Part shown: piece after piece, positions 1 through 64,000 of the stretch
Position numbering within the stretch: the stretch's first letter is position 1
Layout of the letters: each line of letters begins with the position of its first letter
Source of the DNA: Phormidesmis priestleyi Ana
GTDB taxonomy: Bacteria > Cyanobacteriota > Cyanobacteriia > Phormidesmidales > Phormidesmidaceae
Direction of reading: 5' to 3'
DNA: 64,000 nt
Assembly (NCBI GenBank): GCA_001314865.1
Contig: LJZR01000001.1
Location: 62,001-126,000 of the forward strand
Program-made: the position numbers and the translations under genes
Notes under the pieces: generated by a model
Databases searched by the model: none
Told to the model about the DNA's origin: nothing
The model's input: the letters and a program-made list of their open reading frames with translations, nothing else

Positions 1-182
1 AAACCGCCAACCTGCGCGATATGGTTTCAGCGCCGCCTGTGGGCTGGCCGCGCGATCGCATCAATGACTATTTAGACTGGGGCAAGGCAGTTGTGGACGA
101 ACTCCGAGGCGTTGATCCACAGTTAGAAGCCCTGTTTGACCGAGCCTATGAGCAAGGAAAAAGCACTGTTGGCAAGCTATAG
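1..182 (+). CDS. 3' end of an unidentified protein-coding gene (partial)
   Basis: An open frame enters at the left edge (codons begin at base 3) and ends at TAG 180-182. It encodes about 59 residues, including the segment APPVGWPRDRINDYLDWGKA and ending in STVGKL. Composition and the HIP1-type codons look coding, but I do not recognise the family from this tail. Its stop is back to back with the stop of the minus-strand ABC gene in the hexamer CTATAG, so the two genes converge with no spacer and no room for a conventional terminator. Confidence 0.6.
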   Translation, partial: TANLRDMVSAPPVGWPRDRINDYLDWGKAVVDELRGVDPQLEALFDRAYEQGKSTVGKL

Positions 183-1880
183 GGCGCTGGCTTCAGCTTT
201 TGCTAAGAGCGGCGCGGCTTTTAGCAACGCTTTTGTGTAGGCATGGGCCGGAACGCTAAAAATTTGTTCAGCAGAGCCGATTTCGACGAGCTTGCCTCGG
301 TTCATCACCGCAATGCGATCGCACAAATACTTGGCCACCCACAGGTCATGCGTAATAAATAAATAAGTCAGCGCCAACTCATCTTTAAGATCCAGCATGA
401 GCTCTAGCACCTGCGCCTGCACACTGGCATCGAGCATACTCACCGGCTCATCGCAAATCACTAGCTTAGGCCGGGTGATCAGGGCACGGGCGATCGCCAC
501 TCGCTGCTGCTGTCCGCCCGAAATATCGCCCGGATATCGGTTGTAATACGCCTCTACCGGCGTTAGCCCAACGCGGTCTAGCATTGCTTTTACCTTTGTT
601 TCAGCCTCCGCATGGTTGGCGAGTCCATGAATCAACAGCGGATCGGCAATGCCTCGGCCAATGGTCATCATCGGGTTCAAGCAGGCAAAGGGATCTTGAA
701 AAATCATTTGAATGTCGCGGCGTTTGGCCTGCAATTGCGATCGCGACAGAGCGGTAAAGTCAGCCCCTTGAAACCAAATTTCGCCAGAAGTGGGCTCTAC
801 AATCCGCAGCAGCGTACGCGACAGGGTGCTTTTGCCACAGCCCGATTCGCCCACCAGTCCCAAAATTTCACCCGGATACAAATCAAGCGAAACCCCATCT
901 ACGGCCTTAATCGGCTCCGGCGGATCTTGACGCAAGAGTTTGCTTACGATCCCTTGCTCAAGCAGGTAGTGCTTGGTGAGTTTTTTCAGGCTCAAAATGG
1001 GCGTATTTTCGTTGGTTTCTTCTCCCGCTGAATTTTCGGCCCCAGCCGACTGCAGCTGATTGGCAGCAGCTAGCAAAGATTGGGTATAGGGATGCTGAGG
1101 ACTGTAAAACACCGCTTGGGTGGGGCCAATTTCAACCAGCTTGCCCTGGTACATGACGGCGATGCGATCGCAATACTCTCCGACCAGCGCCAAGTCGTGA
1201 GAAATCAAAATCAGCCCCATATTTCGTTCAGCGCACAGCTCCGTTAGCTGAGTCAAAATTTGCGCCGATACGGTCACATCTAAGCTGGTTGTGGGTTCAT
1301 CCGCCACAATGAGCTTAGGATTAAGGACCAAAGCCAGAGCGATCGCGACTCTTTGGCGCATTCCACCGCTAAACTCATGCGGATACTGTCGCCAGCGGTC
1401 GGCAGGGATTTTGACTGATTCTAAAGTCGCGATCGCAATATCTTTCGCTTGTTTTTTATCCAAATCAGGCCGATGCGCCAGCAGTGTCTCTGTGCAGTGA
1501 TCCCCAATTGTCATCAAGGGATCTAAGCGCGTCATAGGGTCTTGAAACACCAGCGAAACGGCCTCTCCTCTAAAGCGCCTCAGCTCACTCGGTGAAAAAT
1601 CTAAAACCGATCGCCCCTCAAACATGGCGCGTCCTTCAATTCGCGTCGCTGTAGGCAAAAGCCGCATAGCCGCTCGGCCCAACGTGCTCTTACCACAGCC
1701 CGACTCACCAACTAAACCCAACTTTTCACCCGGCTTAAGCGACAAACTGACATCGTCAACAGCCCATGTTGACTGCCCAGGGTAAGACACTCGAAAGTTC
1801 TCGACCTCAAACAAAGGAGGTGCCGGCATTTCTCCGGTTGGGCTAGGTGTTTGATCAGGCGGGATCAGAGATTCCGTCAT
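177..1880 (-). CDS. Fused double-ATPase subunit of a peptide/nickel-type ABC importer
   Basis: This 567-residue protein carries two complete ABC ATPase domains in tandem, the DppD-DppF (OppD-OppF) pair fused into one chain as in YejF or GsiA. The first domain has Walker [10 protein letters not shown] at residues 58-66 and signature FSGGMRQR; the second repeats GESGCGKST near residue 345 and has ISGGQQQR. Both have Walker B ending in DEP and the oligopeptide-family C-terminal region after each H-loop ([16 protein letters not shown]). It would energise uptake of di/oligopeptides, nickel or a related solute through a permease pair at the inner membrane. No permease or solute-binding gene lies nearby, so the rest of the transporter is encoded elsewhere and the substrate cannot be named. 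ATG at 1880 has no clear Shine-Dalgarno, which is common in cyanobacteria. Confidence 0.9.
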
Positions 1881-1979
1881 AAGACATAGGGGAGGAGAGA
1901 ATCTTTTGAATTATGCCTCTTTTAATCCCGAATACAAACCTGTTTTCGAGATCCTGATTTTGATCAAGGCTCACTGACT

Positions 1980-2060
1980 AGGCTCACACCGCCAGACTCA
2001 CACGCCAAAACTCACATGCTAAAACTCAACGGGCTAAACTCAACGGGCTAAACTCAACAA
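1980..2060. repeat. Degenerate short tandem repeat between two minus-strand genes
   Basis: CTCACAC- and CTCAACGGGCTAAA-type units follow each other; the best copies (about 14 bp, AACTCAACGGGCTA) lie at 2022-2057. Non-coding. One of many similar arrays in the window. Confidence 0.6.
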
Positions 2061-2073
2061 AAGGGTAAGCCTG

Positions 2074-2514
2074 TCAACGCTCACTGCATAGCTCATTGGC
2101 AATAGCCTGGATAAAAGGATGAAGCTGCGTAAGCTGATGAGCTAGCTGCGATCGCTCTTGATCAATCCTCTCCGGCTGTTTCGCAGTTCGTAGCCTCATT
2201 GCATTGACGCCTAGCAAACGCAGCCACCGGTGAGCCTCTGTTTGGCAAGGACGCAGGCGCTGCTCTATCGCTGGATCGATGTCGGCATCATCTAAATCAC
2301 TTACGATCCTTTGAAAATCTCGCTGTAATCGAACAATTTGCGCCTGTACGCTCGCAGGAGGCGAAATTTCAGCGGCATCCTGGTTCATCGCTTGTTGCAA
2401 ACTGCCCACCTGACTCAAAAGCTGTTGAGCTAAGTTGCATAGGCTATTAACCTCGCGACTGCGATCGCGCTCCCCATCAGGGTCAGCGTCAAATTTGTCA
2501 GTAGATACTGTCAT
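2074..2514 (-). CDS. patD: PatD-like protein (heterocyst frequency control family)
   Basis: This 146-residue, mostly helical, soluble protein has a C-terminal half (about residues 85-145) that matches my recollection of the cyanobacterial PatD family: a QTE-x-HRWLRLLG segment, then M-x-LR-x-AKQPE, then a helix with an invariant-looking Leu pattern. PatD was named in heterocyst-forming Nostoc, where it acts in pattern and frequency control, but homologues occur in non-heterocystous cyanobacteria with no assigned role. The N-terminal 25 residues are acidic and look disordered. I start at ATG 2514; an in-frame TTG lies one codon upstream. It shares orientation with the ABC gene but is separated from it by a repeat-filled 190 bp. 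The family call rests on memory of a motif and is moderate. Confidence 0.5.
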   Translation of the reverse strand: MTVSTDKFDADPDGERDRSREVNSLCNLAQQLLSQVGSLQQAMNQDAAEISPPASVQAQIVRLQRDFQRIVSDLDDADIDPAIEQRLRPCQTEAHRWLRLLGVNAMRLRTAKQPERIDQERSQLAHQLTQLHPFIQAIANELCSER

Positions 2515-2691
2515 CAAGATACTGTTATCAGCTTTGAAGTAATGCCCTTAATTTGACCGTAAATTCAACCGTAAATTTGATCACAGATTCAACCGCAAAT
2601 TTTGATTATCTCAATATCTTCCGCAAGGAGGACAGTTTTGTTTATCATGTTCTAATCAACGTTTTTATACAGAGCAACCGCCTATTTCCTC

Positions 2692-2757
2692 CGGTCTATC
2701 TGCTACGGTCTATCTGCTATTCGAGCCGGTCTATCTGTTATTTCGGCTGATCTATCT
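2692..2757. repeat. CGGTCTATCTGCTA-type tandem repeat
   Basis: About five copies of a 12-18 bp unit whose core is GGTCTATCTGCTA or a close variant. Head to tail, imperfect, non-coding. Confidence 0.65.
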
Positions 2758-2879
2758 AGCAATAGTCAAGCCTTATTTTGAGCCTTATTGCCTTGTTTTG
2801 AGCCTTATTGTAGATAGGCCCTAAACAGACAGCTAAAATAAGTAGTCACAGCAATTTAGCCTATCTATGCCTTCTAAAT

Positions 2880-2975
2880 GAGCAAATATAGTCGAGCTAT
2901 AGGCTCAAAATATAGTCAAGATTTTAGGATCAAGATTTTAGGCTCAAGACTTCAGGCTCAAGATTTTAGGCTCAA
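2880..2975. repeat. TCAAGATTTTAGGC-type tandem repeat
   Basis: Units of about 14-15 bp (GGCTCAAGATTTTA and variants, one copy with ACTTC in place of ATTTT) follow each other at 2914-2975, preceded by more degenerate ATAGTC-rich copies. Confidence 0.65.
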
Positions 2976-2992
2976 GCGAAACAGAAAAACCA

Positions 2993-3052
2993 TGAACAAC
3001 TAACACCTGAACAACTAACACCTGAACAACTAACACCTGAACAACTAACAAC
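2993..3052. repeat. Four-copy 15-bp tandem repeat (TGAACAACTAACACC)
   Basis: Exact head-to-tail copies at 2993-3007, 3008-3022 and 3023-3037, with a fourth copy at 3038-3052 differing only near its end. The near identity of the copies implies recent expansion by replication slippage. Confidence 0.9.
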
Positions 3053-3442
3053 TAGCCCCCTGCCAATCAAACCCCTGCCAATCAAACAACTCACAACTGA
3101 ATAACTCGCATAGCCGAACCCTTGACAACACAATCAACCATTAAGCTGCTTGAATTGTTGGATTTCTTTATCTCTTATCAGCAGGCTTTTATCAGCAGTC
3201 TCTTGCTCGCATGTACTTTCGTGCCGACGCCAGCGCTCATTAAAGCCAGATATTAATAAATCAACTCTAAAATTTTCTGACGGTTAGAACCTGTTCATTT
3301 AAATTGTTTTCAGAAATTATTTTTAGTTTGATTTTTATTCCGAGATAGATAATTCCCACTTTACCAATTGTCACCAAATTTTGACCGCTTCTGTATCACT
3401 CCTTCGGTATAAACCCTTCGCCTAACAGAGAAATCGTCAGCC

Positions 3443-5806
3443 ATGACCGCAACAGCCCTTGCCCTTCCTCAAGATTGTTCGATTCCCGACTGGCTATCTT
3501 CGTGCCTTTTAGAGCACAGCGGGCAGGCCAATTTGCATGACCTGCCCGAAGCGCATGACCCGCTACAAGTGTTAGAGGGTAGTGCCAAAAGCAGCGAATC
3601 AGAGGCTCAGATTTCGCTTCCTGTTTCGCCTCCACCCGTCTCGCCTCCAACAGATGGCAATCAGCTGGTATGTCGAGCTTTTGAATTTGCCTATCAGCTG
3701 CATAGAGGCCAAATGCGAGCCTCTGGAGATCCCTACATTGCGCATCCCGTAGCAGTCGCGGGTTTGCTGCGTAGCTTGGGGGGCGATAGTGCCATGATTG
3801 CCGCAGGCTTTTTGCACGATGTGGTCGAAGACACCGAGGTTACAGTTGAGGAAATTGAAGCGGCTTTTGGCCCAGAGGTTCGTCACCTGGTAGAAGGGGT
3901 CACCAAGCTTTCCAAGCTAAACTTTGATAGCAAAACCGAGCAGCAGGCTGAAAACTTTCGTCGCATGTTTTTGGCGATGGCCCAAGATATTCGCGTGATT
4001 GTGGTGAAGCTAGCCGACCGTCTGCATAATATGCGGACGCTAGAGCATTTGCGGCCCGATAAGCAGGTGCGAATTGCTCGTGAAACATTAGAAATTTTTG
4101 CGCCCTTGGCCAACCGGCTAGGGATAGGCCGCTTCAAATGGGAGCTAGAAGATCTTTGCTTTAAGTATTTAGAGCCCGAGGCCTACGACGAGCTAAAGCA
4201 GCTGATTGTTGAAAAACGGACTGACCGAGAGGCGCGTTTAACTCAGGTAAGCGAGGTACTCAGAGAGGGCATCAGCAAGCTGGGAATCACCTGTGAAGAT
4301 GTCAGCGGACGTCCCAAGCACCTATATAGCATTTACCGCAAAATGCAGCGGCAGCAAAAAGACTTTAGTGAAATATACGATATCGCCGCTATTCGGCTGA
4401 TTGTTAACACCAAAGACGAATGCTATCGGGCGTTAGCGGTTGTTCACGATTTGTTCCGCCCCATTCCGGGTCGATTTAAGGACTATATCGGCTTGCCAAA
4501 GCCCAACCGCTATCAGTCTTTGCACACGGTTGTGATTGGCCCTCATGGCCGGCCCATTGAGGTGCAAATTCGCACCCTCGAAATGCATCACATTGCCGAG
4601 TATGGGATCGCAGCACACTGGAAGTACAAAGAGTCGGGCAACAGCCACACAACGGTGACCGGCAATGAAGAAAAGTTCGCCTGGTTAAGGCAGCTGCTCG
4701 ACTGGCAAAACGAACTCAAAGACGCGCAAGAATATCTGTCGGGCGTTAAAAATAATCTGTTTGATGAAGAGGTGTATGTCTTCACGCCAGGTGGCGATGT
4801 GATTCCGCTCAGCCGGGGCGCAACGCCGGTCGATTTTGCCTATCGCATTCATACCGAGGTGGGCAACCACTGTGCGGGCGCCAAGGTAAGCGGTCGTATC
4901 GTCACGCTCGATACTCAGCTGCAAAATGGCGACATTGTTGAGATTATTACGCAAAAGAACAGTCACCCCAGCCTAGATTGGCTGAACTTTGTGGTCAGCA
5001 CGGGTGCGCGCAATCGAATTCGGCAGTGGTATAAAAACTTTCACCGGGATGATAATCGCGATCGCGGCCATGAAATGCTCGAAAAAGTAATGGGTAAGAG
5101 CGGCCTAGATGCAATGCTTAAATCCGCGCCCGCTCAGGCCGTTGCCGAACGCTGCAACTACTCGTCAGTCAACGATTTGCTAGCAGGCTTAGGATACGGT
5201 GAAGTCACTCTAAACGCAGTTGTAAACCGTCTGCAAGAGGCCGTTAAAGAAGCGCAGCCTACCACCTCGCCCGCCGAAGAATCCGGCACCTTAGCTGACG
5301 AGATCCCTGCCGTTAAGCCCGTTCCCAATCGAGGCAACCGTCATACCCATGCGCCCATTGCGGGCCTCGAAGGGCTGCTGCACTATATTGCAGGCTGCTG
5401 CCATCCGCTCCCCGGAGAGACTATTTTAGGCGTGGTTTCAACCGGTGGCCGAGGCATTGCCGTGCATCGCAACACCTGTCCCAATGTCGAGAAAATTCCC
5501 GGAGAGCGACTCATTCCCCTGCGTTGGAATCAGCCTGATGCAGTCAAAGGCCAGCCCGAGACCTATCCTGTGCAGCTCAGAATTGAGGTGATTGACCGAG
5601 TCGGCGTACTCAAAGATATTTTGACTCGCTTATCTGATCTTAAAATCAACGTGCATAAGGCCGGTGTGACCATGCACCCCAATCAAATTGCCGATATTGA
5701 CTTAGGTATCGACATTCGCGATCACAATCATCTCAATCAAACCTTTGCTCAACTCCGCAAAATGTCAGATGTGTTAAACCTGAAACGGGTTACCGCTGTT
5801 GATTAA
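3443..5806 (+). CDS. spoT: Bifunctional (p)ppGpp synthetase/hydrolase (RelA/SpoT, long RSH)
   Basis: This 787-residue cytosolic enzyme makes and degrades the stringent-response alarmone (p)ppGpp. Order of domains: a 75-residue N-terminal extension rich in Pro and Ser; HD hydrolase (about 76-230) with HDVVED at 125-130 and KLADRLHNMRTL at 189-200, so the hydrolase looks active; synthetase (about 285-400) with SIYRKM, GRFKDYIGLPKPN and EVQIRT at 373-378, so the synthetase also looks active; TGS (about 444-503); and a C-terminal ACT domain (about 715-787). Because both centres are intact it is probably the single long RSH of this organism. ATG 3443 is the only well-placed start. The gene is followed after 56 bp by selO in the same direction, so the two may share a transcript. 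Confidence 0.97.
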   Translation: MTATALALPQDCSIPDWLSSCLLEHSGQANLHDLPEAHDPLQVLEGSAKSSESEAQISLPVSPPPVSPPTDGNQLVCRAFEFAYQLHRGQMRASGDPYIAHPVAVAGLLRSLGGDSAMIAAGFLHDVVEDTEVTVEEIEAAFGPEVRHLVEGVTKLSKLNFDSKTEQQAENFRRMFLAMAQDIRVIVVKLADRLHNMRTLEHLRPDKQVRIARETLEIFAPLANRLGIGRFKWELEDLCFKYLEPEAYDELKQLIVEKRTDREARLTQVSEVLREGISKLGITCEDVSGRPKHLYSIYRKMQRQQKDFSEIYDIAAIRLIVNTKDECYRALAVVHDLFRPIPGRFKDYIGLPKPNRYQSLHTVVIGPHGRPIEVQIRTLEMHHIAEYGIAAHWKYKESGNSHTTVTGNEEKFAWLRQLLDWQNELKDAQEYLSGVKNNLFDEEVYVFTPGGDVIPLSRGATPVDFAYRIHTEVGNHCAGAKVSGRIVTLDTQLQNGDIVEIITQKNSHPSLDWLNFVVSTGARNRIRQWYKNFHRDDNRDRGHEMLEKVMGKSGLDAMLKSAPAQAVAERCNYSSVNDLLAGLGYGEVTLNAVVNRLQEAVKEAQPTTSPAEESGTLADEIPAVKPVPNRGNRHTHAPIAGLEGLLHYIAGCCHPLPGETILGVVSTGGRGIAVHRNTCPNVEKIPGERLIPLRWNQPDAVKGQPETYPVQLRIEVIDRVGVLKDILTRLSDLKINVHKAGVTMHPNQIADIDLGIDIRDHNHLNQTFAQLRKMSDVLNLKRVTAVD

Positions 5807-5862
5807 GCGGCTAAAACCCACTGACGATACTGACATGATTATTGATTGGCCGAACTAACTGA

Positions 5863-7326
5863 ATGCCTAATCCCCTATTGAGTTTGCCGTACGAGTCAGC
5901 CCTAGCTGACCTGGGCGATGAGTATTACGATGCAGTGTCGCCAGCGGCATTTCCAAAGCATGTCCTCCGGTTTAGAAATGACGATGTGCTGCGTCAGCTC
6001 GGGCTTTCGCCAAATGAGGTGAGCGATCGCAACTGGATCGAAGCGTTCGGTCAGTTTCAATCCAATACCTCCGGCCACCCGGCGCTTGCACTGCGCTACC
6101 ACGGCTACCAGTTTCGCAGTTACAATCCCTTTTTGGGCGACGGGCGCGGCTTTTTGTACGGGCAGGTGCGCGCTACCAATGGCAAACTCTACGACTTTGG
6201 CACCAAAGGATCAGGGCCTACTCCCTACTCACGCGGCGGCGACGGACGGCTCACCCTCAAAGGCGGCGTCCGAGAAGTGCTGGCCTCTGAGGCGCTTCAT
6301 GCGCTTGGCGTCAACACCTCCCGCACCTTGAGCCTGATTGAAACGGGCGAAGCGTTGCAGCGAGGTGACGAACCCTCCCCCACCCGCTCATCGGTGATGG
6401 TGCGCTTTAGCCATTCGCACATTCGGTTTGGTACGTTTGAGCGGTTGAGCTATCTTAAACAGCCCGATCTAATCAGTCGGCTGCTCAACCATGTGATCAC
6501 CATTTACTATCCCCATTTGCTCAGTATTGAAGACGAGCAAACGCGGTACGCGCACTGGTTTACCGATCTGTCTGAACGGCTCGCTACGCTGGTAGCGCAG
6601 TGGATGACCGCAGGCTTTTGTCATGCGGTACTCAATACCGACAACATGTCAATTACGGGCGAAAGCTTTGACTACGGCCCGTTTGCCTTTATGGACGAGT
6701 ACGATCCTCGGTTCACGGCGGCCTATTTTGACTATTCGGGGCTCTACAGCTACGGCAATCAGCCCGGCGCCTGCTACTGGAATTTAGAAAAGCTGGCGGT
6801 TGCCTTGGCGGGCATTGTGGAGCCAGCAGGGCTAGAAGCAGGACTGGCGCAATATCAGCCCACCTATTCACAGGTCTTTTGCGATCGCACCCTCACCAAG
6901 CTCGGCATTTCCCCCCAGCTAGCCACTCACCTCCCCGCTGGCCAACAGCGCGAGCTAATCGCCAGCACCCTCAACCTGCTAGAACAAACCCACGTTAGCT
7001 ACCCTGACTTCTTCTCCACCCTGACCCAGCAGTTCGAGCCTAACTGGCAAACCGACCCTACCCTCATCCTCAGCGCCACCTTAGAAAACTCCGATGCCGA
7101 AGCGGCCAGCCTCCTCGATCAGTGGCGTCAGCGCTATCAAATCTGCCTCAGCCAGCTTCCTCCCGACCAAATCCAAACTGTCCAAGCGTGCCTGCGCTCC
7201 ACCAATCCCATGACCGTTCCCTTACGCCCCCAAATCGAAGCCATCTGGGCCCCCATTACCGAAGACGACAACTGGCAGCCCTTTTACGACCTGCTCAAAA
7301 AAGTACAACATCCCACCCTGGTTTGA
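5863..7326 (+). CDS. selO: Protein adenylyltransferase SelO (YdiU family pseudokinase fold)
   Basis: This 487-residue protein belongs to the SelO family, which transfers AMP from ATP to Ser, Thr or Tyr of target proteins and, in E. coli, acts on redox-stress proteins. Family hallmarks are visible: the YHGYQFRSYNPFLGDGRG block near the N-terminus, DFGTKGSGPTPYSRGGDGR carrying the catalytic Lys, and LNTDNMSITGESFDYGPF with the metal-binding Asn/Asp residues. The loop after GDGR reads LTLKGG rather than the proteobacterial RSS form, as I recall for cyanobacterial members. There is no C-terminal selenocysteine or Cys redox motif. It lies 56 bp after spoT, and the next gene's probable start is 82 bp downstream, suggesting a short stress-related operon. 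Confidence 0.93.
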   Translation: MPNPLLSLPYESALADLGDEYYDAVSPAAFPKHVLRFRNDDVLRQLGLSPNEVSDRNWIEAFGQFQSNTSGHPALALRYHGYQFRSYNPFLGDGRGFLYGQVRATNGKLYDFGTKGSGPTPYSRGGDGRLTLKGGVREVLASEALHALGVNTSRTLSLIETGEALQRGDEPSPTRSSVMVRFSHSHIRFGTFERLSYLKQPDLISRLLNHVITIYYPHLLSIEDEQTRYAHWFTDLSERLATLVAQWMTAGFCHAVLNTDNMSITGESFDYGPFAFMDEYDPRFTAAYFDYSGLYSYGNQPGACYWNLEKLAVALAGIVEPAGLEAGLAQYQPTYSQVFCDRTLTKLGISPQLATHLPAGQQRELIASTLNLLEQTHVSYPDFFSTLTQQFEPNWQTDPTLILSATLENSDAEAASLLDQWRQRYQICLSQLPPDQIQTVQACLRSTNPMTVPLRPQIEAIWAPITEDDNWQPFYDLLKKVQHPTLV

Positions 7327-7408
7327 TGGAATGCCGACACAGGTATGCTGCAATACAGAAAAAAGATGGCGTTACCAAGCCCCGGTACCGCTTAATAACG
7401 GGCTTTTA

Positions 7409-8401
7409 ATGACCCTTTATGTCGGGCTAAGAGCTCCTAATATCTGGCAAAATACGCTCAGCGAGCCCGAGCCTGAGTTTCAAGAACATATTTTTACTGG
7501 CGCACAGGGTGTTCCGATTTATGGCTTAGTGGCGATTCCGCCCAACGCGACTAAAACGATCATTGGCACTTACGGCATCACAGGCGACTTAGAAGATCAG
7601 TGGTTTTTACGAATTATGGCTCGCAAAGCCTACGCCCAAGGCTTCGCGGTTGTAATTTTTGACTGGCGCGCTCATGGTAAAACAGCTGAGCTTTCACCCA
7701 CACTGACCTCTGACGGCCTGTACGAAGGCGAAGACTTTGTCCGGATTGCGGCAGCTGCTAAAAAATTAGGATGCCCAGCCCCTATTTGGTTCACGGCGTT
7801 TTCGCTGGGCGGGCTGCTGGCATTGTGGGGCATTAAGGCGGCGCAATCTATAGCGCAATGGGGGCCTGATTTAGACTTGAGCCCAGATGAAATTGGCGGC
7901 TGCGCGGTGATTTGTCCGGCGTTAGAGTCGTTGCGATCGCTCCAATATCTCGTCAAGGCACCCATAGGGAAATACCTCGAAAAAGCCATTACCCGCAAGC
8001 TTAAATCCCTCCTTTCACAGCTTCAGCACTATCATCCCAACAGCTTTGATGCCAACGCAGCACAGCGAGTACATAGCATTTGGAGCTTTGATCAAGAAAT
8101 GATAATTCCCCGGTTAGGCCTTAATTCTGTAGAAGAGTACTACAGTCTCACCAGCGGTCTCTACCTATTGCCCAAACTTAAAAAACCTACGCTCATTCTC
8201 TATGCCGCTGACGATCCGCTCTTTGACCCGACGTTAGTACCGGATGTGGAAGCAGCCTGTGAGGCAAACCCAGCCATCAAGCTGATGATGACTCAACAGG
8301 GAGGACATGTAGGCTACATCAGCAGCCCAAGCTGCCAGCAAGCATTTCAAGATACTGACCGATGGTGGGCCTGGAATCGAGTATTGGAATGGTGCCAATA
8401 A
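7409..8401 (+). CDS. Alpha/beta hydrolase of the YheT-like group
   Basis: An alpha/beta-hydrolase fold of 330 residues from ATG 7409. The open frame extends upstream to an ATG at 7331, but the extra 26 residues (Cys, Arg, Gln rich) look like translated leader, so I prefer the internal start. Visible elements are the oxyanion region GTYGITGDL, strand-turn VVIFDWRAHGKT, nucleophile elbow FTAFSLGG (Ser), the acid in ADDPLFDP and the base in GGHVGY. This triad arrangement resembles the YheT/COG0429 esterase group; the substrate is unknown. No signal peptide is seen, so it should be cytosolic. It follows selO in the same direction. Confidence 0.8.
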   Translation: MTLYVGLRAPNIWQNTLSEPEPEFQEHIFTGAQGVPIYGLVAIPPNATKTIIGTYGITGDLEDQWFLRIMARKAYAQGFAVVIFDWRAHGKTAELSPTLTSDGLYEGEDFVRIAAAAKKLGCPAPIWFTAFSLGGLLALWGIKAAQSIAQWGPDLDLSPDEIGGCAVICPALESLRSLQYLVKAPIGKYLEKAITRKLKSLLSQLQHYHPNSFDANAAQRVHSIWSFDQEMIIPRLGLNSVEEYYSLTSGLYLLPKLKKPTLILYAADDPLFDPTLVPDVEAACEANPAIKLMMTQQGGHVGYISSPSCQQAFQDTDRWWAWNRVLEWCQ

Positions 8402-8520
8402 CTGATCAATACCGAGTTATGACCCTAACCGGTACTTTTTATCCCAAAACAGATCACTTATAGTCTATATCTTGTGTCTATGCGATAGATCACACTTCAA
8501 CCGTTAGGCGTATCAGTACT

Positions 8521-8536
8521 CAGCTGCATGCAGCTG
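8521..8536. repeat. Perfect 16-bp palindrome in the spacer before the GAF-GGDEF-EAL gene
   Basis: CAGCTGCATGCAGCTG is identical to its reverse complement. It lies in a 275-bp spacer, 140 bp upstream of the next start codon. It could be an operator or a chance repeat; no T-tract follows, so it is not a terminator. Confidence 0.5.
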
Positions 8537-8676
8537 CATGGTTGTATCGCTAGAGTATCGAAAGGGCAAGGTTAAACCCTGCTCTAAAGCAATCGAGATG
8601 ATGCCTTATTTCGGTCAGCCCAAGCGTCTTTTTTTAGTCGCTTTTAATAGGTTTTATAGCGCTAGGCTCTAACCTT

Positions 8677-10779
8677 ATGACAGCAGATTCGCGGCCAGCC
8701 AAAGAGACCCTACGCTTAGCCAAGCTCAAGGGCTACAACATTTTAGATACCTTGCCTGAGCTTGCCTACGACGACATTACAGTGCTAGCCGCCCACTTGT
8801 GTGAAATGCCGACCGCGCTGGTGAGCTTAGTGGATAGCGATCGCCAATGGTTTAAGTCGCGAGTAGGTTTAAGTGCCGCTGAAACGCCCCGCAAAGTTGC
8901 ATTTTGTGATCACACCATTCAACACTCAGACATCCTCATTGTTGAAGATGCCACCCAAGATCCTCGCTTTTCGCACAATCCCCTAGTTACCGGAGACCCC
9001 TACATTCGCTTCTATGCAGGCGCGCCGCTGCTCACTCCCGATGGCTATGCGTTGGGTTCGCTCTGTGTCATTGACTATCAACCACGGCGTTTAACCCAGC
9101 ATCAGCAGCAGGGCCTTCTGATCCTGAGCCGACAGGTAGTGGCCCAAATGGAGCTGCGCTTGCATGCCCAACAGCTAAAACTAGCCAACAACCATTTAGA
9201 GCGACGGGTGAGTGAACGTACCGCCCGGCTGACCTCAGCGCTTAGTCGCTTACTCAAGGCGCAAAACCAGCTGCTCAAGCGAGAGGCGGCACTACGCCAC
9301 AATTCATTACATGATCCGCTCACGGGCCTGCCCAACCGCAGCTATTTTTCACAGCGATTAGAGCAGGCTATTCAGCTTGCGAGCCGTCAGCCCAAGCATT
9401 TATACGCTGTCCTCTTTATTGATTTGGACAACTTCAAACCGGTCAATGACACACTCGGCCATGATATGGGGGATGAATTGCTGCGCTTAGTGGCCAGCCA
9501 AATCAAGCAACCACTGCGTAAGAGCGATTTGGTCGCGCGGCTTGGCGGCGACGAGTTTGCGGTCTTGCTAGACAATATTCCGAACGAAAAACACGCGATT
9601 GTTGTGGTTCAGCGGCTACAGGAGCAGCTCAAGCAGCCTTTTACCCTTGGTACGCAGCAGGTATCTATTGGCGCTAGCATCGGGATTACCTTTAGCCATC
9701 AGGGCTATAGTCAGCCAGAGGCCGCTATCAGAGATGCCGATGTGGCGATGTATCAAGCTAAAAAACGAGCCAAAAAACAGGCTCAAAATCGGCTGCGATC
9801 GCAGCTCAACCCGATCAAGCAGCCGTCTACTCAGCCCTCTTCTGACGGGTCGGAAGCCTCTGATAAGGCTGATAAGGCGGCTAAGGCAGCTAAGGCGGCT
9901 AAGGCACCTATCCTGATTCAACCCGAGTCGTCTGTTACCGAGCAGCACTTTGTGGTGTTCAATGTAGACGCTCAGACTCAAAGCAAAAGCGAACAAGCGC
10001 TCAAAAATGAACTGCACCAAGCTGTTGTACAAGATCAGTTTCAGCTTTATTATCAGCCCATTTTCGATTTGACCCTAGGCTCGTCAGATCCCCGCCCAGC
10101 CCAACCCATCACCGGGTTTGAAGTGCTGTTGCGTTGGCAGCATCCCACGCGCGGCTGCCTCCGAGCCGAAAATTTCATTGAACTGGCTGAATCCATCGGC
10201 ATTGTACGCCAGCTGGGCAAAAAAATAATTCACACCGCCTGCAAGCAAATCAAACAATGGCGATCGCGCCACCACTGTCAAAATTTATCCCTTCACATCA
10301 ACCTGTCTCTCTCACAGCTGATGAGCCTAGAACTGCTCTCACAATGGGAGGCAGAACTAGCCCAGCATCAGCTACCGCCTTCGGCTTGTCAGCTAGAAAT
10401 TACAGAAAACTTGCTGCTCAGCAATAATCCAACCGTCATGACAACGCTCCAGGGAATTCAACAGCTAGGCATGGGGCTTTGTGTTGATAACTTTGGTCGG
10501 GGTCATACCTCTTTAAGTCGGCTCCATCAGCTCAATGTCAGCACGCTCAAAATAGATCGCACTTTTGTGAAAGAACTCACCCATTTAGAGGAAACAGATA
10601 TCGTCAAAACCATCCTTGACCTGGGGCGGAGCGCTGATATCACGGTCATTGCCAAAGGAATTGAAACGTCACAACAGCTAAAAACGCTGCTAGGGCTAGA
10701 CTGTCGTCTGGGGCAAGGGTTTTGGCTAGCTGAACCGATGGAGGCGATCGCGATCAACCCCATTTTGCTCGCCCGTTAA
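8677..10779 (+). CDS. GAF-GGDEF-EAL cyclic-di-GMP protein, probably cyclase-active with a degenerate EAL domain
   Basis: This 700-residue signalling protein has an N-terminal GAF sensor (about 20-165), a short coiled linker (165-210), a GGDEF domain (about 212-370), a low-complexity Lys/Ala linker and an EAL domain (about 445-695). The cyclase site is intact (GGDEF 290-294) and so is the product-inhibition site RxxD (281-284), so it should make c-di-GMP and be feedback-inhibited. In the EAL domain, E482, N542, E577, K625 and Q680 are present, but the DDFG motif reads DNFG (604-607) and the AEG-x-E motif reads AKGIE with Lys at 660. Both changes fall on residues used for metal binding or catalysis, so phosphodiesterase activity is probably lost or weak and the domain may bind c-di-GMP instead. 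The GAF input signal is unknown. Confidence 0.9.
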   Translation: MTADSRPAKETLRLAKLKGYNILDTLPELAYDDITVLAAHLCEMPTALVSLVDSDRQWFKSRVGLSAAETPRKVAFCDHTIQHSDILIVEDATQDPRFSHNPLVTGDPYIRFYAGAPLLTPDGYALGSLCVIDYQPRRLTQHQQQGLLILSRQVVAQMELRLHAQQLKLANNHLERRVSERTARLTSALSRLLKAQNQLLKREAALRHNSLHDPLTGLPNRSYFSQRLEQAIQLASRQPKHLYAVLFIDLDNFKPVNDTLGHDMGDELLRLVASQIKQPLRKSDLVARLGGDEFAVLLDNIPNEKHAIVVVQRLQEQLKQPFTLGTQQVSIGASIGITFSHQGYSQPEAAIRDADVAMYQAKKRAKKQAQNRLRSQLNPIKQPSTQPSSDGSEASDKADKAAKAAKAAKAPILIQPESSVTEQHFVVFNVDAQTQSKSEQALKNELHQAVVQDQFQLYYQPIFDLTLGSSDPRPAQPITGFEVLLRWQHPTRGCLRAENFIELAESIGIVRQLGKKIIHTACKQIKQWRSRHHCQNLSLHINLSLSQLMSLELLSQWEAELAQHQLPPSACQLEITENLLLSNNPTVMTTLQGIQQLGMGLCVDNFGRGHTSLSRLHQLNVSTLKIDRTFVKELTHLEETDIVKTILDLGRSADITVIAKGIETSQQLKTLLGLDCRLGQGFWLAEPMEAIAINPILLAR
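9853..9912 (+). repeat. In-frame coding repeat (GCTAAGGCG/GCAGCTAAG units) in the domain linker
   Basis: Imperfect 9-bp units encode the Lys-Ala-Ala run between the GGDEF and EAL domains, residues about 396-410. It lengthens a flexible linker without breaking the frame. Confidence 0.7.
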
Positions 10780-10791
10780 CTCACCCGTTAG
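10768..10791. repeat. 12-bp duplication carrying the stop codon of the GGDEF-EAL gene
   Basis: CTCGCCCGTTAA (ending in the plus-strand stop at 10777-10779) is followed directly by CTCACCCGTTAG. The period is a multiple of three, so a second stop lies in frame. The second copy also supplies the TAA stop of the convergent lnt gene at 10788-10790. Confidence 0.75.
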
Positions 10792-12359
10792 CGCCTGCCA
10801 AACCCAACCGCCATGATTGCGGCCACAAGCAAGAGGGGCGTTAGCCAATCACCCCAGCGCACATAGGGCGTGAGTGTTTGTCGGCGATAAATCGTTTCTA
10901 GGCGCGCTGCATAGTAATTCGGTTCCGACAGCCAGTGCGATCGCCCTTGATGATCAACCACACCCGAAATACCGGTATTGGTCACCCGCGCTGCCCATCG
11001 ATCAGTCTCTACCGCCCGCATCACATCTTGAGCATGGTGCTGCATCATCTGCCGAGGCGAATAAGGATCGTTATTAGAAGCCGTCACAATAGCCTGCCCA
11101 CCCCGAGCGACCTGCTGTCGAAACAGCTCAGCAAAGGCTGACTCATAGCAAATCCCCGCAGCCATTGGCCCTATCGGCGTTTCTAGCATCTGCTGAAAGG
11201 TTCCAGGCACCATGCTCGCAGCAAACGGTGAAAATCGGCCAACAATGGGATATAGCACTTTTTCAAACGGTATATATTCGCCCAACGGAACCAGCTTTAC
11301 CTTGTTGTAGCGTCCGCCGACTTCACCCTCAGGTGTCAGCGTTAGCAGGCTTTGCGTAATCGGCGTGCTCCTATCGTCAATAATCTGCGGCACAAAAGTT
11401 CCAAGCACTAGCGGCACATCTCTATTGGCAACCGCCCGCACAAACAAATTGCGATCTTGTAAAAAGGCATCCCACTCCTGGGGAATCGCGCCTTCTGGCG
11501 TAATGACCAAATCTGCACCTTGATCCACGAGCGCTTCATATCCGTCTAAATAAATTTGGCGCGAGGCTTGGATACCTTGTCCGGTCATCTTTTGACTTGT
11601 CGGTACGTTCCCTTGAATGAGACCGACGGAGATCGCCTCATCAGGCCGATCTGCGAGCGAGCGACTATAGAGCCCAAACCCAAGCAAATGCACACCTATA
11701 AAAAGGCACACAGTCAAAATGGCAGCTCGTCGGTCAAATTCTCTCACTAGCGGCTGCCAATAGCTCTGTGAATAGCGGCCAATCGCCTCTGCGATGCCAC
11801 CATTTACCGCGACAATCGCCGCCGTTACAGTTATTGGCCCGGCCAGTTGGCCTAAATGCAATGCCAGCAGATTATATGGACTTTGCGTATAGCTCAACGA
11901 TGACCAATACAGCGGCCCTTGGCTCCACACCCATTCCACAGCGCACCACAGCGCGGTTCCTAGCAGCACGCGAGTCGCGCCTTTAACCGGCTGCCATTTG
12001 GTTATAGCCAGCATCAGTGCCATCCAGGTCATGCCAATGGCTGCGCCCCAAAGCGTGATAAATACCCAAGCAAATAGCGCGATCGCAACGCTACCCAGCC
12101 AAGGAACCCCCATCCACATCATCGGATGCAGCCCTGTTATCCAAGAGAGCGCAGTGCCATGGTAGGCGATGCCCCAAATTGCTGTGTAGGCCAATGCTCG
12201 GCGAAAAGACTGGCGAGGACGCTGAGCAACTTGCCAAAGCGGCACCAGCGCAAACCATGCCAAAGGCCAAGCGTTTACAGGCGCAAGGCCCATCATGAGC
12301 CCGCTGCCAATAAGGATCAGCCCTGTTCGATCCCAACCCTTTACGCCAGCATTTATCAC
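10788..12359 (-). CDS. lnt: Apolipoprotein N-acyltransferase
   Basis: This 523-residue inner-membrane enzyme adds the third acyl chain to the N-terminal Cys of lipoproteins. The N-terminal 230 residues hold six or seven hydrophobic helices; the C-terminal half is a nitrilase-type periplasmic domain with the catalytic triad visible as Glu289 (VITPEGAIP), Lys353 (YNKVKLVPLGEYIPF) and Cys404 (AGICYESAF). Length and order are those of the family. The reading frame opens with GTG at 12359; a weak purine stretch lies almost against it. Two predicted lipoproteins nearby (14485-16197 and 16288-17307) are plausible substrates. The gene converges on the GGDEF-EAL gene with an 8-bp gap. Confidence 0.95.
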   Translation of the reverse strand: MINAGVKGWDRTGLILIGSGLMMGLAPVNAWPLAWFALVPLWQVAQRPRQSFRRALAYTAIWGIAYHGTALSWITGLHPMMWMGVPWLGSVAIALFAWVFITLWGAAIGMTWMALMLAITKWQPVKGATRVLLGTALWCAVEWVWSQGPLYWSSLSYTQSPYNLLALHLGQLAGPITVTAAIVAVNGGIAEAIGRYSQSYWQPLVREFDRRAAILTVCLFIGVHLLGFGLYSRSLADRPDEAISVGLIQGNVPTSQKMTGQGIQASRQIYLDGYEALVDQGADLVITPEGAIPQEWDAFLQDRNLFVRAVANRDVPLVLGTFVPQIIDDRSTPITQSLLTLTPEGEVGGRYNKVKLVPLGEYIPFEKVLYPIVGRFSPFAASMVPGTFQQMLETPIGPMAAGICYESAFAELFRQQVARGGQAIVTASNNDPYSPRQMMQHHAQDVMRAVETDRWAARVTNTGISGVVDHQGRSHWLSEPNYYAARLETIYRRQTLTPYVRWGDWLTPLLLVAAIMAVGFGRR

Positions 12360-12414
12360 CTTTAGAGTCTCAACTTATTGATATAATTCGTTCTCAGCTT
12401 AGCTAAAAGCATGC

Positions 12415-12503
12415 ACAAGACACCCTAATCTCAAGACATCCTAATTTCAAGACATTCCCGCCTCAAAACATCCCAACCTCAAAACATCCCAACCTCAACA
12501 AGA
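12415..12503. repeat. CTCAAGACATCCCAAC-type tandem repeat upstream of argJ
   Basis: About five imperfect 17-bp units (CAAGACATCCTAATCT to CAAAACATCCCAACCT) fill the spacer between the divergent lnt and argJ genes, ending 12 bp before the argJ ATG. The last two units are nearly identical. Confidence 0.75.
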
Positions 12504-12515
12504 GCAGCAGTAACC

Positions 12516-13859
12516 ATGGCAGACTGGCAGGTCATCGAAGGCGGCGTGAGCGCACCCAAAGGCTTTCGGGCAGCAGGCATTACCGCAGGACTCAAGCCTT
12601 CAGGCGCGCCAGATCTTGCCTTAATTTTTTCTGACTGTGATGCGATCGCCGCCGGCGTCTTCACCACTAGCCAGGTTCGCGCCGCTTGCGTTGACTACTG
12701 CCAAAATTTACTTGAAGAAAAGCCAGCCGCGCGTGCCATCCTGTGCAACGCAGGTCAGGCCAATGCCTGCACAGGTGAACAGGGCAATCAAGATGCGATC
12801 GCCAGCGCCGAATCTTTAGCCGCTGCACTTGGCATTTCTGCCAACGAAATCTTAACCGCCTCAACTGGCGTCATTGGCCAGCGGCTCAAAATAGATCTGC
12901 TCAAAGCAGGCATCCCGACCCTGGTTCAAGCGCTCTCACCCGAGGGTTCCGACCAGGCCGCTCGGGCGATTGTCACCACCGATTTAGTCACCAAATCAAT
13001 CGCGCTAGAAACTCAAATCGGCGATCGCCCCATCCGCATCGGCGGCATTGCCAAAGGATCGGGGATGATTCACCCCAACATGGCCACCATGCTGGCCTTT
13101 GTCACCTGCGATGCAGCCGTATCGCCTCAGCTCTGGCAAGACATGCTTCGCCGCGCCACCGAAAAAAGCTTCAACCAAATTACGGTCGATGGCGACACCA
13201 GCACCAACGATTGCCTAATTGCACTGGCCAATGGCGAATCACGCACGCCTGCAATCACCGCAGCTGGCCCCGAAGCCGACCGGCTAGAAGCAATGCTCAC
13301 CGCCGTGTGCGTTCACTTAGCCAAATCCATTGCACGCGACGGCGAAGGTGCAACCTGCTTAATAGAGGTCACAGTCACAGGGGCGATGAGCGATCGCGCC
13401 GCCAGCCAAATCGCTCGCACCATTGCCGGATCTTCCCTAGTAAAGTCCGCCATTTTTGGCCGCGATCCTAATTGGGGTCGGATTGCTGGCGCCGCCGGGC
13501 GCGCTGGCACGCCTTTCGACCAAAGTGATCTCTCTATTTCGCTAGGCAACTTCAATCTCATGAACAGCGGCACACCTCAACCCTTCGACAGAGCCGCAGC
13601 CAGCGCCTACCTCACCCAACAGTCCGAGCGCAGTACGCTTGCCATGTCCCAAATTTTGCTCACCAGCATCCAGCAAAGCAACGATTTACTAGTCGCCGAA
13701 ACCCTTCAACCCTTCAACCGACAGGCACTTGAGATAGAGTCTTTATCTCATCCTGTGCAAATTAACGTGAGTGTCGGCAATGGCCCCGGAACCGGAATGG
13801 CTTGGGGCTGCGACTTAAGCTACGACTACGTGAAGATCAACGCAGAATACACCACATAG
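12516..13859 (+). CDS. argJ: Bifunctional glutamate N-acetyltransferase/amino-acid acetyltransferase ArgJ
   Basis: This 447-residue precursor of the arginine pathway enzyme transfers acetyl from N-acetylornithine to glutamate and may also use acetyl-CoA. Family motifs are clear: GVFTTSQVRAACV, ILCNAGQANACTG, LTASTGVIGQ, and the self-cleavage site MATML, where Thr191 becomes the N-terminal nucleophile of the beta chain. The tail contains GNGPGTGMAWGCDLSYDYV, the usual C-terminus. ATG 12516 starts directly after an upstream tandem repeat. The stop TAG is followed by ACATAG, giving a second in-frame stop. Confidence 0.97.
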   Translation: MADWQVIEGGVSAPKGFRAAGITAGLKPSGAPDLALIFSDCDAIAAGVFTTSQVRAACVDYCQNLLEEKPAARAILCNAGQANACTGEQGNQDAIASAESLAAALGISANEILTASTGVIGQRLKIDLLKAGIPTLVQALSPEGSDQAARAIVTTDLVTKSIALETQIGDRPIRIGGIAKGSGMIHPNMATMLAFVTCDAAVSPQLWQDMLRRATEKSFNQITVDGDTSTNDCLIALANGESRTPAITAAGPEADRLEAMLTAVCVHLAKSIARDGEGATCLIEVTVTGAMSDRAASQIARTIAGSSLVKSAIFGRDPNWGRIAGAAGRAGTPFDQSDLSISLGNFNLMNSGTPQPFDRAAASAYLTQQSERSTLAMSQILLTSIQQSNDLLVAETLQPFNRQALEIESLSHPVQINVSVGNGPGTGMAWGCDLSYDYVKINAEYTT

Positions 13860-14484
13860 ACATAGCTTTCAAGAGCTAGCTTTCAAGAGCTAGTCTTCAA
13901 TACAGCCAAGCATTCCTGCCCCATGAAACTTTTTCAGCCACGTACTCGTCTACTAGACGGGTGCCTACTTTTAGCAAGGATTTAATTTACCAGGATTCAA
14001 TCCTAGTTAGAGCCAGCTATTTAGAGCTAGCCCCATTCAGCGCCGATTAAGAACCAAATTAAACGGGCTGATCATCCTCATCCATAAATGTTCCAATCAA
14101 ACCAATCACATCATGGAAAGTTTAGAATTTCGAGTGATGTATAAAATTACTCACATTATATCCGGAAATCGTAAGTATTTTTTCAGATAGCTAGGTATAA
14201 TTGCTAGCAAGCAAATATCAGTGATCACGTATTAGCGATACTAGCAATAGCAATTGAGTTAGTAGCATCAGGACATCGGGGTTAGTTTCACTGTTTTCTC
14301 TACATTCGCCTACTTACACACTTAGTTATGTATGAGCGCGATTTATGTTAAGTGCGATTCATGACTTCCTTACTTAGATTGATCTAGTAACTACAGGCAT
14401 TTTCAGTCAAATAATTCATCTCAAATAATTCATCTCAAGTAATTCAACAGTTTTGAAGACGCCAAGCCGGAGAGTCGAGAGTTC
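13860..14484. other. 625-bp intergenic region, AT-rich, no gene seen
   Basis: Holds a two-and-a-half-copy 14-bp direct repeat (AGCTTTCAAGAGCT at 13864-13877 and 13878-13891), small direct repeats near 14408-14445 (AATAATTCATCTCA), and the likely promoter and leader of the lipoprotein gene that begins at 14485. Six-frame reading shows only fragments without ribosome sites. No tRNA-like or riboswitch-like fold is apparent by eye. Confidence 0.5.
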
Positions 14485-16197
14485 ATGCGTAAAGTTACTG
14501 CCTCAGCCGTCATACTTACTGCCCTAACAGGCTGCAGCCAAAGTAGTATTCCGAGCACTCAGTGGAGCTTTAAAGTTCCTTCAGAGACCGAAGTCACGGA
14601 GGCGCAACAAGAGGGTCAGGCCAACACCGCCCAATCTGGCCCGATTGAAAACAGCTTAGACGACTCACAGATCTTGGCAGAAGCCCGTTTAGCCGTCGGT
14701 AGATCGTCTCGGTCAGAGAACGGTCGAATCATGGGGCCCGCTTTTGAGCAGCCTGAAACCGATGGTTTCATCAATTCAAAAGCAAGAACGAATATCTCCA
14801 CCGCTAACAGTTATAACAACAGCGATCTATCTGCTCGTGAAACTGATAGCCCAACCAGTGGTTTCAGTTTCCCCCGACCACCTGCTCGCCCCGATCCGGT
14901 CGCCGAGGTTCGAGAGTATTTACGAACCAATAGTCCTACTGCGCTTACCAGCCGCGCACCTTACAATTCTCAGGTTTACCTATCTAGTGTGCCGCTTCTC
15001 AAGCAGGACTACAATTTGTCTGGCTCTGTCACAGAAAGCACACTCAACTACGGGAATGATTTGGGAGAAAACTTTTCCAAAGCAACATCAACCCCTATTA
15101 CAGAGCCTATTGACCTTAGCTTGACCGGCTCTTCAATAGACAACAGACCAAATAACACATTCAACGAAGGCCAGTTTGCGCAAGATTACTCTGCACTTGT
15201 ACTCCCAAATATCAGCGCTGGTGTTGACACTAGTAGCTTTTTTGAAAGCAGTCTCGACGATAATGCGCTGCCTCAGCTAGCTCCTACCGTCCCGACTAAC
15301 AACGACTCAACCCTAGTAAACGCTCGCTCAGCAGGCATCTCTCTACAACCGGTTCCGTCTTCCGATGCCACCGCTGAGGATATTCCGATTGGTACCGCCA
15401 TCTTGAACAATCTTCAGAGTTCATCGAACCTAGAGATGGCGGCTGACGAAACTGTGCCAGCTCCAGCGATGAGGGAGGCTACTGTTGTAGCGCCCGTTGT
15501 AGCGCCCGCTGTGGTCGCTTCCTCTACCGATGGGCTAGCGACCCCGTCGATTTCCCGTCTCAGTCAGACTATGCCTGAGCGGGAAATGTCTCCACTGGTT
15601 GCCAGCTATCGTGCTGGCAGAAAAATGCCCCAACTCAGCGACTCTGGCACTCTGGTCGGCCCCTCTCCTGAAGCAGAATCTGGCGTTCCTGCATCCAGTG
15701 TTCCTACTTCACCTGAAGAACCTAGCCAATCTTTTAACCCGCCTGCCTTATCTCCTTCATCACCCCTATTAGAAGGATTGAGGAGTAACAAGGCTTTGGA
15801 ATCGTCGTCGCAGATGACAGTTTATGTACCGATCGCAGAGACGATGCCCTCAGATACCTCAGCGACTTTGGTTAAAGATGCCGTCAACAAGGTCAGCACA
15901 GAGGTATCTACCTTAGATTTCATTGACGAAATTGCTCAGGAAGATGTTTTTTCCTCGGTGCTCAGTTCAGCCGCACTGCTTAACAGCCAGCCAGCTAAAG
16001 CCGGTTTACCAGCCGCCAATTCAGTTGATTCGGCTGCAGCCGACGAAAGTGCTTCAGGCGCAATAGCTTTTGACATTTTTGATAAGCTAAGTGCCGCTGA
16101 CAGCGAGGTTCATCGTGCTAAGGCTCGTCGTGCTGAACTGACCTTGGCAACTAGCCATCAAAAAAACACTAATCGTCATCGATTGAGTTGGCTGTAA
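14485..16197 (+). CDS. Low-complexity predicted lipoprotein of unknown function
   Basis: This 570-residue protein begins with a short signal peptide ending in the lipobox LTGC (Cys16), so it should be lipidated and exported. The rest is rich in Ser, Ala, Pro, Thr and acidic residues with no recognisable domain, no Cys beyond the lipobox and little predicted secondary structure. Short Ala/Val/Pro repeats (VVAPVVAPAVVA) occur near residue 335. A purine-rich site (GGAGAG) precedes ATG 14485. The only Arg/Lys-rich stretch is at the very C-terminus. It converges on the retropepsin-like lipoprotein gene; whether the protease acts on it is unknown. Confidence 0.7.
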   Translation: MRKVTASAVILTALTGCSQSSIPSTQWSFKVPSETEVTEAQQEGQANTAQSGPIENSLDDSQILAEARLAVGRSSRSENGRIMGPAFEQPETDGFINSKARTNISTANSYNNSDLSARETDSPTSGFSFPRPPARPDPVAEVREYLRTNSPTALTSRAPYNSQVYLSSVPLLKQDYNLSGSVTESTLNYGNDLGENFSKATSTPITEPIDLSLTGSSIDNRPNNTFNEGQFAQDYSALVLPNISAGVDTSSFFESSLDDNALPQLAPTVPTNNDSTLVNARSAGISLQPVPSSDATAEDIPIGTAILNNLQSSSNLEMAADETVPAPAMREATVVAPVVAPAVVASSTDGLATPSISRLSQTMPEREMSPLVASYRAGRKMPQLSDSGTLVGPSPEAESGVPASSVPTSPEEPSQSFNPPALSPSSPLLEGLRSNKALESSSQMTVYVPIAETMPSDTSATLVKDAVNKVSTEVSTLDFIDEIAQEDVFSSVLSSAALLNSQPAKAGLPAANSVDSAAADESASGAIAFDIFDKLSAADSEVHRAKARRAELTLATSHQKNTNRHRLSWL

Positions 16198-16287
16198 GCG
16201 CTGTTTTATTCCTAACTCACGACGCATCATGCCCCAACAATTATTGCTAGCATTTATTGCCAAGCATTGGCTTTCGGGGCTTCCACT

Positions 16288-17307
16288 TTACTCAGCGACA
16301 ACTAACTCTACACTCGCTTCCCGAATAGTTACGTCATAACCTCTTAAAAAGTCGTTACCTAATAGACCAATATTGATCGCATCCCCAATACCGACCTTGG
16401 CGTTTTGCAGTGTGACTGTCCCCATGGAGATAGAACGCATCTGGCCTAAGTCAAAGCTGACATTGTTTGCACCAGCCGTGGCAGCCAGCATTCTTTCGGT
16501 TGGGATCACGCCCAAATCGCTCGCCATCCGCCGTGTAATCAACGTTCGACTCGCGCCCGTATCCAAAATCATTTCGTAGCTTTGCTGATCGTTAAACGTC
16601 ACTCGTACGACTGGCGTTCCATGTAGGCGGCGAACAATGGGCACTTGTATGCCGCCTGCATGATTGTTATTGCGACTGTTGCTAGGGGGAACTGCTGTGA
16701 TAGCCGTTCTCGTTCGGTTGGCGCTAGTGGCTTGGTTGTTGCTAGGGTTAATTGAGGATGTTGTATTGGCTGCTGATATGTTTGGATCAACAACACGAGG
16801 ACGAACAGCAGTCGCAATATGAGTAGGCAATGGAGTATTGACTGACTGTTGCAAGGCTTTCAGCTTCGCGTTGGCAAAGTCAGCATTGCGAACATATTCA
16901 GGTATTTTTTGTTGCGCGATCGCATATCGTTCGCTTTTAGCACTAACTTTTTGGAGCTGCTCAGCTGCTCGCTGCCAGCGATTTGCAATCAGGCTCCAAT
17001 CATCAGGCGACACTGCTGACTGGCTTAGATAATTAGCACTAGAAGCTAAATTGATACCTTCTTGATAGGCAGAATCAGAGGTTTCGCTCAGGCTTACAGC
17101 CGATTCGGCATTATTATCGGTTGCTTGAGCAACTGATGACATCTGGCCAGTGTCGCTGTCTGTTTCAGGGGGATCTGCTGATGAGTTACTGAGCGATGCT
17201 ATATCACCGTTCTGCTCTGCGCCCGGTGAAGATACGCAGGCGAAACAGACCAAGCCGACAAAACTGGGCAATAATATGAAGCGGTAAAGAGACGAAAACT
17301 TGCCCAT
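16288..17307 (-). CDS. Retropepsin-like aspartic protease with lipoprotein-type signal
   Basis: This 339-residue protein has an N-terminal hydrophobic segment with a lipobox-like FACVSS (about residues 22-27), then a 180-residue Ser/Asn-rich and helical spacer, then a single retroviral-type aspartic protease domain (about 225-335). The active site is ILDTGASRTLI, and a later ILGND-like strand reads GLLGNDFLRG, both hallmarks of the DTGA/retropepsin fold that works as a homodimer. The substrate is unknown. The protein should sit in the periplasm or on a membrane. It is transcribed alone, towards the neighbouring low-complexity lipoprotein. Confidence 0.85.
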   Translation of the reverse strand: MGKFSSLYRFILLPSFVGLVCFACVSSPGAEQNGDIASLSNSSADPPETDSDTGQMSSVAQATDNNAESAVSLSETSDSAYQEGINLASSANYLSQSAVSPDDWSLIANRWQRAAEQLQKVSAKSERYAIAQQKIPEYVRNADFANAKLKALQQSVNTPLPTHIATAVRPRVVDPNISAANTTSSINPSNNQATSANRTRTAITAVPPSNSRNNNHAGGIQVPIVRRLHGTPVVRVTFNDQQSYEMILDTGASRTLITRRMASDLGVIPTERMLAATAGANNVSFDLGQMRSISMGTVTLQNAKVGIGDAINIGLLGNDFLRGYDVTIREASVELVVAE

Positions 17308-17549
17308 GAGAGATACTTTAACTATCTCACATTAAAATTCCCTGACCTGTTAGATCCTTTGCTCGCGCCTTATACGGATATTATTAGTGAGGATCTGTCA
17401 AGATCAGTGTTTTCAGCCGAGCCTGATGCTGTTTTTCCTAGCCCAGGTCAAGCTTTTTAAGCAGCTTTAAGCAACTTGCTGAGGCATTTCCTCGATCTCC
17501 AACCTTTTTCCGTACTGACTGCTCCTTATCTAGCTTTTTAGCTCTCACT

Positions 17550-18728
17550 ATGTTTGATCCCTCTGCGCACCCTGCGCTACTGGTTTTAGAAGACGGCTCT
17601 ATATATAGAGGTTGGTCATTCGGTGCCGAAGGCACCACAATGGGCGAGGTCGTCTTTAATACAGGCATGACAGGTTACCAGGAAGTCCTGACCGATCCTA
17701 GCTACTGTGGCCAAATGGTCACATTTACCTATCCAGAGCTAGGCAACACTGGCGTTAATCCAGAAGATGAAGAATCGGTACGGCCTTATGTCAAAGGAGC
17801 GATCGCTAAAAACATCTGCGATCGCCCCAGCAACTGGCGTTCAACCCAATCTTTAAGCGACTATCTCAAAGCCCACAATATACCTGGCATTCACGGCATT
17901 GATACGCGCGCGCTCACTCGCAAACTCCGCAGCGCAGGTGCCATGAACGGCATTATCTCTAGCGATGTACTCGATGCTGACGAACTGCTCAGACAGTTAC
18001 AAGACCTTCCTTCCATGGAAGGTCTAAACCTAGTCAAAGAAGTCACCACCTCAGAAATTTATGAATGGAGCGAGGCAACAGAAACGAACTGGGCTTTCAG
18101 TGGAGCATCTACACAGCCAAACTTTATAGAGCCTGATAGTTCTGGCCAGAAGCAGCAACTCACCGTCGTCGCGATTGACTTTGGCATCAAACGCAATATT
18201 CTCAAGCGACTAGCCAGCTACGGCTGCAAGGTGATTGTCGTTCCAGCCGAGACCTCAGCCGAGACCATACTGAGCTATCAGCCCGACGGCATCTTCCTTT
18301 CTAATGGCCCAGGGGATCCCGCCGCCGTCACCAGCGCCCCCGAAATTACTCGCGCTTTACTCGGCAGCCAGCTACCAACCTTCGGAATTTGTATGGGACA
18401 TCAAATTCTCGGCCTATCTTTGGGTGCGGAAACCTTCAAGCTAAAATTTGGCCATCGGGGACTCAATCAGCCCTGCGGCCTAACCGAGCAAATTGAAATC
18501 ACGAGTCAAAACCATGGATTCGCCCTCAGTGCCGACTCCATTGATGCATCTCAAGTTGAGGTTACGCACCTCAACCTCAACGATCAAACCGTTGCAGGTA
18601 TTCGGCACAAGCAGCTACCCGTCTTCTCGGTGCAGTATCATCCTGAGGCGAGTCCAGGCCCTCACGATGCCGACTATCTGTTTGCCAACTTTGTTCAAGC
18701 GATGAGAGACAGGGCCGCGACGCTCTAA
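17550..18728 (+). CDS. carA: Carbamoyl-phosphate synthase small (glutaminase) subunit
   Basis: This 392-residue amidotransferase subunit hydrolyses glutamine and channels ammonia to CarB for carbamoyl phosphate, feeding arginine and pyrimidine synthesis. The N-terminal CPSase domain (1-150) contains [17 protein letters not shown]; the C-terminal class I glutaminase has the nucleophile Cys281 in [11 protein letters not shown] and the catalytic His in [10 protein letters not shown] near residue 364. Length and start (ATG 17550) are normal. carB is not in the window, as usual in cyanobacteria where the two genes are often apart. Confidence 0.97.
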
Positions 18729-19060
18729 AAGCGTTAACTTTATGCTCAAGCTTTGCCCCGTCCTTAAAAGCAATCAGCATCAAAGCAATCAGCAATTGGC
18801 GACAGTGAACCTAACACTTGCTTAGCTGTATACAGGGTTTAGGCTCTGCGGTCAAGTAAAATAAAGAGCCTACAAGATACAAAATAATTTGTTGTAATTG
18901 AAAAATACTGACCGCTAGTAGGGCATGATAGCAATGGCTTTGGTAAGGGCCTCTGGTTCGACTGTAAAAGGCGATTATGTCTTTCTTGCAGTCGCTAGTG
19001 TCTTGCTCTATACTTAAGCGTCATGTCGTCGTTCCGTGCTAGGCATACCAGGAGGATCCC
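18729..19060. other. 332-bp spacer between carA and the STAS gene
   Basis: No ORF, repeat array or clear hairpin. It should carry the promoter of the STAS gene. The last bases contain a strong ribosome-binding site, listed separately. Confidence 0.45.
19050..19055 (+). promoter_or_regulatory. Ribosome-binding site AGGAGG that fixes an ATC start codon
   Basis: A perfect AGGAGG lies 5 bases before ATC 19061. In the STAS frame there is no ATG, GTG or TTG between the upstream stop (TAG 19040) and TTG 19229, and the sequence from 19061 onward encodes the conserved N-terminal half of the domain. Confidence 0.6.
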
Positions 19061-19429
19061 ATCGCTGAGTCGCTTACCCTAACCGTTAGTCTAAGAGGCA
19101 CCCGCGAAGTTAGGGGGAAATGTCAAATATTTCGCCTCACTGGCCTTCTCGATGCCTTTTCTGAGCCAACCTTTTTAAAGGTCCTTAATAAATACATCGA
19201 AGATGGCCCAGCCCACATCATTTTAGATTTGTCTACGATTGACTTTGTAGATAGTTCTGGCTTAGGCGCGCTTGTTCGACTGGTGAAAAAAGCTAAAGGC
19301 GAGAGCGGTAGCCTTCAGGTTGTCAGTAATCCTCGCGTCACGCAAACGGTTAAGCTTGTTCGCCTCGAACAGTTCTTGTCTCTACAGCCAAGTGTGGACG
19401 CTGCTCTTGAGAATCTCAAAAAACTCTAG
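19061..19429 (+). CDS. STAS-domain anti-sigma factor antagonist, apparent ATC start
   Basis: A 122-residue single STAS domain like SpoIIAA: strand LRGTREVRGKCQIFRLTGLLDAF, then IILDLSTIDFVDSSGLGALV, where the Ser in DSSG is the usual phosphorylation site, then the helix with RVTQTVKLVRLEQFLSL. It should bind an anti-sigma kinase or a similar partner and be switched by Ser phosphorylation. Starting at the first conventional codon (TTG 19229) would delete nearly half of the fold, including the first strands and helix, so translation most likely starts at ATC 19061 behind AGGAGG. The alternatives are a sequencing error or a very rare start. The 3' end is duplicated: the last 15 bases including TAG recur directly downstream at 19430-19444. 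Confidence 0.85.
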   Translation: MAESLTLTVSLRGTREVRGKCQIFRLTGLLDAFSEPTFLKVLNKYIEDGPAHIILDLSTIDFVDSSGLGALVRLVKKAKGESGSLQVVSNPRVTQTVKLVRLEQFLSLQPSVDAALENLKKL

Positions 19430-19444
19430 TTCAAGAAACTCTAG
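19415..19444 (+). repeat. 15-bp duplication of the STAS gene's last codons and stop
   Basis: CTCAAAAAACTCTAG (19415-19429) and TTCAAGAAACTCTAG (19430-19444) differ at two positions. The second TAG is in frame with the first. Confidence 0.75.
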
Positions 19445-19530
19445 CCTCTGACGAATCTAGCTACTCATTCTAGACACTCACTAGCCAAGTACTGCTGGCT
19501 GGAAATGGCTAGTCGGAGTTATTTTTTTAA

Positions 19531-20079
19531 TTGAGCAAAGCTTTTTTGGTACAGTCGTCTACTCCAATCCAAGGTTCCGATCTCCCAGGTTCTGATCTCC
19601 CAGGTTCCGAGTTCCAAGGTTCTGAGTATTCAAATGCTCAGAACTTTTCAGAGCCAAGTTTTTTTAACCTAGTCAATCAGCAGCTAGCAAATGAATTCGC
19701 GATGCATGAGCTTTCAGTAACTCAGCTCAACGCGCTACCGCCAATTACGCTAGCCTATATTGGAGATGCTGTTTTTGAGCTGTATGTGCGATCGCGCCTA
19801 CTTTTACCCACTAAAAGAATCCGCGACTATCATACGCAGGTGGTTGCCAACGTTAAAGCCGAGCAGCAGGCGCAATATATTGACATATTGCTTCCCCACC
19901 TGACTGATACCGAAAAAGACTTACTTCGCCGGGGCCGCAATGCAGTCTCAGGCCGTCATCGACGTGCCGATGCACAGCAATATCAAAAAGCTACTGGCTT
20001 TGAAGCACTATTAGGCTTTTTATATCTCAGCGATCAGCAACGCCTATTCACCTTGCTCGGATACCTAGCTATTATTTAG
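19531..20079 (+). CDS. mrnC: Mini-ribonuclease III with repeat-derived N-terminal extension
   Basis: The C-terminal 125 residues form a lone RNase III catalytic domain without the dsRNA-binding domain: LAYIGDAVFELYVRSRLL, LRRGRNA and GFEALLGFLYL are characteristic of Mini-III, which trims 23S rRNA precursors. The open frame starts at TTG 19531 and gives an N-terminal extension of about 57 residues containing GSDLPGSDLPGSEFQGSE, encoded by a 15-bp tandem repeat (19572-19626). An internal ATG at 19702 (MHELSVTQLN) would give a domain of normal size, so the true start is uncertain. It lies between the STAS gene and rlmB, another 23S rRNA maturation gene. Confidence 0.88.
   Translation: MSKAFLVQSSTPIQGSDLPGSDLPGSEFQGSEYSNAQNFSEPSFFNLVNQQLANEFAMHELSVTQLNALPPITLAYIGDAVFELYVRSRLLLPTKRIRDYHTQVVANVKAEQQAQYIDILLPHLTDTEKDLLRRGRNAVSGRHRRADAQQYQKATGFEALLGFLYLSDQQRLFTLLGYLAII
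19572..19626 (+). repeat. 15-bp tandem repeat at the 5' end of mrnC
   Basis: GGTTCCGATCTCCCA-type units, nearly four copies, each a multiple of three so the frame stays open (Gly-Ser-Asp-Leu-Pro). Confidence 0.75.
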
Positions 20080-20260
20080 CTCTAGCTAATATTTGGCTAT
20101 CGATGCAAACATCTGATGCAAATATTAGGCTCCTAATTAATCACCGTCCTCAAATCTGCTTTCACGAGGAAAAGGCTACACAGAATTGAGAACTGCAAGC
20201 AAAACACCAGTGTTCAAACATCTGGGGCGTCACCAGAGAAACTATTAAGAGGACTTAGAT

Positions 20261-21445
20261 GTGAGTGACCTAGAAAATTCACCAGACAGCTCTGAAAAGC
20301 CGTTTCGGGGGCCTCGGATTAAAAAATCCGGATCAAAACCTGGTAGGCGGCCTTCTAACCCTGCCTACAAAGGTCGTACCAGTCGCACCAGCGATAATAC
20401 CAAAGCCGATGGCAAACCGAAACTTAAGCCAGACCACAGCAAAATCCGACCGAAGAGAGCGAGTGAGTCTCCATTAGGCAAAGGGCGTAAACCGTTTAAG
20501 ACTCATTCAGACGCAGCCCCAAAGGGACGGCAGGCTCGACGAGGGCAGAATAGCGATGCAAGCAGCAGCCATCCTGAGGCTCGTCGCGACAGCCGTCGTA
20601 ATAGTTATAAAAATGAGCGCCCTAACCCTACGCCTGAGCTGGCGACAGAAGAAACGCTAAATCCAGATCTCATCTACGGTCGCCATGCTGTAGAGGCAGC
20701 CATAGAAGGTAAGCGCTCACTCAATCGCCTGTGGGTTAACGAAAAGCTACAATATGATTCTCGCTTTCGCCCTATCGTCCTAGCCGCAAAGGCGAACGGT
20801 GCCGTCATTGATGAAGTTGATGGACTACGACTCTCGCAAATGACCCAGGGCGCAAACCATCAGGGGATCGTCGCTCAGGTTGCGGCTTATGGTTACATGG
20901 AATTAGAGCGCTTGGTGGAACAGGCCAAAGCAGCCTCCCGACGGCCTGTCATCATTGCCGCCGATGGCATTACTGATCCGCACAACTTGGGCGCGATTGT
21001 TCGTTCAGCAGAAGCAATTGGAGCACAGGGGATCGTTATCCCGCAGCGAAGAGCAGTGGGGATCACATCTACTGTTGCAAAAGTAGCGGCTGGAGCTTTA
21101 GAAAATCTTCCGATTGCTAGAGTTGTTAATTTGGGTCGGGCGCTAGAGTATTTAAAGGGCGAAGGCTTTTGGATCTACGGACTTGCTGCTGAGGCGGCTC
21201 AGCCTATTCATACAACAGACTTTTCTGCGCCTGTTGTATTGGTTGTGGGCGCGGAGGGCAATGGGCTAAGTCTTTCTGTTCAAGGTCTTTGTGATTTACT
21301 CATTTCTATTGAGCTAAAAGGGAAAACGCCTAGTTTAAATGCGTCTGTTGCAACTGGCATGGCTCTGTACGAGATCTATCGTCAGACCTGGCTCAACAAG
21401 CTACCGGCTTTAACGATCGAGAGCTCATTGACTGTTCAAGACTGA
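20261..21445 (+). CDS. rlmB: 23S rRNA (guanosine-2'-O-)-methyltransferase RlmB (SpoU family)
   Basis: This 394-residue protein has a basic, disordered N-terminal 130 residues (Lys, Arg, Ser, Pro rich, likely RNA-contacting), then the SpoU substrate-binding domain beginning [14 protein letters not shown], then the SPOUT methyltransferase domain. The three family motifs are visible: [21 protein letters not shown] and [17 protein letters not shown]. It methylates the 2'-OH of G2251 (E. coli numbering) in the ribosomal peptidyl-transferase centre using SAM. GTG 20261 is the start; AAGAGGA lies just upstream. It is adjacent to mrnC, so two ribosome-maturation genes sit together. Confidence 0.93.
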
Positions 21446-21456
21446 TGTGAGACTCA

Positions 21457-21502
21457 TGCAAGATCAACTTGATTAATCTTGCAGCAAGCTTTAGAGCTTT
21501 TT
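21457..21502 (+). terminator. Probable intrinsic terminator after rlmB
   Basis: Two hairpins stand in line: TGCAAGAT (21457-21464) pairs with ATCTTGCA (21476-21483), and AAGCT-TTAG-AGCTT (21486-21499) is followed by T residues. It starts 11 bp after the rlmB stop. Confidence 0.45.
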
Positions 21503-21648
21503 ATACTGGCCACAACGGGTACTTCTAGACTGTGTACTTACTTACAGTTGCAAAGTCAAAGCTGTTCTACAATTAGGTGTTTAATAACACCCATAAAGTC
21601 AACAATTTTTCTGACTACACACCTAACATCGCTAGTCTTAATACTGAA

Positions 21649-21915
21649 ATGAAAAACTTCTTTAGTAGCTTGTTTAACTTCTTCTCTACACCTTGGTGGG
21701 TCAAAATCACTACGGCAGAACCTAACTGCATCTACTATTTTGGTCCTTTTAATGACGAATCAGAGGCTGAGCAGGCTAAGTTTGGCTACATAGAAGATCT
21801 TCAGAACGAAGGTGCTCAGCAGATTAAGACGACCCTCCAACAAAGCGCAGAACCTGAAGAGCTAACGATTGAATATGGCGTATCACCCATGTCTTCAGTT
21901 ACGGTGTCGGTATAG
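21649..21915 (+). CDS. DUF1816 domain protein (small cyanobacterial protein)
   Basis: The 88-residue product from ATG 21649 contains the DUF1816 core: PWWVKITTAEPNCIYYFGPF, EAEQAKFGYIEDL and a C-terminal LTIEY strand. The family is common in cyanobacteria and its members have been associated with phycobilisome or CpcD-like proteins, but no function is established. An upstream in-frame GTG at 21577 would add 24 residues; family members usually begin close to the WWV segment, so I choose the ATG. No signal peptide is seen. It stands alone between rlmB and the convergent alkyltransferase-like gene. Confidence 0.8.
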   Translation: MKNFFSSLFNFFSTPWWVKITTAEPNCIYYFGPFNDESEAEQAKFGYIEDLQNEGAQQIKTTLQQSAEPEELTIEYGVSPMSSVTVSV

Positions 21916-22007
21916 CCATTTTTGCTAGATTTTTTTTGTATTTAGCTCATCTATTGAGCTTATCAATGCTCTCTACAAATTTTTCGCTAGGGAGAAATCA
22001 CTAGGAA

Positions 22008-22060
22008 GAAACCATAGGAAAAATCAATAGGAAAATCAACAGGAAAAATCAACAAATCAA
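22008..22060. repeat. GGAAAAATCAAC-type tandem repeat
   Basis: Four imperfect 11-14 bp units (AGGAAAAATCAATAGGAAAATCAACAGG...) in the spacer between two convergent genes, running up to the stop of the alkyltransferase-like gene. Confidence 0.6.
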
Positions 22061-22389
22061 TCGGCATCATCAATCGATATGAAGTCAGGCTGCCATCTAT
22101 ACTTTTTTAGATCTAGCCTGCCTTTTACAAATTCGATACCTTCTGCTTTCAGCAGCAGTAGCTGTAGATCGTCATTACCATCTCTCAGGGAAGACCGAGA
22201 AACTTCTCCCCTGGCATTAATGACCCTATGCCAGGGGATTTTAGTATCGGTAGTGACTCGAAACAGCGCGTAACCGACGACTCGGGCTTTGCCTACTAAA
22301 CCTGCAAGGTCGGCAATTTGCCCATAGGTTGCCACTTGCCCATAAGGAATCTGCCTAACGATGTCATAAATTTTAGGGTAGCAAGACAT
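22057..22389 (-). CDS. Alkyltransferase-like protein (ATL, MGMT DNA-binding domain without reactive Cys)
   Basis: This 110-residue protein is only the DNA-binding domain of the O6-alkylguanine-DNA alkyltransferase family: IPYGQVATYGQIADLAG is the helix-turn-helix, and KARVVGYAL carries the arginine-finger region. The reactive PCHR motif is replaced by PWHR, the diagnostic change of ATLs, which bind O6-alkylguanine without repairing it and recruit nucleotide-excision repair. So it should flag alkyl lesions for UvrA-dependent repair. It is upstream of nothing obvious; glgX lies in the same direction 63 bp upstream. Confidence 0.93.
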   Translation of the reverse strand: MSCYPKIYDIVRQIPYGQVATYGQIADLAGLVGKARVVGYALFRVTTDTKIPWHRVINARGEVSRSSLRDGNDDLQLLLLKAEGIEFVKGRLDLKKYRWQPDFISIDDAD

Positions 22390-22452
22390 CGCTATTGCTG
22401 AAAAAAGCTATTGCCGAAAGATTTGGAGAGATAGGAGCGTTCGGAAATAAGG

Positions 22453-24633
22453 CTAGGACGGCTGCTGAGATTGGTTAAAAGCGGCCATGCTGAAACAGTG
22501 AGGGCATTTTAGGACAATGAGTGATCGCGCTGCCACCGCCACCGCATGCCCTTTATCATAAACTTTGCCATCTTCAACAAAGCCAGTCGTTTCTTGGGTG
22601 TCAAGTAAAACCTGCCAGTGCTGCGTTTCAATCGACTCAGGAATACAGAACACCAGATCTTGGTCAGAAGGATTAAAAAATAGCAAAAAGCTATCGTCAA
22701 AAAGCCGCTGACCTTGGCTATCTAAATTAGGGATTTCAGCACCGTTGAGAAAGATCCCCACCGCTCGGGTGTCGCCGCTATGCCACTCGCGATCATCAAT
22801 CGTGCTGCCATCCGGGTGAAACCAGCCAATATCTACCACCCCAGAACCATGTATCTCGCGGCCAAAAAACCATTGATGTCGGCTAAAAATAGGGTGAGCC
22901 TGCCGAAACTCAATGAGCTTTTGAGTAAAGGTCAAAAGCGCCTGGTCTGCCGCCTGCAGTTCCCAGTTAAACCAAGACAGCTCACTATCCTGGCAGTAGG
23001 TATTGTTGTTGCCATAGGTCGTACGACCCATTTCATCGCCGCCCAATATCATTGGCACACCTTGGGAGAGCATGAGCGTAGTTAAAAAATTACGTCGCTG
23101 TCGGGCCCGCAATGACAAAATTTTGGGGTCGTCCGTCTTTCCTTCTACTCCACAGTTCCAAGAACGGTTATAGCTTTCGCCATCTCGATTTCCCTCACCA
23201 TTGGCCTCATTGTGCTTTTCGTTATAGCTAACTAAGTCATTAATCGTGAAACCGTCGTGAGCCGTAATAAAGTTGATGCTGGCGTGAGGCAGCCGACCAT
23301 CTTCCTGATATAAGTCGGAGCTACCGGTAAACCGGAAGGCAAAATCTCCCAGGCTATAGTGCTCCCCGCGCCAAAAGTCTCGAATCGTATCGCGATATTT
23401 ACCATTCCATTCAGACCATAGCAGTGGGAAGTTACCAACCTGATAGCCGCCTTCGCCCAAGTCCCAAGGCTCAGCAATGAGCTTAGTGGTCGATAGCACT
23501 GGATCTTGATGAATGATGTCAAAGAAGGAGGACAGACGATCCACTTCGTACAGCTCACGCGCTAGCGCTGAGGCCAGATCAAAGCGGAAACCATCGACAT
23601 GCATTTCCTGAACCCAATAGCGCAGGCTATCCATAATCAGCTTTAGCACCTGCGGATGGCGAACGTTCAGCGAGTTTCCGCAGCCGGTAAAGTCCATGTA
23701 GTAGCGCGGCGAGGTTTCAACCAGGCGATAATAGGCGGCGTTGTCGATGCCTCTGAGAGAGAAAGTTGGCCCGAGGTGATTACCCTCTCCGGTGTGGTTG
23801 TATACCACGTCCAAAATCACTTCAATGCCTTCGCGGTGAAGGGCTTTTACCATTTCCTTGAATTCACGCACCTGCTGGCCATGAAGGCCTGACGAGCTAT
23901 AGCCTGAATGCGGCGCAAAGTAGCCTAGCGAGTCATAGCCCCAGTAGTTGTGTAGGCCAGTGGTCACTAGGTGGCCCGGATGTACGTCGTAGTGGTGGAC
24001 AGGCAGTAGCTCTACGGCTGTAACGCCTAGCTTTTTTAAATGTGCGATCGCCGCTGGATCGCACATACCGGCATAGGTGCCTCGTAGTGCTTCAGGAACT
24101 TTAAAATTTTGCTGAGTAAAGCCGCGCACATGCACTTCATAAATGATGGTGCGATCCCAGGGAATATCTGGATGGGTGTCGCCTTCCCAATCGAAGCTAG
24201 GGTCAATCACAACCGCCTTGGGCATCGCCTCGGCGCTGTCGGTATCGCTAAAGTCTAGATCGCGATCGCGATCATTAAAACGATCCATCGGAAAGCTAAA
24301 CAGCTCCGGGCCAAATCGAATGTCACCCGTAATCGCTTTAGCATAGGGATCAATCAGCAGCTTGTGTCTATTAAATCGGTGGCCAGCCAACGGATCGTAA
24401 GGCCCTTCTACTCTAAATCCATACTGCTGGTCGGGTTGTATTCCTGGCAAAAAACCATGCCAAACATAGTTAGTAACTTTGGGCAGCCGCACTTGCGTTT
24501 CCTGGCCTGCTTCATCAAATAGGCATAAAACAACACCTGTAGCATTTTCAGAAAACAAAGCAAAGTTGGTACCTTCGCCATTCCAGGTCGCGCCCAGCGG
24601 GTGGGATTTTCCCGGCCAAACTTCTACCGTCAT
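22453..24633 (-). CDS. glgX: Glycogen debranching enzyme (isoamylase-type)
   Basis: A 726-residue GH13 enzyme that cleaves alpha-1,6 branches of glycogen or limit dextrins. The N-terminal CBM48 region (1-140) is followed by the catalytic barrel with LDVVYNHTGEG, DGFRFDLAS (nucleophile Asp352), LIAEPWD (acid/base Glu388) and ITAHDGFT. Cyanobacterial GlgX features such as HNEANGEGNRDG and GDEMGRTTYGNNNTYCQD are intact, so the enzyme should be active. The C-terminal domain (about 610-720) is the usual beta domain. ATG 24633 is the start. No other glycogen gene is in the window. Confidence 0.96.
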   Translation of the reverse strand: MTVEVWPGKSHPLGATWNGEGTNFALFSENATGVVLCLFDEAGQETQVRLPKVTNYVWHGFLPGIQPDQQYGFRVEGPYDPLAGHRFNRHKLLIDPYAKAITGDIRFGPELFSFPMDRFNDRDRDLDFSDTDSAEAMPKAVVIDPSFDWEGDTHPDIPWDRTIIYEVHVRGFTQQNFKVPEALRGTYAGMCDPAAIAHLKKLGVTAVELLPVHHYDVHPGHLVTTGLHNYWGYDSLGYFAPHSGYSSSGLHGQQVREFKEMVKALHREGIEVILDVVYNHTGEGNHLGPTFSLRGIDNAAYYRLVETSPRYYMDFTGCGNSLNVRHPQVLKLIMDSLRYWVQEMHVDGFRFDLASALARELYEVDRLSSFFDIIHQDPVLSTTKLIAEPWDLGEGGYQVGNFPLLWSEWNGKYRDTIRDFWRGEHYSLGDFAFRFTGSSDLYQEDGRLPHASINFITAHDGFTINDLVSYNEKHNEANGEGNRDGESYNRSWNCGVEGKTDDPKILSLRARQRRNFLTTLMLSQGVPMILGGDEMGRTTYGNNNTYCQDSELSWFNWELQAADQALLTFTQKLIEFRQAHPIFSRHQWFFGREIHGSGVVDIGWFHPDGSTIDDREWHSGDTRAVGIFLNGAEIPNLDSQGQRLFDDSFLLFFNPSDQDLVFCIPESIETQHWQVLLDTQETTGFVEDGKVYDKGHAVAVAARSLIVLKCPHCFSMAAFNQSQQPS

Positions 24634-24843
24634 AGAGATCGCAAGTTAACGTGAAATAAAAAAAGTATTAACCCTCTACAGCAACCCTACCAAACATTGA
24701 CGACGAAAAGACTGAAGTAACTCGCCATCCGCCCTTGCTATCCTCTCTATCGTGACCCTCATCACCCTAGCTGCCTACGACTATCACAGCGTATTTTTTT
24801 ATACCTCGTAAGCTTGATAAATGCGTTTGTTATCAGCCGCCTT

Positions 24844-25017
24844 ATGCCCAGACCTAGCCATCTCCCGCTCAAACCGAATCCCTTTATCTCACTACGAGAT
24901 CCCAAAACCGGCAAATGGAAAGTCATCTTTGACCTCACCATAGAAACCATTCGGCGCACGGCCCAGTTTTCTGAAGCGACCACTGAGTCCACGGGCGATC
25001 ACAAACTGGCACAATAG
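24844..25017 (+). CDS. Small conserved-looking protein of unknown function
   Basis: A 57-residue product from ATG 24844 begins MPRPSHLPLKPNPFISLRDP followed by KTGKWKVIFDL. The regular Pro-Asn-Pro-Phe-x-Ser and Asp-Pro-x-Thr-Gly-x-Trp pattern resembles small cyanobacterial proteins I have seen next to unrelated genes, but I cannot name a family. The same frame opens at TTG 24814; the downstream ATG is preferred. It lies between the divergent glgX and pip genes, 25 bp before pip, and may share pip's transcript. No signal peptide or Cys. Confidence 0.55.
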   Translation: MPRPSHLPLKPNPFISLRDPKTGKWKVIFDLTIETIRRTAQFSEATTESTGDHKLAQ

Positions 25018-25042
25018 ATCTATCCTGTTTGATCTATTTGCC

Positions 25043-25999
25043 ATGCGTCAGCTTTATCCCCCGGTCGATCCCTACTTTCAGGGAATGCTGCCGGTTTCCT
25101 CGCTGCATACGCTCTACTACGAAGAAGTCGGTAATCCTGAGGGCAAGCCAGTTGTCTTTTTACACGGTGGCCCTGGTGGCGGCATCATACCGCTCTATCG
25201 TCAGTTCTTTGACCCAGCTCAGTGGCGAATCATCTTGTTCGATCAGCGGGGCTGTGGCCAAAGCACACCCTATGCTGAACTCACAGATAACACCACTTGG
25301 GACTTGGTAGAGGACATTGAAAAACTGCGGCAGCATCTATCCATCCAGCAGTGGACGGTTTTTGGCGGTAGCTGGGGCAGCACGCTCGCCCTTGCCTACG
25401 CGCAAACCTATCCCGATCAATGCAGCGGGCTCATTCTTCGCGGTATTTTTATGCTGCGCCCAAAAGAAATTCAATGGTTCTATCAGTCGGGGGCAAGCTA
25501 CCTCTTCCCAGATGCCTGGGAAGGCTATTTGAGTCCTATTCCTGAGTTTGAACGAGAGGATTTGGTGGCCGCTTATTACAAACGCCTCACTAGCCACGAT
25601 GCGCAGGTGAGGCAAACTGCAGCGCGGGCATGGTCCATTTGGGAAGCCAGCACAAGTAAGCTGATTCCTGATACCGGCTTAGTCGAAAGGTTTGGTCGCG
25701 ATCGCTTTGCAGAGGCCTTTGCGCGAATTGAGTGTCATTACTTCATCAACGGCGGCTTCTTTAAGTCCGATAATCTGCTGCTAGAAAACATCAATCGGAT
25801 TCGTCACATTCCGGCTGTAATTGTCCAAGGCCGGTACGATGTTGTCTGTCCGATGACCTCTGCTTGGGAGCTACACCGCGCTTGGCCTGAGTCCCAGCTG
25901 ATGATCATAGATCAAGCGGGCCATTCAGCCACTGAACCAGGAATTACAAGTGCCCTAATTGAAGCCACAGACCGATTCTTAAGCATGACTGAAATCTAG
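25043..25999 (+). CDS. pip: Proline iminopeptidase (S33 family)
   Basis: This 318-residue alpha/beta hydrolase releases N-terminal proline from peptides. It shows the oxyanion loop HGGPGG (41-46), DQRGCGQS (67-74), nucleophile GGSWGS with Ser110, the cap insertion with the EEYPxW-like EIQWFYQSGASYLFPDAW, the acid in GRYDVVCP and the base in AGHSATEPG. It is cytosolic. ATG 25043 is well placed and the small gene upstream is only 25 bp away. Confidence 0.95.
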   Translation: MRQLYPPVDPYFQGMLPVSSLHTLYYEEVGNPEGKPVVFLHGGPGGGIIPLYRQFFDPAQWRIILFDQRGCGQSTPYAELTDNTTWDLVEDIEKLRQHLSIQQWTVFGGSWGSTLALAYAQTYPDQCSGLILRGIFMLRPKEIQWFYQSGASYLFPDAWEGYLSPIPEFEREDLVAAYYKRLTSHDAQVRQTAARAWSIWEASTSKLIPDTGLVERFGRDRFAEAFARIECHYFINGGFFKSDNLLLENINRIRHIPAVIVQGRYDVVCPMTSAWELHRAWPESQLMIIDQAGHSATEPGITSALIEATDRFLSMTEI

Positions 26000-26022
26000 T
26001 ACAGACAGATCGAAATTCAAAC

Positions 26023-26059
26023 AAAAGCCCCACCAAATCTAGGATTTAGTAGGGCTTTT
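26023..26059. terminator. Bidirectional hairpin terminator between pip and DUF1997 genes
   Basis: A 17-base arm AAAAGCCCCACCAAATC (26023-26039) pairs with GATTTAGTAGGGCTTTT (26043-26059) except for two C-A mismatches, with a short loop. The U-tract falls on either strand (A-run on one side, T-run on the other), so it can terminate both the pip transcript and the convergent one. Confidence 0.8.
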
Positions 26060-26124
26060 ATGTCAGGGCCTGTAGTAATAATAGCGATGACGCCTTAAAC
26101 AGCCGTCGTAGAGCAACGGGCAAG

Positions 26125-26835
26125 CTATCTTTGCCAGAAGCGCTTTTTATTTTCGCAGGGAATAGGGAGATTCATAGAAGTATGAAACTCTTGCTGCACT
26201 TTTTTGGTAAGGCGCTTAGAAACCTGACGAACAATTTGATTCAGCAGCTTGTCGCCAGAGGCTTTCACCAAGTTATCGGGTAAGACCTGGATGAACCGGG
26301 GAACTTCCACCCAGGTGGAAAGGGTCAGTTCCCACTCCACATGAGTTGCCTTTTCGATACCCAAATCAGCGGGGATATCTTCAGTAGCACCCTCACATAG
26401 CGTCATATAGGCTTTGAAGTCTACATCGTAGCCAGTTGGCTCATAACCCGGCACAGGAATAGTTTCAATCCGATATACGCCTTCTTCCTGAGGCAGCAAA
26501 TGGAGGCCAATTTTGGGCTCTACCTCGTGATTCAGGCTTTTGAACTTCCCAACAGTCAGACCATAGCCATTGTCTCCAATGGCCTCTACGGTCATTGGGG
26601 CGGCACAGCGGTGAAACCATTCTTGGTGAGCATCTAGATACCGCGCAACGCTAGCAGCATCTGCATACATCTCCATATGGCCGATATAGTTGCCTTGGAA
26701 GTGCAATGTTTCCTTAGTAGAAAAGTGGGTAGAAAAGTCTGCCTGTGAAGTTATTTTCCCTTCAATCAGACTAGCACCCACCTTGAGAAATGGGGTACCT
26801 GACTGGTGAGAAGATGCATTCGATGGAATTTGCAT
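26125..26835 (-). CDS. DUF1997 family protein
   Basis: The product is 236 residues from ATG 26835 (a TTG three codons upstream is less likely). It has the DUF1997 pattern found in cyanobacteria and plants: FSTKETLHFQGNY, a DAHQEWFHRC segment, the hydrophobic strand LTVGKFKSL and a Lys/Arg-rich C-terminal helix (SKRLTKKVQQEFH). The fold is START/SRPBCC-like by reputation and a ligand has not been assigned. No membrane segment is seen. Nothing clearly linked is nearby except the SDR-like gene transcribed away from it. Confidence 0.8.
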   Translation of the reverse strand: MQIPSNASSHQSGTPFLKVGASLIEGKITSQADFSTHFSTKETLHFQGNYIGHMEMYADAASVARYLDAHQEWFHRCAAPMTVEAIGDNGYGLTVGKFKSLNHEVEPKIGLHLLPQEEGVYRIETIPVPGYEPTGYDVDFKAYMTLCEGATEDIPADLGIEKATHVEWELTLSTWVEVPRFIQVLPDNLVKASGDKLLNQIVRQVSKRLTKKVQQEFHTSMNLPIPCENKKRFWQR

Positions 26836-27301
26836 GAGCGTCAATAACGGGAGGAGTTAGGTTTTATGGCTGCTTTTGCAAGGACTTTATTTTCTCATAG
26901 CGGCAGTAAGAGATGTCATAAAACTGGTTATAGCATCTCCTACAAAACTCGGGGGTTTCTGTTATCCCTGCGACCATTCAGTGAGAAAATTCAGTCGTTC
27001 TACGTATAAATCAAAGTTGATAGAATATAAAAGATACGCTTGATTAAAACTAACGACTTACCATAGTCGGCAGCCTTCGTCTTTTCACGGATATATTATG
27101 CAAAATGGTGCGAGATGGCATAGATCAAAAAGCATAGGCCGACAAAATAATCCCAAAGAACCAAGCGGGCAGATAAGGGAGTGAGCTATACCTGTAGCTG
27201 TTAATCGGCAGCTATTAATCGGCAGCTATTAATTGACAGCTACTAAATGGCTGCTAAAAGATCTATTTTGAGATTAAGCTGTTTTTTTCGAAAGGTAAGG
27301 C
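26836..27301. other. 466-bp intergenic region between divergent genes with one tandem repeat
   Basis: It contains the promoters of the DUF1997 and SDR-like genes, a 14-bp tandem array (listed separately), and a 47-codon frame on the plus strand (26866-27009) with an AGGAG-like site upstream. The short frame has no clear domain and I do not count it as a gene. No tRNA or riboswitch feature. Confidence 0.5.
27196..27251. repeat. Four-copy 14-bp tandem repeat (AGCTATTAATCGGC)
   Basis: Copies lie exactly head to tail at 27196, 27210, 27224 and 27238, with 1-4 differences from the consensus; the last ones drift towards AGCTACTAAATGGC. Upstream of the SDR-like gene. Confidence 0.85.
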
Positions 27302-27991
27302 ATGGTGAAAGTATTGGTAGCGGGCGCGACGGGCCAAACGGGCAGAAGAATCGTACAGCAGCTAACTGAGCGCGGCCTAGCCGTTAAAGCACTGGTGCGC
27401 GATAGTGGCAGTGAGTCTTCAGAGCAAAAACGTCAGGAAGCGCTTTCGATGCTGCCTGAGGGCGTTGAAATTGCCATGGGCGATGTGCTTAAGCCTGACA
27501 GTTTAAAGTTGGCGCTACAGGACTGCCAAGTGCTGATAAGTGCAACTGGCGCAGCCCCTAGCTTTGACCCGACTGGGCCTTACAAGGTGGATTACGAAGG
27601 TACTAAAAACTTAGTAGATGCAGCTCAGCAGGCTGGAATCGAGCAAATGGTGATGGTTTCATCGCTATGTGTTTCTAGGCTGTTTCACCCATTAAATTTG
27701 TTTTGGGGTGTGCTGTATTGGAAGCAGCAAGCTGAAGACTACTTAAAAAACAGCGGTGTGCCATACACGATTGTTCGCCCAGGTGGGCTGAAAAATGAAG
27801 ACAATAGCGAGGCGATTGTGATGTCTTCTGCCGATACGCTGTTTGAAGGCAGCATTCCTCGCAGTAAGGTCGCGCAGGTTTGTGCAGAAGCGTTGGTTCA
27901 ACCAACGGCTAAGAACAAAGTCGTTGAAATTGTAACGAGCGAAACTGCGGCATCACAGCCTCTCGCAACGCTATTTGCAAATGTTGGCTAG
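27302..27991 (+). CDS. NAD(P)-binding SDR-like/NmrA-type protein
   Basis: This 229-residue atypical short-chain dehydrogenase has a Rossmann N-terminus ([20 protein letters not shown]) with the glycine-rich NAD(P) site, VKALVRDSG, then a [11 protein letters not shown] strand and the catalytic-side [12 protein letters not shown] without a classical YxxxK pair. The C-terminal part with [12 protein letters not shown] is typical of cyanobacterial and chloroplast NmrA/HCF173-like proteins, which often act as sensors or assembly factors rather than enzymes. A GGTAAGG site precedes ATG 27302. Its stop overlaps the stop of the convergent ccsA gene in the tetramer CTAG. Confidence 0.85.
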
Positions 27992-29085
27992 AAAAACCAG
28001 CCGTAGCTATGGAGTCCTTTCCCTAATAGGTTGACTCCTAAATAGCAAATCCAAACGACTACAAATCCTGAAGCTGCTAGAATGGCGGGTCTTCTTCCTT
28101 GCCATCCCTTGGTAATGCGAGCATGTAAGTATGCAGCAAAAACCAGCCAGGTAATCAGTGCCCATGTCTCTTTAGGGTCCCAACTCCAATATGAGCCCCA
28201 GGCTTCGTTGGCCCATACGGCTCCTGCGATAATGCCAATGGTGAGCAGCGGAAACCCGAGGCCGATAATGCGATAGCTGATGTTGTCTAGCGTGTCGGCC
28301 AGCGTCAGCCGCTGGGGGGAAAGCACGGTTGCAGGCGTCTTTGGCTCTGTTTTTACTCCCGCATTTGCAGTGGTGATGACGGCGGTGGTGAGCATAGCAG
28401 GTGCTTCTAAAACGGCTGTCCCACCGCTGCTTGAAAGGGTCATTTTTTCTGTTGAAACGGTGGGTTGGGGGGAAACAGGTTCTGCTTTTTTGAGCTGATA
28501 TTTGCGGTTTCTAAAGCCTCCGGTGCCGACAGAGCTGCCTTTGAGTTCTACGGCCTGTCCTCGGGTGACAATGAGGAAGGCGATCGCAATCAAAGCACCG
28601 ACCATCAGGGCCGAATAGCTCAGCAGCATAACGCTCACATGCATCATGAGCCAGTTGGACTTGAGTGCAGGCACGAGCGGCTCAGAAACTTGCATGGCAT
28701 CCGGCAAGGTAAGCGCCGCAAAGGCAGAAATTCCCATTGCAACTGGCGAAGTAACTGCGCCGACCCATCGACTGCCACTCATCCGCTCGGCGACAAAGTG
28801 CATTGCGGTAATGCCCCAGGCAATAAAAAATAGCGACTCATAGAGATTGCTTAACGGAAAATACCCGCCTTCGATCCATCTAGCAGTGAGCAGCGCGGCC
28901 AGACACAGATTGCCGATGGCCATACCTGCACCGCCAATCACCGGCAGAATTTTGACATTTTCAAAGGCCAAACCACCCCAGTAGGCAAGCATGGTGACAA
29001 AAAGAACGGCAAATGAGGCATTATCTAGCCAGCTTTCTAAATCGGCCAGGGTCAAGCTTGCTAGGTTGAGAGAGACGGTATCCAT
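27988..29085 (-). CDS. ccsA: Cytochrome c biogenesis protein CcsA (haem handling, system II)
   Basis: A 365-residue polytopic membrane protein from ATG 29085 (a TTG four codons upstream is possible). The WWD region [12 protein letters not shown] and following hydrophobic helices identify CcsA (Ycf5/ResC family, often labelled CcsB in automated annotation). It carries haem across the thylakoid or plasma membrane for attachment to apocytochromes c, together with Ccs1. A long Ala/Thr/Pro-rich loop of about 75 residues between helices (around residues 190-265) is not in the core family and looks disordered. Convergent with, and overlapping by 4 bases, the SDR-like gene. Confidence 0.93.
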
Positions 29086-29436
29086 AGCGGGGATCAATTT
29101 TCTTACGTATTACTATCTTACCGATAGTGGATGCGAACAGCGATAGAGTCGGCGAATGTTAAAATCCTTCCGACCTTTTTACATAAGCGTACTTTCAGGC
29201 TCTATACCTAATAGCGAGAACCCTTTATGAGGGCTCTGTTGCATGATGATACGGAACTTGGATACAGCCGACTTAGCAATTTATTATGCTCTGTTGTTTC
29301 CTAAGCTGCTGCTATGGGCCTTAATGTTGAATAACCTGATATCTAAATAACCTGATATCGAATCATGCGTAGACATGTTTCAAGTACCCGTACAGATATA
29401 TCCCAATCAATTCACTAAATTTATAAGAGAGTAATC
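29086..29436. other. 351-bp spacer between divergent ccsA and pgi
   Basis: Holds both promoters. One short repeat pair (ATAACCTGATATC) is present near 29331-29360. No ORF or RNA feature seen. Confidence 0.4.
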
Positions 29437-31023
29437 ATGGACGCGGCTGCACTTTGGAAACGCTATCAGGACTGGCTTTACTACCATGAGGGCTTGGGTC
29501 TTTATCTCGATGTCAGCCGAATGAGTTTTGACGATGCGTTTGTCGAACAGCTGACGCCTCGGTTTGAGCAGGCCTTTAAAGCGATGGATGGACTAGAAGG
29601 GGGGGCGATCGCGAATCCTGACGAAAATCGTATGGTTGGCCATTACTGGCTACGAAACCCAGAGATTGCCCCTTCTGAGGAAATTAAACAGAGCATTACC
29701 GGAACGCTCAGCGCTATCAAAGACTTTGCGGCCAAGGTTCGCAGCGGTGAGATTGCACCACCCGGCCAAAGTCGCTTTACCGATGTGCTCTCTGTCGGCA
29801 TTGGCGGATCGGCCCTTGGGCCTCAGTTCGTTTCTAAAGCATTAGTGGAGGCTAATCCGGCTATCCAGATTCACTTCATTGACAATACCGATCCAGTGGG
29901 GATTGATCATACATTTGCCGAAATTGGCGATCGCCTCCCCAGCACCCTCGTCATTGTGATTTCCAAATCAGGCGGAACGCCAGAAACCCGCAACGGCATG
30001 ATTGAGTGTCAGGCGGCCTTTGAAAAAGCAGGTGTTGACTTTGCCAGTCGCGCAGTGGCTGTGACCGGAGAGGACAGCAAGCTAGACAATGTCGCCAAAT
30101 CAGAAGGGTGGCTGACGACCTTCCCAATGTATGACTGGATTGGCGGACGCACCTCTGAGCTGTCGGCAGTAGGTCTATTGCCAGCGGCCTTACAGGGCAT
30201 CGATATTCAGGCAATGCTCGATGGCGCCAAAGAAATGGACGAGGCAACTCGGGTGCATCATTTGCGCCAAAATCCAGCGGCACTATTGGCACTTTCCTGG
30301 TATTTTTCGGGCGATGGCCGAGGCGAAAAAGACATGGTGGTGCTGCCCTACAAGGACAGTCTTTTGCTCTTTAGCCGATATCTCCAGCAGCTGGTCATGG
30401 AGTCGTTAGGCAAAGAGCAGGATCTAGACGGGAATACGGTATATCAAGGGATTGCGGTGTATGGCAATAAAGGATCTACCGACCAACATGCCTATGTGCA
30501 GCAGCTACGGGAGGGCGTTCCGAACTTTTTTGCGACGCTCATTGAAGTGCTGCAAGACCGAACAGGCGAGTCAGTACAGGTAGAACCAGGCGTGACATCT
30601 GGCGACTATCTCTCTGGCCTACTGCAAGGCACTCGTCGAGCGCTCTATGAGAATGGCCGCGACTCTATTACTATTACCGTGCCGGATGTAACGCCGCGTA
30701 TGGTGGGCGCACTGATTGCACTGTACGAGCGGGCAGTGAGTCTCTATGCCTCGGTGGTGAATATTAATGCCTATCATCAGCCGGGGGTAGAAGCCGGTAA
30801 AAAAGCGGCGGCTGATGTGCTGGCATTGCAAAATCAGGTCAAAACTGCGTTGGCTGAAGCTGATGCGCCCTTGTCATTGGCTGAAATTGCCGAGAGAATT
30901 GACGCTTCAGACAGGATTGAAAACATCTACAAGATTGTGCGCCATTTAGATGCTAATGGTCGGGGCGTCACCATTGAGGGCGATCCTAGTAAGCCTGATG
31001 CTTTGAAGGTTTCGGCCCAGTAG
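29437..31023 (+). CDS. pgi: Glucose-6-phosphate isomerase
   Basis: This 528-residue cytosolic enzyme interconverts glucose-6-P and fructose-6-P. It has the sugar-phosphate-binding [54 protein letters not shown] and [14 protein letters not shown], all typical of the cyanobacterial/plant-type long PGI. ATG 29437 is preceded by AGAGAG. The gene stands alone in its direction and is followed by a spacer of 236 bp. Confidence 0.97.
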
Positions 31024-31259
31024 CCTTCGCAAAAGAGGCATGAAGTTATCTAGCGATTGAACGTGAGCCCCCAACTGATCGGCAATGCCTCTAAAATTTA
31101 AGTACTGCTTTACCAGTACTGGGCGCCAGTACTGGGCACTAGCTACCACTGATTTACCACTGATCTGGTGTTGTGGTTTGAGCCTTGGGGCTGGTTCATT
31201 GGAGCTGGTTCCTTGAGGCTGGTTCCTTAATCAAGTTCGCTTTCGTTTAAGAGATTTTC

Positions 31260-34200
31260 ATGGCGTTTTCTTCCATTACTCGCGCGATCGCACGCACCCC
31301 TCTCGGCATAGAACTCGTCAGTAAGCTAGAAAAGCAGCAGAGCTTGCAGCTTAGCGGCGTTCCTCGCCTACCGAAGGGCCTAGTGGCGTCGGCCCTGGCG
31401 CAGGCACAGGGAAGGCCAATGCTGGCGATCGCAGCCACCCTAGAAGAAGCCGGTCGCTGGGCCGCTCAGCTAGAGGCAATGGGCTGGGCGACGGTGTCGT
31501 TTTACCCCACCTCAGAGTCCTCCCCCTATGACATATTCGACCAAGAGTCAGAGCTGACTTGGGGACAGCTCCAAGTGCTCTCTGATTTGATCAATGGCAA
31601 GGCGCAAACCGAAAATATGCCGCCCGGATCAAAGCATTTAGGGTCAATGGCAATTGTGGCGACCGAGCGGGCGTTACAGCCCCATTTACCGCCTGTTGAG
31701 GCATTTCGGCCCTACTGCCTAGAAATTACTCTGGGAATGGAGCTAAATTTAAAAGATCTATCGCTTCAGCTCGCGAAGTTAGGGTACGAAAAGGTTTCGA
31801 CGGTTGAGACTGAAGGGCAGTGGAGTCAGCGCGGCGATATTGTAGATGTTTTTCCGGTGGCGGCTGAGCTGCCGGTCAGGTTGGAGCTATTTGGCGATGA
31901 GCTAGAGCGGTTAAGAGAGTTTGATCCGGCCAATCAGCGATCGCTTGATCGGGTTGATACGCTGCTGCTCACCACCACCGACTACAACCCGATTATTTCC
32001 GCCGCCTTAGAGAAACAGGGCTTGCTAGCCGATCTCCTGCTGCCCGAAGATCAAGAAAGCTTTGATACCCGCCAGCAGGTAGAAGGGGTACGACGATTTT
32101 TGGGCCTTGCATTTGAGCAACCAGCTTCCCTGTTGGATTATTTGCCTGAGAATACCGTCATCGCAATTGATGAAATTGCTCAATGTCGGGCGCATTCTGG
32201 GCGCTGGTTCGAAACCGTGGAAGACCATTGGGCCGAAACACTCTCAGCGCTGAGCGATCGCCCCGATATCAAGCTGCCTAAAAAAGGCTTGCCGAAGGTT
32301 CACCGTTCGTTTGAAGCGGCACTAGAAGAAATTTCGCTGTTTCAGCAGGTTGAGCTTGCTGAAATTGCCGAAGCAGGCGTGGGGCTCAATTTGTCTAGCC
32401 GTCCGTTGCCTACTATTCCGCATCAGTTTGGCAAACTCGCTGAGATATTAAGAGGGGAGCGCGATCGCAACTTTTCTCCTTGGCTCATCTCCGCCCAACC
32501 GTCTCGGTCAGTCTCACTCCTACAAGAGCACGACTGTCCAGCACAGTTCATCCCCAATCCCAAAGACTATCCCGCGATCGACAAGCTGCAAAATCAGCGC
32601 ATTCCCATTGCCGTAAAGTACTCAGGGCTCGCAGAACTAGAAGGCTTTATTCTGCCGACATTTCGCATTGTAGTCGTGACTGATCGCGAATTTTTTGGTC
32701 AGCATACCCTCGCCACCCCCAGCTACGTCCGCAAACGCCGTCGCGCCGCCTCCAAACAGGTTGATCCCAATAAATTAAGACCTCATGACTATGTGGTGCA
32801 TCGCAACCACGGGATCGGTCAGTTCTTAAAGCTCGACAGCATTACCGTCGATAATAAGACCCGCGAATACCTCGTGATTCAGTACGCAGACGGGCTGCTA
32901 CGGGTTGCGGTCGATCAAATGGCCTCGCTCTCTCGCTACCGCACCTCGGTAGATCAGCGACCCCAGCTGAACAAAATGACGGGCAAAACCTGGGAAAAAA
33001 CCAAGGGCAAAGCGCGTAAGGCCATTCAAAAAGTAGCCGTCGATTTGCTGAATTTGTATGCCAAGCGCGCTCAGATGCAAGGCTTTACCTACCCTGAGGA
33101 TATGCCTTGGCAACAGGAGCTAGAAGATTCTTTCCCCTATGAGCCAACGCCAGATCAGCTAAAAGCCACGCAAGATGTCAAGCGCGATATGGAGAGCGAT
33201 CGCCCTATGGATCGCTTAGTGTGCGGTGACGTAGGCTTTGGCAAAACCGAAGTTGCGCTGCGAGCTATCTTCAAAGCAGTCACCGCAGGCAAGCAAGTCG
33301 CACTGCTAGCGCCAACGACGATTCTCACTCAGCAGCACTACCACACGCTCAAAGAGCGCTTTGCGCCCTATCCCATTCAAATCGGCCTTTTGAATCGCTT
33401 TCGCACCGCCACCGAACGTAAAGATATTCTTCAGCGGCTGACCTCAGGGGAACTTGATGTTGTCGTTGGCACCCATCAGCTCCTCGGAAAAACCGTCAAG
33501 TTTAAAGATCTTGGCCTGCTGGTGGTGGATGAGGAGCAGCGGTTCGGGGTGAACCAAAAAGAAAAAATCAAGGCCATGAAAGCCCAGGTTGATGTGCTAA
33601 CACTAAGCGCAACACCGATTCCAAGGACGCTGTATATGGCCCTCTCGGGCGTTCGAGAAATGAGCCTAATTACAACGCCACCGCCGTCGCGTCGCCCGAT
33701 TAAAACGCACCTATCGCCTTACGATCTTGAAAAGGTCAGATCGGCTATTCGGCAGGAGCTAGACCGCGGCGGTCAGATATTTTACGTGGTGCCTCGGGTA
33801 GATGGCATCGAAGAGGTGGCCGCACGGATTCGGGAGGCAGTGCCGGGGATCAGGCTGGCGATCGCACATGGCCAAATGCCCGAAGGCGAATTAGAGGCCA
33901 CCATGCTGACTTTCAGCAGCGGCAACGCTGATTTGATGGTCTGCACCACCATTATTGAATCCGGGCTAGATATCCCTCGGGTCAATACCATCATTATCGA
34001 AGACGCCCATAAATTCGGCCTATCGCAGCTATATCAGCTGCGCGGCAGAGTAGGCCGTTCGGGCGTTCAGGCGCATGCATGGCTGCTGTTCCCAACGCAA
34101 AGCCAGCTGTCTGACAAAGCTCGAAAAAGACTACGGGCCATCCAAGAATTTACACAGCTAGGATCTGGCTATCAACTGGCGATGCGAGATATGGAGATTC

Positions 34201-34793
34201 GGGGCATCGGCAACCTGCTAGGCGCACAGCAGTCGGGCCAAATGGAGGTAATCGGATTTGATCTCTATATGGATATGCTCGAAGAATCGATTGCCGAAAT
34301 TCGCGGTCAAGAAATTCCCCAGGTCGATGAAACGCAGGTTGATCTAAAAGTAACCGCCTTCATTCCGGCAGATTACATTCCCGATGTCGATCAAAAAATG
34401 AGTATCTACCGAACATTAGTGTCAGCAATCAACAAGCAAGAACTGATGGAAACGGTGGCCGATTTGAATGATCGCTATGGCAGCATTCCACCAGCCGTCG
34501 ATCAGCTCATCAAGGTACTAGAAATCAAACAAATGGCGAAGCCGCTGGGCTTTTCCCGTATTAAACCAGAAGGCAATCAGCATATCGTCATGGAAACACC
34601 CATGGAGAAGCCCGCTTGGAACCTACTACAAGAAAAGCTGCCGGAGCATTTGCGATCGCGATTTGTCTATTCCACCGGAAAAGTAACCATTCGCGGCCTA
34701 GGTGCCCTAAAACCCGACAAGCAAATTGAAAGCTTGATCGAATGGCTCGGACATATGCAAAGTGCGCTCAAAGAACCCGCTCTGGCTGCTTGA
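31260..34793 (+). CDS. mfd: Transcription-repair coupling factor Mfd
   Basis: This 1177-residue SF2 translocase removes stalled RNA polymerase and recruits UvrA. The UvrB-homology region (about 1-350) is followed by the RNAP-interaction domain with [17 protein letters not shown] (about residues 503-520), the motor with [10 protein letters not shown] near residue 657 and VVDEEQRFG near 754, RecG-like TRG motif region [10 protein letters not shown], and the C-terminal TRCF domain. All helicase motifs look intact. The start ATG 31260 follows AAGAGA. The stop codon lies within a 13-bp repeat (TCTGGCTGCTTGA, then TCTGGCTGCTTAA). Confidence 0.97.
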
Positions 34794-34826
34794 TCTGGCT
34801 GCTTAATTTTGGCTGCTTAATCTGGC
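34781..34826 (+). repeat. 13-bp repeat beginning in the last codons of mfd
   Basis: TCTGGCTGCTTGA (34781-34793, ending in the mfd stop) is repeated as TCTGGCTGCTTAA (34794-34806), then a degenerate third copy. The copies are out of frame with each other. Confidence 0.7.
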
Positions 34827-34830
34827 CTGT

Positions 34831-35190
34831 CTAAAACTCGTCGTTACCGTATGCCATTGGCGCTTCGTTGTCTCGCTTAGAGCCAAGCAAGTCAAGCTGA
34901 GTAACCCGAATAACAGGGCTAGTGCGAGTTGCGCCCGTACTGCGATCCTGCCAACTATCTAGCTTAAGAGACCCCGTAATGCCGATTAAACTGCCTTTGC
35001 GCACGTAGTTGGCAGCGACCTCTGCGGTTTTACCCCAAATTTCCAGATTAAACCAATCAGGCTGATCACTATTGCGTGTACGGCGATTAACCGCTAAACC
35101 ACACTTAGCCAGTACATTGCCCGATTCGAAATAGCGAACCTCAGGATCTTTTCCCACTCGGCCAACTAAGGTAACTACATTTACACTCAT
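34831..35190 (-). CDS. ssb: Single-stranded DNA-binding protein, short form
   Basis: A 119-residue OB-fold protein from ATG 35190 (GTG/other starts four codons upstream unlikely): VNVVTLVGRVGKDPEVRYF, KCGLAVNRRTRN, DWFNLEIWGKTAEVAANYVRKGSL. It coats ssDNA in replication and repair. The long glycine/glutamine-rich linker of E. coli SSB is absent, and the C-terminus (GNDEF) is only a reduced form of the acidic tip that binds partners. Such short SSBs are usual in cyanobacteria. It converges on mfd with 37 bp between the stops. Confidence 0.92.
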   Translation of the reverse strand: MSVNVVTLVGRVGKDPEVRYFESGNVLAKCGLAVNRRTRNSDQPDWFNLEIWGKTAEVAANYVRKGSLIGITGSLKLDSWQDRSTGATRTSPVIRVTQLDLLGSKRDNEAPMAYGNDEF

Positions 35191-35340
35191 AACAATTCTC
35201 AATTCCTAAACTAATTTTAGTACTTAATTACCCTAGCTCTGCGCATTTAGTACAGCGACAATACCGCTGCCTTGATGCTGCCTCGATAGATCGTTGTTAA
35301 AACGTCACTATTTTAATAGCGCTGAACGAATAGCGCTGAA

Positions 35341-35398
35341 CTGTATTTCATAGAACTGTATTTCATAGAACTGTATTTCATAGAACTGTATTTCATAA
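35341..35398. repeat. 15-bp tandem repeat (CTGTATTTCATAGAA), almost four copies
   Basis: Perfect copies at 35341, 35356 and 35371, plus a partial fourth at 35386-35398. Exact identity implies very recent expansion. Confidence 0.9.
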
Positions 35399-35428
35399 GT
35401 CAAGCGAGCCTTACCTCTGTACAATTAA

Positions 35429-35506
35429 GCCAATTGAGATAAGCCAATTGAGATAAGCCACTTAAGATGTGCCAATTGAGATAAGCCACTTGAGATGTGC
35501 CAATTG
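35429..35506. repeat. 14-bp tandem repeat of two alternating subtypes, about 5.5 copies
   Basis: GCCAATTGAGATAA occurs at 35429, 35443 and 35471; GCCACTTAAGATGT or GCCACTTGAGATGT occurs at 35457 and 35485; a partial copy starts at 35499. The alternating pattern suggests a 28-bp higher-order duplication. Confidence 0.85.
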
Positions 35507-35719
35507 CAACTGTTTTACTCAACAGTTCATATCCAAACGCAGTCAATGGCTACTTAAAGCAGCAAAATCCTGAAAATTTACTGATATGGTTTGCGTTTGC
35601 AGAACATATTTGGGACATCAAGTTTATCAAATTGACTAGACGGGCCGATGTAAAACGTAATAAAATCCATTCGGCTCGTCAAATCGCTCCTCTTCATCGC
35701 TATTAGGGACCCTTAGCTT

Positions 35720-36763
35720 GTGGCTTTATTTAATCGTTTATCCCTTTCCCGTGACATGGGTATCGACCTCGGTACAGCAAACACCCTGGTTTATGTCTCC
35801 GGTCGAGGGGTTGTTTTACAAGAGCCCTCTGTGGTCGCTATTGATGAGACTACCGGCAAACCGCTAGCGGTGGGTGAAGAAGCCAAGCAAATGCTTGGCC
35901 GTACGCCAGATAATATCCGCGCGGTGCGGCCTCTTAGAGACGGCGTCATCGCCGATTTTGATGTCGCTGAGGTGATGCTCAAGCACTTTATTCGCCGAGT
36001 GCATGAAAACAAAGCGCTAGTGTCTCCTAAGGTCGTCATTGGGATTCCTAGCGGTGTCACTGGCGTAGAACGCCGTGCGGTGATGGATGCGGCATTGCAG
36101 GCCGGGGCACGAATGGTTTATTTGATCGATGAGCCGGTAGCGGCTGCCATCGGCGCGGGCTTACCTGTAGATGAGCCCACTGGCAATATGATTGTGGACA
36201 TTGGTGGCGGAACTACTGAAGTTGCCGTGTTGAGCTTACAAGGCACGGTGCTGAGCGAATCTGTGCGAGTTGCCGGCGATGAGCTGACAGATTCTATTAA
36301 GCAGTACATGCGCAAAGTCAATAATTTAGAGATTGGCGATCGCACTGCCGAAGAAATTAAAGTCAAAATCAGCTCCGCTTATCCTAGCCCTGACGATGAT
36401 GAAATTTCGCTAGAAGTGCGTGGCGTTCACATGCTCTCGGGTCTGCCCAGAACAGTCACTGTCAAAAGCCCAGAAATTCGTGAGAGCATGGCCGAGCCGC
36501 TCTCTGTCATTGTAGAAGCCGTCAAGCGCACCTTAGAAAAAACGCCCCCTGAGCTCGCTGCCGATATCATTGATCGCGGCATTATGCTAGCCGGCGGTGG
36601 TGCGCTGCTCAAAGGGCTAGACACGCTGATTTCTCATGAGACCGGCATTGTCGTGCATGTCGCTGCCGATCCACTGAGCTGTGTGGTGCTAGGTACAGGC
36701 CGCGTGCTAGAGAATTTTGGCCAAATGGAGCGAGTGTTTAGTGCGCGATCGCGCGATCTGTAA
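35720..36763 (+). CDS. mreB: Rod-shape-determining actin homologue MreB
   Basis: This 347-residue bacterial actin forms membrane-associated filaments that organise lateral cell-wall synthesis. Visible elements: phosphate loop GIDLGTANTLVYV near the N-terminus, VIGIPSGVTGVERRAV, the second phosphate loop IVDIGGGTTEVAV, and adenosine-site AGGGALLKGLD. GTG 35720 is the start. It is the first gene of mreB-mreC-mreD, all in one direction; the gap to mreC is about 110 bp. The stop lies in a 7-bp repeat (CTGTAATCTGTAAT). Confidence 0.97.
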   Translation: MALFNRLSLSRDMGIDLGTANTLVYVSGRGVVLQEPSVVAIDETTGKPLAVGEEAKQMLGRTPDNIRAVRPLRDGVIADFDVAEVMLKHFIRRVHENKALVSPKVVIGIPSGVTGVERRAVMDAALQAGARMVYLIDEPVAAAIGAGLPVDEPTGNMIVDIGGGTTEVAVLSLQGTVLSESVRVAGDELTDSIKQYMRKVNNLEIGDRTAEEIKVKISSAYPSPDDDEISLEVRGVHMLSGLPRTVTVKSPEIRESMAEPLSVIVEAVKRTLEKTPPELAADIIDRGIMLAGGGALLKGLDTLISHETGIVVHVAADPLSCVVLGTGRVLENFGQMERVFSARSRDL

Positions 36764-36872
36764 TCTGTAATCAACAACTGCAACACAGCTTTAGCGGAAG
36801 ATAGCTTTAGCCTGTTATAAACAGTTGTTACCAACCGTTATAGACGCACTTGCTTTAAATACTCGACTCAAA

Positions 36873-37664
36873 ATGTTTACCTTAAGAAGATGGTGGGACA
36901 AAAATGCGCTCAAGGCAGGACTGATCTTTTTAGCGATTGGCACTGCTTGGGGTATCCGCCAAACCAATGGTGGGCTGATAGATGAAGCCTATCAGGTCAT
37001 CACTCGTCCTTTTCAAAGCCCTTCTACTCAAAAGCAGATAGAAAATGCCTATGTGCTAGAGCTTCAACAAAGGGTCATTGAGCTTGAAAATCAAAATCAG
37101 AAGCTGCGTGAGCTTGTTGACTATGAAGAAGGCAGCAGCCTAGACACCACGACGCTGGCAGCAGTGATTGGCCGCAGCGCTGATCTATGGTGGCAGCAGG
37201 TCACGGTGAACAAAGGGAGCAGGGACGGGGTGAATGTCGGCGATGTTGCCACTGGCCCTGGCGGTCTCGTTGGGCGAATTGTCAATGTAACGCCCAATAC
37301 GGCTCGTATTCTACTGCTGAGCGATCCAACCAGCCAAATTGGAGCAAAAGTCAGTCGCAGTCGCTCTACGGGCTATATCCGAGGAGAAACCGGCAGTCAG
37401 GCGACCATGCAGTTTTTTGAAAAAATTCCCGATGTCAGGCCCGGCGATGTTTTAGTCACCTCCTCTTTCAGTCGGCTATTTCCTCAAGACATTCCGATTG
37501 GACGAGTCGCCTCAATTGACCGAGGCACTAGCCCAGCACCCGAAGCCGTGATTCAACTCTCTGTGCCTATCAGCAACTTAGAGTGGGTAGCCATTCATCC
37601 GTACGAGCCCAAACTCGACGTAGACGCTGCGCCTGCTCAAATTGTGACCGACGACAATCCGTAA
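36873..37664 (+). CDS. mreC: Rod-shape-determining protein MreC
   Basis: 263 residues from ATG 36873. An N-terminal membrane anchor (about 14-33), a coiled coil (about 50-85, with QQRVIELENQNQKLREL), then the beta-barrel periplasmic domains with VNKGSRDGVNVGDVATGPGGLVG and PGDVLVTSSFSRLFPQDIPIGRV. It links MreB to the cell-wall enzymes. The frame also opens at TTG 36825, adding 16 residues that look non-native. The stop TAA overlaps the mreD start in TAATG. Confidence 0.95.
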   Translation: MFTLRRWWDKNALKAGLIFLAIGTAWGIRQTNGGLIDEAYQVITRPFQSPSTQKQIENAYVLELQQRVIELENQNQKLRELVDYEEGSSLDTTTLAAVIGRSADLWWQQVTVNKGSRDGVNVGDVATGPGGLVGRIVNVTPNTARILLLSDPTSQIGAKVSRSRSTGYIRGETGSQATMQFFEKIPDVRPGDVLVTSSFSRLFPQDIPIGRVASIDRGTSPAPEAVIQLSVPISNLEWVAIHPYEPKLDVDAAPAQIVTDDNP

Positions 37665-38251
37665 TGGGCGGGTTTGCTTTTATGACTTCTTTGCGACCCC
37701 GACGGCGATCAGACTCGCGTAATCAAATTTGGAATTGGGTTTTTACAATCGGGTCAGTTCTTTTTTGTTTGCTCATTTTGCCAATGCGGCTGCCAGGAAT
37801 GAATATTTTGGGCGTTGGCCCCAACTGGCTGCTAATTTGGATTGTGGCCTGGAGCATTAGCCGGTCGGCTTTTGAGAGTGCGATCGCTGGCATTGTCTTA
37901 GGATTACTTCAAGACAGCCTGACAGCATCTTTCCCGACTCATGCGCTGGGTTTGGCGATCGCAGGCGTACTAACGGCTCGCCTACAGCAGCGCCGATTCA
38001 TCCGAGAAGATTTAATTTCTATTGCCTTAATTATTTTTGGCTTCGCCATCGTCACCGAAACGGCAGTAGCGATGCAGCTTACCTTACAAAAAATATTTGA
38101 TAGCGACAATGCGCTTTACGCCCACCTGGGGTCAATCTGGCAACACTATCAACGTGTCGCCCTCAGTTCAGCAATTTTGAGCAGCCTGTGGGCACCCGCG
38201 CTTTATTATCCTCTCAAGCGCTGGTGGGAAAAGTATGCAGTCACTGAGTAG
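37664..38251 (+). CDS. mreD: Rod-shape-determining protein MreD
   Basis: This 195-residue protein has five hydrophobic segments (from residue 25 on) with the MreD-type GPNWLLIWIVAWSISRS and GIVLGLLQDSLTASFPTHALGL. It is an integral membrane partner of MreC. I place the start at ATG 37664, overlapping the mreC stop (TAATG), which suggests translational coupling; a second ATG at 37682 is possible. Confidence 0.9.
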   Translation: MGGFAFMTSLRPRRRSDSRNQIWNWVFTIGSVLFCLLILPMRLPGMNILGVGPNWLLIWIVAWSISRSAFESAIAGIVLGLLQDSLTASFPTHALGLAIAGVLTARLQQRRFIREDLISIALIIFGFAIVTETAVAMQLTLQKIFDSDNALYAHLGSIWQHYQRVALSSAILSSLWAPALYYPLKRWWEKYAVTE

Positions 38252-38301
38252 TACAGTGGCACGGTAACGCGCCCGTAACAGTCACAGTACTTAGGAACAA
38301 T

Positions 38302-38340
38302 ACTGAATATCTACACTGAATATCTACACTGAATATCTAA
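38302..38340. repeat. Three-copy 13-bp tandem repeat (ACTGAATATCTAC) after mreD
   Basis: Copies at 38302, 38315 and 38328. More degenerate CATCT-containing units continue to about 38417, reaching the stop of the convergent HAD gene. Confidence 0.85.
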
Positions 38341-38424
38341 CGTTAAATGTTGACGTTGAACATCCGCCTTGAGCATCTAGTCTTATTAAAAATCTAGCCT
38401 TAAACATCTGGCCTTAACACAGCG

Positions 38425-39237
38425 CTAGGCCGCTTGTAGCAAAGGCATTTTTACCACATCCAGCGCCGCTGTCATCAAGCAGCCATATACCTTAGAAGGC
38501 GAGAGCGTTTGTAAATAGGTTTTGCTCCGCACGCCGCAACAAAGCGCTGCGGTTGAAAGGCCCATTAACTGACCAGCGCGCACATCGGCTTCGGTATCTC
38601 CGATCATCCAGCTGTTTTGGGTAAGGTGACCGAGGTCTTTTTGCTGTGCGATCGCCTGCATCAAAAGCTCACACTTGTGATCTACCCTATTGGCATGGGC
38701 CGCATTCATATCCAAAGCGCCAAACACTTCATCGATCAAAGGCTCTAAGCCTTGACTACGCAAAAATGCCTGAACCTGTCGAGGATGGCGCAGAGTAACT
38801 AAAACCAATCGAATATTGCGCTGCTTAAAATAATGCAGCGCACCCAGGGCCGCAGGCTGTAAGCTATCCCACCGCAGCAGATTAGGATGATTTACAATTC
38901 GCTTCACCTGTTGCATAAAAGGATCAAACAATTCAGCAGGCAAGCCCGAACGCATTGCAATTTCAAGGTCAGCCACCCGATTCTGCTTCATCCGCCAAAA
39001 TTGTGCCTTAGAAAGGGGCTTCAGGTTTAATCCTTGTTCGCGAGCCAATAGCGGCTGCCCCTGCGCAGTCGCCAGTTCAGCAGCCAGCTCAACAGCTAGC
39101 AACCCCTTGAGATAGGTCTGATAGTAGCGCTCCGACACATCCACAATAGGACCGTCAAAATCGCAAAAGATCACTCTCTTTGGTGTAGCAGGCTGCACCG
39201 AAGAGAATTGGCCAATAGATACATTACATGCAGTCAT
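38425..39237 (-). CDS. HAD-superfamily hydrolase
   Basis: A 270-residue phosphatase-like protein with HAD motif I as VIFCDFDGPIVDV (Asp26, Asp28), motif II VLVTLRHP, motif III Lys in the HKCELL region, and motif IV MIGDTEADVRAG. The cap is helical (C1 type). This is a phosphoglycolate phosphatase/nucleotidase-like HAD, but I cannot assign the substrate. It is monocistronic between mreD and the CobW-type gene. Confidence 0.85.
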   Translation of the reverse strand: MTACNVSIGQFSSVQPATPKRVIFCDFDGPIVDVSERYYQTYLKGLLAVELAAELATAQGQPLLAREQGLNLKPLSKAQFWRMKQNRVADLEIAMRSGLPAELFDPFMQQVKRIVNHPNLLRWDSLQPAALGALHYFKQRNIRLVLVTLRHPRQVQAFLRSQGLEPLIDEVFGALDMNAAHANRVDHKCELLMQAIAQQKDLGHLTQNSWMIGDTEADVRAGQLMGLSTAALCCGVRSKTYLQTLSPSKVYGCLMTAALDVVKMPLLQAA

Positions 39238-39390
39238 AATACAGAAAATTACTTTCGCAACAAAATCTTAACGCTTCTTTACCCTAACAGGCGTCAAAAA
39301 AATAAGCGCTTCGGTTTTTTCCTATTTTGTAAACCTATTTTGTTAGAAAGAAATAAACAATGTCGGCTAGAAACCCATCAGAAACTTAGC

Positions 39391-39432
39391 AAATAGCTCA
39401 ATGTAAATAGCTCAAGGTAAATAGCTCAAGCT
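39391..39432. repeat. Three-copy 14-bp tandem repeat (AAATAGCTCAAGGT)
   Basis: Copies at 39391, 39405 and 39419 in the spacer between the HAD start and the CobW-type stop. Confidence 0.85.
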
Positions 39433-39437
39433 TTGGC

Positions 39438-40613
39438 CTACTGGCCAAATCCTTTGCCCCTAGCATCAGATTCCAGACAAAAGCACTTCTCTATTTGCTC
39501 TCGTAGCGTTGCCTCGTCTAGGTTTTGGCCAATCAACACCAGCTGATTTCTCTTGGGTCTACCGTTCCACTCTTCATCCTCCAGCGAGAATCGCTTGCCG
39601 CTTAGATGAAAAACATGACGCTTAGGGCTTTCCGCAAACCACAAAATACCTTTGGATCGAAAGACCGCAGCCGGTAGCTGATTATCTAGAAAGTGCTGAA
39701 ATTTCCGAATAGAGAGCGGCTGATCCCGATCAAAGGAAACAGAGGTAAATCCGTCTATATCTAAATGTGAATGGGCGCTATGGTCATGATCATGCTCACA
39801 GTGCCCATGATCGTGATCGCAACTAGAATGATCGGTATGGGGCTCATGACCTTCATGTCCATGACCTTCATGTCCATGACCTTCATGTCCATGGCCTTCA
39901 TGTCCATGGCCTTCATGTCCATGATCATCTGCGCTAACTGGCTTTTCTTGGTTAAAGTACTTGTCGGATTCAAATAGGCCCACGCTTAAAATCAGCGGTA
40001 AAGGCACCTTAGAGTGATCTGTCCGCAAAATGCGCGCATCTTGCTTGATATCGCGTAGTTTCACTTCTAACCGATCGGCATCGGCTTCATCTACAACGTC
40101 CATTTTGTTAAGCAAAATGATATCGCCATAGGCAATTTGGTTGTAGGCAGCCTGCGAGTTGAAAAGATCCAGACTGTAGTTTTCGGCATCTACGACCGTA
40201 ACGATAGAGTCTAATCGGGTCAAATCGCGTAGCTCGGTGCCTAAAAAGGTCAGTGCCACTGGCAGCGGGTCGGCAAGTCCTGTGGTCTCGACTACCAGGT
40301 AGTCAATTTTGTCTGAGCGCTCTAGTACTTTATAGACGGCTTCAAGTAAGTCGTTATTGATGGTACAGCAAATGCAGCCGTTGCTAAGCTCCACCATGTT
40401 GTCATCACCCGTTGTAATGAGGAGCTCATTATCAATACCGATTTCTCCAAATTCATTTACTAGCACCGCCGTTTTAAGACCTTCTTGATTGGTCAAGATA
40501 TGGTTTAGCAGCGTCGTTTTTCCGCTGCCTAAAAAGCCTGTGATGATAGTGACGGGCAAACCATGCTTGGAGGCATCCATTGACTGGGTTGGGGCGATTG
40601 TCGTAGCAGTCAT
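39438..40613 (-). CDS. CobW/COG0523-family GTPase with a long histidine-rich region, likely metal chaperone
   Basis: This 391-residue G3E GTPase has Walker A GFLGSGKTT (26-34), the metal-binding CxCC motif GCICC (79-83), LVVETTGLADP, guanine-recognition NKMD (169-172) and the C-terminal CobW domain with FRSKGILWFAESPKR. Residues 231-283 contain 21 histidines in repeated GHEGH units, then DHDHGHCEHDHDHSAHSH. COG0523 proteins deliver zinc or other metals to client enzymes, and the His run is a plausible metal-binding buffer. I see no Zur-like palindrome upstream. The gene is alone, divergent from cysS. Confidence 0.93.
   Translation of the reverse strand: MTATTIAPTQSMDASKHGLPVTIITGFLGSGKTTLLNHILTNQEGLKTAVLVNEFGEIGIDNELLITTGDDNMVELSNGCICCTINNDLLEAVYKVLERSDKIDYLVVETTGLADPLPVALTFLGTELRDLTRLDSIVTVVDAENYSLDLFNSQAAYNQIAYGDIILLNKMDVVDEADADRLEVKLRDIKQDARILRTDHSKVPLPLILSVGLFESDKYFNQEKPVSADDHGHEGHGHEGHGHEGHGHEGHGHEGHEPHTDHSSCDHDHGHCEHDHDHSAHSHLDIDGFTSVSFDRDQPLSIRKFQHFLDNQLPAAVFRSKGILWFAESPKRHVFHLSGKRFSLEDEEWNGRPKRNQLVLIGQNLDEATLREQIEKCFCLESDARGKGFGQ
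39843..39923 (-). repeat. 15-bp coding tandem repeat in the CobW-type gene
   Basis: TTCATGTCCATGACC-type units (about five copies, in frame) encode Gly-His-Glu-Gly-His on the minus strand. Confidence 0.9.
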
Positions 40614-40953
40614 ATGTAGTTGGGGTTAAAAAGGTATGGTCAAAAGGGTTATACCGGTGAGTTCGGCGTTGGAGTTCGTTTAATTATTACGTATTTAAAG
40701 TAAAGTTGAGGAGCTAACTTTCGATTAACCAGCTTTACTCGCTTTTAGCTTTACGGTTTTGTGTCGCCAATTTTTGTATCGTTAATTAGTCGTCAATTAC
40801 CATCAGTCGTCAATTAGTTATTGATTACTAATTGATTACTAACTTGATTAATCGAGCAGTCGCGAAAGCGAGATCTGCTTAAAAACTTGTGAGTTTCGCC
40901 TTACTATTAAGGCTACTGCAAGTTTAGTGTTCTCAGTCATTCTCCTGTTTGTC
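40614..40953. other. 340-bp spacer between the divergent CobW-type and cysS genes
   Basis: Contains both promoters and a TTGATTACTAA-type direct repeat near 40820-40855, otherwise no ORF or RNA feature. I looked for a Zur-type inverted repeat and saw none. Confidence 0.45.
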
Positions 40954-42417
40954 ATGAGCGTCGTCATTTACAATACGCTATCCCGTCAAAAGGAAACGTT
41001 TGAACCCCTCTCACCCAATCAGGTGAAGATGTACTGCTGCGGCGTCACTGTGTATGACTACTGCCACCTAGGTCATGCCCGCTCTTACATCGTATGGGAT
41101 ACAGTACGCCGATATCTCACCTGGCGCGGCTATAACGTCCGCTACGTTCAAAACTTTACTGATATTGATGACAAAATTCTCACTCGTGCCCGCAAAGAAA
41201 AGTCCTCTATGGAGGCCGTGGCTAAAAAGTACACGGCGGCTTACTTAGAAGATATGGCACGACTGAATGTGCTAGAGGCTGATGAGTATACTTACGCGAC
41301 GCACACAATAGATGGGATCAAGCGCCTGATTCATGAGCTAGAGCAAAAGGGCTATGCCTATCCGGCTGAGGGCGACGTATATTATTCGGTGCGTAAGTTT
41401 GAGGGGTATGGCAAGTTATCGGGGCGCAAGCTTGAGGATATGCGGGCAGGAGAAAGTGGCCGCACAGAGACTCAGCAAACGCAGATCAAGCAAGATCCGT
41501 TTGACTTTGCGCTGTGGAAGTCGGCCAAGCTAGATGAGCCTGCTTGGGAGTCGCCTTGGGGGCCTGGCCGTCCGGGCTGGCATATTGAGTGTTCGGCAAT
41601 GGTGCGCGATCGCCTCGGCGACACTATCGATATCCATATGGGCGGTGCAGACCTTCAGTTTCCGCATCACGAAAACGAAATTGCTCAGTCTGAAGCAGTG
41701 ACTGGAGCGCCGCTGTCTACCTACTGGATGCATAACGGCATGGTGAACGTGGAGGGCACCAAAATGTCTAAATCTTTGGGCAACTTCACGACTATTCGTA
41801 ACCTGCTAGATGCACCCGATGGGCCTAACCCAATGGCGATTCGAATGTTTGTGATGCAGTCTCAGTACCGGATGCCTTTAGATTTTACGGAAAGTGCGAT
41901 CGCCGCTGCTAAAAAAGGTTGGGCTACCCTCAATGATGGACTGAACTTTGGTCAGCAGTATGGCAAAAACCTAGGCTGGAAGCTCAATGAAACCGATTTA
42001 GAGTTAGAGGCGGCAGCTGTCCAACAGTTTCAGGCATCAATGGATGATGATTTCAACACGCCAGGTGCCGTCGCTGTTCTCTTTGGTTTGGCTAAAGAAC
42101 TTCAGCGGCAAAGCAATCTGATTGTTCATCAAGGCAGCCCCGATGCTGACTTATGGACGCTTCAACAACATTGGCGAACCCTAGTTCAGCTAGCAGGCGT
42201 TTTAGGATTAGAAGCGCAAAATCAGGAAGAGTCCGCGACTGATTCTGATTCAACCAATGGGATTAGCGACGCTGAGATTGAGAAACTCGTTGAGGCGCGA
42301 TCGCTCGCAAAACAATCAAAAAACTATGCAGAGTCCGACCGCATCCGAGACGACCTCAAAGCCCAAGGCATCACCCTAATTGATAAGCCCGGAGGCGTTA
42401 CCGTTTGGCATCGTTAG
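40954..42417 (+). CDS. cysS: Cysteinyl-tRNA synthetase
   Basis: A 487-residue class I synthetase from ATG 40954 (the open frame extends nine codons upstream to another start). Signature elements: catalytic HLGHARS (38-44), the zinc-ligand Cys in [38 protein letters not shown] and KMSKSLGNF (about 270). It charges tRNA-Cys in translation. The last codons (TGGCATCGTTAG) lie within a short duplication that recurs downstream. Confidence 0.97.
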
Positions 42418-42470
42418 TCAGAGATCCTTCAATCAGGCATCGTTAGTCAGGCATCGTTCAATCAACATTC
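42407..42470 (+). repeat. 14-bp duplication of the cysS 3' end
   Basis: GGCATCGTTAGTCA, which contains the cysS stop, occurs at 42407-42420 and again at 42436-42449, followed by a variant GGCATCGTTCAATCA; the block between them (GAGATCCTTCAATCA) is a diverged copy. Confidence 0.75.
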
Positions 42471-42486
42471 AAAGCCCTACCCCGAT

Positions 42487-42876
42487 ATGCTGGAATTTAT
42501 CAACCTTCCCAATGACAACCTTCCGCCCGTTGCGCCCTATTCTCATGCCGTCCGTGCGGGTGACTTCTTGTTTGTCACCGGTCAACTCGCGGAAGACCCG
42601 GACACAGGAGAGGTCCTAAACACCTCTATCGACGATCAAACCGAACGCGTGATGGCTAACCTGCGCCTTGTTTTAGACCACGCAGGCACTGGTTTTGATC
42701 GCGTAGTAATGGCTCGCATTTTCGTCACTGATTTTCGCTATTACGAAACAGTTAATCGTATTTATGCCAGCCACTTCACCGCAGGGCGATACCCCGGACG
42801 CACCACTGTAGGTGTAACCGCTCTAGCTGGCTTCGGCGATGTTGAGATCGATCTAATTGTGTACTGTGGTGATTGA
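42487..42876 (+). CDS. RidA-family reactive-intermediate deaminase
   Basis: This 129-residue trimeric YjgF/RidA protein hydrolyses reactive enamine/imine intermediates. It has VAPYSHAVRAGDFLFVTGQ near the N-terminus, the catalytic-Arg strand MARIFVTDFRYYETVN and the C-terminal GRTTVGVTALAGFGDVEIDLI. ATG 42487 is 69 bp after cysS and the two may share a transcript. The end of the gene is repeated: ATTGACAGA at 42872 (with the TGA stop) and again at 42885. Confidence 0.9.
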   Translation: MLEFINLPNDNLPPVAPYSHAVRAGDFLFVTGQLAEDPDTGEVLNTSIDDQTERVMANLRLVLDHAGTGFDRVVMARIFVTDFRYYETVNRIYASHFTAGRYPGRTTVGVTALAGFGDVEIDLIVYCGD

Positions 42877-42897
42877 CAGACGCAATTGACAGAATTA
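42872..42897 (+). repeat. 13-bp duplication over the RidA stop codon
   Basis: ATTGACAGACGCA (42872-42884) is followed by ATTGACAGAATTA (42885-42897). Confidence 0.6.
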
Positions 42898-43040
42898 TCT
42901 AAATTGCTCTCGTCCATTTTTTGTACCAGTTAGATTTCCATAGATTGCAGGACAAACTACAGACTAGATTTCTATAGTCCAAATTTTTTCAGTCTTCTTT
43001 AGTCCAAGTTGTTTACAAACTGAATTTTTGTAGCTCTAAA

Positions 43041-43118
43041 GTTTCTATAGTCCTATTTCTATAGTCCTATTTTTATAGTCCCAAATCCTCCAGATCTTCC
43101 AAATCTTCTAGATCTTCA
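43041..43118 (-). repeat. Repeat spanning the rsgA stop: 14-bp non-coding units and 9-bp coding units
   Basis: On the minus strand GGACTATAAAAATA (with the stop TAA), then GGACTATAGAAATA and GGACTATAGAAAC follow downstream. Just upstream inside the gene, 9-bp units GAAGATCTG/GAGGATTTG encode Glu-Asp-Leu repeats. Confidence 0.8.
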
Positions 43119-44247
43119 ATTGTAGACAGGTCCAGACAAAGCTCTTGAAAAGCCTGATTTCGCGTCTTCCGAGAGGTACGGCGATACTTCTTCGCCTCTA
43201 GTCTGGGCTCGTGCGATACCTTGCCATCTTCTAACATTTTTACTTTTTCGGTTGCCTCTATATCTGGCTGATGCCGTTGCTTATGCTGCTGCTGCTCAAC
43301 TTCAGCGAGCAGCATAAGGTAATGCTCATAACGCTCCCAATTGCCTCGGACAGCGCAACCCGGCTCATCCTTATGTAAACAGTTACTGAACTGACAGGTG
43401 CCTAGGGCAAGTCGCTGCCGAATTTCAGGGAAGTAGTCGCTAAGCGCCTCGGGCGTACAATCCACATCAGGATGATTAAATCCAGGCGTATCTGCGATAA
43501 AGCCACCCTGAGGTAGCTCAAAGAGTTCTACATGACGAGTCGTATGGCGTCCCCGACCTAACTTGCCAGAGACCGTATTCACTCGCAGATCTTGCTCAGG
43601 AATGAGTCGGTTAGTGAGGCTAGATTTGCCGACGCCGGATGGGCCTGCAACGACGGTAATGTTGTCTTGGAGCTTTTCGGTTAACGCTGTTCGTAGGGCT
43701 TCATCTTCACGAACGCTTACGAACAGCGCTTGATAGCCCCATTCTTGCAGTCGGTGTTGCCAATAGCGAACGGCTTCTTCATGAATCAGATCGCGTTTGT
43801 TGAGGCACAGCGTAATCGCCAGTCTAGTCGATTCGGCCTTCACCAAAAAACGGCTGAGCTGATGCGGATCAAGGTTAGGTTCTGCTAAAGCAAATACCAG
43901 CAATATCTGATCTACATTGGCAATAGGAGGGCGATCTAGCGAGTTTTGCCGGGCGTAAACCTGAGCGATCGCACCCCGCATTCCCTGCCAGTCCGGCTGC
44001 TCGACAGAAACGCGATCGCCCACCATAATCTGCTGACCTAGCTTTTTCAGCAGCCCTCGGCGAATGCATAGCAAATATTCGGGTAGTTCCGAGAGTTCAT
44101 CAGCCTGGTCGTTTACCGCAAATCGACTATCTAGTTTGACCGAATAATAGTTTGCCTGAATCGCAACGACCGTTCCAACTAATTCCTTTAAGGCGCCCCT
44201 TAATACCGTCATCGACTCAGCGCGCACTTTCTGACCGATAGACTCGC

Positions 44248-44251
<4 letters not shown>
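43073..44251 (-). CDS. rsgA: Ribosome small-subunit-dependent GTPase RsgA with repeat-derived C-terminus
   Basis: This 392-residue, circularly permuted GTPase acts in late 30S assembly. Order G4-G1-G3 is visible: NKRD (151-154), GPSGVGKS (203-210) and DTPG (254-257). An OB-fold lies at 20-105, and the zinc site is Cys286, Cys291, His293 and Cys299 in CQFSNCLHKDEPGC. The C-terminal 15 residues are a run of Glu-Asp-Leu encoded by a 9-bp repeat, absent in the family. It overlaps tusA by four bases (ATGA) and is the last gene of the grpE-dnaK-dnaJ-tusA-rsgA series. Confidence 0.96.
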
Positions 44252-45631
<1,380 letters not shown>

Positions 45632-45712
45632 TCAGTCACCAATAAGAACGATCACGCTGACTACAAATCAACGCGCATTGAACCATTGTATAGCAAACGT
45701 CAAGATGCATGA

Positions 45713-47773
45713 CTACTCAATAGCTTCATAGTCAGCTGCAACTGTACTATCGATATCGAATTCTTCTTCAGCAGTCCGATAGGTAATAGCCGTAGCAGTG
45801 TCGGACGCTGTCTGATCTGTAGCATGCACGTCGGCAGCGAACGTCGATTGATCTCTGCTGCTGTAATCGGGCGTAGGAGTAGCTCTATCAGCAGGAGCGG
45901 GGACTGCCGACCGTTTGACCCCAGGCATTTCACGATTAGTTCTAGAACCACTATTTTCATTACCTGTCTGGCGATAAAGCCCCGCACCGATATTGAAGAT
46001 GGTCTGCCGCAAGGCATCTAGCTTCTGGGTGATGTCGGCAGAATTCGCGTTTCTATCAGCAAGAGCGGATCTCAGGGCCTCAGCTTCAGCCTCGGACTGT
46101 GCCTTAAGTTCTTCAGAAACATGGCTACCGCTGTCTCTCATGGTCGATTCGTAGCTGTAGAATAATGAATCGGCTTTATTCTGTAGCTCCGCCAACATCT
46201 TCCGCTGCTCGTCTTCTCCTGCATACATTTCAGCGTCTTCTTTCATCCGCGCAATTTCAGCGGAAGAGAGACCACCTCGGTTAGTAATTTTGATGCTTTG
46301 TTCTCGGTTGGTGCCACGATCCTTAGCAGCTACCTGCAAAATACCATCAGCATCAATTTCAAAGGAAACCTCAATCTGGGGAACACCTCTAGGGGCAGGT
46401 GGAATGCCGGCTAGCTCAAATCGTCCTAGGCTTTTATTGTCGCGAGCCATCGCCCGCTCACCTTGCAATGCATGTACCTCTACAGAAGTTTGACCATCAA
46501 TAGCGGTGGAAAAGACCTGAGTCCGGCTCGTTGGAATCGTTGTATTGCGCTCAATAATTTTGGTGAAAACCTCCCCTAATGTTTCAATACCCATAGAAAG
46601 CGGCGTAACATCTAGCAGGAGCAAGTCTTTGACTTCTCCACCAAGGACCCCCGCCTGGATAGAGGCGCCCAGAGCAACTGCTTCATCTGGATTAATAGAA
46701 CGATCAGGCGTTTGTCCGCCAAAAAAGCCAGTAATAGCTGCCTGTACTGCGGGAATTCGCGTTGATCCACCGACGAGCAAAATGCGATTGATATCTTCTG
46801 CATTGAGCTCAGCGTCTTTTAAAGCCTGCTTTACAGGCTCTAACGTATTGGCGATGAGATCACGGGCGAGCTCTTCAAACTGCGATCGCGACAACTCCAT
46901 CTCCAGATGCTTCGGCCCCGTTTCATCAGCTGCAATAAAAGGCAAATTAATGGAGGTCTTTGTCATCGTCGATAGCTCAACCTTCGCTTTTTCGGCTGCT
47001 TCGCGAATTCTTTGCAGCGCCATACGATCATTGGCTAAATCCATTCCTTCCTGGCGCTGAAAGGCTTCTGTCATCCAGGTGACAATGCAGTTGTCAAAGT
47101 CGTCGCCACCTAAATGGTTATTTCCAGAGGTCGCACGTACCTCAAAAACCCCATCGCCTAGCTGCAAGATAGAAACATCAAACGTGCCTCCACCTAAGTC
47201 AAAAACCAACACCGTTTGGTCTTGATCTTGCTTATCTAGTCCGTAAGAGAGTGCTGCTGCTGTCGGCTCGTTAATAATTCTCAGAACTTCGAGTCCGGCA
47301 ATGGTGCCCGCATCCTTAGTCGCCTGCCTTTGCGCATCTGTAAAGTAGGCTGGCACTGTGATAACAGCTCGGTCAACCGACTCTCCCAGGTAAGCTTCAG
47401 CATCGTTTTTGAGCTTTTGCAGTGTCATCGCCGACACTTCTTGAGGAGTAAAGCTCTTAGCTCGGATCATCACATCAACGGTGTCGTCCTTACCAGGAGT
47501 GCATTTGTAGGGAACGCGCGATCGCTCAGCCTCAGTATCATCCCATCGCCGCCCGATAAACCGCTTGATACTGTAAACAGTATTTTCAGCATTTGTCACC
47601 GCTTGCCGCTTTGCTAACTGACCCACCAAGCGCTCCCCACCCTTGGCAAAACCTACAATACTAGGCGTCGTGCGGCCTCCCTCTGTATTGGGAATAACCA
47701 CAGGCTTCCCCCCTTCAAGTACAGCTACGCAGCTGTTTGTAGTACCTAGGTCAATGCCAATAACTTTTCCCAT
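45713..47773 (-). CDS. dnaK: Chaperone DnaK (Hsp70)
   Basis: A 686-residue Hsp70 with nucleotide-binding domain ([40 protein letters not shown]), substrate-binding domain ([21 protein letters not shown]) and a helical lid ending in a long Ser/Thr/Asp-rich tail that lacks the usual EEVD-like end. It refolds proteins together with DnaJ and GrpE. Cyanobacteria usually have several dnaK genes; position next to grpE and the pil genes resembles the DnaK1-type locus of Synechocystis, but this is inference. Confidence 0.96.
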
Positions 47774-47946
47774 AATCCGTTTGGATGTTTTAAATGAAGG
47801 TTACTTCTTATAATTGATGCGTCATACGACACGAGTAATACGTTATACGACACGAGTCCTTCTTCAAAACTACCAGCCCCTACTTAACGCCTAAGCTTTA
47901 AGACATCTTTTAACCAGATACTTAAAAGCTCACTTGTACGGCCCAA

Positions 47947-48681
47947 TTAAGCCTCGGAGGATGGTTCACTAGATTCATCAGAAGGGTCTAGGGGTGTTGC
48001 CACTTTAACCATGGCATGGCGCAGAACACGTTCCCCTAAAACATACCCACGGACGAACTCCTCAATAACAGTACCTTCGGGATACTCGCTGGTTGGCTCA
48101 CGCATCACAGCCTCATGCAAATTAGGGTCAAACTCTTGCCCTTCGCTTCGCATAGGAGATACGCCCAGTTTTTTCAGCGCCTCAATTAGCTGTTTATAAA
48201 CGCTTTGATAGCTCTTGTGAATGTTCATCTCGCCATCATTTTGGGGCTTGATTTGAGATCTAGCCCGCTGAAAGTTATCAACGACCTCCAACAAACCGCT
48301 AATGGTATTGCACTTAACCTGAGTTTCTAAATTGTCTTTTTCAGTGGCTGTCCGCTTGCGAAAGTTGTCAAAATCAGCCGTCAACCGCGTGAACTGACCA
48401 GTGCGCTCTTCTAGCTGTGCTTGTAACTGATTTATCTGCTGCTGCAACAATTCGCGTTTACTAGCCTCTGCTGCAAAAACATCCTCTGCGGAAATATCTT
48501 CTAAAACCTCCGAACTATCTAAGGCTTCGCCCACGGCCTGCTCGTTTTGAGCGGTGTTCTCTTCTTCAAACACCTTATCGAAATCGATATCGGTTGAGGC
48601 ATCTTCCACTCGAAGCTCTTCTATGACCTCAGGGCTCTCATCAGTGCCCTTTTGGTTGTCACTAGTGTTTGTGTCTATCAT
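47947..48681 (-). CDS. grpE: Nucleotide-exchange factor GrpE
   Basis: A 244-residue protein with an acidic, disordered N-terminus (about 1-80), a long coiled coil (about 80-130, LLQQQINQLQAQLEERTGQF) and the C-terminal beta domain with HEAVMREPTSEYPEGTVIEEF. It releases ADP from DnaK. First gene of the minus-strand chaperone cluster; ATG 48681. No CIRCE-type inverted repeat (TTAGCACTC) is visible upstream. Confidence 0.95.
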   Translation of the reverse strand: MIDTNTSDNQKGTDESPEVIEELRVEDASTDIDFDKVFEEENTAQNEQAVGEALDSSEVLEDISAEDVFAAEASKRELLQQQINQLQAQLEERTGQFTRLTADFDNFRKRTATEKDNLETQVKCNTISGLLEVVDNFQRARSQIKPQNDGEMNIHKSYQSVYKQLIEALKKLGVSPMRSEGQEFDPNLHEAVMREPTSEYPEGTVIEEFVRGYVLGERVLRHAMVKVATPLDPSDESSEPSSEA

Positions 48682-49605
48682 ATTGATTAAAACCCTCTAT
48701 TCCCCAGCCTTGCTTTCGAGGTTATTCCCCGCAGATATACAAATAATGCATGAAGCTACTTACCCTGTCTATATTAATTGGCGGTGCATCAATTGCGGAA
48801 CGGTTTTTCGAATTGATTTTCGACTGTAATGCCAGTTGCTCATTTTCCCTATAATCAATGCGAACTCAGTCCCGCGCATTCGTTTGCTCAATCCAAATCT
48901 GAATCAAGTGCCCGATTAAGTGCCTGCACCGCTTTAAACCCTTCTTTCGAAGGGGTGATGTCGTAAAGCTAAAAAGGTCATGTTACTTAATGAGCCTATT
49001 ATCTTACGCCGTCAGACAGTCTTAAGCGGTAAAACAGTACCCCTAGAAAGCACTCCAGCAAAACTTTCATGTCGCCGTAACGCATTGTCCATTTATGCTA
49101 TGGCATGGAGCTGTGACATATTGAATTATTGTCCCATTCAAAGTATTGGGCTGAGCTTATGATGATTACTCACTTAGAAATATTGTCTTGAGCTCAAGAT
49201 TTACAACAACCATAGAACATCCGCTTTTCATAAGTTGGAAGAAACACGCCTTTTACTCTTTCTTTCGAAGCTGCGATCAACGAATGTTTTAATGACGATC
49301 TAACTGTTCCTGGTGTTTTGGCTTTAGTAAAAACACCAGACAGAAAAAATTAGATTTACTTCGCTTGATACCTTCAAGATGCCAGATTCAAAAACTTACG
49401 TTCATATCTACGCACTTATCAGAAATGGGGAAAGCCTGTTTTAACTGTCTCAATCTGTCTGTATACCTCCCTAGTAGGTCGTTCGAGTGACGTTCAACTA
49501 GTTGAGTTAAGGTCTTCAAGCTCTTTGGTATTAACGCAGTCATTTGAGCCAGGTATCGTTTCAAGGACTGTGGGCACAATGGTGTGAGATTTTTTCGCAT
49601 CGACC
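48682..49605. other. 924-bp intergenic region between grpE and pilB
   Basis: Should contain the grpE promoter and a long leader of pilB. It has one strong hairpin (listed) and no other clear signal. A plus-strand frame at 48980-49162 and a minus-strand frame at 49388-49600 are open, but neither has a Shine-Dalgarno or a recognised domain; the second looks more protein-like and is kept as a doubtful case in the rejected list. Confidence 0.5.
49310..49339. repeat. Ten-base-pair hairpin in the pilB upstream region
   Basis: CTGGTGTTTT (49310-49319) and AAAACACCAG (49330-49339) are perfect reverse complements around a 10-base loop. It is 266 bp upstream of the pilB start and not followed by a T-tract. 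Confidence 0.6.
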
Positions 49606-51615
49606 ATGACAAATTCTTCATCTACGCGGAAGGCCCTCGTCTTACAAAAGAGCTTTTCGCCTTTTAGCAACAAGCTTGTTGAAGCCGGGTTTGTAGACGG
49701 TGGCCAGATGCAGCAAGCATTGGTCGAAAGTCGTAAATCAGGTCGGGCTTTAACGGACGTTTTAGAGTCAATGACTGGCCAGCAGCTATCTCCAGAGCTG
49801 TTGCGTCAGTACAAAAAACAGCAGCTATTCGAGCTAAAAATTCTCTACGGTGTGGAGTCTCTCGACCCCGAAGTAGAAAATATCTCTGATACCCAGGTAA
49901 CCAGCCTCATCGGCAGCCTGATTTCCGTAGATATTTGCCGCCGTCATCGTTTAGTGCCCCTGTCAAAAACTCAAGAAGGGGAGCATCTATCCGTCCTAGT
50001 TGCGATGGTAGACCCAGAAAATCTGGAAGCGCAAGACGATCTCAACCGCATTCTTAGACCCCAAAAAATGAAGCTGCGGCGAATGGTTATCAGCGTTGAG
50101 GACTATCAACGCCTGATGGCAAAATACCTAGACGAACAAGTAGCGAAAGAGAAGAAACTGGACTTTGAGCAGGCGGTTGATGTTAGAACTGATCTTGAAG
50201 ATCTTGATCTGGACGGCGGCGGATTAGAAGACGTTATTGACGAAGATGATGACCTCGGCGCAGCTCTACAGGATGCAGGCGCAGCTCCGGTAATTGCGCT
50301 GGTTAACAAAATTTTGGTCAAAGCCGTCCAAGAAGAGATCTCAGATATTCATATTGAGCCTCAAGAGGAATTTTTGCGCATCCGCTTCCGTAAAGATGGT
50401 GTCTTAAAAGAAGCCTTTCCACATCTACCTAAAAAGATTATCCCAGCTGTTTGTGCGCGCTTTAAAATTATTGCCGAGCTGGATATTGCCGAGCGCCGTT
50501 TGCCTCAGGACGGTAGAATCCGCCGAGTATTTCAAAACCGTAAAATTGACTTTCGTGTCAGCACTCTACCTAGTCGGTACGGTGAAAAGGTGGTATTGCG
50601 AATTTTGGATAACTCCTCAACACAGCTAGGGTTGGGGATGTTAATCAGCGATCAAGAAACACTGAAAATTGTTCAAGATATGGCGAAAAAGCCATTTGGA
50701 TTAATTCTGGTAACGGGCCCTACCGGCTCAGGGAAAACAACCACGCTGTACTCGGTACTTTCTGAGCGGAACGATCCGGGCGTAAACATTAGCACAGCAG
50801 AAGACCCGATTGAATATGCTTTACCCGGGATTACTCAGGTACAGGTGATTCGGGAAAAGGGGATGAACTTTGCCTCCATTTTAAGAGCATTTTTACGGCA
50901 GGACCCGGATGTAATTCTAGTAGGTGAAACCCGTGACCCTGAGACTGCGAAAACCGCTATCGAAGCTGCCTTAACAGGACACCTGGTACTGACAACGCTG
51001 CACACAAATGACGCAGCGGGCGCAGTCTCTCGGCTCGGCGAAATGGGCGTTGAGCCATTTCAGGTGTCGAGTTCTTTGCTGGGCGTACTGGCGCAGCGCC
51101 TAGTTCGTCGCGTGTGTTCGGAATGCCGAATCAGCTATAAGCCAACCCCGGAGGAGCTAGCTCGGTATGGGATGACGGTTTCTGGTGATTATGAAATGAC
51201 GCTGTATAAAGCGAACCAAGTGCCTACCGATCAACTTAGCCAGCTGAGAGAATCTGGCAAACTCTGCCAGAAATGTCAGGGTGGTGGCTACAAAGGCCGG
51301 GTAGGGGTGTATGAAGTGATGCGAGTTACTGAGCGACTCCAACAACTAATTTCAGACGGCGCGCCCACTGAGCAGGTAAAAGAAGCGGCTGTAGAAGAGG
51401 GCATGAATACGCTGCTAGCCTACAGCCTGAACTTGGTAAGGGAGGGCCATACCACTCTAGAGGAAGTGGAGCGGGTAACCTTTACCGACAAAGGTCTTGA
51501 GGCTGAACTGAAAGCCAAACGTAAGAGCGTTCTTTCCTGTACGACTTGTAACGCCGAGCTGCACCACGAATGGCTTGACTGCCCGTATTGTCTGACTCCG
51601 CGTTACAAGGAATAG
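49606..51615 (+). CDS. pilB: Type IV pilus extension ATPase PilB
   Basis: This 669-residue hexameric ATPase powers pilus assembly. An N-terminal GSPII_E N-domain (about 30-180) precedes the motor with GPTGSGKTTT (Walker A, near residue 369), Asp box and Walker B VILVGETRDPETA, and His box LHTNDAAGAVSRL. The tetracysteine metal site is Cys-x2-Cys pairs CSEC and CQKC. A second C-terminal zinc-ribbon-like segment, SCTTCNAELHHEWLDCPYC, ends the protein. It begins ATG 49606, divergent from grpE, and is followed by pilT 84 bp downstream. Confidence 0.96.
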   Translation: MTNSSSTRKALVLQKSFSPFSNKLVEAGFVDGGQMQQALVESRKSGRALTDVLESMTGQQLSPELLRQYKKQQLFELKILYGVESLDPEVENISDTQVTSLIGSLISVDICRRHRLVPLSKTQEGEHLSVLVAMVDPENLEAQDDLNRILRPQKMKLRRMVISVEDYQRLMAKYLDEQVAKEKKLDFEQAVDVRTDLEDLDLDGGGLEDVIDEDDDLGAALQDAGAAPVIALVNKILVKAVQEEISDIHIEPQEEFLRIRFRKDGVLKEAFPHLPKKIIPAVCARFKIIAELDIAERRLPQDGRIRRVFQNRKIDFRVSTLPSRYGEKVVLRILDNSSTQLGLGMLISDQETLKIVQDMAKKPFGLILVTGPTGSGKTTTLYSVLSERNDPGVNISTAEDPIEYALPGITQVQVIREKGMNFASILRAFLRQDPDVILVGETRDPETAKTAIEAALTGHLVLTTLHTNDAAGAVSRLGEMGVEPFQVSSSLLGVLAQRLVRRVCSECRISYKPTPEELARYGMTVSGDYEMTLYKANQVPTDQLSQLRESGKLCQKCQGGGYKGRVGVYEVMRVTERLQQLISDGAPTEQVKEAAVEEGMNTLLAYSLNLVREGHTTLEEVERVTFTDKGLEAELKAKRKSVLSCTTCNAELHHEWLDCPYCLTPRYKE

Positions 51616-51699
51616 CTCGGGCCCTTTTTATCAACGCAGTTAGCGTTGCAGAACTCACCAGTAATCATCTAAACCCCAACCTATTTGAGGAAACATGTT

Positions 51700-52821
51700 A
51701 TGGAATTAATGATTGAAGATTTGATGGAAGAAGTGGTAGAGCGTGGGGGCTCTGACCTTCATCTTTCTACGGGCTTGCCACCCTACATCCGTATTAGCGG
51801 GCACCTGACCGCTACTGACCATCCGCCTATGACATCAGATCAGTGCCAGCGGCTGATTTTTAGCATGCTGAACAACTCTCAGCGGAAGATTTTGGAACAA
51901 ACCTGGGAACTGGACTGTTCCTACGGAGTGAAAGGACTTGCTCGGTTTCGTGTGAACGTATACAAAGACCGAGGCACCTATGCGGCCTGTTTACGAGCAC
52001 TGAGCTCTAAGATTCCAAGTATGGATGTGCTTTGTCTGCCGCCCATTGTCACTGAGCTATCGGAAAAGCCCAGAGGGTTGGTGCTGGTGACGGGCCCAAC
52101 AGGTTCAGGGAAGACAACGACCCTGGCTTCGATGATTAACAACATTAACCTAACTAGAGCGGAGCATATCTTAACGGTAGAAGATCCGATTGAGTTTATC
52201 TATGAACCGATTAAAAGTCTCATTCACCAGCGGCAGGTAGGTGAGGATACTAAGAGTTTTTCTAATGCTTTGAAAGGCGCGTTACGTGAAGATCCCGACG
52301 TGATTCTGGTTGGTGAGATGCGTGACCTAGAGACAATTTCTCTGGCGATTTCTGCGGCAGAAACTGGTCACTTGGTGTTTGGTACTTTGCACACAAGCTC
52401 GGCAGCTCAAACTGTAGACAGAATTGTCGATGTGTTTCCACCTGCACAACATCAACAGATTAGGGTACAGCTTTCTAACTCATTAGTGGCGGTACTTAGC
52501 CAGACGCTGGTATCGAAGGCAAATCCAAAGCCGGGTGAGTTTGGACGCGTGATGGCGCAGGAAATTATGGTGGTCACTCCGGGTATTTCCAACATGATTC
52601 GCGAGGGTAAGACTGCTCAGATTTATGGTGCGATTCAAACTGGGGGTCGGCTGTCGATGCAGACACTGGAAATGGCTTTGGGCGACCTCTATAAGAAAAA
52701 GATTATTAGCTTTGAAGCGGCAATGGCTAAGACTTCTCGTCCGGAGGAGCTACAGAGGCTCATTGGTGGCCCGCCTAGTGGTGTAAAGGCTGCGGCTAAA
52801 GCCGGAACCCGTGCGCTGTAA
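51700..52821 (+). CDS. pilT: Type IV pilus retraction ATPase PilT
   Basis: A 373-residue hexameric ATPase that retracts pili for twitching motility and DNA uptake. It has GGSDLHLSTGLPPYIRISG, Walker A GPTGSGKTTT, Walker B VILVGEMRDLETI, and the His box region LHTSSAAQTVDRI. The ATG at 51700 has a GAGG site nine bases upstream; an in-frame TTG at 51685 is less likely. Between pilB and pilC, one direction. Confidence 0.96.
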   Translation: MELMIEDLMEEVVERGGSDLHLSTGLPPYIRISGHLTATDHPPMTSDQCQRLIFSMLNNSQRKILEQTWELDCSYGVKGLARFRVNVYKDRGTYAACLRALSSKIPSMDVLCLPPIVTELSEKPRGLVLVTGPTGSGKTTTLASMINNINLTRAEHILTVEDPIEFIYEPIKSLIHQRQVGEDTKSFSNALKGALREDPDVILVGEMRDLETISLAISAAETGHLVFGTLHTSSAAQTVDRIVDVFPPAQHQQIRVQLSNSLVAVLSQTLVSKANPKPGEFGRVMAQEIMVVTPGISNMIREGKTAQIYGAIQTGGRLSMQTLEMALGDLYKKKIISFEAAMAKTSRPEELQRLIGGPPSGVKAAAKAGTRAL

Positions 52822-52893
52822 GGCACATTGTTGCGATCGCGTGAGTAGATTACTTCTTTTGAAAACACCTATAAGAGCATAGAGAGAAAACTG

Positions 52894-54114
52894 ATGCCTA
52901 CCTACGTCGTCACTGGCCGCAATACTACTGGAAAATCGGTTAGCCAGAAGATAGAAGCACCTTCTCCTTCTCAGGCGCGCACTTTGATGTCGCAGCAGGG
53001 GATGCATATTCAGGACATAAAAGAGAGTCGAGGTATCAGCTTTAACATGGCTGATATTCAAACCTCAATGGCAAAAGTGACGGTGAAAGATAAGGCTGTA
53101 TTTTCACGTCAGTTTGCTGCGCTGGTGACTTCAGGTGTGGCGTTGGTTAGAGGTATTGGCATTTTGGCTGACCAGTGCCCTAACCCAAAGTTGAAAAAGG
53201 CTTTGCAGGGCATCAATAATGATGTACAGCAGGGAACGAATCTATCTGACTCAATGCGGAAGCACCCCCAATGCTTTGACAACCTATATGTGAGTATGGT
53301 GCAAGCAGGTGAGGTTGGTGGTGTGCTAGACGAGGTACTTAACCGTTTGGCGAAACTGCTTGAAGATTTGAACCGTTTACAAAACCAGATTAAGTCGGCG
53401 ATGGCGTACCCGGTAACGGTGGGCTTTTTGGCAGTGACTATTTTTATCGGGATGACGGTATTTTTGCTACCGATTTTTGCCGAGATTTTTGAAGATTTGG
53501 GGGCGCCACTGCCGCTGTTTACGCGGGCGCTGATGGCGATTAGTAAGCTACTGCGAACTTGGTATTTGACGCTGGGGTTAATTGGAATTATTGCGGTGTT
53601 GGTGTTTGTATATAAGCAGTATTACAAGACGCCTGTGGGCCGAGTAACGATGGATGGCTTTTTCTTAAAGATGCCGCTATTTGGTGATTTGGCGCAGAAG
53701 TCAGCGACGGCTAGATTTTGTCGGACGTTTGGTTCGTTATCACGGTCGGGCGTGCCAATTTTGACAGCGCTGGAGATTGTGCGCGATACATCGGGTAATC
53801 AGGTAATTGCAAATGCGATTAACGCAGCGCAAGGAGAGATTCAGTCGGGCGGAATGATTAGCTTGGCCCTGCAAGAGCATGGCGTATTCCCGGTGATGGC
53901 GATTCAGATGATTAGCATTGGTGAAGAAACGGGTGAGCTAGACCAGATGCTGATGAAGGTGGCGGACTTTTATGAGGATGAAGTAGAACAGGCGGTGAAG
54001 GCCCTGACTAGTATTATGGAGCCGATTATGATTGTGGTGCTCGGTGGTATGGTGGGTTCGATTCTGGTGGCCATGTATTTGCCGATGTTCTCGGTCATGG
54101 ATCACTTGGGTTAA
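52894..54114 (+). CDS. pilC: Type IV pilus inner-membrane platform protein PilC
   Basis: This 406-residue protein has two T2SSF domains (FSRQFAALVTSGVALVRGI and FCRTFGSLSRSGVPILTAL mark them), and three membrane helices (about residues 173-193, 225-245 and 375-395). PilB and PilT act on it to polymerise or retract pilin. ATG 52894 is 72 bp after pilT. Last gene of the pil cluster; prepilin genes are not in the window. Confidence 0.96.
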   Translation: MPTYVVTGRNTTGKSVSQKIEAPSPSQARTLMSQQGMHIQDIKESRGISFNMADIQTSMAKVTVKDKAVFSRQFAALVTSGVALVRGIGILADQCPNPKLKKALQGINNDVQQGTNLSDSMRKHPQCFDNLYVSMVQAGEVGGVLDEVLNRLAKLLEDLNRLQNQIKSAMAYPVTVGFLAVTIFIGMTVFLLPIFAEIFEDLGAPLPLFTRALMAISKLLRTWYLTLGLIGIIAVLVFVYKQYYKTPVGRVTMDGFFLKMPLFGDLAQKSATARFCRTFGSLSRSGVPILTALEIVRDTSGNQVIANAINAAQGEIQSGGMISLALQEHGVFPVMAIQMISIGEETGELDQMLMKVADFYEDEVEQAVKALTSIMEPIMIVVLGGMVGSILVAMYLPMFSVMDHLG

Positions 54115-54218
54115 TTCGGCTGGTGTTATTGGCTGGTGTTGTTCGTCTAAAACTTTTTTACCGGTCTAAAGACTACAACCAGACTTCAACAAGTGTTGAG
54201 ATTGAAGTAAGGGTTCAT

Positions 54219-55964
54219 TTACTGCAAAACTTCTTTGAGCTTGTGCTGGTTCCACAGATCCTGATACAGGCCAGGTTGGCTGACAAGCTCGCGATGGGTA
54301 CCTGACTGAACGATGCGGCCTGCGTCCATGACAAGGATGTGATCGCACGAAGCCGCTGCCGACATTTGATGTGATACAAAAATTACTGTCTTTCGCTGAG
54401 TCTCGCTCGAAAGATTGTCTAAAATCTGGGTGGCGGTTTGATTGTCTACGCTGGAGAGGGCGTCGTCTAAAACGAGGATGGGCGCATCGACGAGTAGCGC
54501 CCGAGAGAGGGCTGCTCGCTGACGCTGACCGCCGGAGAGGGTAATGCCCCGCTCGCCTACCATGGTTTTTAACTGTTGGGGAAAGTTGAGAATTTCGCTA
54601 TATAGTTGGGCTTCTTTAGCGGCATGTTCAACTTCGATGGGTTCGGCCATGGGATTGCCGTAGCGGATGTTGTTTTTGATGGTGGTGCTAAACAAAAAGC
54701 TGTCTTGAGGGACGAAGGCGATCGCGCCTCGCAAATCAGATAGCTCAATTTGTGTGATGTCATATCCATCTAAAAAAAGCTCATTAGGGTCTATTTCTAG
54801 CAGGCGAGGCAGGGCCATAGCCAGAGTAGACTTGCCGGAGCCAATTGGGCCTACGACCGCAACGGTTTGCCCTGGTTCGATAGAAAAGCTGACTCGGTTG
54901 AGTGCAGGCCGATCAGAACCAGGGTAGGTGAAGGTTAGGTTGCGAGCTTCTAACCGACCGATCGGGTTGGGCAAGGGGCGAGTTTGGGATGTATTGCGGA
55001 TGGTCGGTCGGGCCTCGAAGATAGCTTCAATACGGTCTAAACTGACTTCGCCGCGCTGGTAAGCGGTGATAGTAAACCCAAGTAAGGCAGTGGGGAAAAC
55101 CAGCTGCTGAATGAATAAGATAACGGCGACAAAATCGCCGGGTGTCAGCGAGCCTGAGATGATTGCCTGAGAACCAATGGCCAAAGCAATGACTAGACTG
55201 AGGCTGGCAAATCCACCGAGTAGTGGAAAGAGGGTATTACGCGTTTTAGCCAGGGCTAGGTTGGCGCTAAGGAGATCCTGATTTCGTTGGTTAAAAGCGC
55301 GGCGCTCGTTTTCCTCTTGAGCGTAGATTTTAACCAGGGAAATGCCGCCCATATCTTCTTGGATGAGATCGCTGAGGTTGGAGATTTCTTCTTGAACGTC
55401 GAGTTGCTGATTGCGGAGGCGATCGCCAAATACCGCAACCACAGCAAACATAAAGGGATAGACCGCCAGAGAAAAGAAAGCCACATTGGCATTGAGTCCG
55501 ACCATCGCGGGTACGATCATGACATAGGCAAAGAACGTGTTGGCCATGCTGAGTACGGCAAACCCTAGCAAACGGCGGATATTGTCTACATCGCTGGTGG
55601 CTCGGTTGATTAGATCGCCAATAGTGTTGCGGCCAAAGTAAGCAGGCTCTAGTGTCAGTAAATGCTCAAAAATACGCTGTTTGAGGTCGAATTCGACCTT
55701 GCGCCCTGCGCCAAACAAGCAGATGCGCGAGGTCATGCGGATAACCCACATAACGCTGGCCAGTATCAGCACCAAAATAACAGAGCGAATAACCTGCGAT
55801 AGCGTAAAAGCGACCGTTAGCTCATCGACAATGTTACCAATTGTGAGCGGAATGGTAACGCCAATAGCATTGACCACAAGCAAGGCTAGCAAGCCCAGCG
55901 TGACTTCTCGCCAGTGCGGTTTGAGGTAGGCGGCTAACCGGACAATTCTTGAGGGTTGGGCCAT
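54219..55964 (-). CDS. ABC exporter half-transporter (fused membrane and ATPase domains)
   Basis: A 581-residue protein with six membrane helices (about residues 15-300) and an ATPase domain (about 340-575): Walker A GPIGSGKST near residue 371, signature ITLSGGQRQRAAL, Walker B ILVLDDALSSVD and H-loop FVSHQ. It dimerises to export a lipid, peptide or drug; the MsbA/LmrA-like sequence does not fix the substrate. It converges on pilC. Confidence 0.92.
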   Translation of the reverse strand: MAQPSRIVRLAAYLKPHWREVTLGLLALLVVNAIGVTIPLTIGNIVDELTVAFTLSQVIRSVILVLILASVMWVIRMTSRICLFGAGRKVEFDLKQRIFEHLLTLEPAYFGRNTIGDLINRATSDVDNIRRLLGFAVLSMANTFFAYVMIVPAMVGLNANVAFFSLAVYPFMFAVVAVFGDRLRNQQLDVQEEISNLSDLIQEDMGGISLVKIYAQEENERRAFNQRNQDLLSANLALAKTRNTLFPLLGGFASLSLVIALAIGSQAIISGSLTPGDFVAVILFIQQLVFPTALLGFTITAYQRGEVSLDRIEAIFEARPTIRNTSQTRPLPNPIGRLEARNLTFTYPGSDRPALNRVSFSIEPGQTVAVVGPIGSGKSTLAMALPRLLEIDPNELFLDGYDITQIELSDLRGAIAFVPQDSFLFSTTIKNNIRYGNPMAEPIEVEHAAKEAQLYSEILNFPQQLKTMVGERGITLSGGQRQRAALSRALLVDAPILVLDDALSSVDNQTATQILDNLSSETQRKTVIFVSHQMSAAASCDHILVMDAGRIVQSGTHRELVSQPGLYQDLWNQHKLKEVLQ

Positions 55965-56102
55965 GAGGAAGGGTTGAGGTTACCTGGACTATTGATGATA
56001 GTCGGATAGCGCTTACCTTTGCTAGATTCCTGAGAGTGAGTCGTTGGGAAATGCATCGCCAAAGACGATTCGCTAAAGACGAAAGCCTGTGTCAGAAACT
56101 GT

Positions 56103-57206
56103 CTAGATTTCGATATTAGAGTCCCATCCTAAATTAAAGTTAGGCAGCCATCCTCTCAGGAAGTAGTAAATAGAGGTTAGCAGCTCGTTCCAGTAGCGGG
56201 TTGTAAGCTGAAGGGCCTCTGCGCTGGGCAGCAAGTCGGGGAGGCGGCGGAGCGATCGCCCATTGAGGCTAAAGTCGGCAGTGAAAAAATCAGTGGGCTT
56301 GGCAACGACCTCTAGCGCCATTTTTTCAAAGGTGAGGGCAGCCCGAGACATGATAATGGCCGGTGCGACCAGAAACACGCGCGGATCGTTTTCAGTCCCT
56401 TGCTCCCGCCTAGCAGCTCGAGACCCTGCGATTAGCCGTCTGTTTTGTAGCAGCGTTTCGACTTCTTGAGCGGTTCGGTAAACATCTAATCCGGTGTCTT
56501 CAATGACAATATCTTCACCAAAAACACCGTTACTAGTTAGAATGTTGCGAATAATTTGCCGCTGCTGTGAGCCGCTGTCGCCCGCGCCAGCGGTGGCAAA
56601 TACCACAGGAGATGCGCCTTGGCTACGAGCCTGCCGATAGAGATTGGCTGCGTAGATGAGCCGGGGAGCCAAAGAGGTATTGAGCGAAACGTCGTTATTG
56701 GCTTCAAAAATGGAGAGCGCTCTGTCAATATCATCGCTTTCGCCCATAACAACGATCGCGCCAGCATCGCCGGGTTCCCCCTGAGCGGGGATAGTGCCTG
56801 CTGGGCAAACATCGCCGCATATTTCGGCTCGCCGTTGGTAGGCATTGATGACAGACTGCTCGGCATTGCTCACCAACCATTGAGACATGAGCGGAATGCT
56901 AGAGATGAGCAAAATGGCTAGGGCGATCGCAGCGGGTGTGCCCTTGATGCTCTTGGTGCCTTCGCTGAGCGCAACACCTAAGAAAACTATCGCGGCGCCC
57001 AACGGCATGAGTGGAAAGGATAAAATACGCCAAATGACGCTAATAGTGCCGTCATCGGGTTCGATAAAAGATGCCACCAGGAGCAAGATTAAGATAACCC
57101 CTCCGAACCAGGTGAGATATTTTCTATCAATGATTCGAGTCAGTACGTACCAGATTAAGAGCCCGACTGAGGCCCATAACAGTACACGGGTGAGCAATAC
57201 CAGCAT
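56103..57206 (-). CDS. YdcF-family (DUF218) membrane protein
   Basis: This 367-residue protein has four hydrophobic helices in the first 115 residues, then a DUF218/YdcF domain beginning GAIVVMGESDDIDRAL and containing VIEDTGLDVYRTAQEV and VFLVAPAIIMSRAALTFEKM. ElyC/SanA-like members influence cell-envelope polysaccharide metabolism but the enzyme activity is unknown. Transcribed alone, downstream of a strong terminator that ends the DUF1517 transcript. Confidence 0.85.
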   Translation of the reverse strand: MLVLLTRVLLWASVGLLIWYVLTRIIDRKYLTWFGGVILILLLVASFIEPDDGTISVIWRILSFPLMPLGAAIVFLGVALSEGTKSIKGTPAAIALAILLISSIPLMSQWLVSNAEQSVINAYQRRAEICGDVCPAGTIPAQGEPGDAGAIVVMGESDDIDRALSIFEANNDVSLNTSLAPRLIYAANLYRQARSQGASPVVFATAGAGDSGSQQRQIIRNILTSNGVFGEDIVIEDTGLDVYRTAQEVETLLQNRRLIAGSRAARREQGTENDPRVFLVAPAIIMSRAALTFEKMALEVVAKPTDFFTADFSLNGRSLRRLPDLLPSAEALQLTTRYWNELLTSIYYFLRGWLPNFNLGWDSNIEI

Positions 57207-57346
57207 GTTCGTTTCTCTTATGGCTGTTTTCAGCGTTGGGACATCTGCCCAGCACTGACTATTAATGGGTAAACGCAGTAACGACGACCGGCTTCATTTA
57301 ACCACTTTGTTGAGAAGTTAAGCACATTCAGCGCATTTACAGCCAT

Positions 57347-57384
57347 AAAAAAACGAAGGTCGCCATGGCGACCTTCGTTTTTTT
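57347..57384. terminator. Perfect palindromic terminator after the DUF1517 gene
   Basis: A run of seven A, CGAAGGTCGCC, ATGG-centred dyad and its complement, then seven T form a perfect 38-base palindrome centred at 57365/57366. It ends the minus-strand DUF1517 transcript 25 bases after its stop and could act on either strand. Confidence 0.93.
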
Positions 57385-57409
57385 AGAAATTAGCCTCAGC
57401 CATTAAACA

Positions 57410-58435
57410 TTAAACCAGCTGCAGGTTCGGGTATTCGGCAATGAGTTCGTCAGCGGTGAGGGTTTCGCCTGAAACCTGAGGTGTCCAAAGAACTTCGACT
57501 GCCATCAGCTGATCGCTAGAGATTGCACCGATTTTTTTCAGCGCGTCGCGTAAGTCATTGGCGGTGTTAATGCTGGGCAAACTGAGTTTACTTTGGCCTG
57601 CGACTAAAATCGTGGCCACAATGTATTCGCCAGGAGCATCTGGAATGCCGCTATCGGTAGCCAATTCGCCACTGCTGTTAAGCGCTGCTTTGGGCTTTGC
57701 TTGGGAAATTTGAGCATTGACATTAGATAGGGTTTCGCCCGTAAATTTGCTGCGCTCGGCGATGGCCAGTTGATTGAAGGCTTGCTCAGCGCTCACCAAC
57801 CGAGTTTGATCAGATTCAACATCAGCGTAGGCCCAGTACTCGGGGTTGCGCAGCAGCGAAAGAGTCGTTTCTTGCAGAACCTTGGTCAGACCTGCTGAGG
57901 TGCCGGTATCGGCTGTGTTGGCGATACGGTTGAGGTCGGTTTGTAAGCCGCGAGCTTGGGCTAGCAGGCCAATTTGGAGCCGGGCGACTGACACCATGGG
58001 ATTGCTGCTATCACCGTAGGCACCCATGCCATCTTCACCCACCCCAGAGGTGCGGAAGGTGCGGATGAGGAAGTTGGCAATCGCGATCGCAATTAAAATA
58101 CCAAACAGCCCACTGCCTCCGCCAAAGCCGACAAACGGCAAAATGAAGGGAAAGCCAAATCCACCGCCGCCGGGGTAATAGCCGCCGCCATAGCCACCAC
58201 CGTAGCCAGAAGGTGCACGGGACGAAGGAGATGTGTAAGTACGACTAGGCGCACGAAAGCTGCCGCCGCCGATGCGTCCTCCTCCACGGGCCGCTAAGGC
58301 GCCGTCTGCCTGGGAAAAAATTAGCAGGGCAGCCAGGCCAAAAACGAAAAGTGATTTTAAGAGTGACTTGAGCTTGAGGTGCTCAGCAACGCGGGCGCTG
58401 TAGGTTGTGGTGGCGTTTTTTATGCGTTCAACCAT
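57410..58435 (-). CDS. DUF1517 membrane protein, glycine-rich
   Basis: A 341-residue protein with an N-terminal signal or anchor (about 25-48, ending ALA), a Gly/Ser/Tyr-rich stretch (about 50-95, GGYGGGYYPGGGG), a hydrophobic helix (about 110-125) and the DUF1517 C-terminal domain with VARLQIGLLAQARGLQTDL and the VEVLWTPQ end. The family occurs in cyanobacteria and chloroplasts without a known function. It precedes the thiS-thiE pair in the same direction but is far from it (107 bp). Confidence 0.85.
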   Translation of the reverse strand: MVERIKNATTTYSARVAEHLKLKSLLKSLFVFGLAALLIFSQADGALAARGGGRIGGGSFRAPSRTYTSPSSRAPSGYGGGYGGGYYPGGGGFGFPFILPFVGFGGGSGLFGILIAIAIANFLIRTFRTSGVGEDGMGAYGDSSNPMVSVARLQIGLLAQARGLQTDLNRIANTADTGTSAGLTKVLQETTLSLLRNPEYWAYADVESDQTRLVSAEQAFNQLAIAERSKFTGETLSNVNAQISQAKPKAALNSSGELATDSGIPDAPGEYIVATILVAGQSKLSLPSINTANDLRDALKKIGAISSDQLMAVEVLWTPQVSGETLTADELIAEYPNLQLV

Positions 58436-58541
58436 GATTGATTTGAGTTTTTTTTCTCTTTTTTGGATGCCTCTATTTTAGCGCTTCTCCAGAAGCACTC
58501 AGCCCGTAAAGCTCTACCCAGAGGACGGGATTGCCGTACTC

Positions 58542-58844
58542 CTAACCACCGCCGACAATCGTGACAATTTCTAAGCGATCACCCGCTTGCAGCAAGGTGG
58601 TTTCCCACAGCGGACGGGCGAGAATTTCGCCGTTGTATTCCACGGCAATGAGCTTAGGGTTAAACCCCACTTGAATCAAAAAATTAGGCAGAGAAGTGCC
58701 AATAGAACAGGTTTTGGCTTCACCATTGACCTGAAGCTCAATGGTGCCTGACGGATTGTCTATTGGGTTAGGGTTGTCCATTGGGTTAGGGTTGTCCATT
58801 GGGTTAGGGTTGTCCATTGGGTTAGGGATGGGTTGGGTCCGCAT
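58542..58844 (-). CDS. thiS: Sulfur carrier ThiS with repeat-encoded N-terminus
   Basis: The C-terminal 66 residues are a ubiquitin-like ThiS fold: TIELQVNGEAKTC, LIAVEYNGEIL, GDRLEIVTIVGGG, ending in the Gly-Gly that is adenylated and thiocarboxylated for thiazole synthesis. I start at ATG 58844, giving 100 residues; the N-terminal 34 residues contain three to four NPMDNP units encoded by an 18-bp repeat. Other Met codons in the repeat could serve as start. thiE lies 34 bp upstream in the same direction; thiG and thiO are not in the window. Confidence 0.93.
   Translation of the reverse strand: MRTQPIPNPMDNPNPMDNPNPMDNPNPIDNPSGTIELQVNGEAKTCSIGTSLPNFLIQVGFNPKLIAVEYNGEILARPLWETTLLQAGDRLEIVTIVGGG
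58754..58826 (-). repeat. 18-bp tandem repeat at the thiS 5' end (contains TTAGGG)
   Basis: TATTGGGTTAGGGTTGTC-type units, about four copies, in frame on the minus strand (Asn-Pro-Met-Asp). The TTAGGG word is coincidental, not telomeric. Confidence 0.9.
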
Positions 58845-58878
58845 TGAGATTAAAAGACAGATCTTTAAAGGCAGATCT

Positions 58879-60132
58879 TTAGAAAGCAGACGGTGGATCG
58901 GTTTGTTGAGTTTGCTGAACGAGCGATCGCGCGACATCAGTGGGATTGTCAGCCTGCATAAGTGCCCTCACAACGGCGACTCGGGTAGCCCCAGCCGCGA
59001 GAGTCGGCGCGATATTGTCGGCATTAAGCCCGCCGATGGTAAACCAGGGCATCGTGGCATGTTGCGCAGCATATTGCACATATTCGTTGCCAGAAGCGGC
59101 CTTGCCAGGTTTGGTGGGGGTAGCATGAACGGGGCCGACACCGATGTAGTCGGCTTTTTCATCTAGCGCCCGCTTGAGCTCTGTGGGGTTGGTGGTCGAG
59201 CGCCCGATGAGCTTATCGGGGCCCAGAATCATTCGGGCAGCCTGCATGGGTAAGTCATGCTGACCTAGATGCACGCCATCGGCATCAGCGGCGAGAGCAA
59301 TATCCACCCGGTCGTTGACAATAAAAAGGGCATTGTATTGGTGGCAAAGCGATCGCACCTGCTGAGCCACCCTCAACCGCTCGTTGTCATCAGCCGTTTT
59401 TTCACGATATTGCACTATTGCAATGCCGCCTTTCAGCGCAGCTTCTATAATGCCGAGCCAGTCTGAAAAAGGGGTATTTGGGACAGGTGCAGTGACCAGA
59501 TAGGTACGGGCATATAGTAGTTGCTGATAGCGCCTTTGAAAGGCTGCGGTAGGCTGCATAGAGCGAGATTCCTTAAGGTTTAGAGCGTTTTGCTGGGTGT
59601 TTTGCTGGGTGTTTTGCTGGGCGTTTTGTTTAGCTAATAGCGGTTCAACAATTTGGCTGTCTAGGGTATAGAGCTGATAGCGCATTTGCTTACAGTCTGC
59701 CGCCATCTCTGCGCTATGAAGCTTGCCATATTCCTCTAAAACTCGCAGGGCTTCTTGAGTACGTGCAAAGTTAGCTTGGAGAACATGGGCTAGGCTGCTG
59801 CGGGCGGCCTCTTGCGGATGAGTGATAGCAGTACCCAAGTCGCCAGGCGTGTCGCGAGCCAGACGAATGGCTGGGGTATGCCAGTGAGCGATTTGCTGAC
59901 GGAGATGTTTGAACTGAGTCGTTGTGGCTTCGTCATTCAGCCCAAATCGGCACCATTCTTCAATGGTTCTAATCCCTTCTCTGGCCCTATCTAAGTTGGC
60001 ATCAAGGATACGAAAGAGGGCATCAGAAGTCTGTGTATCTACGGAGTCGGCGGGCGAGTCGGCGGGCGAGTCGGCGGGCGATTGATCAGCGTTGGGGGAT
60101 GTTTTATGGCAGGTGTCCATATCAATAGTCAT
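58879..60132 (-). CDS. thiE: Thiamine-phosphate synthase with N-terminal ThiD2-like domain
   Basis: This 417-residue protein (from ATG 60132; another ATG at 60120) has an N-terminal helical domain (about 40-150, LDRAREGIRTIEEWCRFGL) of the type attached to cyanobacterial ThiE, a Gln/Asn repeat linker, and a C-terminal TIM barrel with VQYREK, LFIVNDRVDIALA, GVHLGQHDLP and GPVHATPTKPGKA. The barrel joins hydroxymethylpyrimidine diphosphate and thiazole phosphate. Two in-frame 12-bp repeats add SPAD units near the N-terminus and NTQQ units in the linker. The frame extends upstream through a GT-repeat tract that is probably untranslated leader. No TPP riboswitch motif is seen. Confidence 0.93.
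   Translation of the reverse strand: MTIDMDTCHKTSPNADQSPADSPADSPADSVDTQTSDALFRILDANLDRAREGIRTIEEWCRFGLNDEATTTQFKHLRQQIAHWHTPAIRLARDTPGDLGTAITHPQEAARSSLAHVLQANFARTQEALRVLEEYGKLHSAEMAADCKQMRYQLYTLDSQIVEPLLAKQNAQQNTQQNTQQNALNLKESRSMQPTAAFQRRYQQLLYARTYLVTAPVPNTPFSDWLGIIEAALKGGIAIVQYREKTADDNERLRVAQQVRSLCHQYNALFIVNDRVDIALAADADGVHLGQHDLPMQAARMILGPDKLIGRSTTNPTELKRALDEKADYIGVGPVHATPTKPGKAASGNEYVQYAAQHATMPWFTIGGLNADNIAPTLAAGATRVAVVRALMQADNPTDVARSLVQQTQQTDPPSAF
59585..59628 (-). repeat. 12-bp coding tandem repeat in the thiE linker
   Basis: TTTTGCTGGGTG-type units (about four) encode the Asn-Thr-Gln-Gln run of the linker. Confidence 0.8.
60044..60082 (-). repeat. 12-bp coding tandem repeat near the thiE N-terminus
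   Basis: GAGTCGGCGGGC units, three copies, encode Ser-Pro-Ala-Asp. Confidence 0.85.
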
Positions 60133-60671
60133 ATCAATAGTAATTTGTAGATGGGGTCGGGAAAACTCTGTGTGCGAAGTGTGTGTGTGTGCGAAGTGTG
60201 TGTGTGTGCGAAGTATTACAGGTAAAAGCTGATGGATGCTCAATCTTCTCAAAGATAACGATTCGAGCTGAGGCTTTACAGACAAGGTGGTTGTGAGGAA
60301 TGACTTCAGAAAAGTGATAGGACAGCGTGAGTAAAACCGTAAGTATCGAAACAGTCAGTATTAGACGGCTGTGTCAGTCTAATATGTAGGCGCGCGTGGT
60401 TCTCTAGGATCTCCTGCGCAGGACTAGATGATGGGCGATTGCTTTCATCACGGGAATTGCTGGATCAGTATCGCTGGATCAGTATCGCTAGATCAGCTGA
60501 GGTTTCCAAAGCGAAATTGACACATCTTGATCGCTTGATCGGGGGGCTGTTGAAATCATATATTTCGAGAATATTTAATCAGAACTACGTTCCTGCATAT
60601 ATCTAGAATCAGGAGCACTTTTTTGTCCATTCTTGTCAGGGTTTATTCGCCAAGGCGAAGGTTAGGTTTGT
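60133..60671. other. 539-bp spacer between divergent thiE and beta-helix genes: repeats and hairpins
   Basis: Contents: a 17-bp GT-rich repeat (GCGAAGTGTGTGTGTGT, starting 60174 and 60191, third partial copy at 60208); a hairpin TATTAGAC/GTCTAATA (60359-60366 with 60377-60384); a 12-bp palindrome TCCTGCGCAGGA (60412-60423); and two copies of the 14-bp unit TGGATCAGTATCGC at 60461-60488 with a partial third. It must hold both promoters. No riboswitch is recognised. Confidence 0.6.
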
Positions 60672-62222
60672 ATGCTGTGTAAGCGCATGTTTGCAAAAAA
60701 CAATCAAATGGCAGCGGCGATCGCGATCAGCGCTTTGCTGCTATCGACAACCGCAGGCGTTGCCTCTGCTCAGATGACTCAGATAGCTCAGATAGCTCAG
60801 ATGAGTAGCACAAACGCAAAGACGAACCGAGAAACCGTACAGGTAAGCTCTCTGCCTGTGGCTGCTAGGACGACGGTTGACTACCAAACACTGTATGTAG
60901 ATCCAATGCGGGGCGATGATAGCGCTGGCGGCGTTGAAGCTCAACCACTGCAAACCGTGACTCGGGCGCTGGAGCTAGCTGCGCCGAACACGGTCATTGT
61001 GTTGGCACCAGGCCGATACAGTCAGGCCTCAGGCGAAGTGTTTCCTTTACAGCTAAAGTCGGGCGTGACGATTCAAGGGATGTCTGGCGCGCGCGATCGC
61101 ACAGCGATTATTGAAGGCGGCGGCAATTTTGAGAGCCCAAGCCAATCACAGCAAAATGCAGCCATTATTGCTGCTGACCGTGCAGGTATTGCCCAAATAG
61201 CCGTTTCAAACCCTTTTGGCTATGGTGTTTGGGTAGAGTCAGCAAGCCCAACCATTATCGAAACTGCCTTTGTGGGCAATCGCCAAACGGGTATTTATGT
61301 CGCAGGTGGCTCACCTCGCGTGCGAAACAGCTACTTTTCGGACAATCAGGTGGCAGGCTTAATTGTATTTGGAGTTTCGAGTGCCAGTATTCAAGGGAAT
61401 ACCTTTGAGCGCACAGGTGATGCCATTCGAGTGGTCAATGGGGCAACGCCCGAAATTGTGAGTAACCGCATGACTGATAACAACGCGGGGTTAGTGGTAA
61501 TAGGGAACGCCCGCCCCGTCCTCCGTGACAATCAAATTGTCGGCAACCGCCAAAATGAGATTATAGAAGTAGCTGAATCTTCTTTTTCTACGGCGCTTGA
61601 AGAAGGCACTGTTAGGCTATCTATTGGAGGCCCTTCTTTTGGAGGATCTTCTGTGGAGTCAGATGCTGCTACTCAAGATACCTTGGAACCGGGCGCACCG
61701 GGTTCGGCCCTCTCGGCGCTACGGGCAGGGATTGCCTCTACGGTTGCACTCGTGCCTCGGGCGGTCAGCGGCGAGAATCCGGATTCTCCTTTGATTCGCC
61801 GTCGTCGTAACACACGCGATGAGCCCGAGCCTGCGCGCAATATCTCCCCTGCGGATGAAGCGCCTCTACAACCAGTGCTACCACCGATAAACAACAATCG
61901 CTTAGCTGTGCCAAGTAGCAGTATTCCGCTAGGCAGTGGATCGAGCGCGGCCTTTTCTGCACCCCGAGCGGGCGCAGGTGCAGCCCCTGCACCCACTTCT
62001 CGCGCCCAAGCCCTGGGCCTTTACTATCGAGTCTTTGTCGAAGCCTCTGACCCATTTATGCAAGACGAAGTCAGAACGGTTGTCCCCGACGCCTTCCGCA
62101 CCCAGTTTGAAGGGCGAACGATGATGCAGGTAGGCGCATTTCCGACTGAAGATGAAGCGAATGACCGACGACGGCTGCTAGAAGACAACAATTTGGACGC
62201 TCGGGTAGAGTACATCCGCTAG
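60672..62222 (+). CDS. Secreted DUF1565 beta-helix protein with C-terminal SPOR-like segment
   Basis: This 516-residue protein has a signal peptide (about 10-34, MAAAIAISALLLSTTAGVASA), a right-handed parallel beta-helix domain (about 75-300) starting YVDPMRGDDSAGG with repeated short strands and loops (NRQTGIYVAGGSPRVRNSYF, TPEIVSNRMTDNNAGLVVIG), a Pro/Ser-rich linker and a C-terminal domain ending in GRTMMQVGAFPTEDEANDR, the SPOR-like pattern that could bind peptidoglycan. Beta-helix proteins of this class often bind or cut polysaccharide; no catalytic site is evident. AAGGTTAGG precedes ATG 60672. Short AGATAGCTC repeats occur near the N-terminus. Confidence 0.85.
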   Translation: MLCKRMFAKNNQMAAAIAISALLLSTTAGVASAQMTQIAQIAQMSSTNAKTNRETVQVSSLPVAARTTVDYQTLYVDPMRGDDSAGGVEAQPLQTVTRALELAAPNTVIVLAPGRYSQASGEVFPLQLKSGVTIQGMSGARDRTAIIEGGGNFESPSQSQQNAAIIAADRAGIAQIAVSNPFGYGVWVESASPTIIETAFVGNRQTGIYVAGGSPRVRNSYFSDNQVAGLIVFGVSSASIQGNTFERTGDAIRVVNGATPEIVSNRMTDNNAGLVVIGNARPVLRDNQIVGNRQNEIIEVAESSFSTALEEGTVRLSIGGPSFGGSSVESDAATQDTLEPGAPGSALSALRAGIASTVALVPRAVSGENPDSPLIRRRRNTRDEPEPARNISPADEAPLQPVLPPINNNRLAVPSSSIPLGSGSSAAFSAPRAGAGAAPAPTSRAQALGLYYRVFVEASDPFMQDEVRTVVPDAFRTQFEGRTMMQVGAFPTEDEANDRRRLLEDNNLDARVEYIR

Positions 62223-62233
62223 GCAATTGTTTG

Positions 62234-62322
62234 TATTTTAGGTCTGGGTATTTTTGAGTCTGGGCTGAGTCAGAGGCTGGGATTAAGTCAAAGTCTGGGC
62301 TTGAGTCAAAAGATAAGGCCGA
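62234..62322. repeat. GAGTCTGGG/GAGTCAAAG-type degenerate tandem repeat
   Basis: Units of 14-16 bp (TGAGTCTGGGCT, TTAAGTCAAAGTCTGGGC) fill the gap between the two convergent genes. Confidence 0.55.
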
Positions 62323-62325
62323 GAT

Positions 62326-64000
62326 TCAAAAAATCAGGTCGAGGTCAAGCGGTCTTAAATTGATGACGAATAGAGATGATGACCCGTGGGTAGATGTGTT
62401 TTTTACTGACGGGTCATTGTTTTGAGGTTGTTCTGAGATCTGTTCTGGGATCTGTTCTGGGATCTGTTCTGGGATCTGTTCTGGGATTTGTTCTGAGATC
62501 TCTTGTGAACGCTGTTGTGAACCATTAGGGCTAGCGATTAGGAGTTGGTCGGGGGTGAGTGAGGCGATCGCACTATCTGCTGGCAGTCCTTCAATAACAC
62601 CAATCAAATTGGTTGAGCGATCCAGCACAAGTGCCTGATCAGCGCGAATGAGAAGGTAGCCCCAACTCAAAGCAGCGATGCTTTGAAGTCGCGAATACTG
62701 AGGAAAGTGTCTGATTTGAAAGGGCTTAAGACTGATCAGAATGAAACTTGAATCAGCCGTCGCGGTGCGAGCAATGAGCTGATAGGGCTCTGGCGTGCCA
62801 GCAATATCGGCAATAGGAAAGTTAAAGGAGACCTGCCCCACAAACTCTCCGCGCCGGGTAAAGCATTCTAAAACCGTTTTTGAAAGTGCCTGAGTGGTTC
62901 GTACGCGCAGCAAGTATCGGGAGTTAATCGCCAGTATTTGAATGACTTCAGATTGCAGGGCACTTAGGAGTTTGCTGGTTAGCCGTATGGGTTGACTTGT
63001 GGTTGCGCTTGCTGCTGAAAGCCGGTAAAGCAGACCTTGATCTGGGGCTTTGCATTCAGCCGCAGAATGCTGAGCAAAAGCAGCCAACCAGCGACCTTGA
63101 GGGTCTACGGCGATCCAGCTATTTTGGGTGAACTGCGCTACCCGCGACAGCTGCATTGCTTCGCTTAGCAGATAGTATGATTTGGCGGTAATCACAGCTA
63201 TGCCCAAACGACTGCCCAAACGAATCGGCAGTAGCTGCGTGATAAGGTCTGGGACTTGAGCGATCGCACCTCCCCCAAACTCTAATTTAACAACCGCTTT
63301 AGGAACAGATATCACCACAGAAGTAACATCGCTGGTCGCCTTGTGAATGCCAGCAAGCGACTGAAGGGCCGAAATCAGCGCGGCTGCACTGGCAAATCGC
63401 TGATCAGGCTCTTTGCTGAGGGCGACGCTAAGTAACTGACGGGCAGCGGGTGTTAAGGAAGCAGGGAGCGGCACCGGTTGGGTTTCGTGAGCAGCTCGCA
63501 GCATTTCGGGACTGCCTGAAAAGGGGCGATCGCCCAGCAGCATTTCGTACAGCATGATACCGACTGAGTAGAGATCAGAAGCAAAGCTTGACTGACCATC
63601 AAAGCGTTCGGGCGCAGCATAGGTCGGAGAGCCAATTTCGCGCCTAGATCGTTTGGGATACTGCACAAAGTAGGCACTGCCAAAGTCAGCAATTTTAGCC
63701 GTTGGAAAGCGGGAAGGCCCCTGGTCATCGGCAGCAGAAGGAAGCGGCAGGTAGGTAAGGAGAATATTTTCGGGCTTGAGGTCACCGTGAATAATAGACT
63801 GGCTGTGAAGATAGCCCAAGCCAAGCAAAATATCAGTAATCAGGGATTTGACTTTAGCCAAGGAAAATTGTGATCGCTCTCCAATGGCAACCCGCAGCGT
63901 TCCGCCCTCGCAATAGTCCAAAACGAACTCATAGCCGGTTTTGGTTTGAGCAATAGACTGGCAGCACACCAAATTGGGATGATTTAGCTCAGCCAAAATC
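62326..64000 (-). CDS. Serine/threonine protein kinase, 5' end beyond the window (partial)
   Basis: The gene continues off the right edge; the Met near 63996 is inside the domain. The visible 558 residues start at the alphaC/beta4 region (HPNLVCCQSIA) and include hinge LDYCEGGTL, catalytic loop IIHGDLKPENILL (Arg of HRD is Gly), DFGSAYF and APERF, so the kinase is of the non-RD type and probably active. After the kinase domain (to about residue 212) comes a 290-residue region of beta strands that resembles a sensor or propeller-like domain without a clear family, then a repeat of QIPE units near the C-terminus. No transmembrane helix is visible in the present part. Confidence 0.88.
   Translation of the reverse strand, partial: ILAELNHPNLVCCQSIAQTKTGYEFVLDYCEGGTLRVAIGERSQFSLAKVKSLITDILLGLGYLHSQSIIHGDLKPENILLTYLPLPSAADDQGPSRFPTAKIADFGSAYFVQYPKRSRREIGSPTYAAPERFDGQSSFASDLYSVGIMLYEMLLGDRPFSGSPEMLRAAHETQPVPLPASLTPAARQLLSVALSKEPDQRFASAAALISALQSLAGIHKATSDVTSVVISVPKAVVKLEFGGGAIAQVPDLITQLLPIRLGSRLGIAVITAKSYYLLSEAMQLSRVAQFTQNSWIAVDPQGRWLAAFAQHSAAECKAPDQGLLYRLSAASATTSQPIRLTSKLLSALQSEVIQILAINSRYLLRVRTTQALSKTVLECFTRRGEFVGQVSFNFPIADIAGTPEPYQLIARTATADSSFILISLKPFQIRHFPQYSRLQSIAALSWGYLLIRADQALVLDRSTNLIGVIEGLPADSAIASLTPDQLLIASPNGSQQRSQEISEQIPEQIPEQIPEQIPEQISEQPQNNDPSVKNTSTHGSSSLFVINLRPLDLDLIF
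62429..62500 (-). repeat. 12-bp coding tandem repeat at the kinase C-terminus
   Basis: TGTTCTGGGATC units, about six copies, in frame: Gln-Ile-Pro-Glu on the minus strand. Confidence 0.9.

Follow-up and report, generated by a model that had tools for sequence, protein, structure and literature searches.

Short tandem duplications at gene ends of Phormidesmis priestleyi Ana belong to a lineage-specific mutational process, probably from misrepaired topoisomerase I cleavage

Stop codons in the Ana genome often look as if they had been duplicated, the last codons of a gene and its stop being followed at once by a second copy. These gene-end repeats are one local outcome of a process that is specific to the lineage and probably originates from misrepaired cleavage by topoisomerase I (TopA). 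The process makes tandem duplications of about 9-18 bp, with a mode of 11-15 bp, and acts throughout the genome. It needs no microhomology, is filtered by reading frame inside genes, is restricted by lineage and leaves a cytosine four bases outside the duplicated unit. From this boundary base and an Escherichia coli precedent we infer TopA as the cutter, a step of extension and resealing, and a responsible TopA allele or paralogue.

Repeats in the window

The window is the whole 64-kb stretch of DNA that was analysed. The preliminary description had named repeats at eight gene ends; on re-reading the sequence all eight are present as described, and the gene names GGDEF-EAL, Lnt, ArgJ, Mfd, MreB, CysS, RidA and RsgA are upheld by Pfam (Table 1). 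At mfd the period of 13 is as reported, but the array is longer than the two copies claimed. The single duplication at the GGDEF-EAL stop supplies the stops of two convergent genes. The 15-bp array at 39845-39923 encodes GHGHE-like pentapeptides, and a congener protein has a related His-rich stretch; the stretch is perhaps metal-binding and was perhaps grown by the same duplication process.

Table 1. Tandem duplications and arrays in the window, with the evidence for each
Feature	Positions	Strand	Evidence
GGDEF-EAL stop: 12-mer, two imperfect copies, the second holding the convergent lnt stop	10768-10791		sequence, Pfam
argJ stop: two copies of ACATAG, followed by an array of period 14 at 13863-13900	13854-13900	+	sequence, Pfam ArgJ
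STAS-like ORF stop (19427-19429): imperfect period-15 duplication	19416-19444	+	sequence; STAS label from the preliminary description
Convergent gene pair mfd/ssb, between the stops: array of period 13 with about 3.5 copies	34781-34826		sequence, Pfam TRCF and SSB
mreB stop: period-7 duplication	36756-36772	+	sequence, Pfam MreB_Mbl
cysS stop: period-29 duplication with an internal 14-mer	42407-42464	+	sequence, Pfam tRNA-synt_1e
RidA stop: period-13 duplication, 9 bp exact	42872-42893	+	sequence, Pfam Ribonuc_L-PSP
rsgA stop: period-14 array, about 3 copies	43042-43081	-	sequence, Pfam RsgA_GTPase
Intergenic period-15 array of the same kind away from gene ends, 3.9 exact copies	2993-3050		sequence
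Intergenic period-15 array, 4.0 exact copies	35338-35397		sequence
Intergenic period-13 array, 2.9 exact copies	38302-38339		sequence
Intragenic 15-bp array encoding a His-rich pentapeptide repeat that a congener has in part	39845-39923	-	sequence
12-bp array within the ThiD2/TMP-synthase ORF	59587-59628	-	sequence, Pfam
Second 12-bp array within the ThiD2/TMP-synthase ORF	60044-60081	-	sequence

Stop codons and other positions

Are the repeats a feature of stop codons, or of the DNA around them? A sample of 0.70 Mb gave 505 called genes and 500 stops for examination, 305 of them followed by 100 bp or more of intergenic DNA. A stop was counted when the left copy of a direct repeat (score at least 8) covered it, and the dinucleotide-shuffled downstream 100 bp served as control. 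That repeats span stops, as first described, is borne out, and they do so far above chance: 63/305 stops (20.7%) are covered, against 14/1525 after shuffling, and at a score of at least 14 the figures are 33/305 and 0/1525. The idea that stops are singled out is largely refuted by the comparison with other positions. True stops do exceed stop-like trimers at least 30 bp from gene ends (401/2760, 14.5%) and coding positions -30 to -300 (2-4%), but positions +15, +30, +45 and +60 past the stop are covered at least as often (75/305, 75/305, 74/281 and 59/253, or 23-26%), and position +90 is still covered in 34/221 cases. The enrichment thus concerns noncoding DNA, with its peak directly 3' of genes, rather than the stop codon itself.

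Stops and starts were also compared in a larger sample of 1.79 Mb, where 83/807 stops followed by 60 bp or more of intergenic DNA lie under the left copy of a direct repeat of 9-20 bp (score at least 10), and 14/985 starts lie under either copy. Repeats cover 18-19% of the DNA at +10 to +40 past a stop; the share drops to 6-9% at distances above 100 bp, and in the last 10 bp before a start it is 2.6%. On the position controls and the coverage profile a stop-specific origin was rejected. The 3' bias is real, but no hot spot is needed to account for it: tolerance at 3' ends can do so, if events close to starts and promoters are purged.

Could the ends of transcripts nevertheless be a hot spot for the same duplications, added to this tolerance? 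We regard this as unlikely. It would agree with the interior coverage of intergenic regions of 80-300 bp, which is 17.8% in convergent (75), 14.4% in co-directional (320) and 9.6% in divergent ones (81). However, divergent regions contain promoters, where events should be purged, and missed genes sit in long gaps: the gene caller was a simple one that overlooked the STAS ORF and probably further genes, which remain in the gaps. Nor does the boundary cytosine show a strand bias relative to transcription, being found on the sense strand in 33/83 and on the antisense strand in 32/83 cases in co-directional intergenic DNA, and in 13/36 and 16/36 within genes. With this balance, dependence on the transcribed strand was dropped.

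Size, frame and abundance

The Ana draft genome measures 5.93 Mb, of which 1.79 Mb (about 30%) was sampled, non-randomly. Low-complexity repeats (periods 1-4), lower-scoring overlapping repeats and open reading frames shorter than 60 amino acids or cut by the ends of a piece were removed before counting. In this sample 1444 repeats have a period of 9-20 (867 intergenic, 427 coding and 150 mixed), which would scale to four to five thousand in the genome if the non-random sample is taken as typical. In noncoding DNA, periods 12, 13, 14, 15 and 16 occur 102, 91, 121, 90 and 44 times. The coding counts stay within the same envelope at multiples of three (30, 107, 97 and 17 at periods 9, 12, 15 and 18), as opposed to three each at periods 13 and 14. 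The coding spectrum is the noncoding one minus most out-of-frame lengths, which argues for one genome-wide mutational process filtered by selection, and the frame filter argues against an assembly artefact. A mutational process, one of the origins first considered, is thereby upheld, but as a genome-wide one and not one acting at transcript ends.

Counting exact tandem copies sharpens the size class. Across 896 intergenic regions, units of 11, 12, 13, 14, 15, 16 and 17 bp were found 56, 66, 78, 75, 66, 21 and 10 times; the expectation for each is 0 (mean of three shuffles, none of which gave a copy of at least 11 bp). Taken without a score threshold and for units of 4 bp and longer, the excess of exact copies extends from 6 to 17 bp with its plateau or mode at 11-15 bp, units of 4-5 bp being at chance level. 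Period 7 is rare, with 5 noncoding repeats (score at least 10) against the 121 of period 14, and among the eight gene-end sites it is seen at mreB alone. Certain coding repeats belong to protein repeat types that are already known (pentapeptide-like, in the L031 and L038 genes), and the 15-bp class therefore has other causes in part.

Relatives

How far does the process extend beyond this strain? Per 100 kb, Tandem Repeats Finder (TRF) reports 73 arrays of period 10-18 for Ana and 24 for its congeners, as against 7.8 for samples from outside the genus, 9.5 for the other named cyanobacteria and 6 for E. coli (50 kb). By noncoding 9-18 bp repeats per kb, the Ana genome (2.75) stands with its congeners G004 (2.98), G005 (1.92) and G001 (1.29); G002 and G003 have 0.61 each, G006 has 0.14 and genomes outside the genus have 0.23-0.71, all rough values from 40-100 kb per relative or group. 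The process is strong in several congeners and weak in others and in the other cyanobacteria sampled. Two gene losses were considered against this pattern and rejected. The RNase HI gene is present in 17/18 genomes (not in G005, which is 92% complete) and the 5' nuclease of Pol I in 18/18, and neither matches the density pattern.

Gain of copies is visible at individual loci, where events are read from existing copies rather than observed as fresh insertions. The mfd-ssb gap of Ana is 37 bp long and consists largely of copies of the 13-mer. Six congeners were inspected at this locus, with ssb judged by eye: the mfd stop lies 0-10 bp from the apparent end of ssb in G001, G002 and G005, the gap in G003 is longer and lacks the 13-mer repeat, and in G004 and G006 the end of ssb was not seen in the inspected stretch past mfd. 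Among in-frame coding duplications, 43/429 have an alignable relative in the loci covered. Every relative lacks at least one unit in 16 of these and some relatives do in 4; 7 are mixed, and 16 show no length difference (old or chance repeats).

Repeats of another kind were noticed at the mfd loci of Nostocales/Symploca type (L114-L124, L159), where period 7 dominates the noncoding repeats (35/81). This class has a fixed unit length and is distinct from the one of 11-15 bp.

Edges of the duplications

Do the duplications carry a mark of the enzyme that started them? Edges were aligned where the match spans a whole number of units and each unit has at most one mismatch (185/1362 of the Ana repeats of period 10-20). 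One position is clearly unusual, a C four bases outside the unit (-4). It was found at 75/198 edges in the discovery set (background.22), and again at 27/72 two-copy edges in held-out Ana DNA (background.21) and 18/40 in congener samples (background.24). With multi-copy events included, Ana DNA has it at 145/370 edges, against 22.6% expected from composition (p 1e-12), both in noncoding (113/288, p 2e-11) and in coding DNA (29/72, p.007), and the distinct congener events at 21/46 (p.0015). The C is present in each of the period classes 11-12, 13-14, 15-16 and 17-20, and weaker at 9-10 (40/132, p.06). The 4-mers that bear it are diverse (53 different ones starting with C). Passing 2833 simulated motif-free duplications through the same finder gave no C excess (0.221 vs 0.226), and none was seen at -4 in other cyanobacteria, which have TopA too (15/60 edges from 30 events). 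The boundary C is an enzyme-like mark, seen at about 39% of the clean edges of those 185 repeats. Weaker signals in the Ana repeats lie at -3 (T) and at +4 (G). At periods of 21-60 the Ana DNA yielded no event with clean edges. Outside the genus, the duplications of 9-20 bp show an uneven base at +4 (chi-square 12; about 30 events).

The edge motif is symmetric on average, and its first reading was staggered nicks on opposite strands, whose 5' overhangs, about 14 nt long, would be filled in and then joined; paired nicks in plants are reported to act in this way. Such nicks predict what the average shows, namely tandem duplications of defined length that need no microhomology and carry an outside motif with reverse-complement symmetry. 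They also predict that a single event has C outside both of its edges, but C outside left and C outside right are anti-correlated (OR.44, p.013; OR.51 in an earlier test), as is the inside pair (OR.29, p.004). Placing both cuts on one strand gives a log-likelihood of -460.7 (4 parameters), a better fit than independent cuts (-469.4, 2 parameters) or opposite-strand cuts, for which the staggered model gains nothing over independence (-469.4, 5 parameters). Same-strand pairing of C at both edges is significant in just one of two mirror tests (OR 3.1, p.0008; OR 1.4, p.32) and is partly confounded by residual periodicity, as C at -5 co-varies too. Ku was found in 0/18 genomes searched, which also speaks against staggered nicks, and Ku end joining was rejected on this count. 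After the strand tests staggered nicks were dropped, and we hold them to be rather improbable.

Another rival is a nick directed by a lesion, in nucleotide excision repair or otherwise. UvrABC makes its 3' incision at the fourth bond and leaves a patch of 12-13 nt, numbers that fit both the boundary and the unit length. The C lies outside the duplicated unit, however, and not inside an excised patch, and there is no clear dipyrimidine at -5/-4, which makes this origin quite improbable.

Polymerase slippage between short pre-existing repeats is the standard source of short tandem repeats and may drive the growth of arrays after the first duplication. Exact pairs exceed their period by 0 bases in 60 cases, by 1 in 22, by 2 in 8, by 3 in 5 and by 4-12 in 27, while in 86 the match falls short of it (worn edges or filler). 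The 27 pairs with long excess suit slippage, but the peak at 0 indicates joining that ignores sequence and requires no microhomology. Together with the sharp mode at 11-15 bp and the enzyme-like boundary base, this leaves slippage a very small chance of being the initiating step. Selection at gene ends for tandem or back-up stops or for 3' structure, another origin first considered, hardly deserves credence: coverage is maximal just 3' of stops and true stops exceed remote stop-like trimers, but periods divisible by three are rarer at stops than between genes where an excess was expected for back-up stops (21/83 vs 340/867, p = 0.013), the positions +15 to +60, which were not chosen for stops, are equally rich, and in-frame duplications occur inside genes too.

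Topoisomerase I as the candidate cutter

Misrepaired TopA cleavage, the origin we favour, connects the boundary base with published work. Topoisomerase I, like reverse gyrase, favours cleavage sites with a cytosine four nucleotides upstream (excerpt of PMC7587558), a preference that bacterial topoisomerase III does not have according to the excerpted part of PMC11999072. In E. coli, Bachar et al. (2019) described a topA R168C mutator that produces repeat-independent tandem duplications of 2-19 bp in galK. They identified neither a common motif nor known TopA cleavage sites in the duplication hot spots, and call the de novo origin of tandem repeats from non-repeating sequence unknown (PMC6954433). 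A check of the MG1655 TopA sequence places R168 next to R169, R173 and Y177, the residues that the review ties to the -4 cytosine (excerpt of PMC7587558). The match of the boundary C to this published preference, with the topA R168C precedent, makes TopA the likely cutter; the proposed identity of the enzyme would stand on that one base and that precedent.

How might a cut become a duplication? TopA, a type IA enzyme, would cut one strand 3' of CNNN and stay linked to the 5' end. Before resealing, repair synthesis may extend the free 3' end by 11-15 nt and displace the TopA-capped flap. The capped flap would escape a flap nuclease that depends on a free 5' end. TopA could then rejoin the extended 3' end, preferably where CNNN is again terminal, the next replication would fix the loop as a tandem duplication, and later rounds might turn some duplications into arrays. 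Selection then acts on the events: those that are not multiples of three are lost in genes, and those at gene starts and promoters would be purged and those 3' of stops kept. A duplication that starts inside a gene end keeps the stop of the first copy intact and is tolerated, which produces the look of a duplicated stop.

Which gene could be responsible? In the Ana genome two genes of TopA type, at G000:C45:118589-120469 and 132405-134084, pass the cut-off of the topA_bact model; their open frames measure 991 and 794 amino acids. More than one TopA match is found in five of the six congeners (in G004 as fragments) and in some genomes outside the genus. Copy number and density are not cleanly related, and any link is suggestive at best: genomes with a single match (G003, G007, G008, G009) have 0.23-0.61 duplications per kb and those with more than one (G000, which is Ana, G001, G002, G004, G005, G006 and G012) 0.14-2.98, G006 having two genes at 0.14/kb and G003 one at 0.61/kb. 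In G004 the TopA matches are split across fragments, and the one at G004:C44:1158-2450 has an in-frame TGA; this may be assembly noise (the genome is rated 7% contaminated) or a broken paralogue. A bolder and tentative proposal is that a topoisomerase I prone to duplication, perhaps the second and shorter of the TopA paralogues, acts in this natural lineage as a long-standing, size-specific insertion mutator that rewrites intergenic DNA and adds repeats of four or five residues to proteins, and that natural de novo tandem repeats could be events of TopA cutting, extension and resealing.

Comparison with known systems

One mutational process together with selection explains the duplicated-looking stops, the repeat-filled intergenic DNA and the short in-frame protein repeats. 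Because the natural events are many, their size is sharp and the boundary base resembles that of topoisomerase I, the de novo origin of tandem repeats becomes directly testable. Among the matches listed in a search of open-access papers without preprints, no natural genome with such a signature was found, which is weak evidence of absence.

Cyanobacteria have short intergenic tandem repeats of another type, the heptamer repeats known as STRR. The TAACTGA arrays of Beggiatoaceae and cyanobacteria use one fixed 7-bp unit (excerpt of PMC4679880), whereas in Ana each site has its own unit, of period 11-15. Topoisomerase-initiated de novo duplications are described for Top2 in yeast and TOP2A K743N in tumours; in the excerpted account these are of 2-4 bp, arise from a type II staggered cut and need end joining (PMC11477040), in contrast to the 11-15 bp, the one-strand signature and the lack of Ku in the 18 genomes searched here. 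Paired nicks in plants give de novo tandem duplications as well (Schiml et al. 2016, as cited in the excerpt of PMC6954433). The edge statistics of Ana favour one strand. The plant duplications, by contrast, reportedly need nicks on both. The closest likeness is to E. coli topA R168C, where an altered topoisomerase I makes short head-to-tail duplications independent of existing repeats (excerpt of PMC6954433). That system is a laboratory mutant in which no cleavage motif was identified, while Ana, from a different phylum, offers many natural events, a C at -4 and a causal gene that is for now a candidate.
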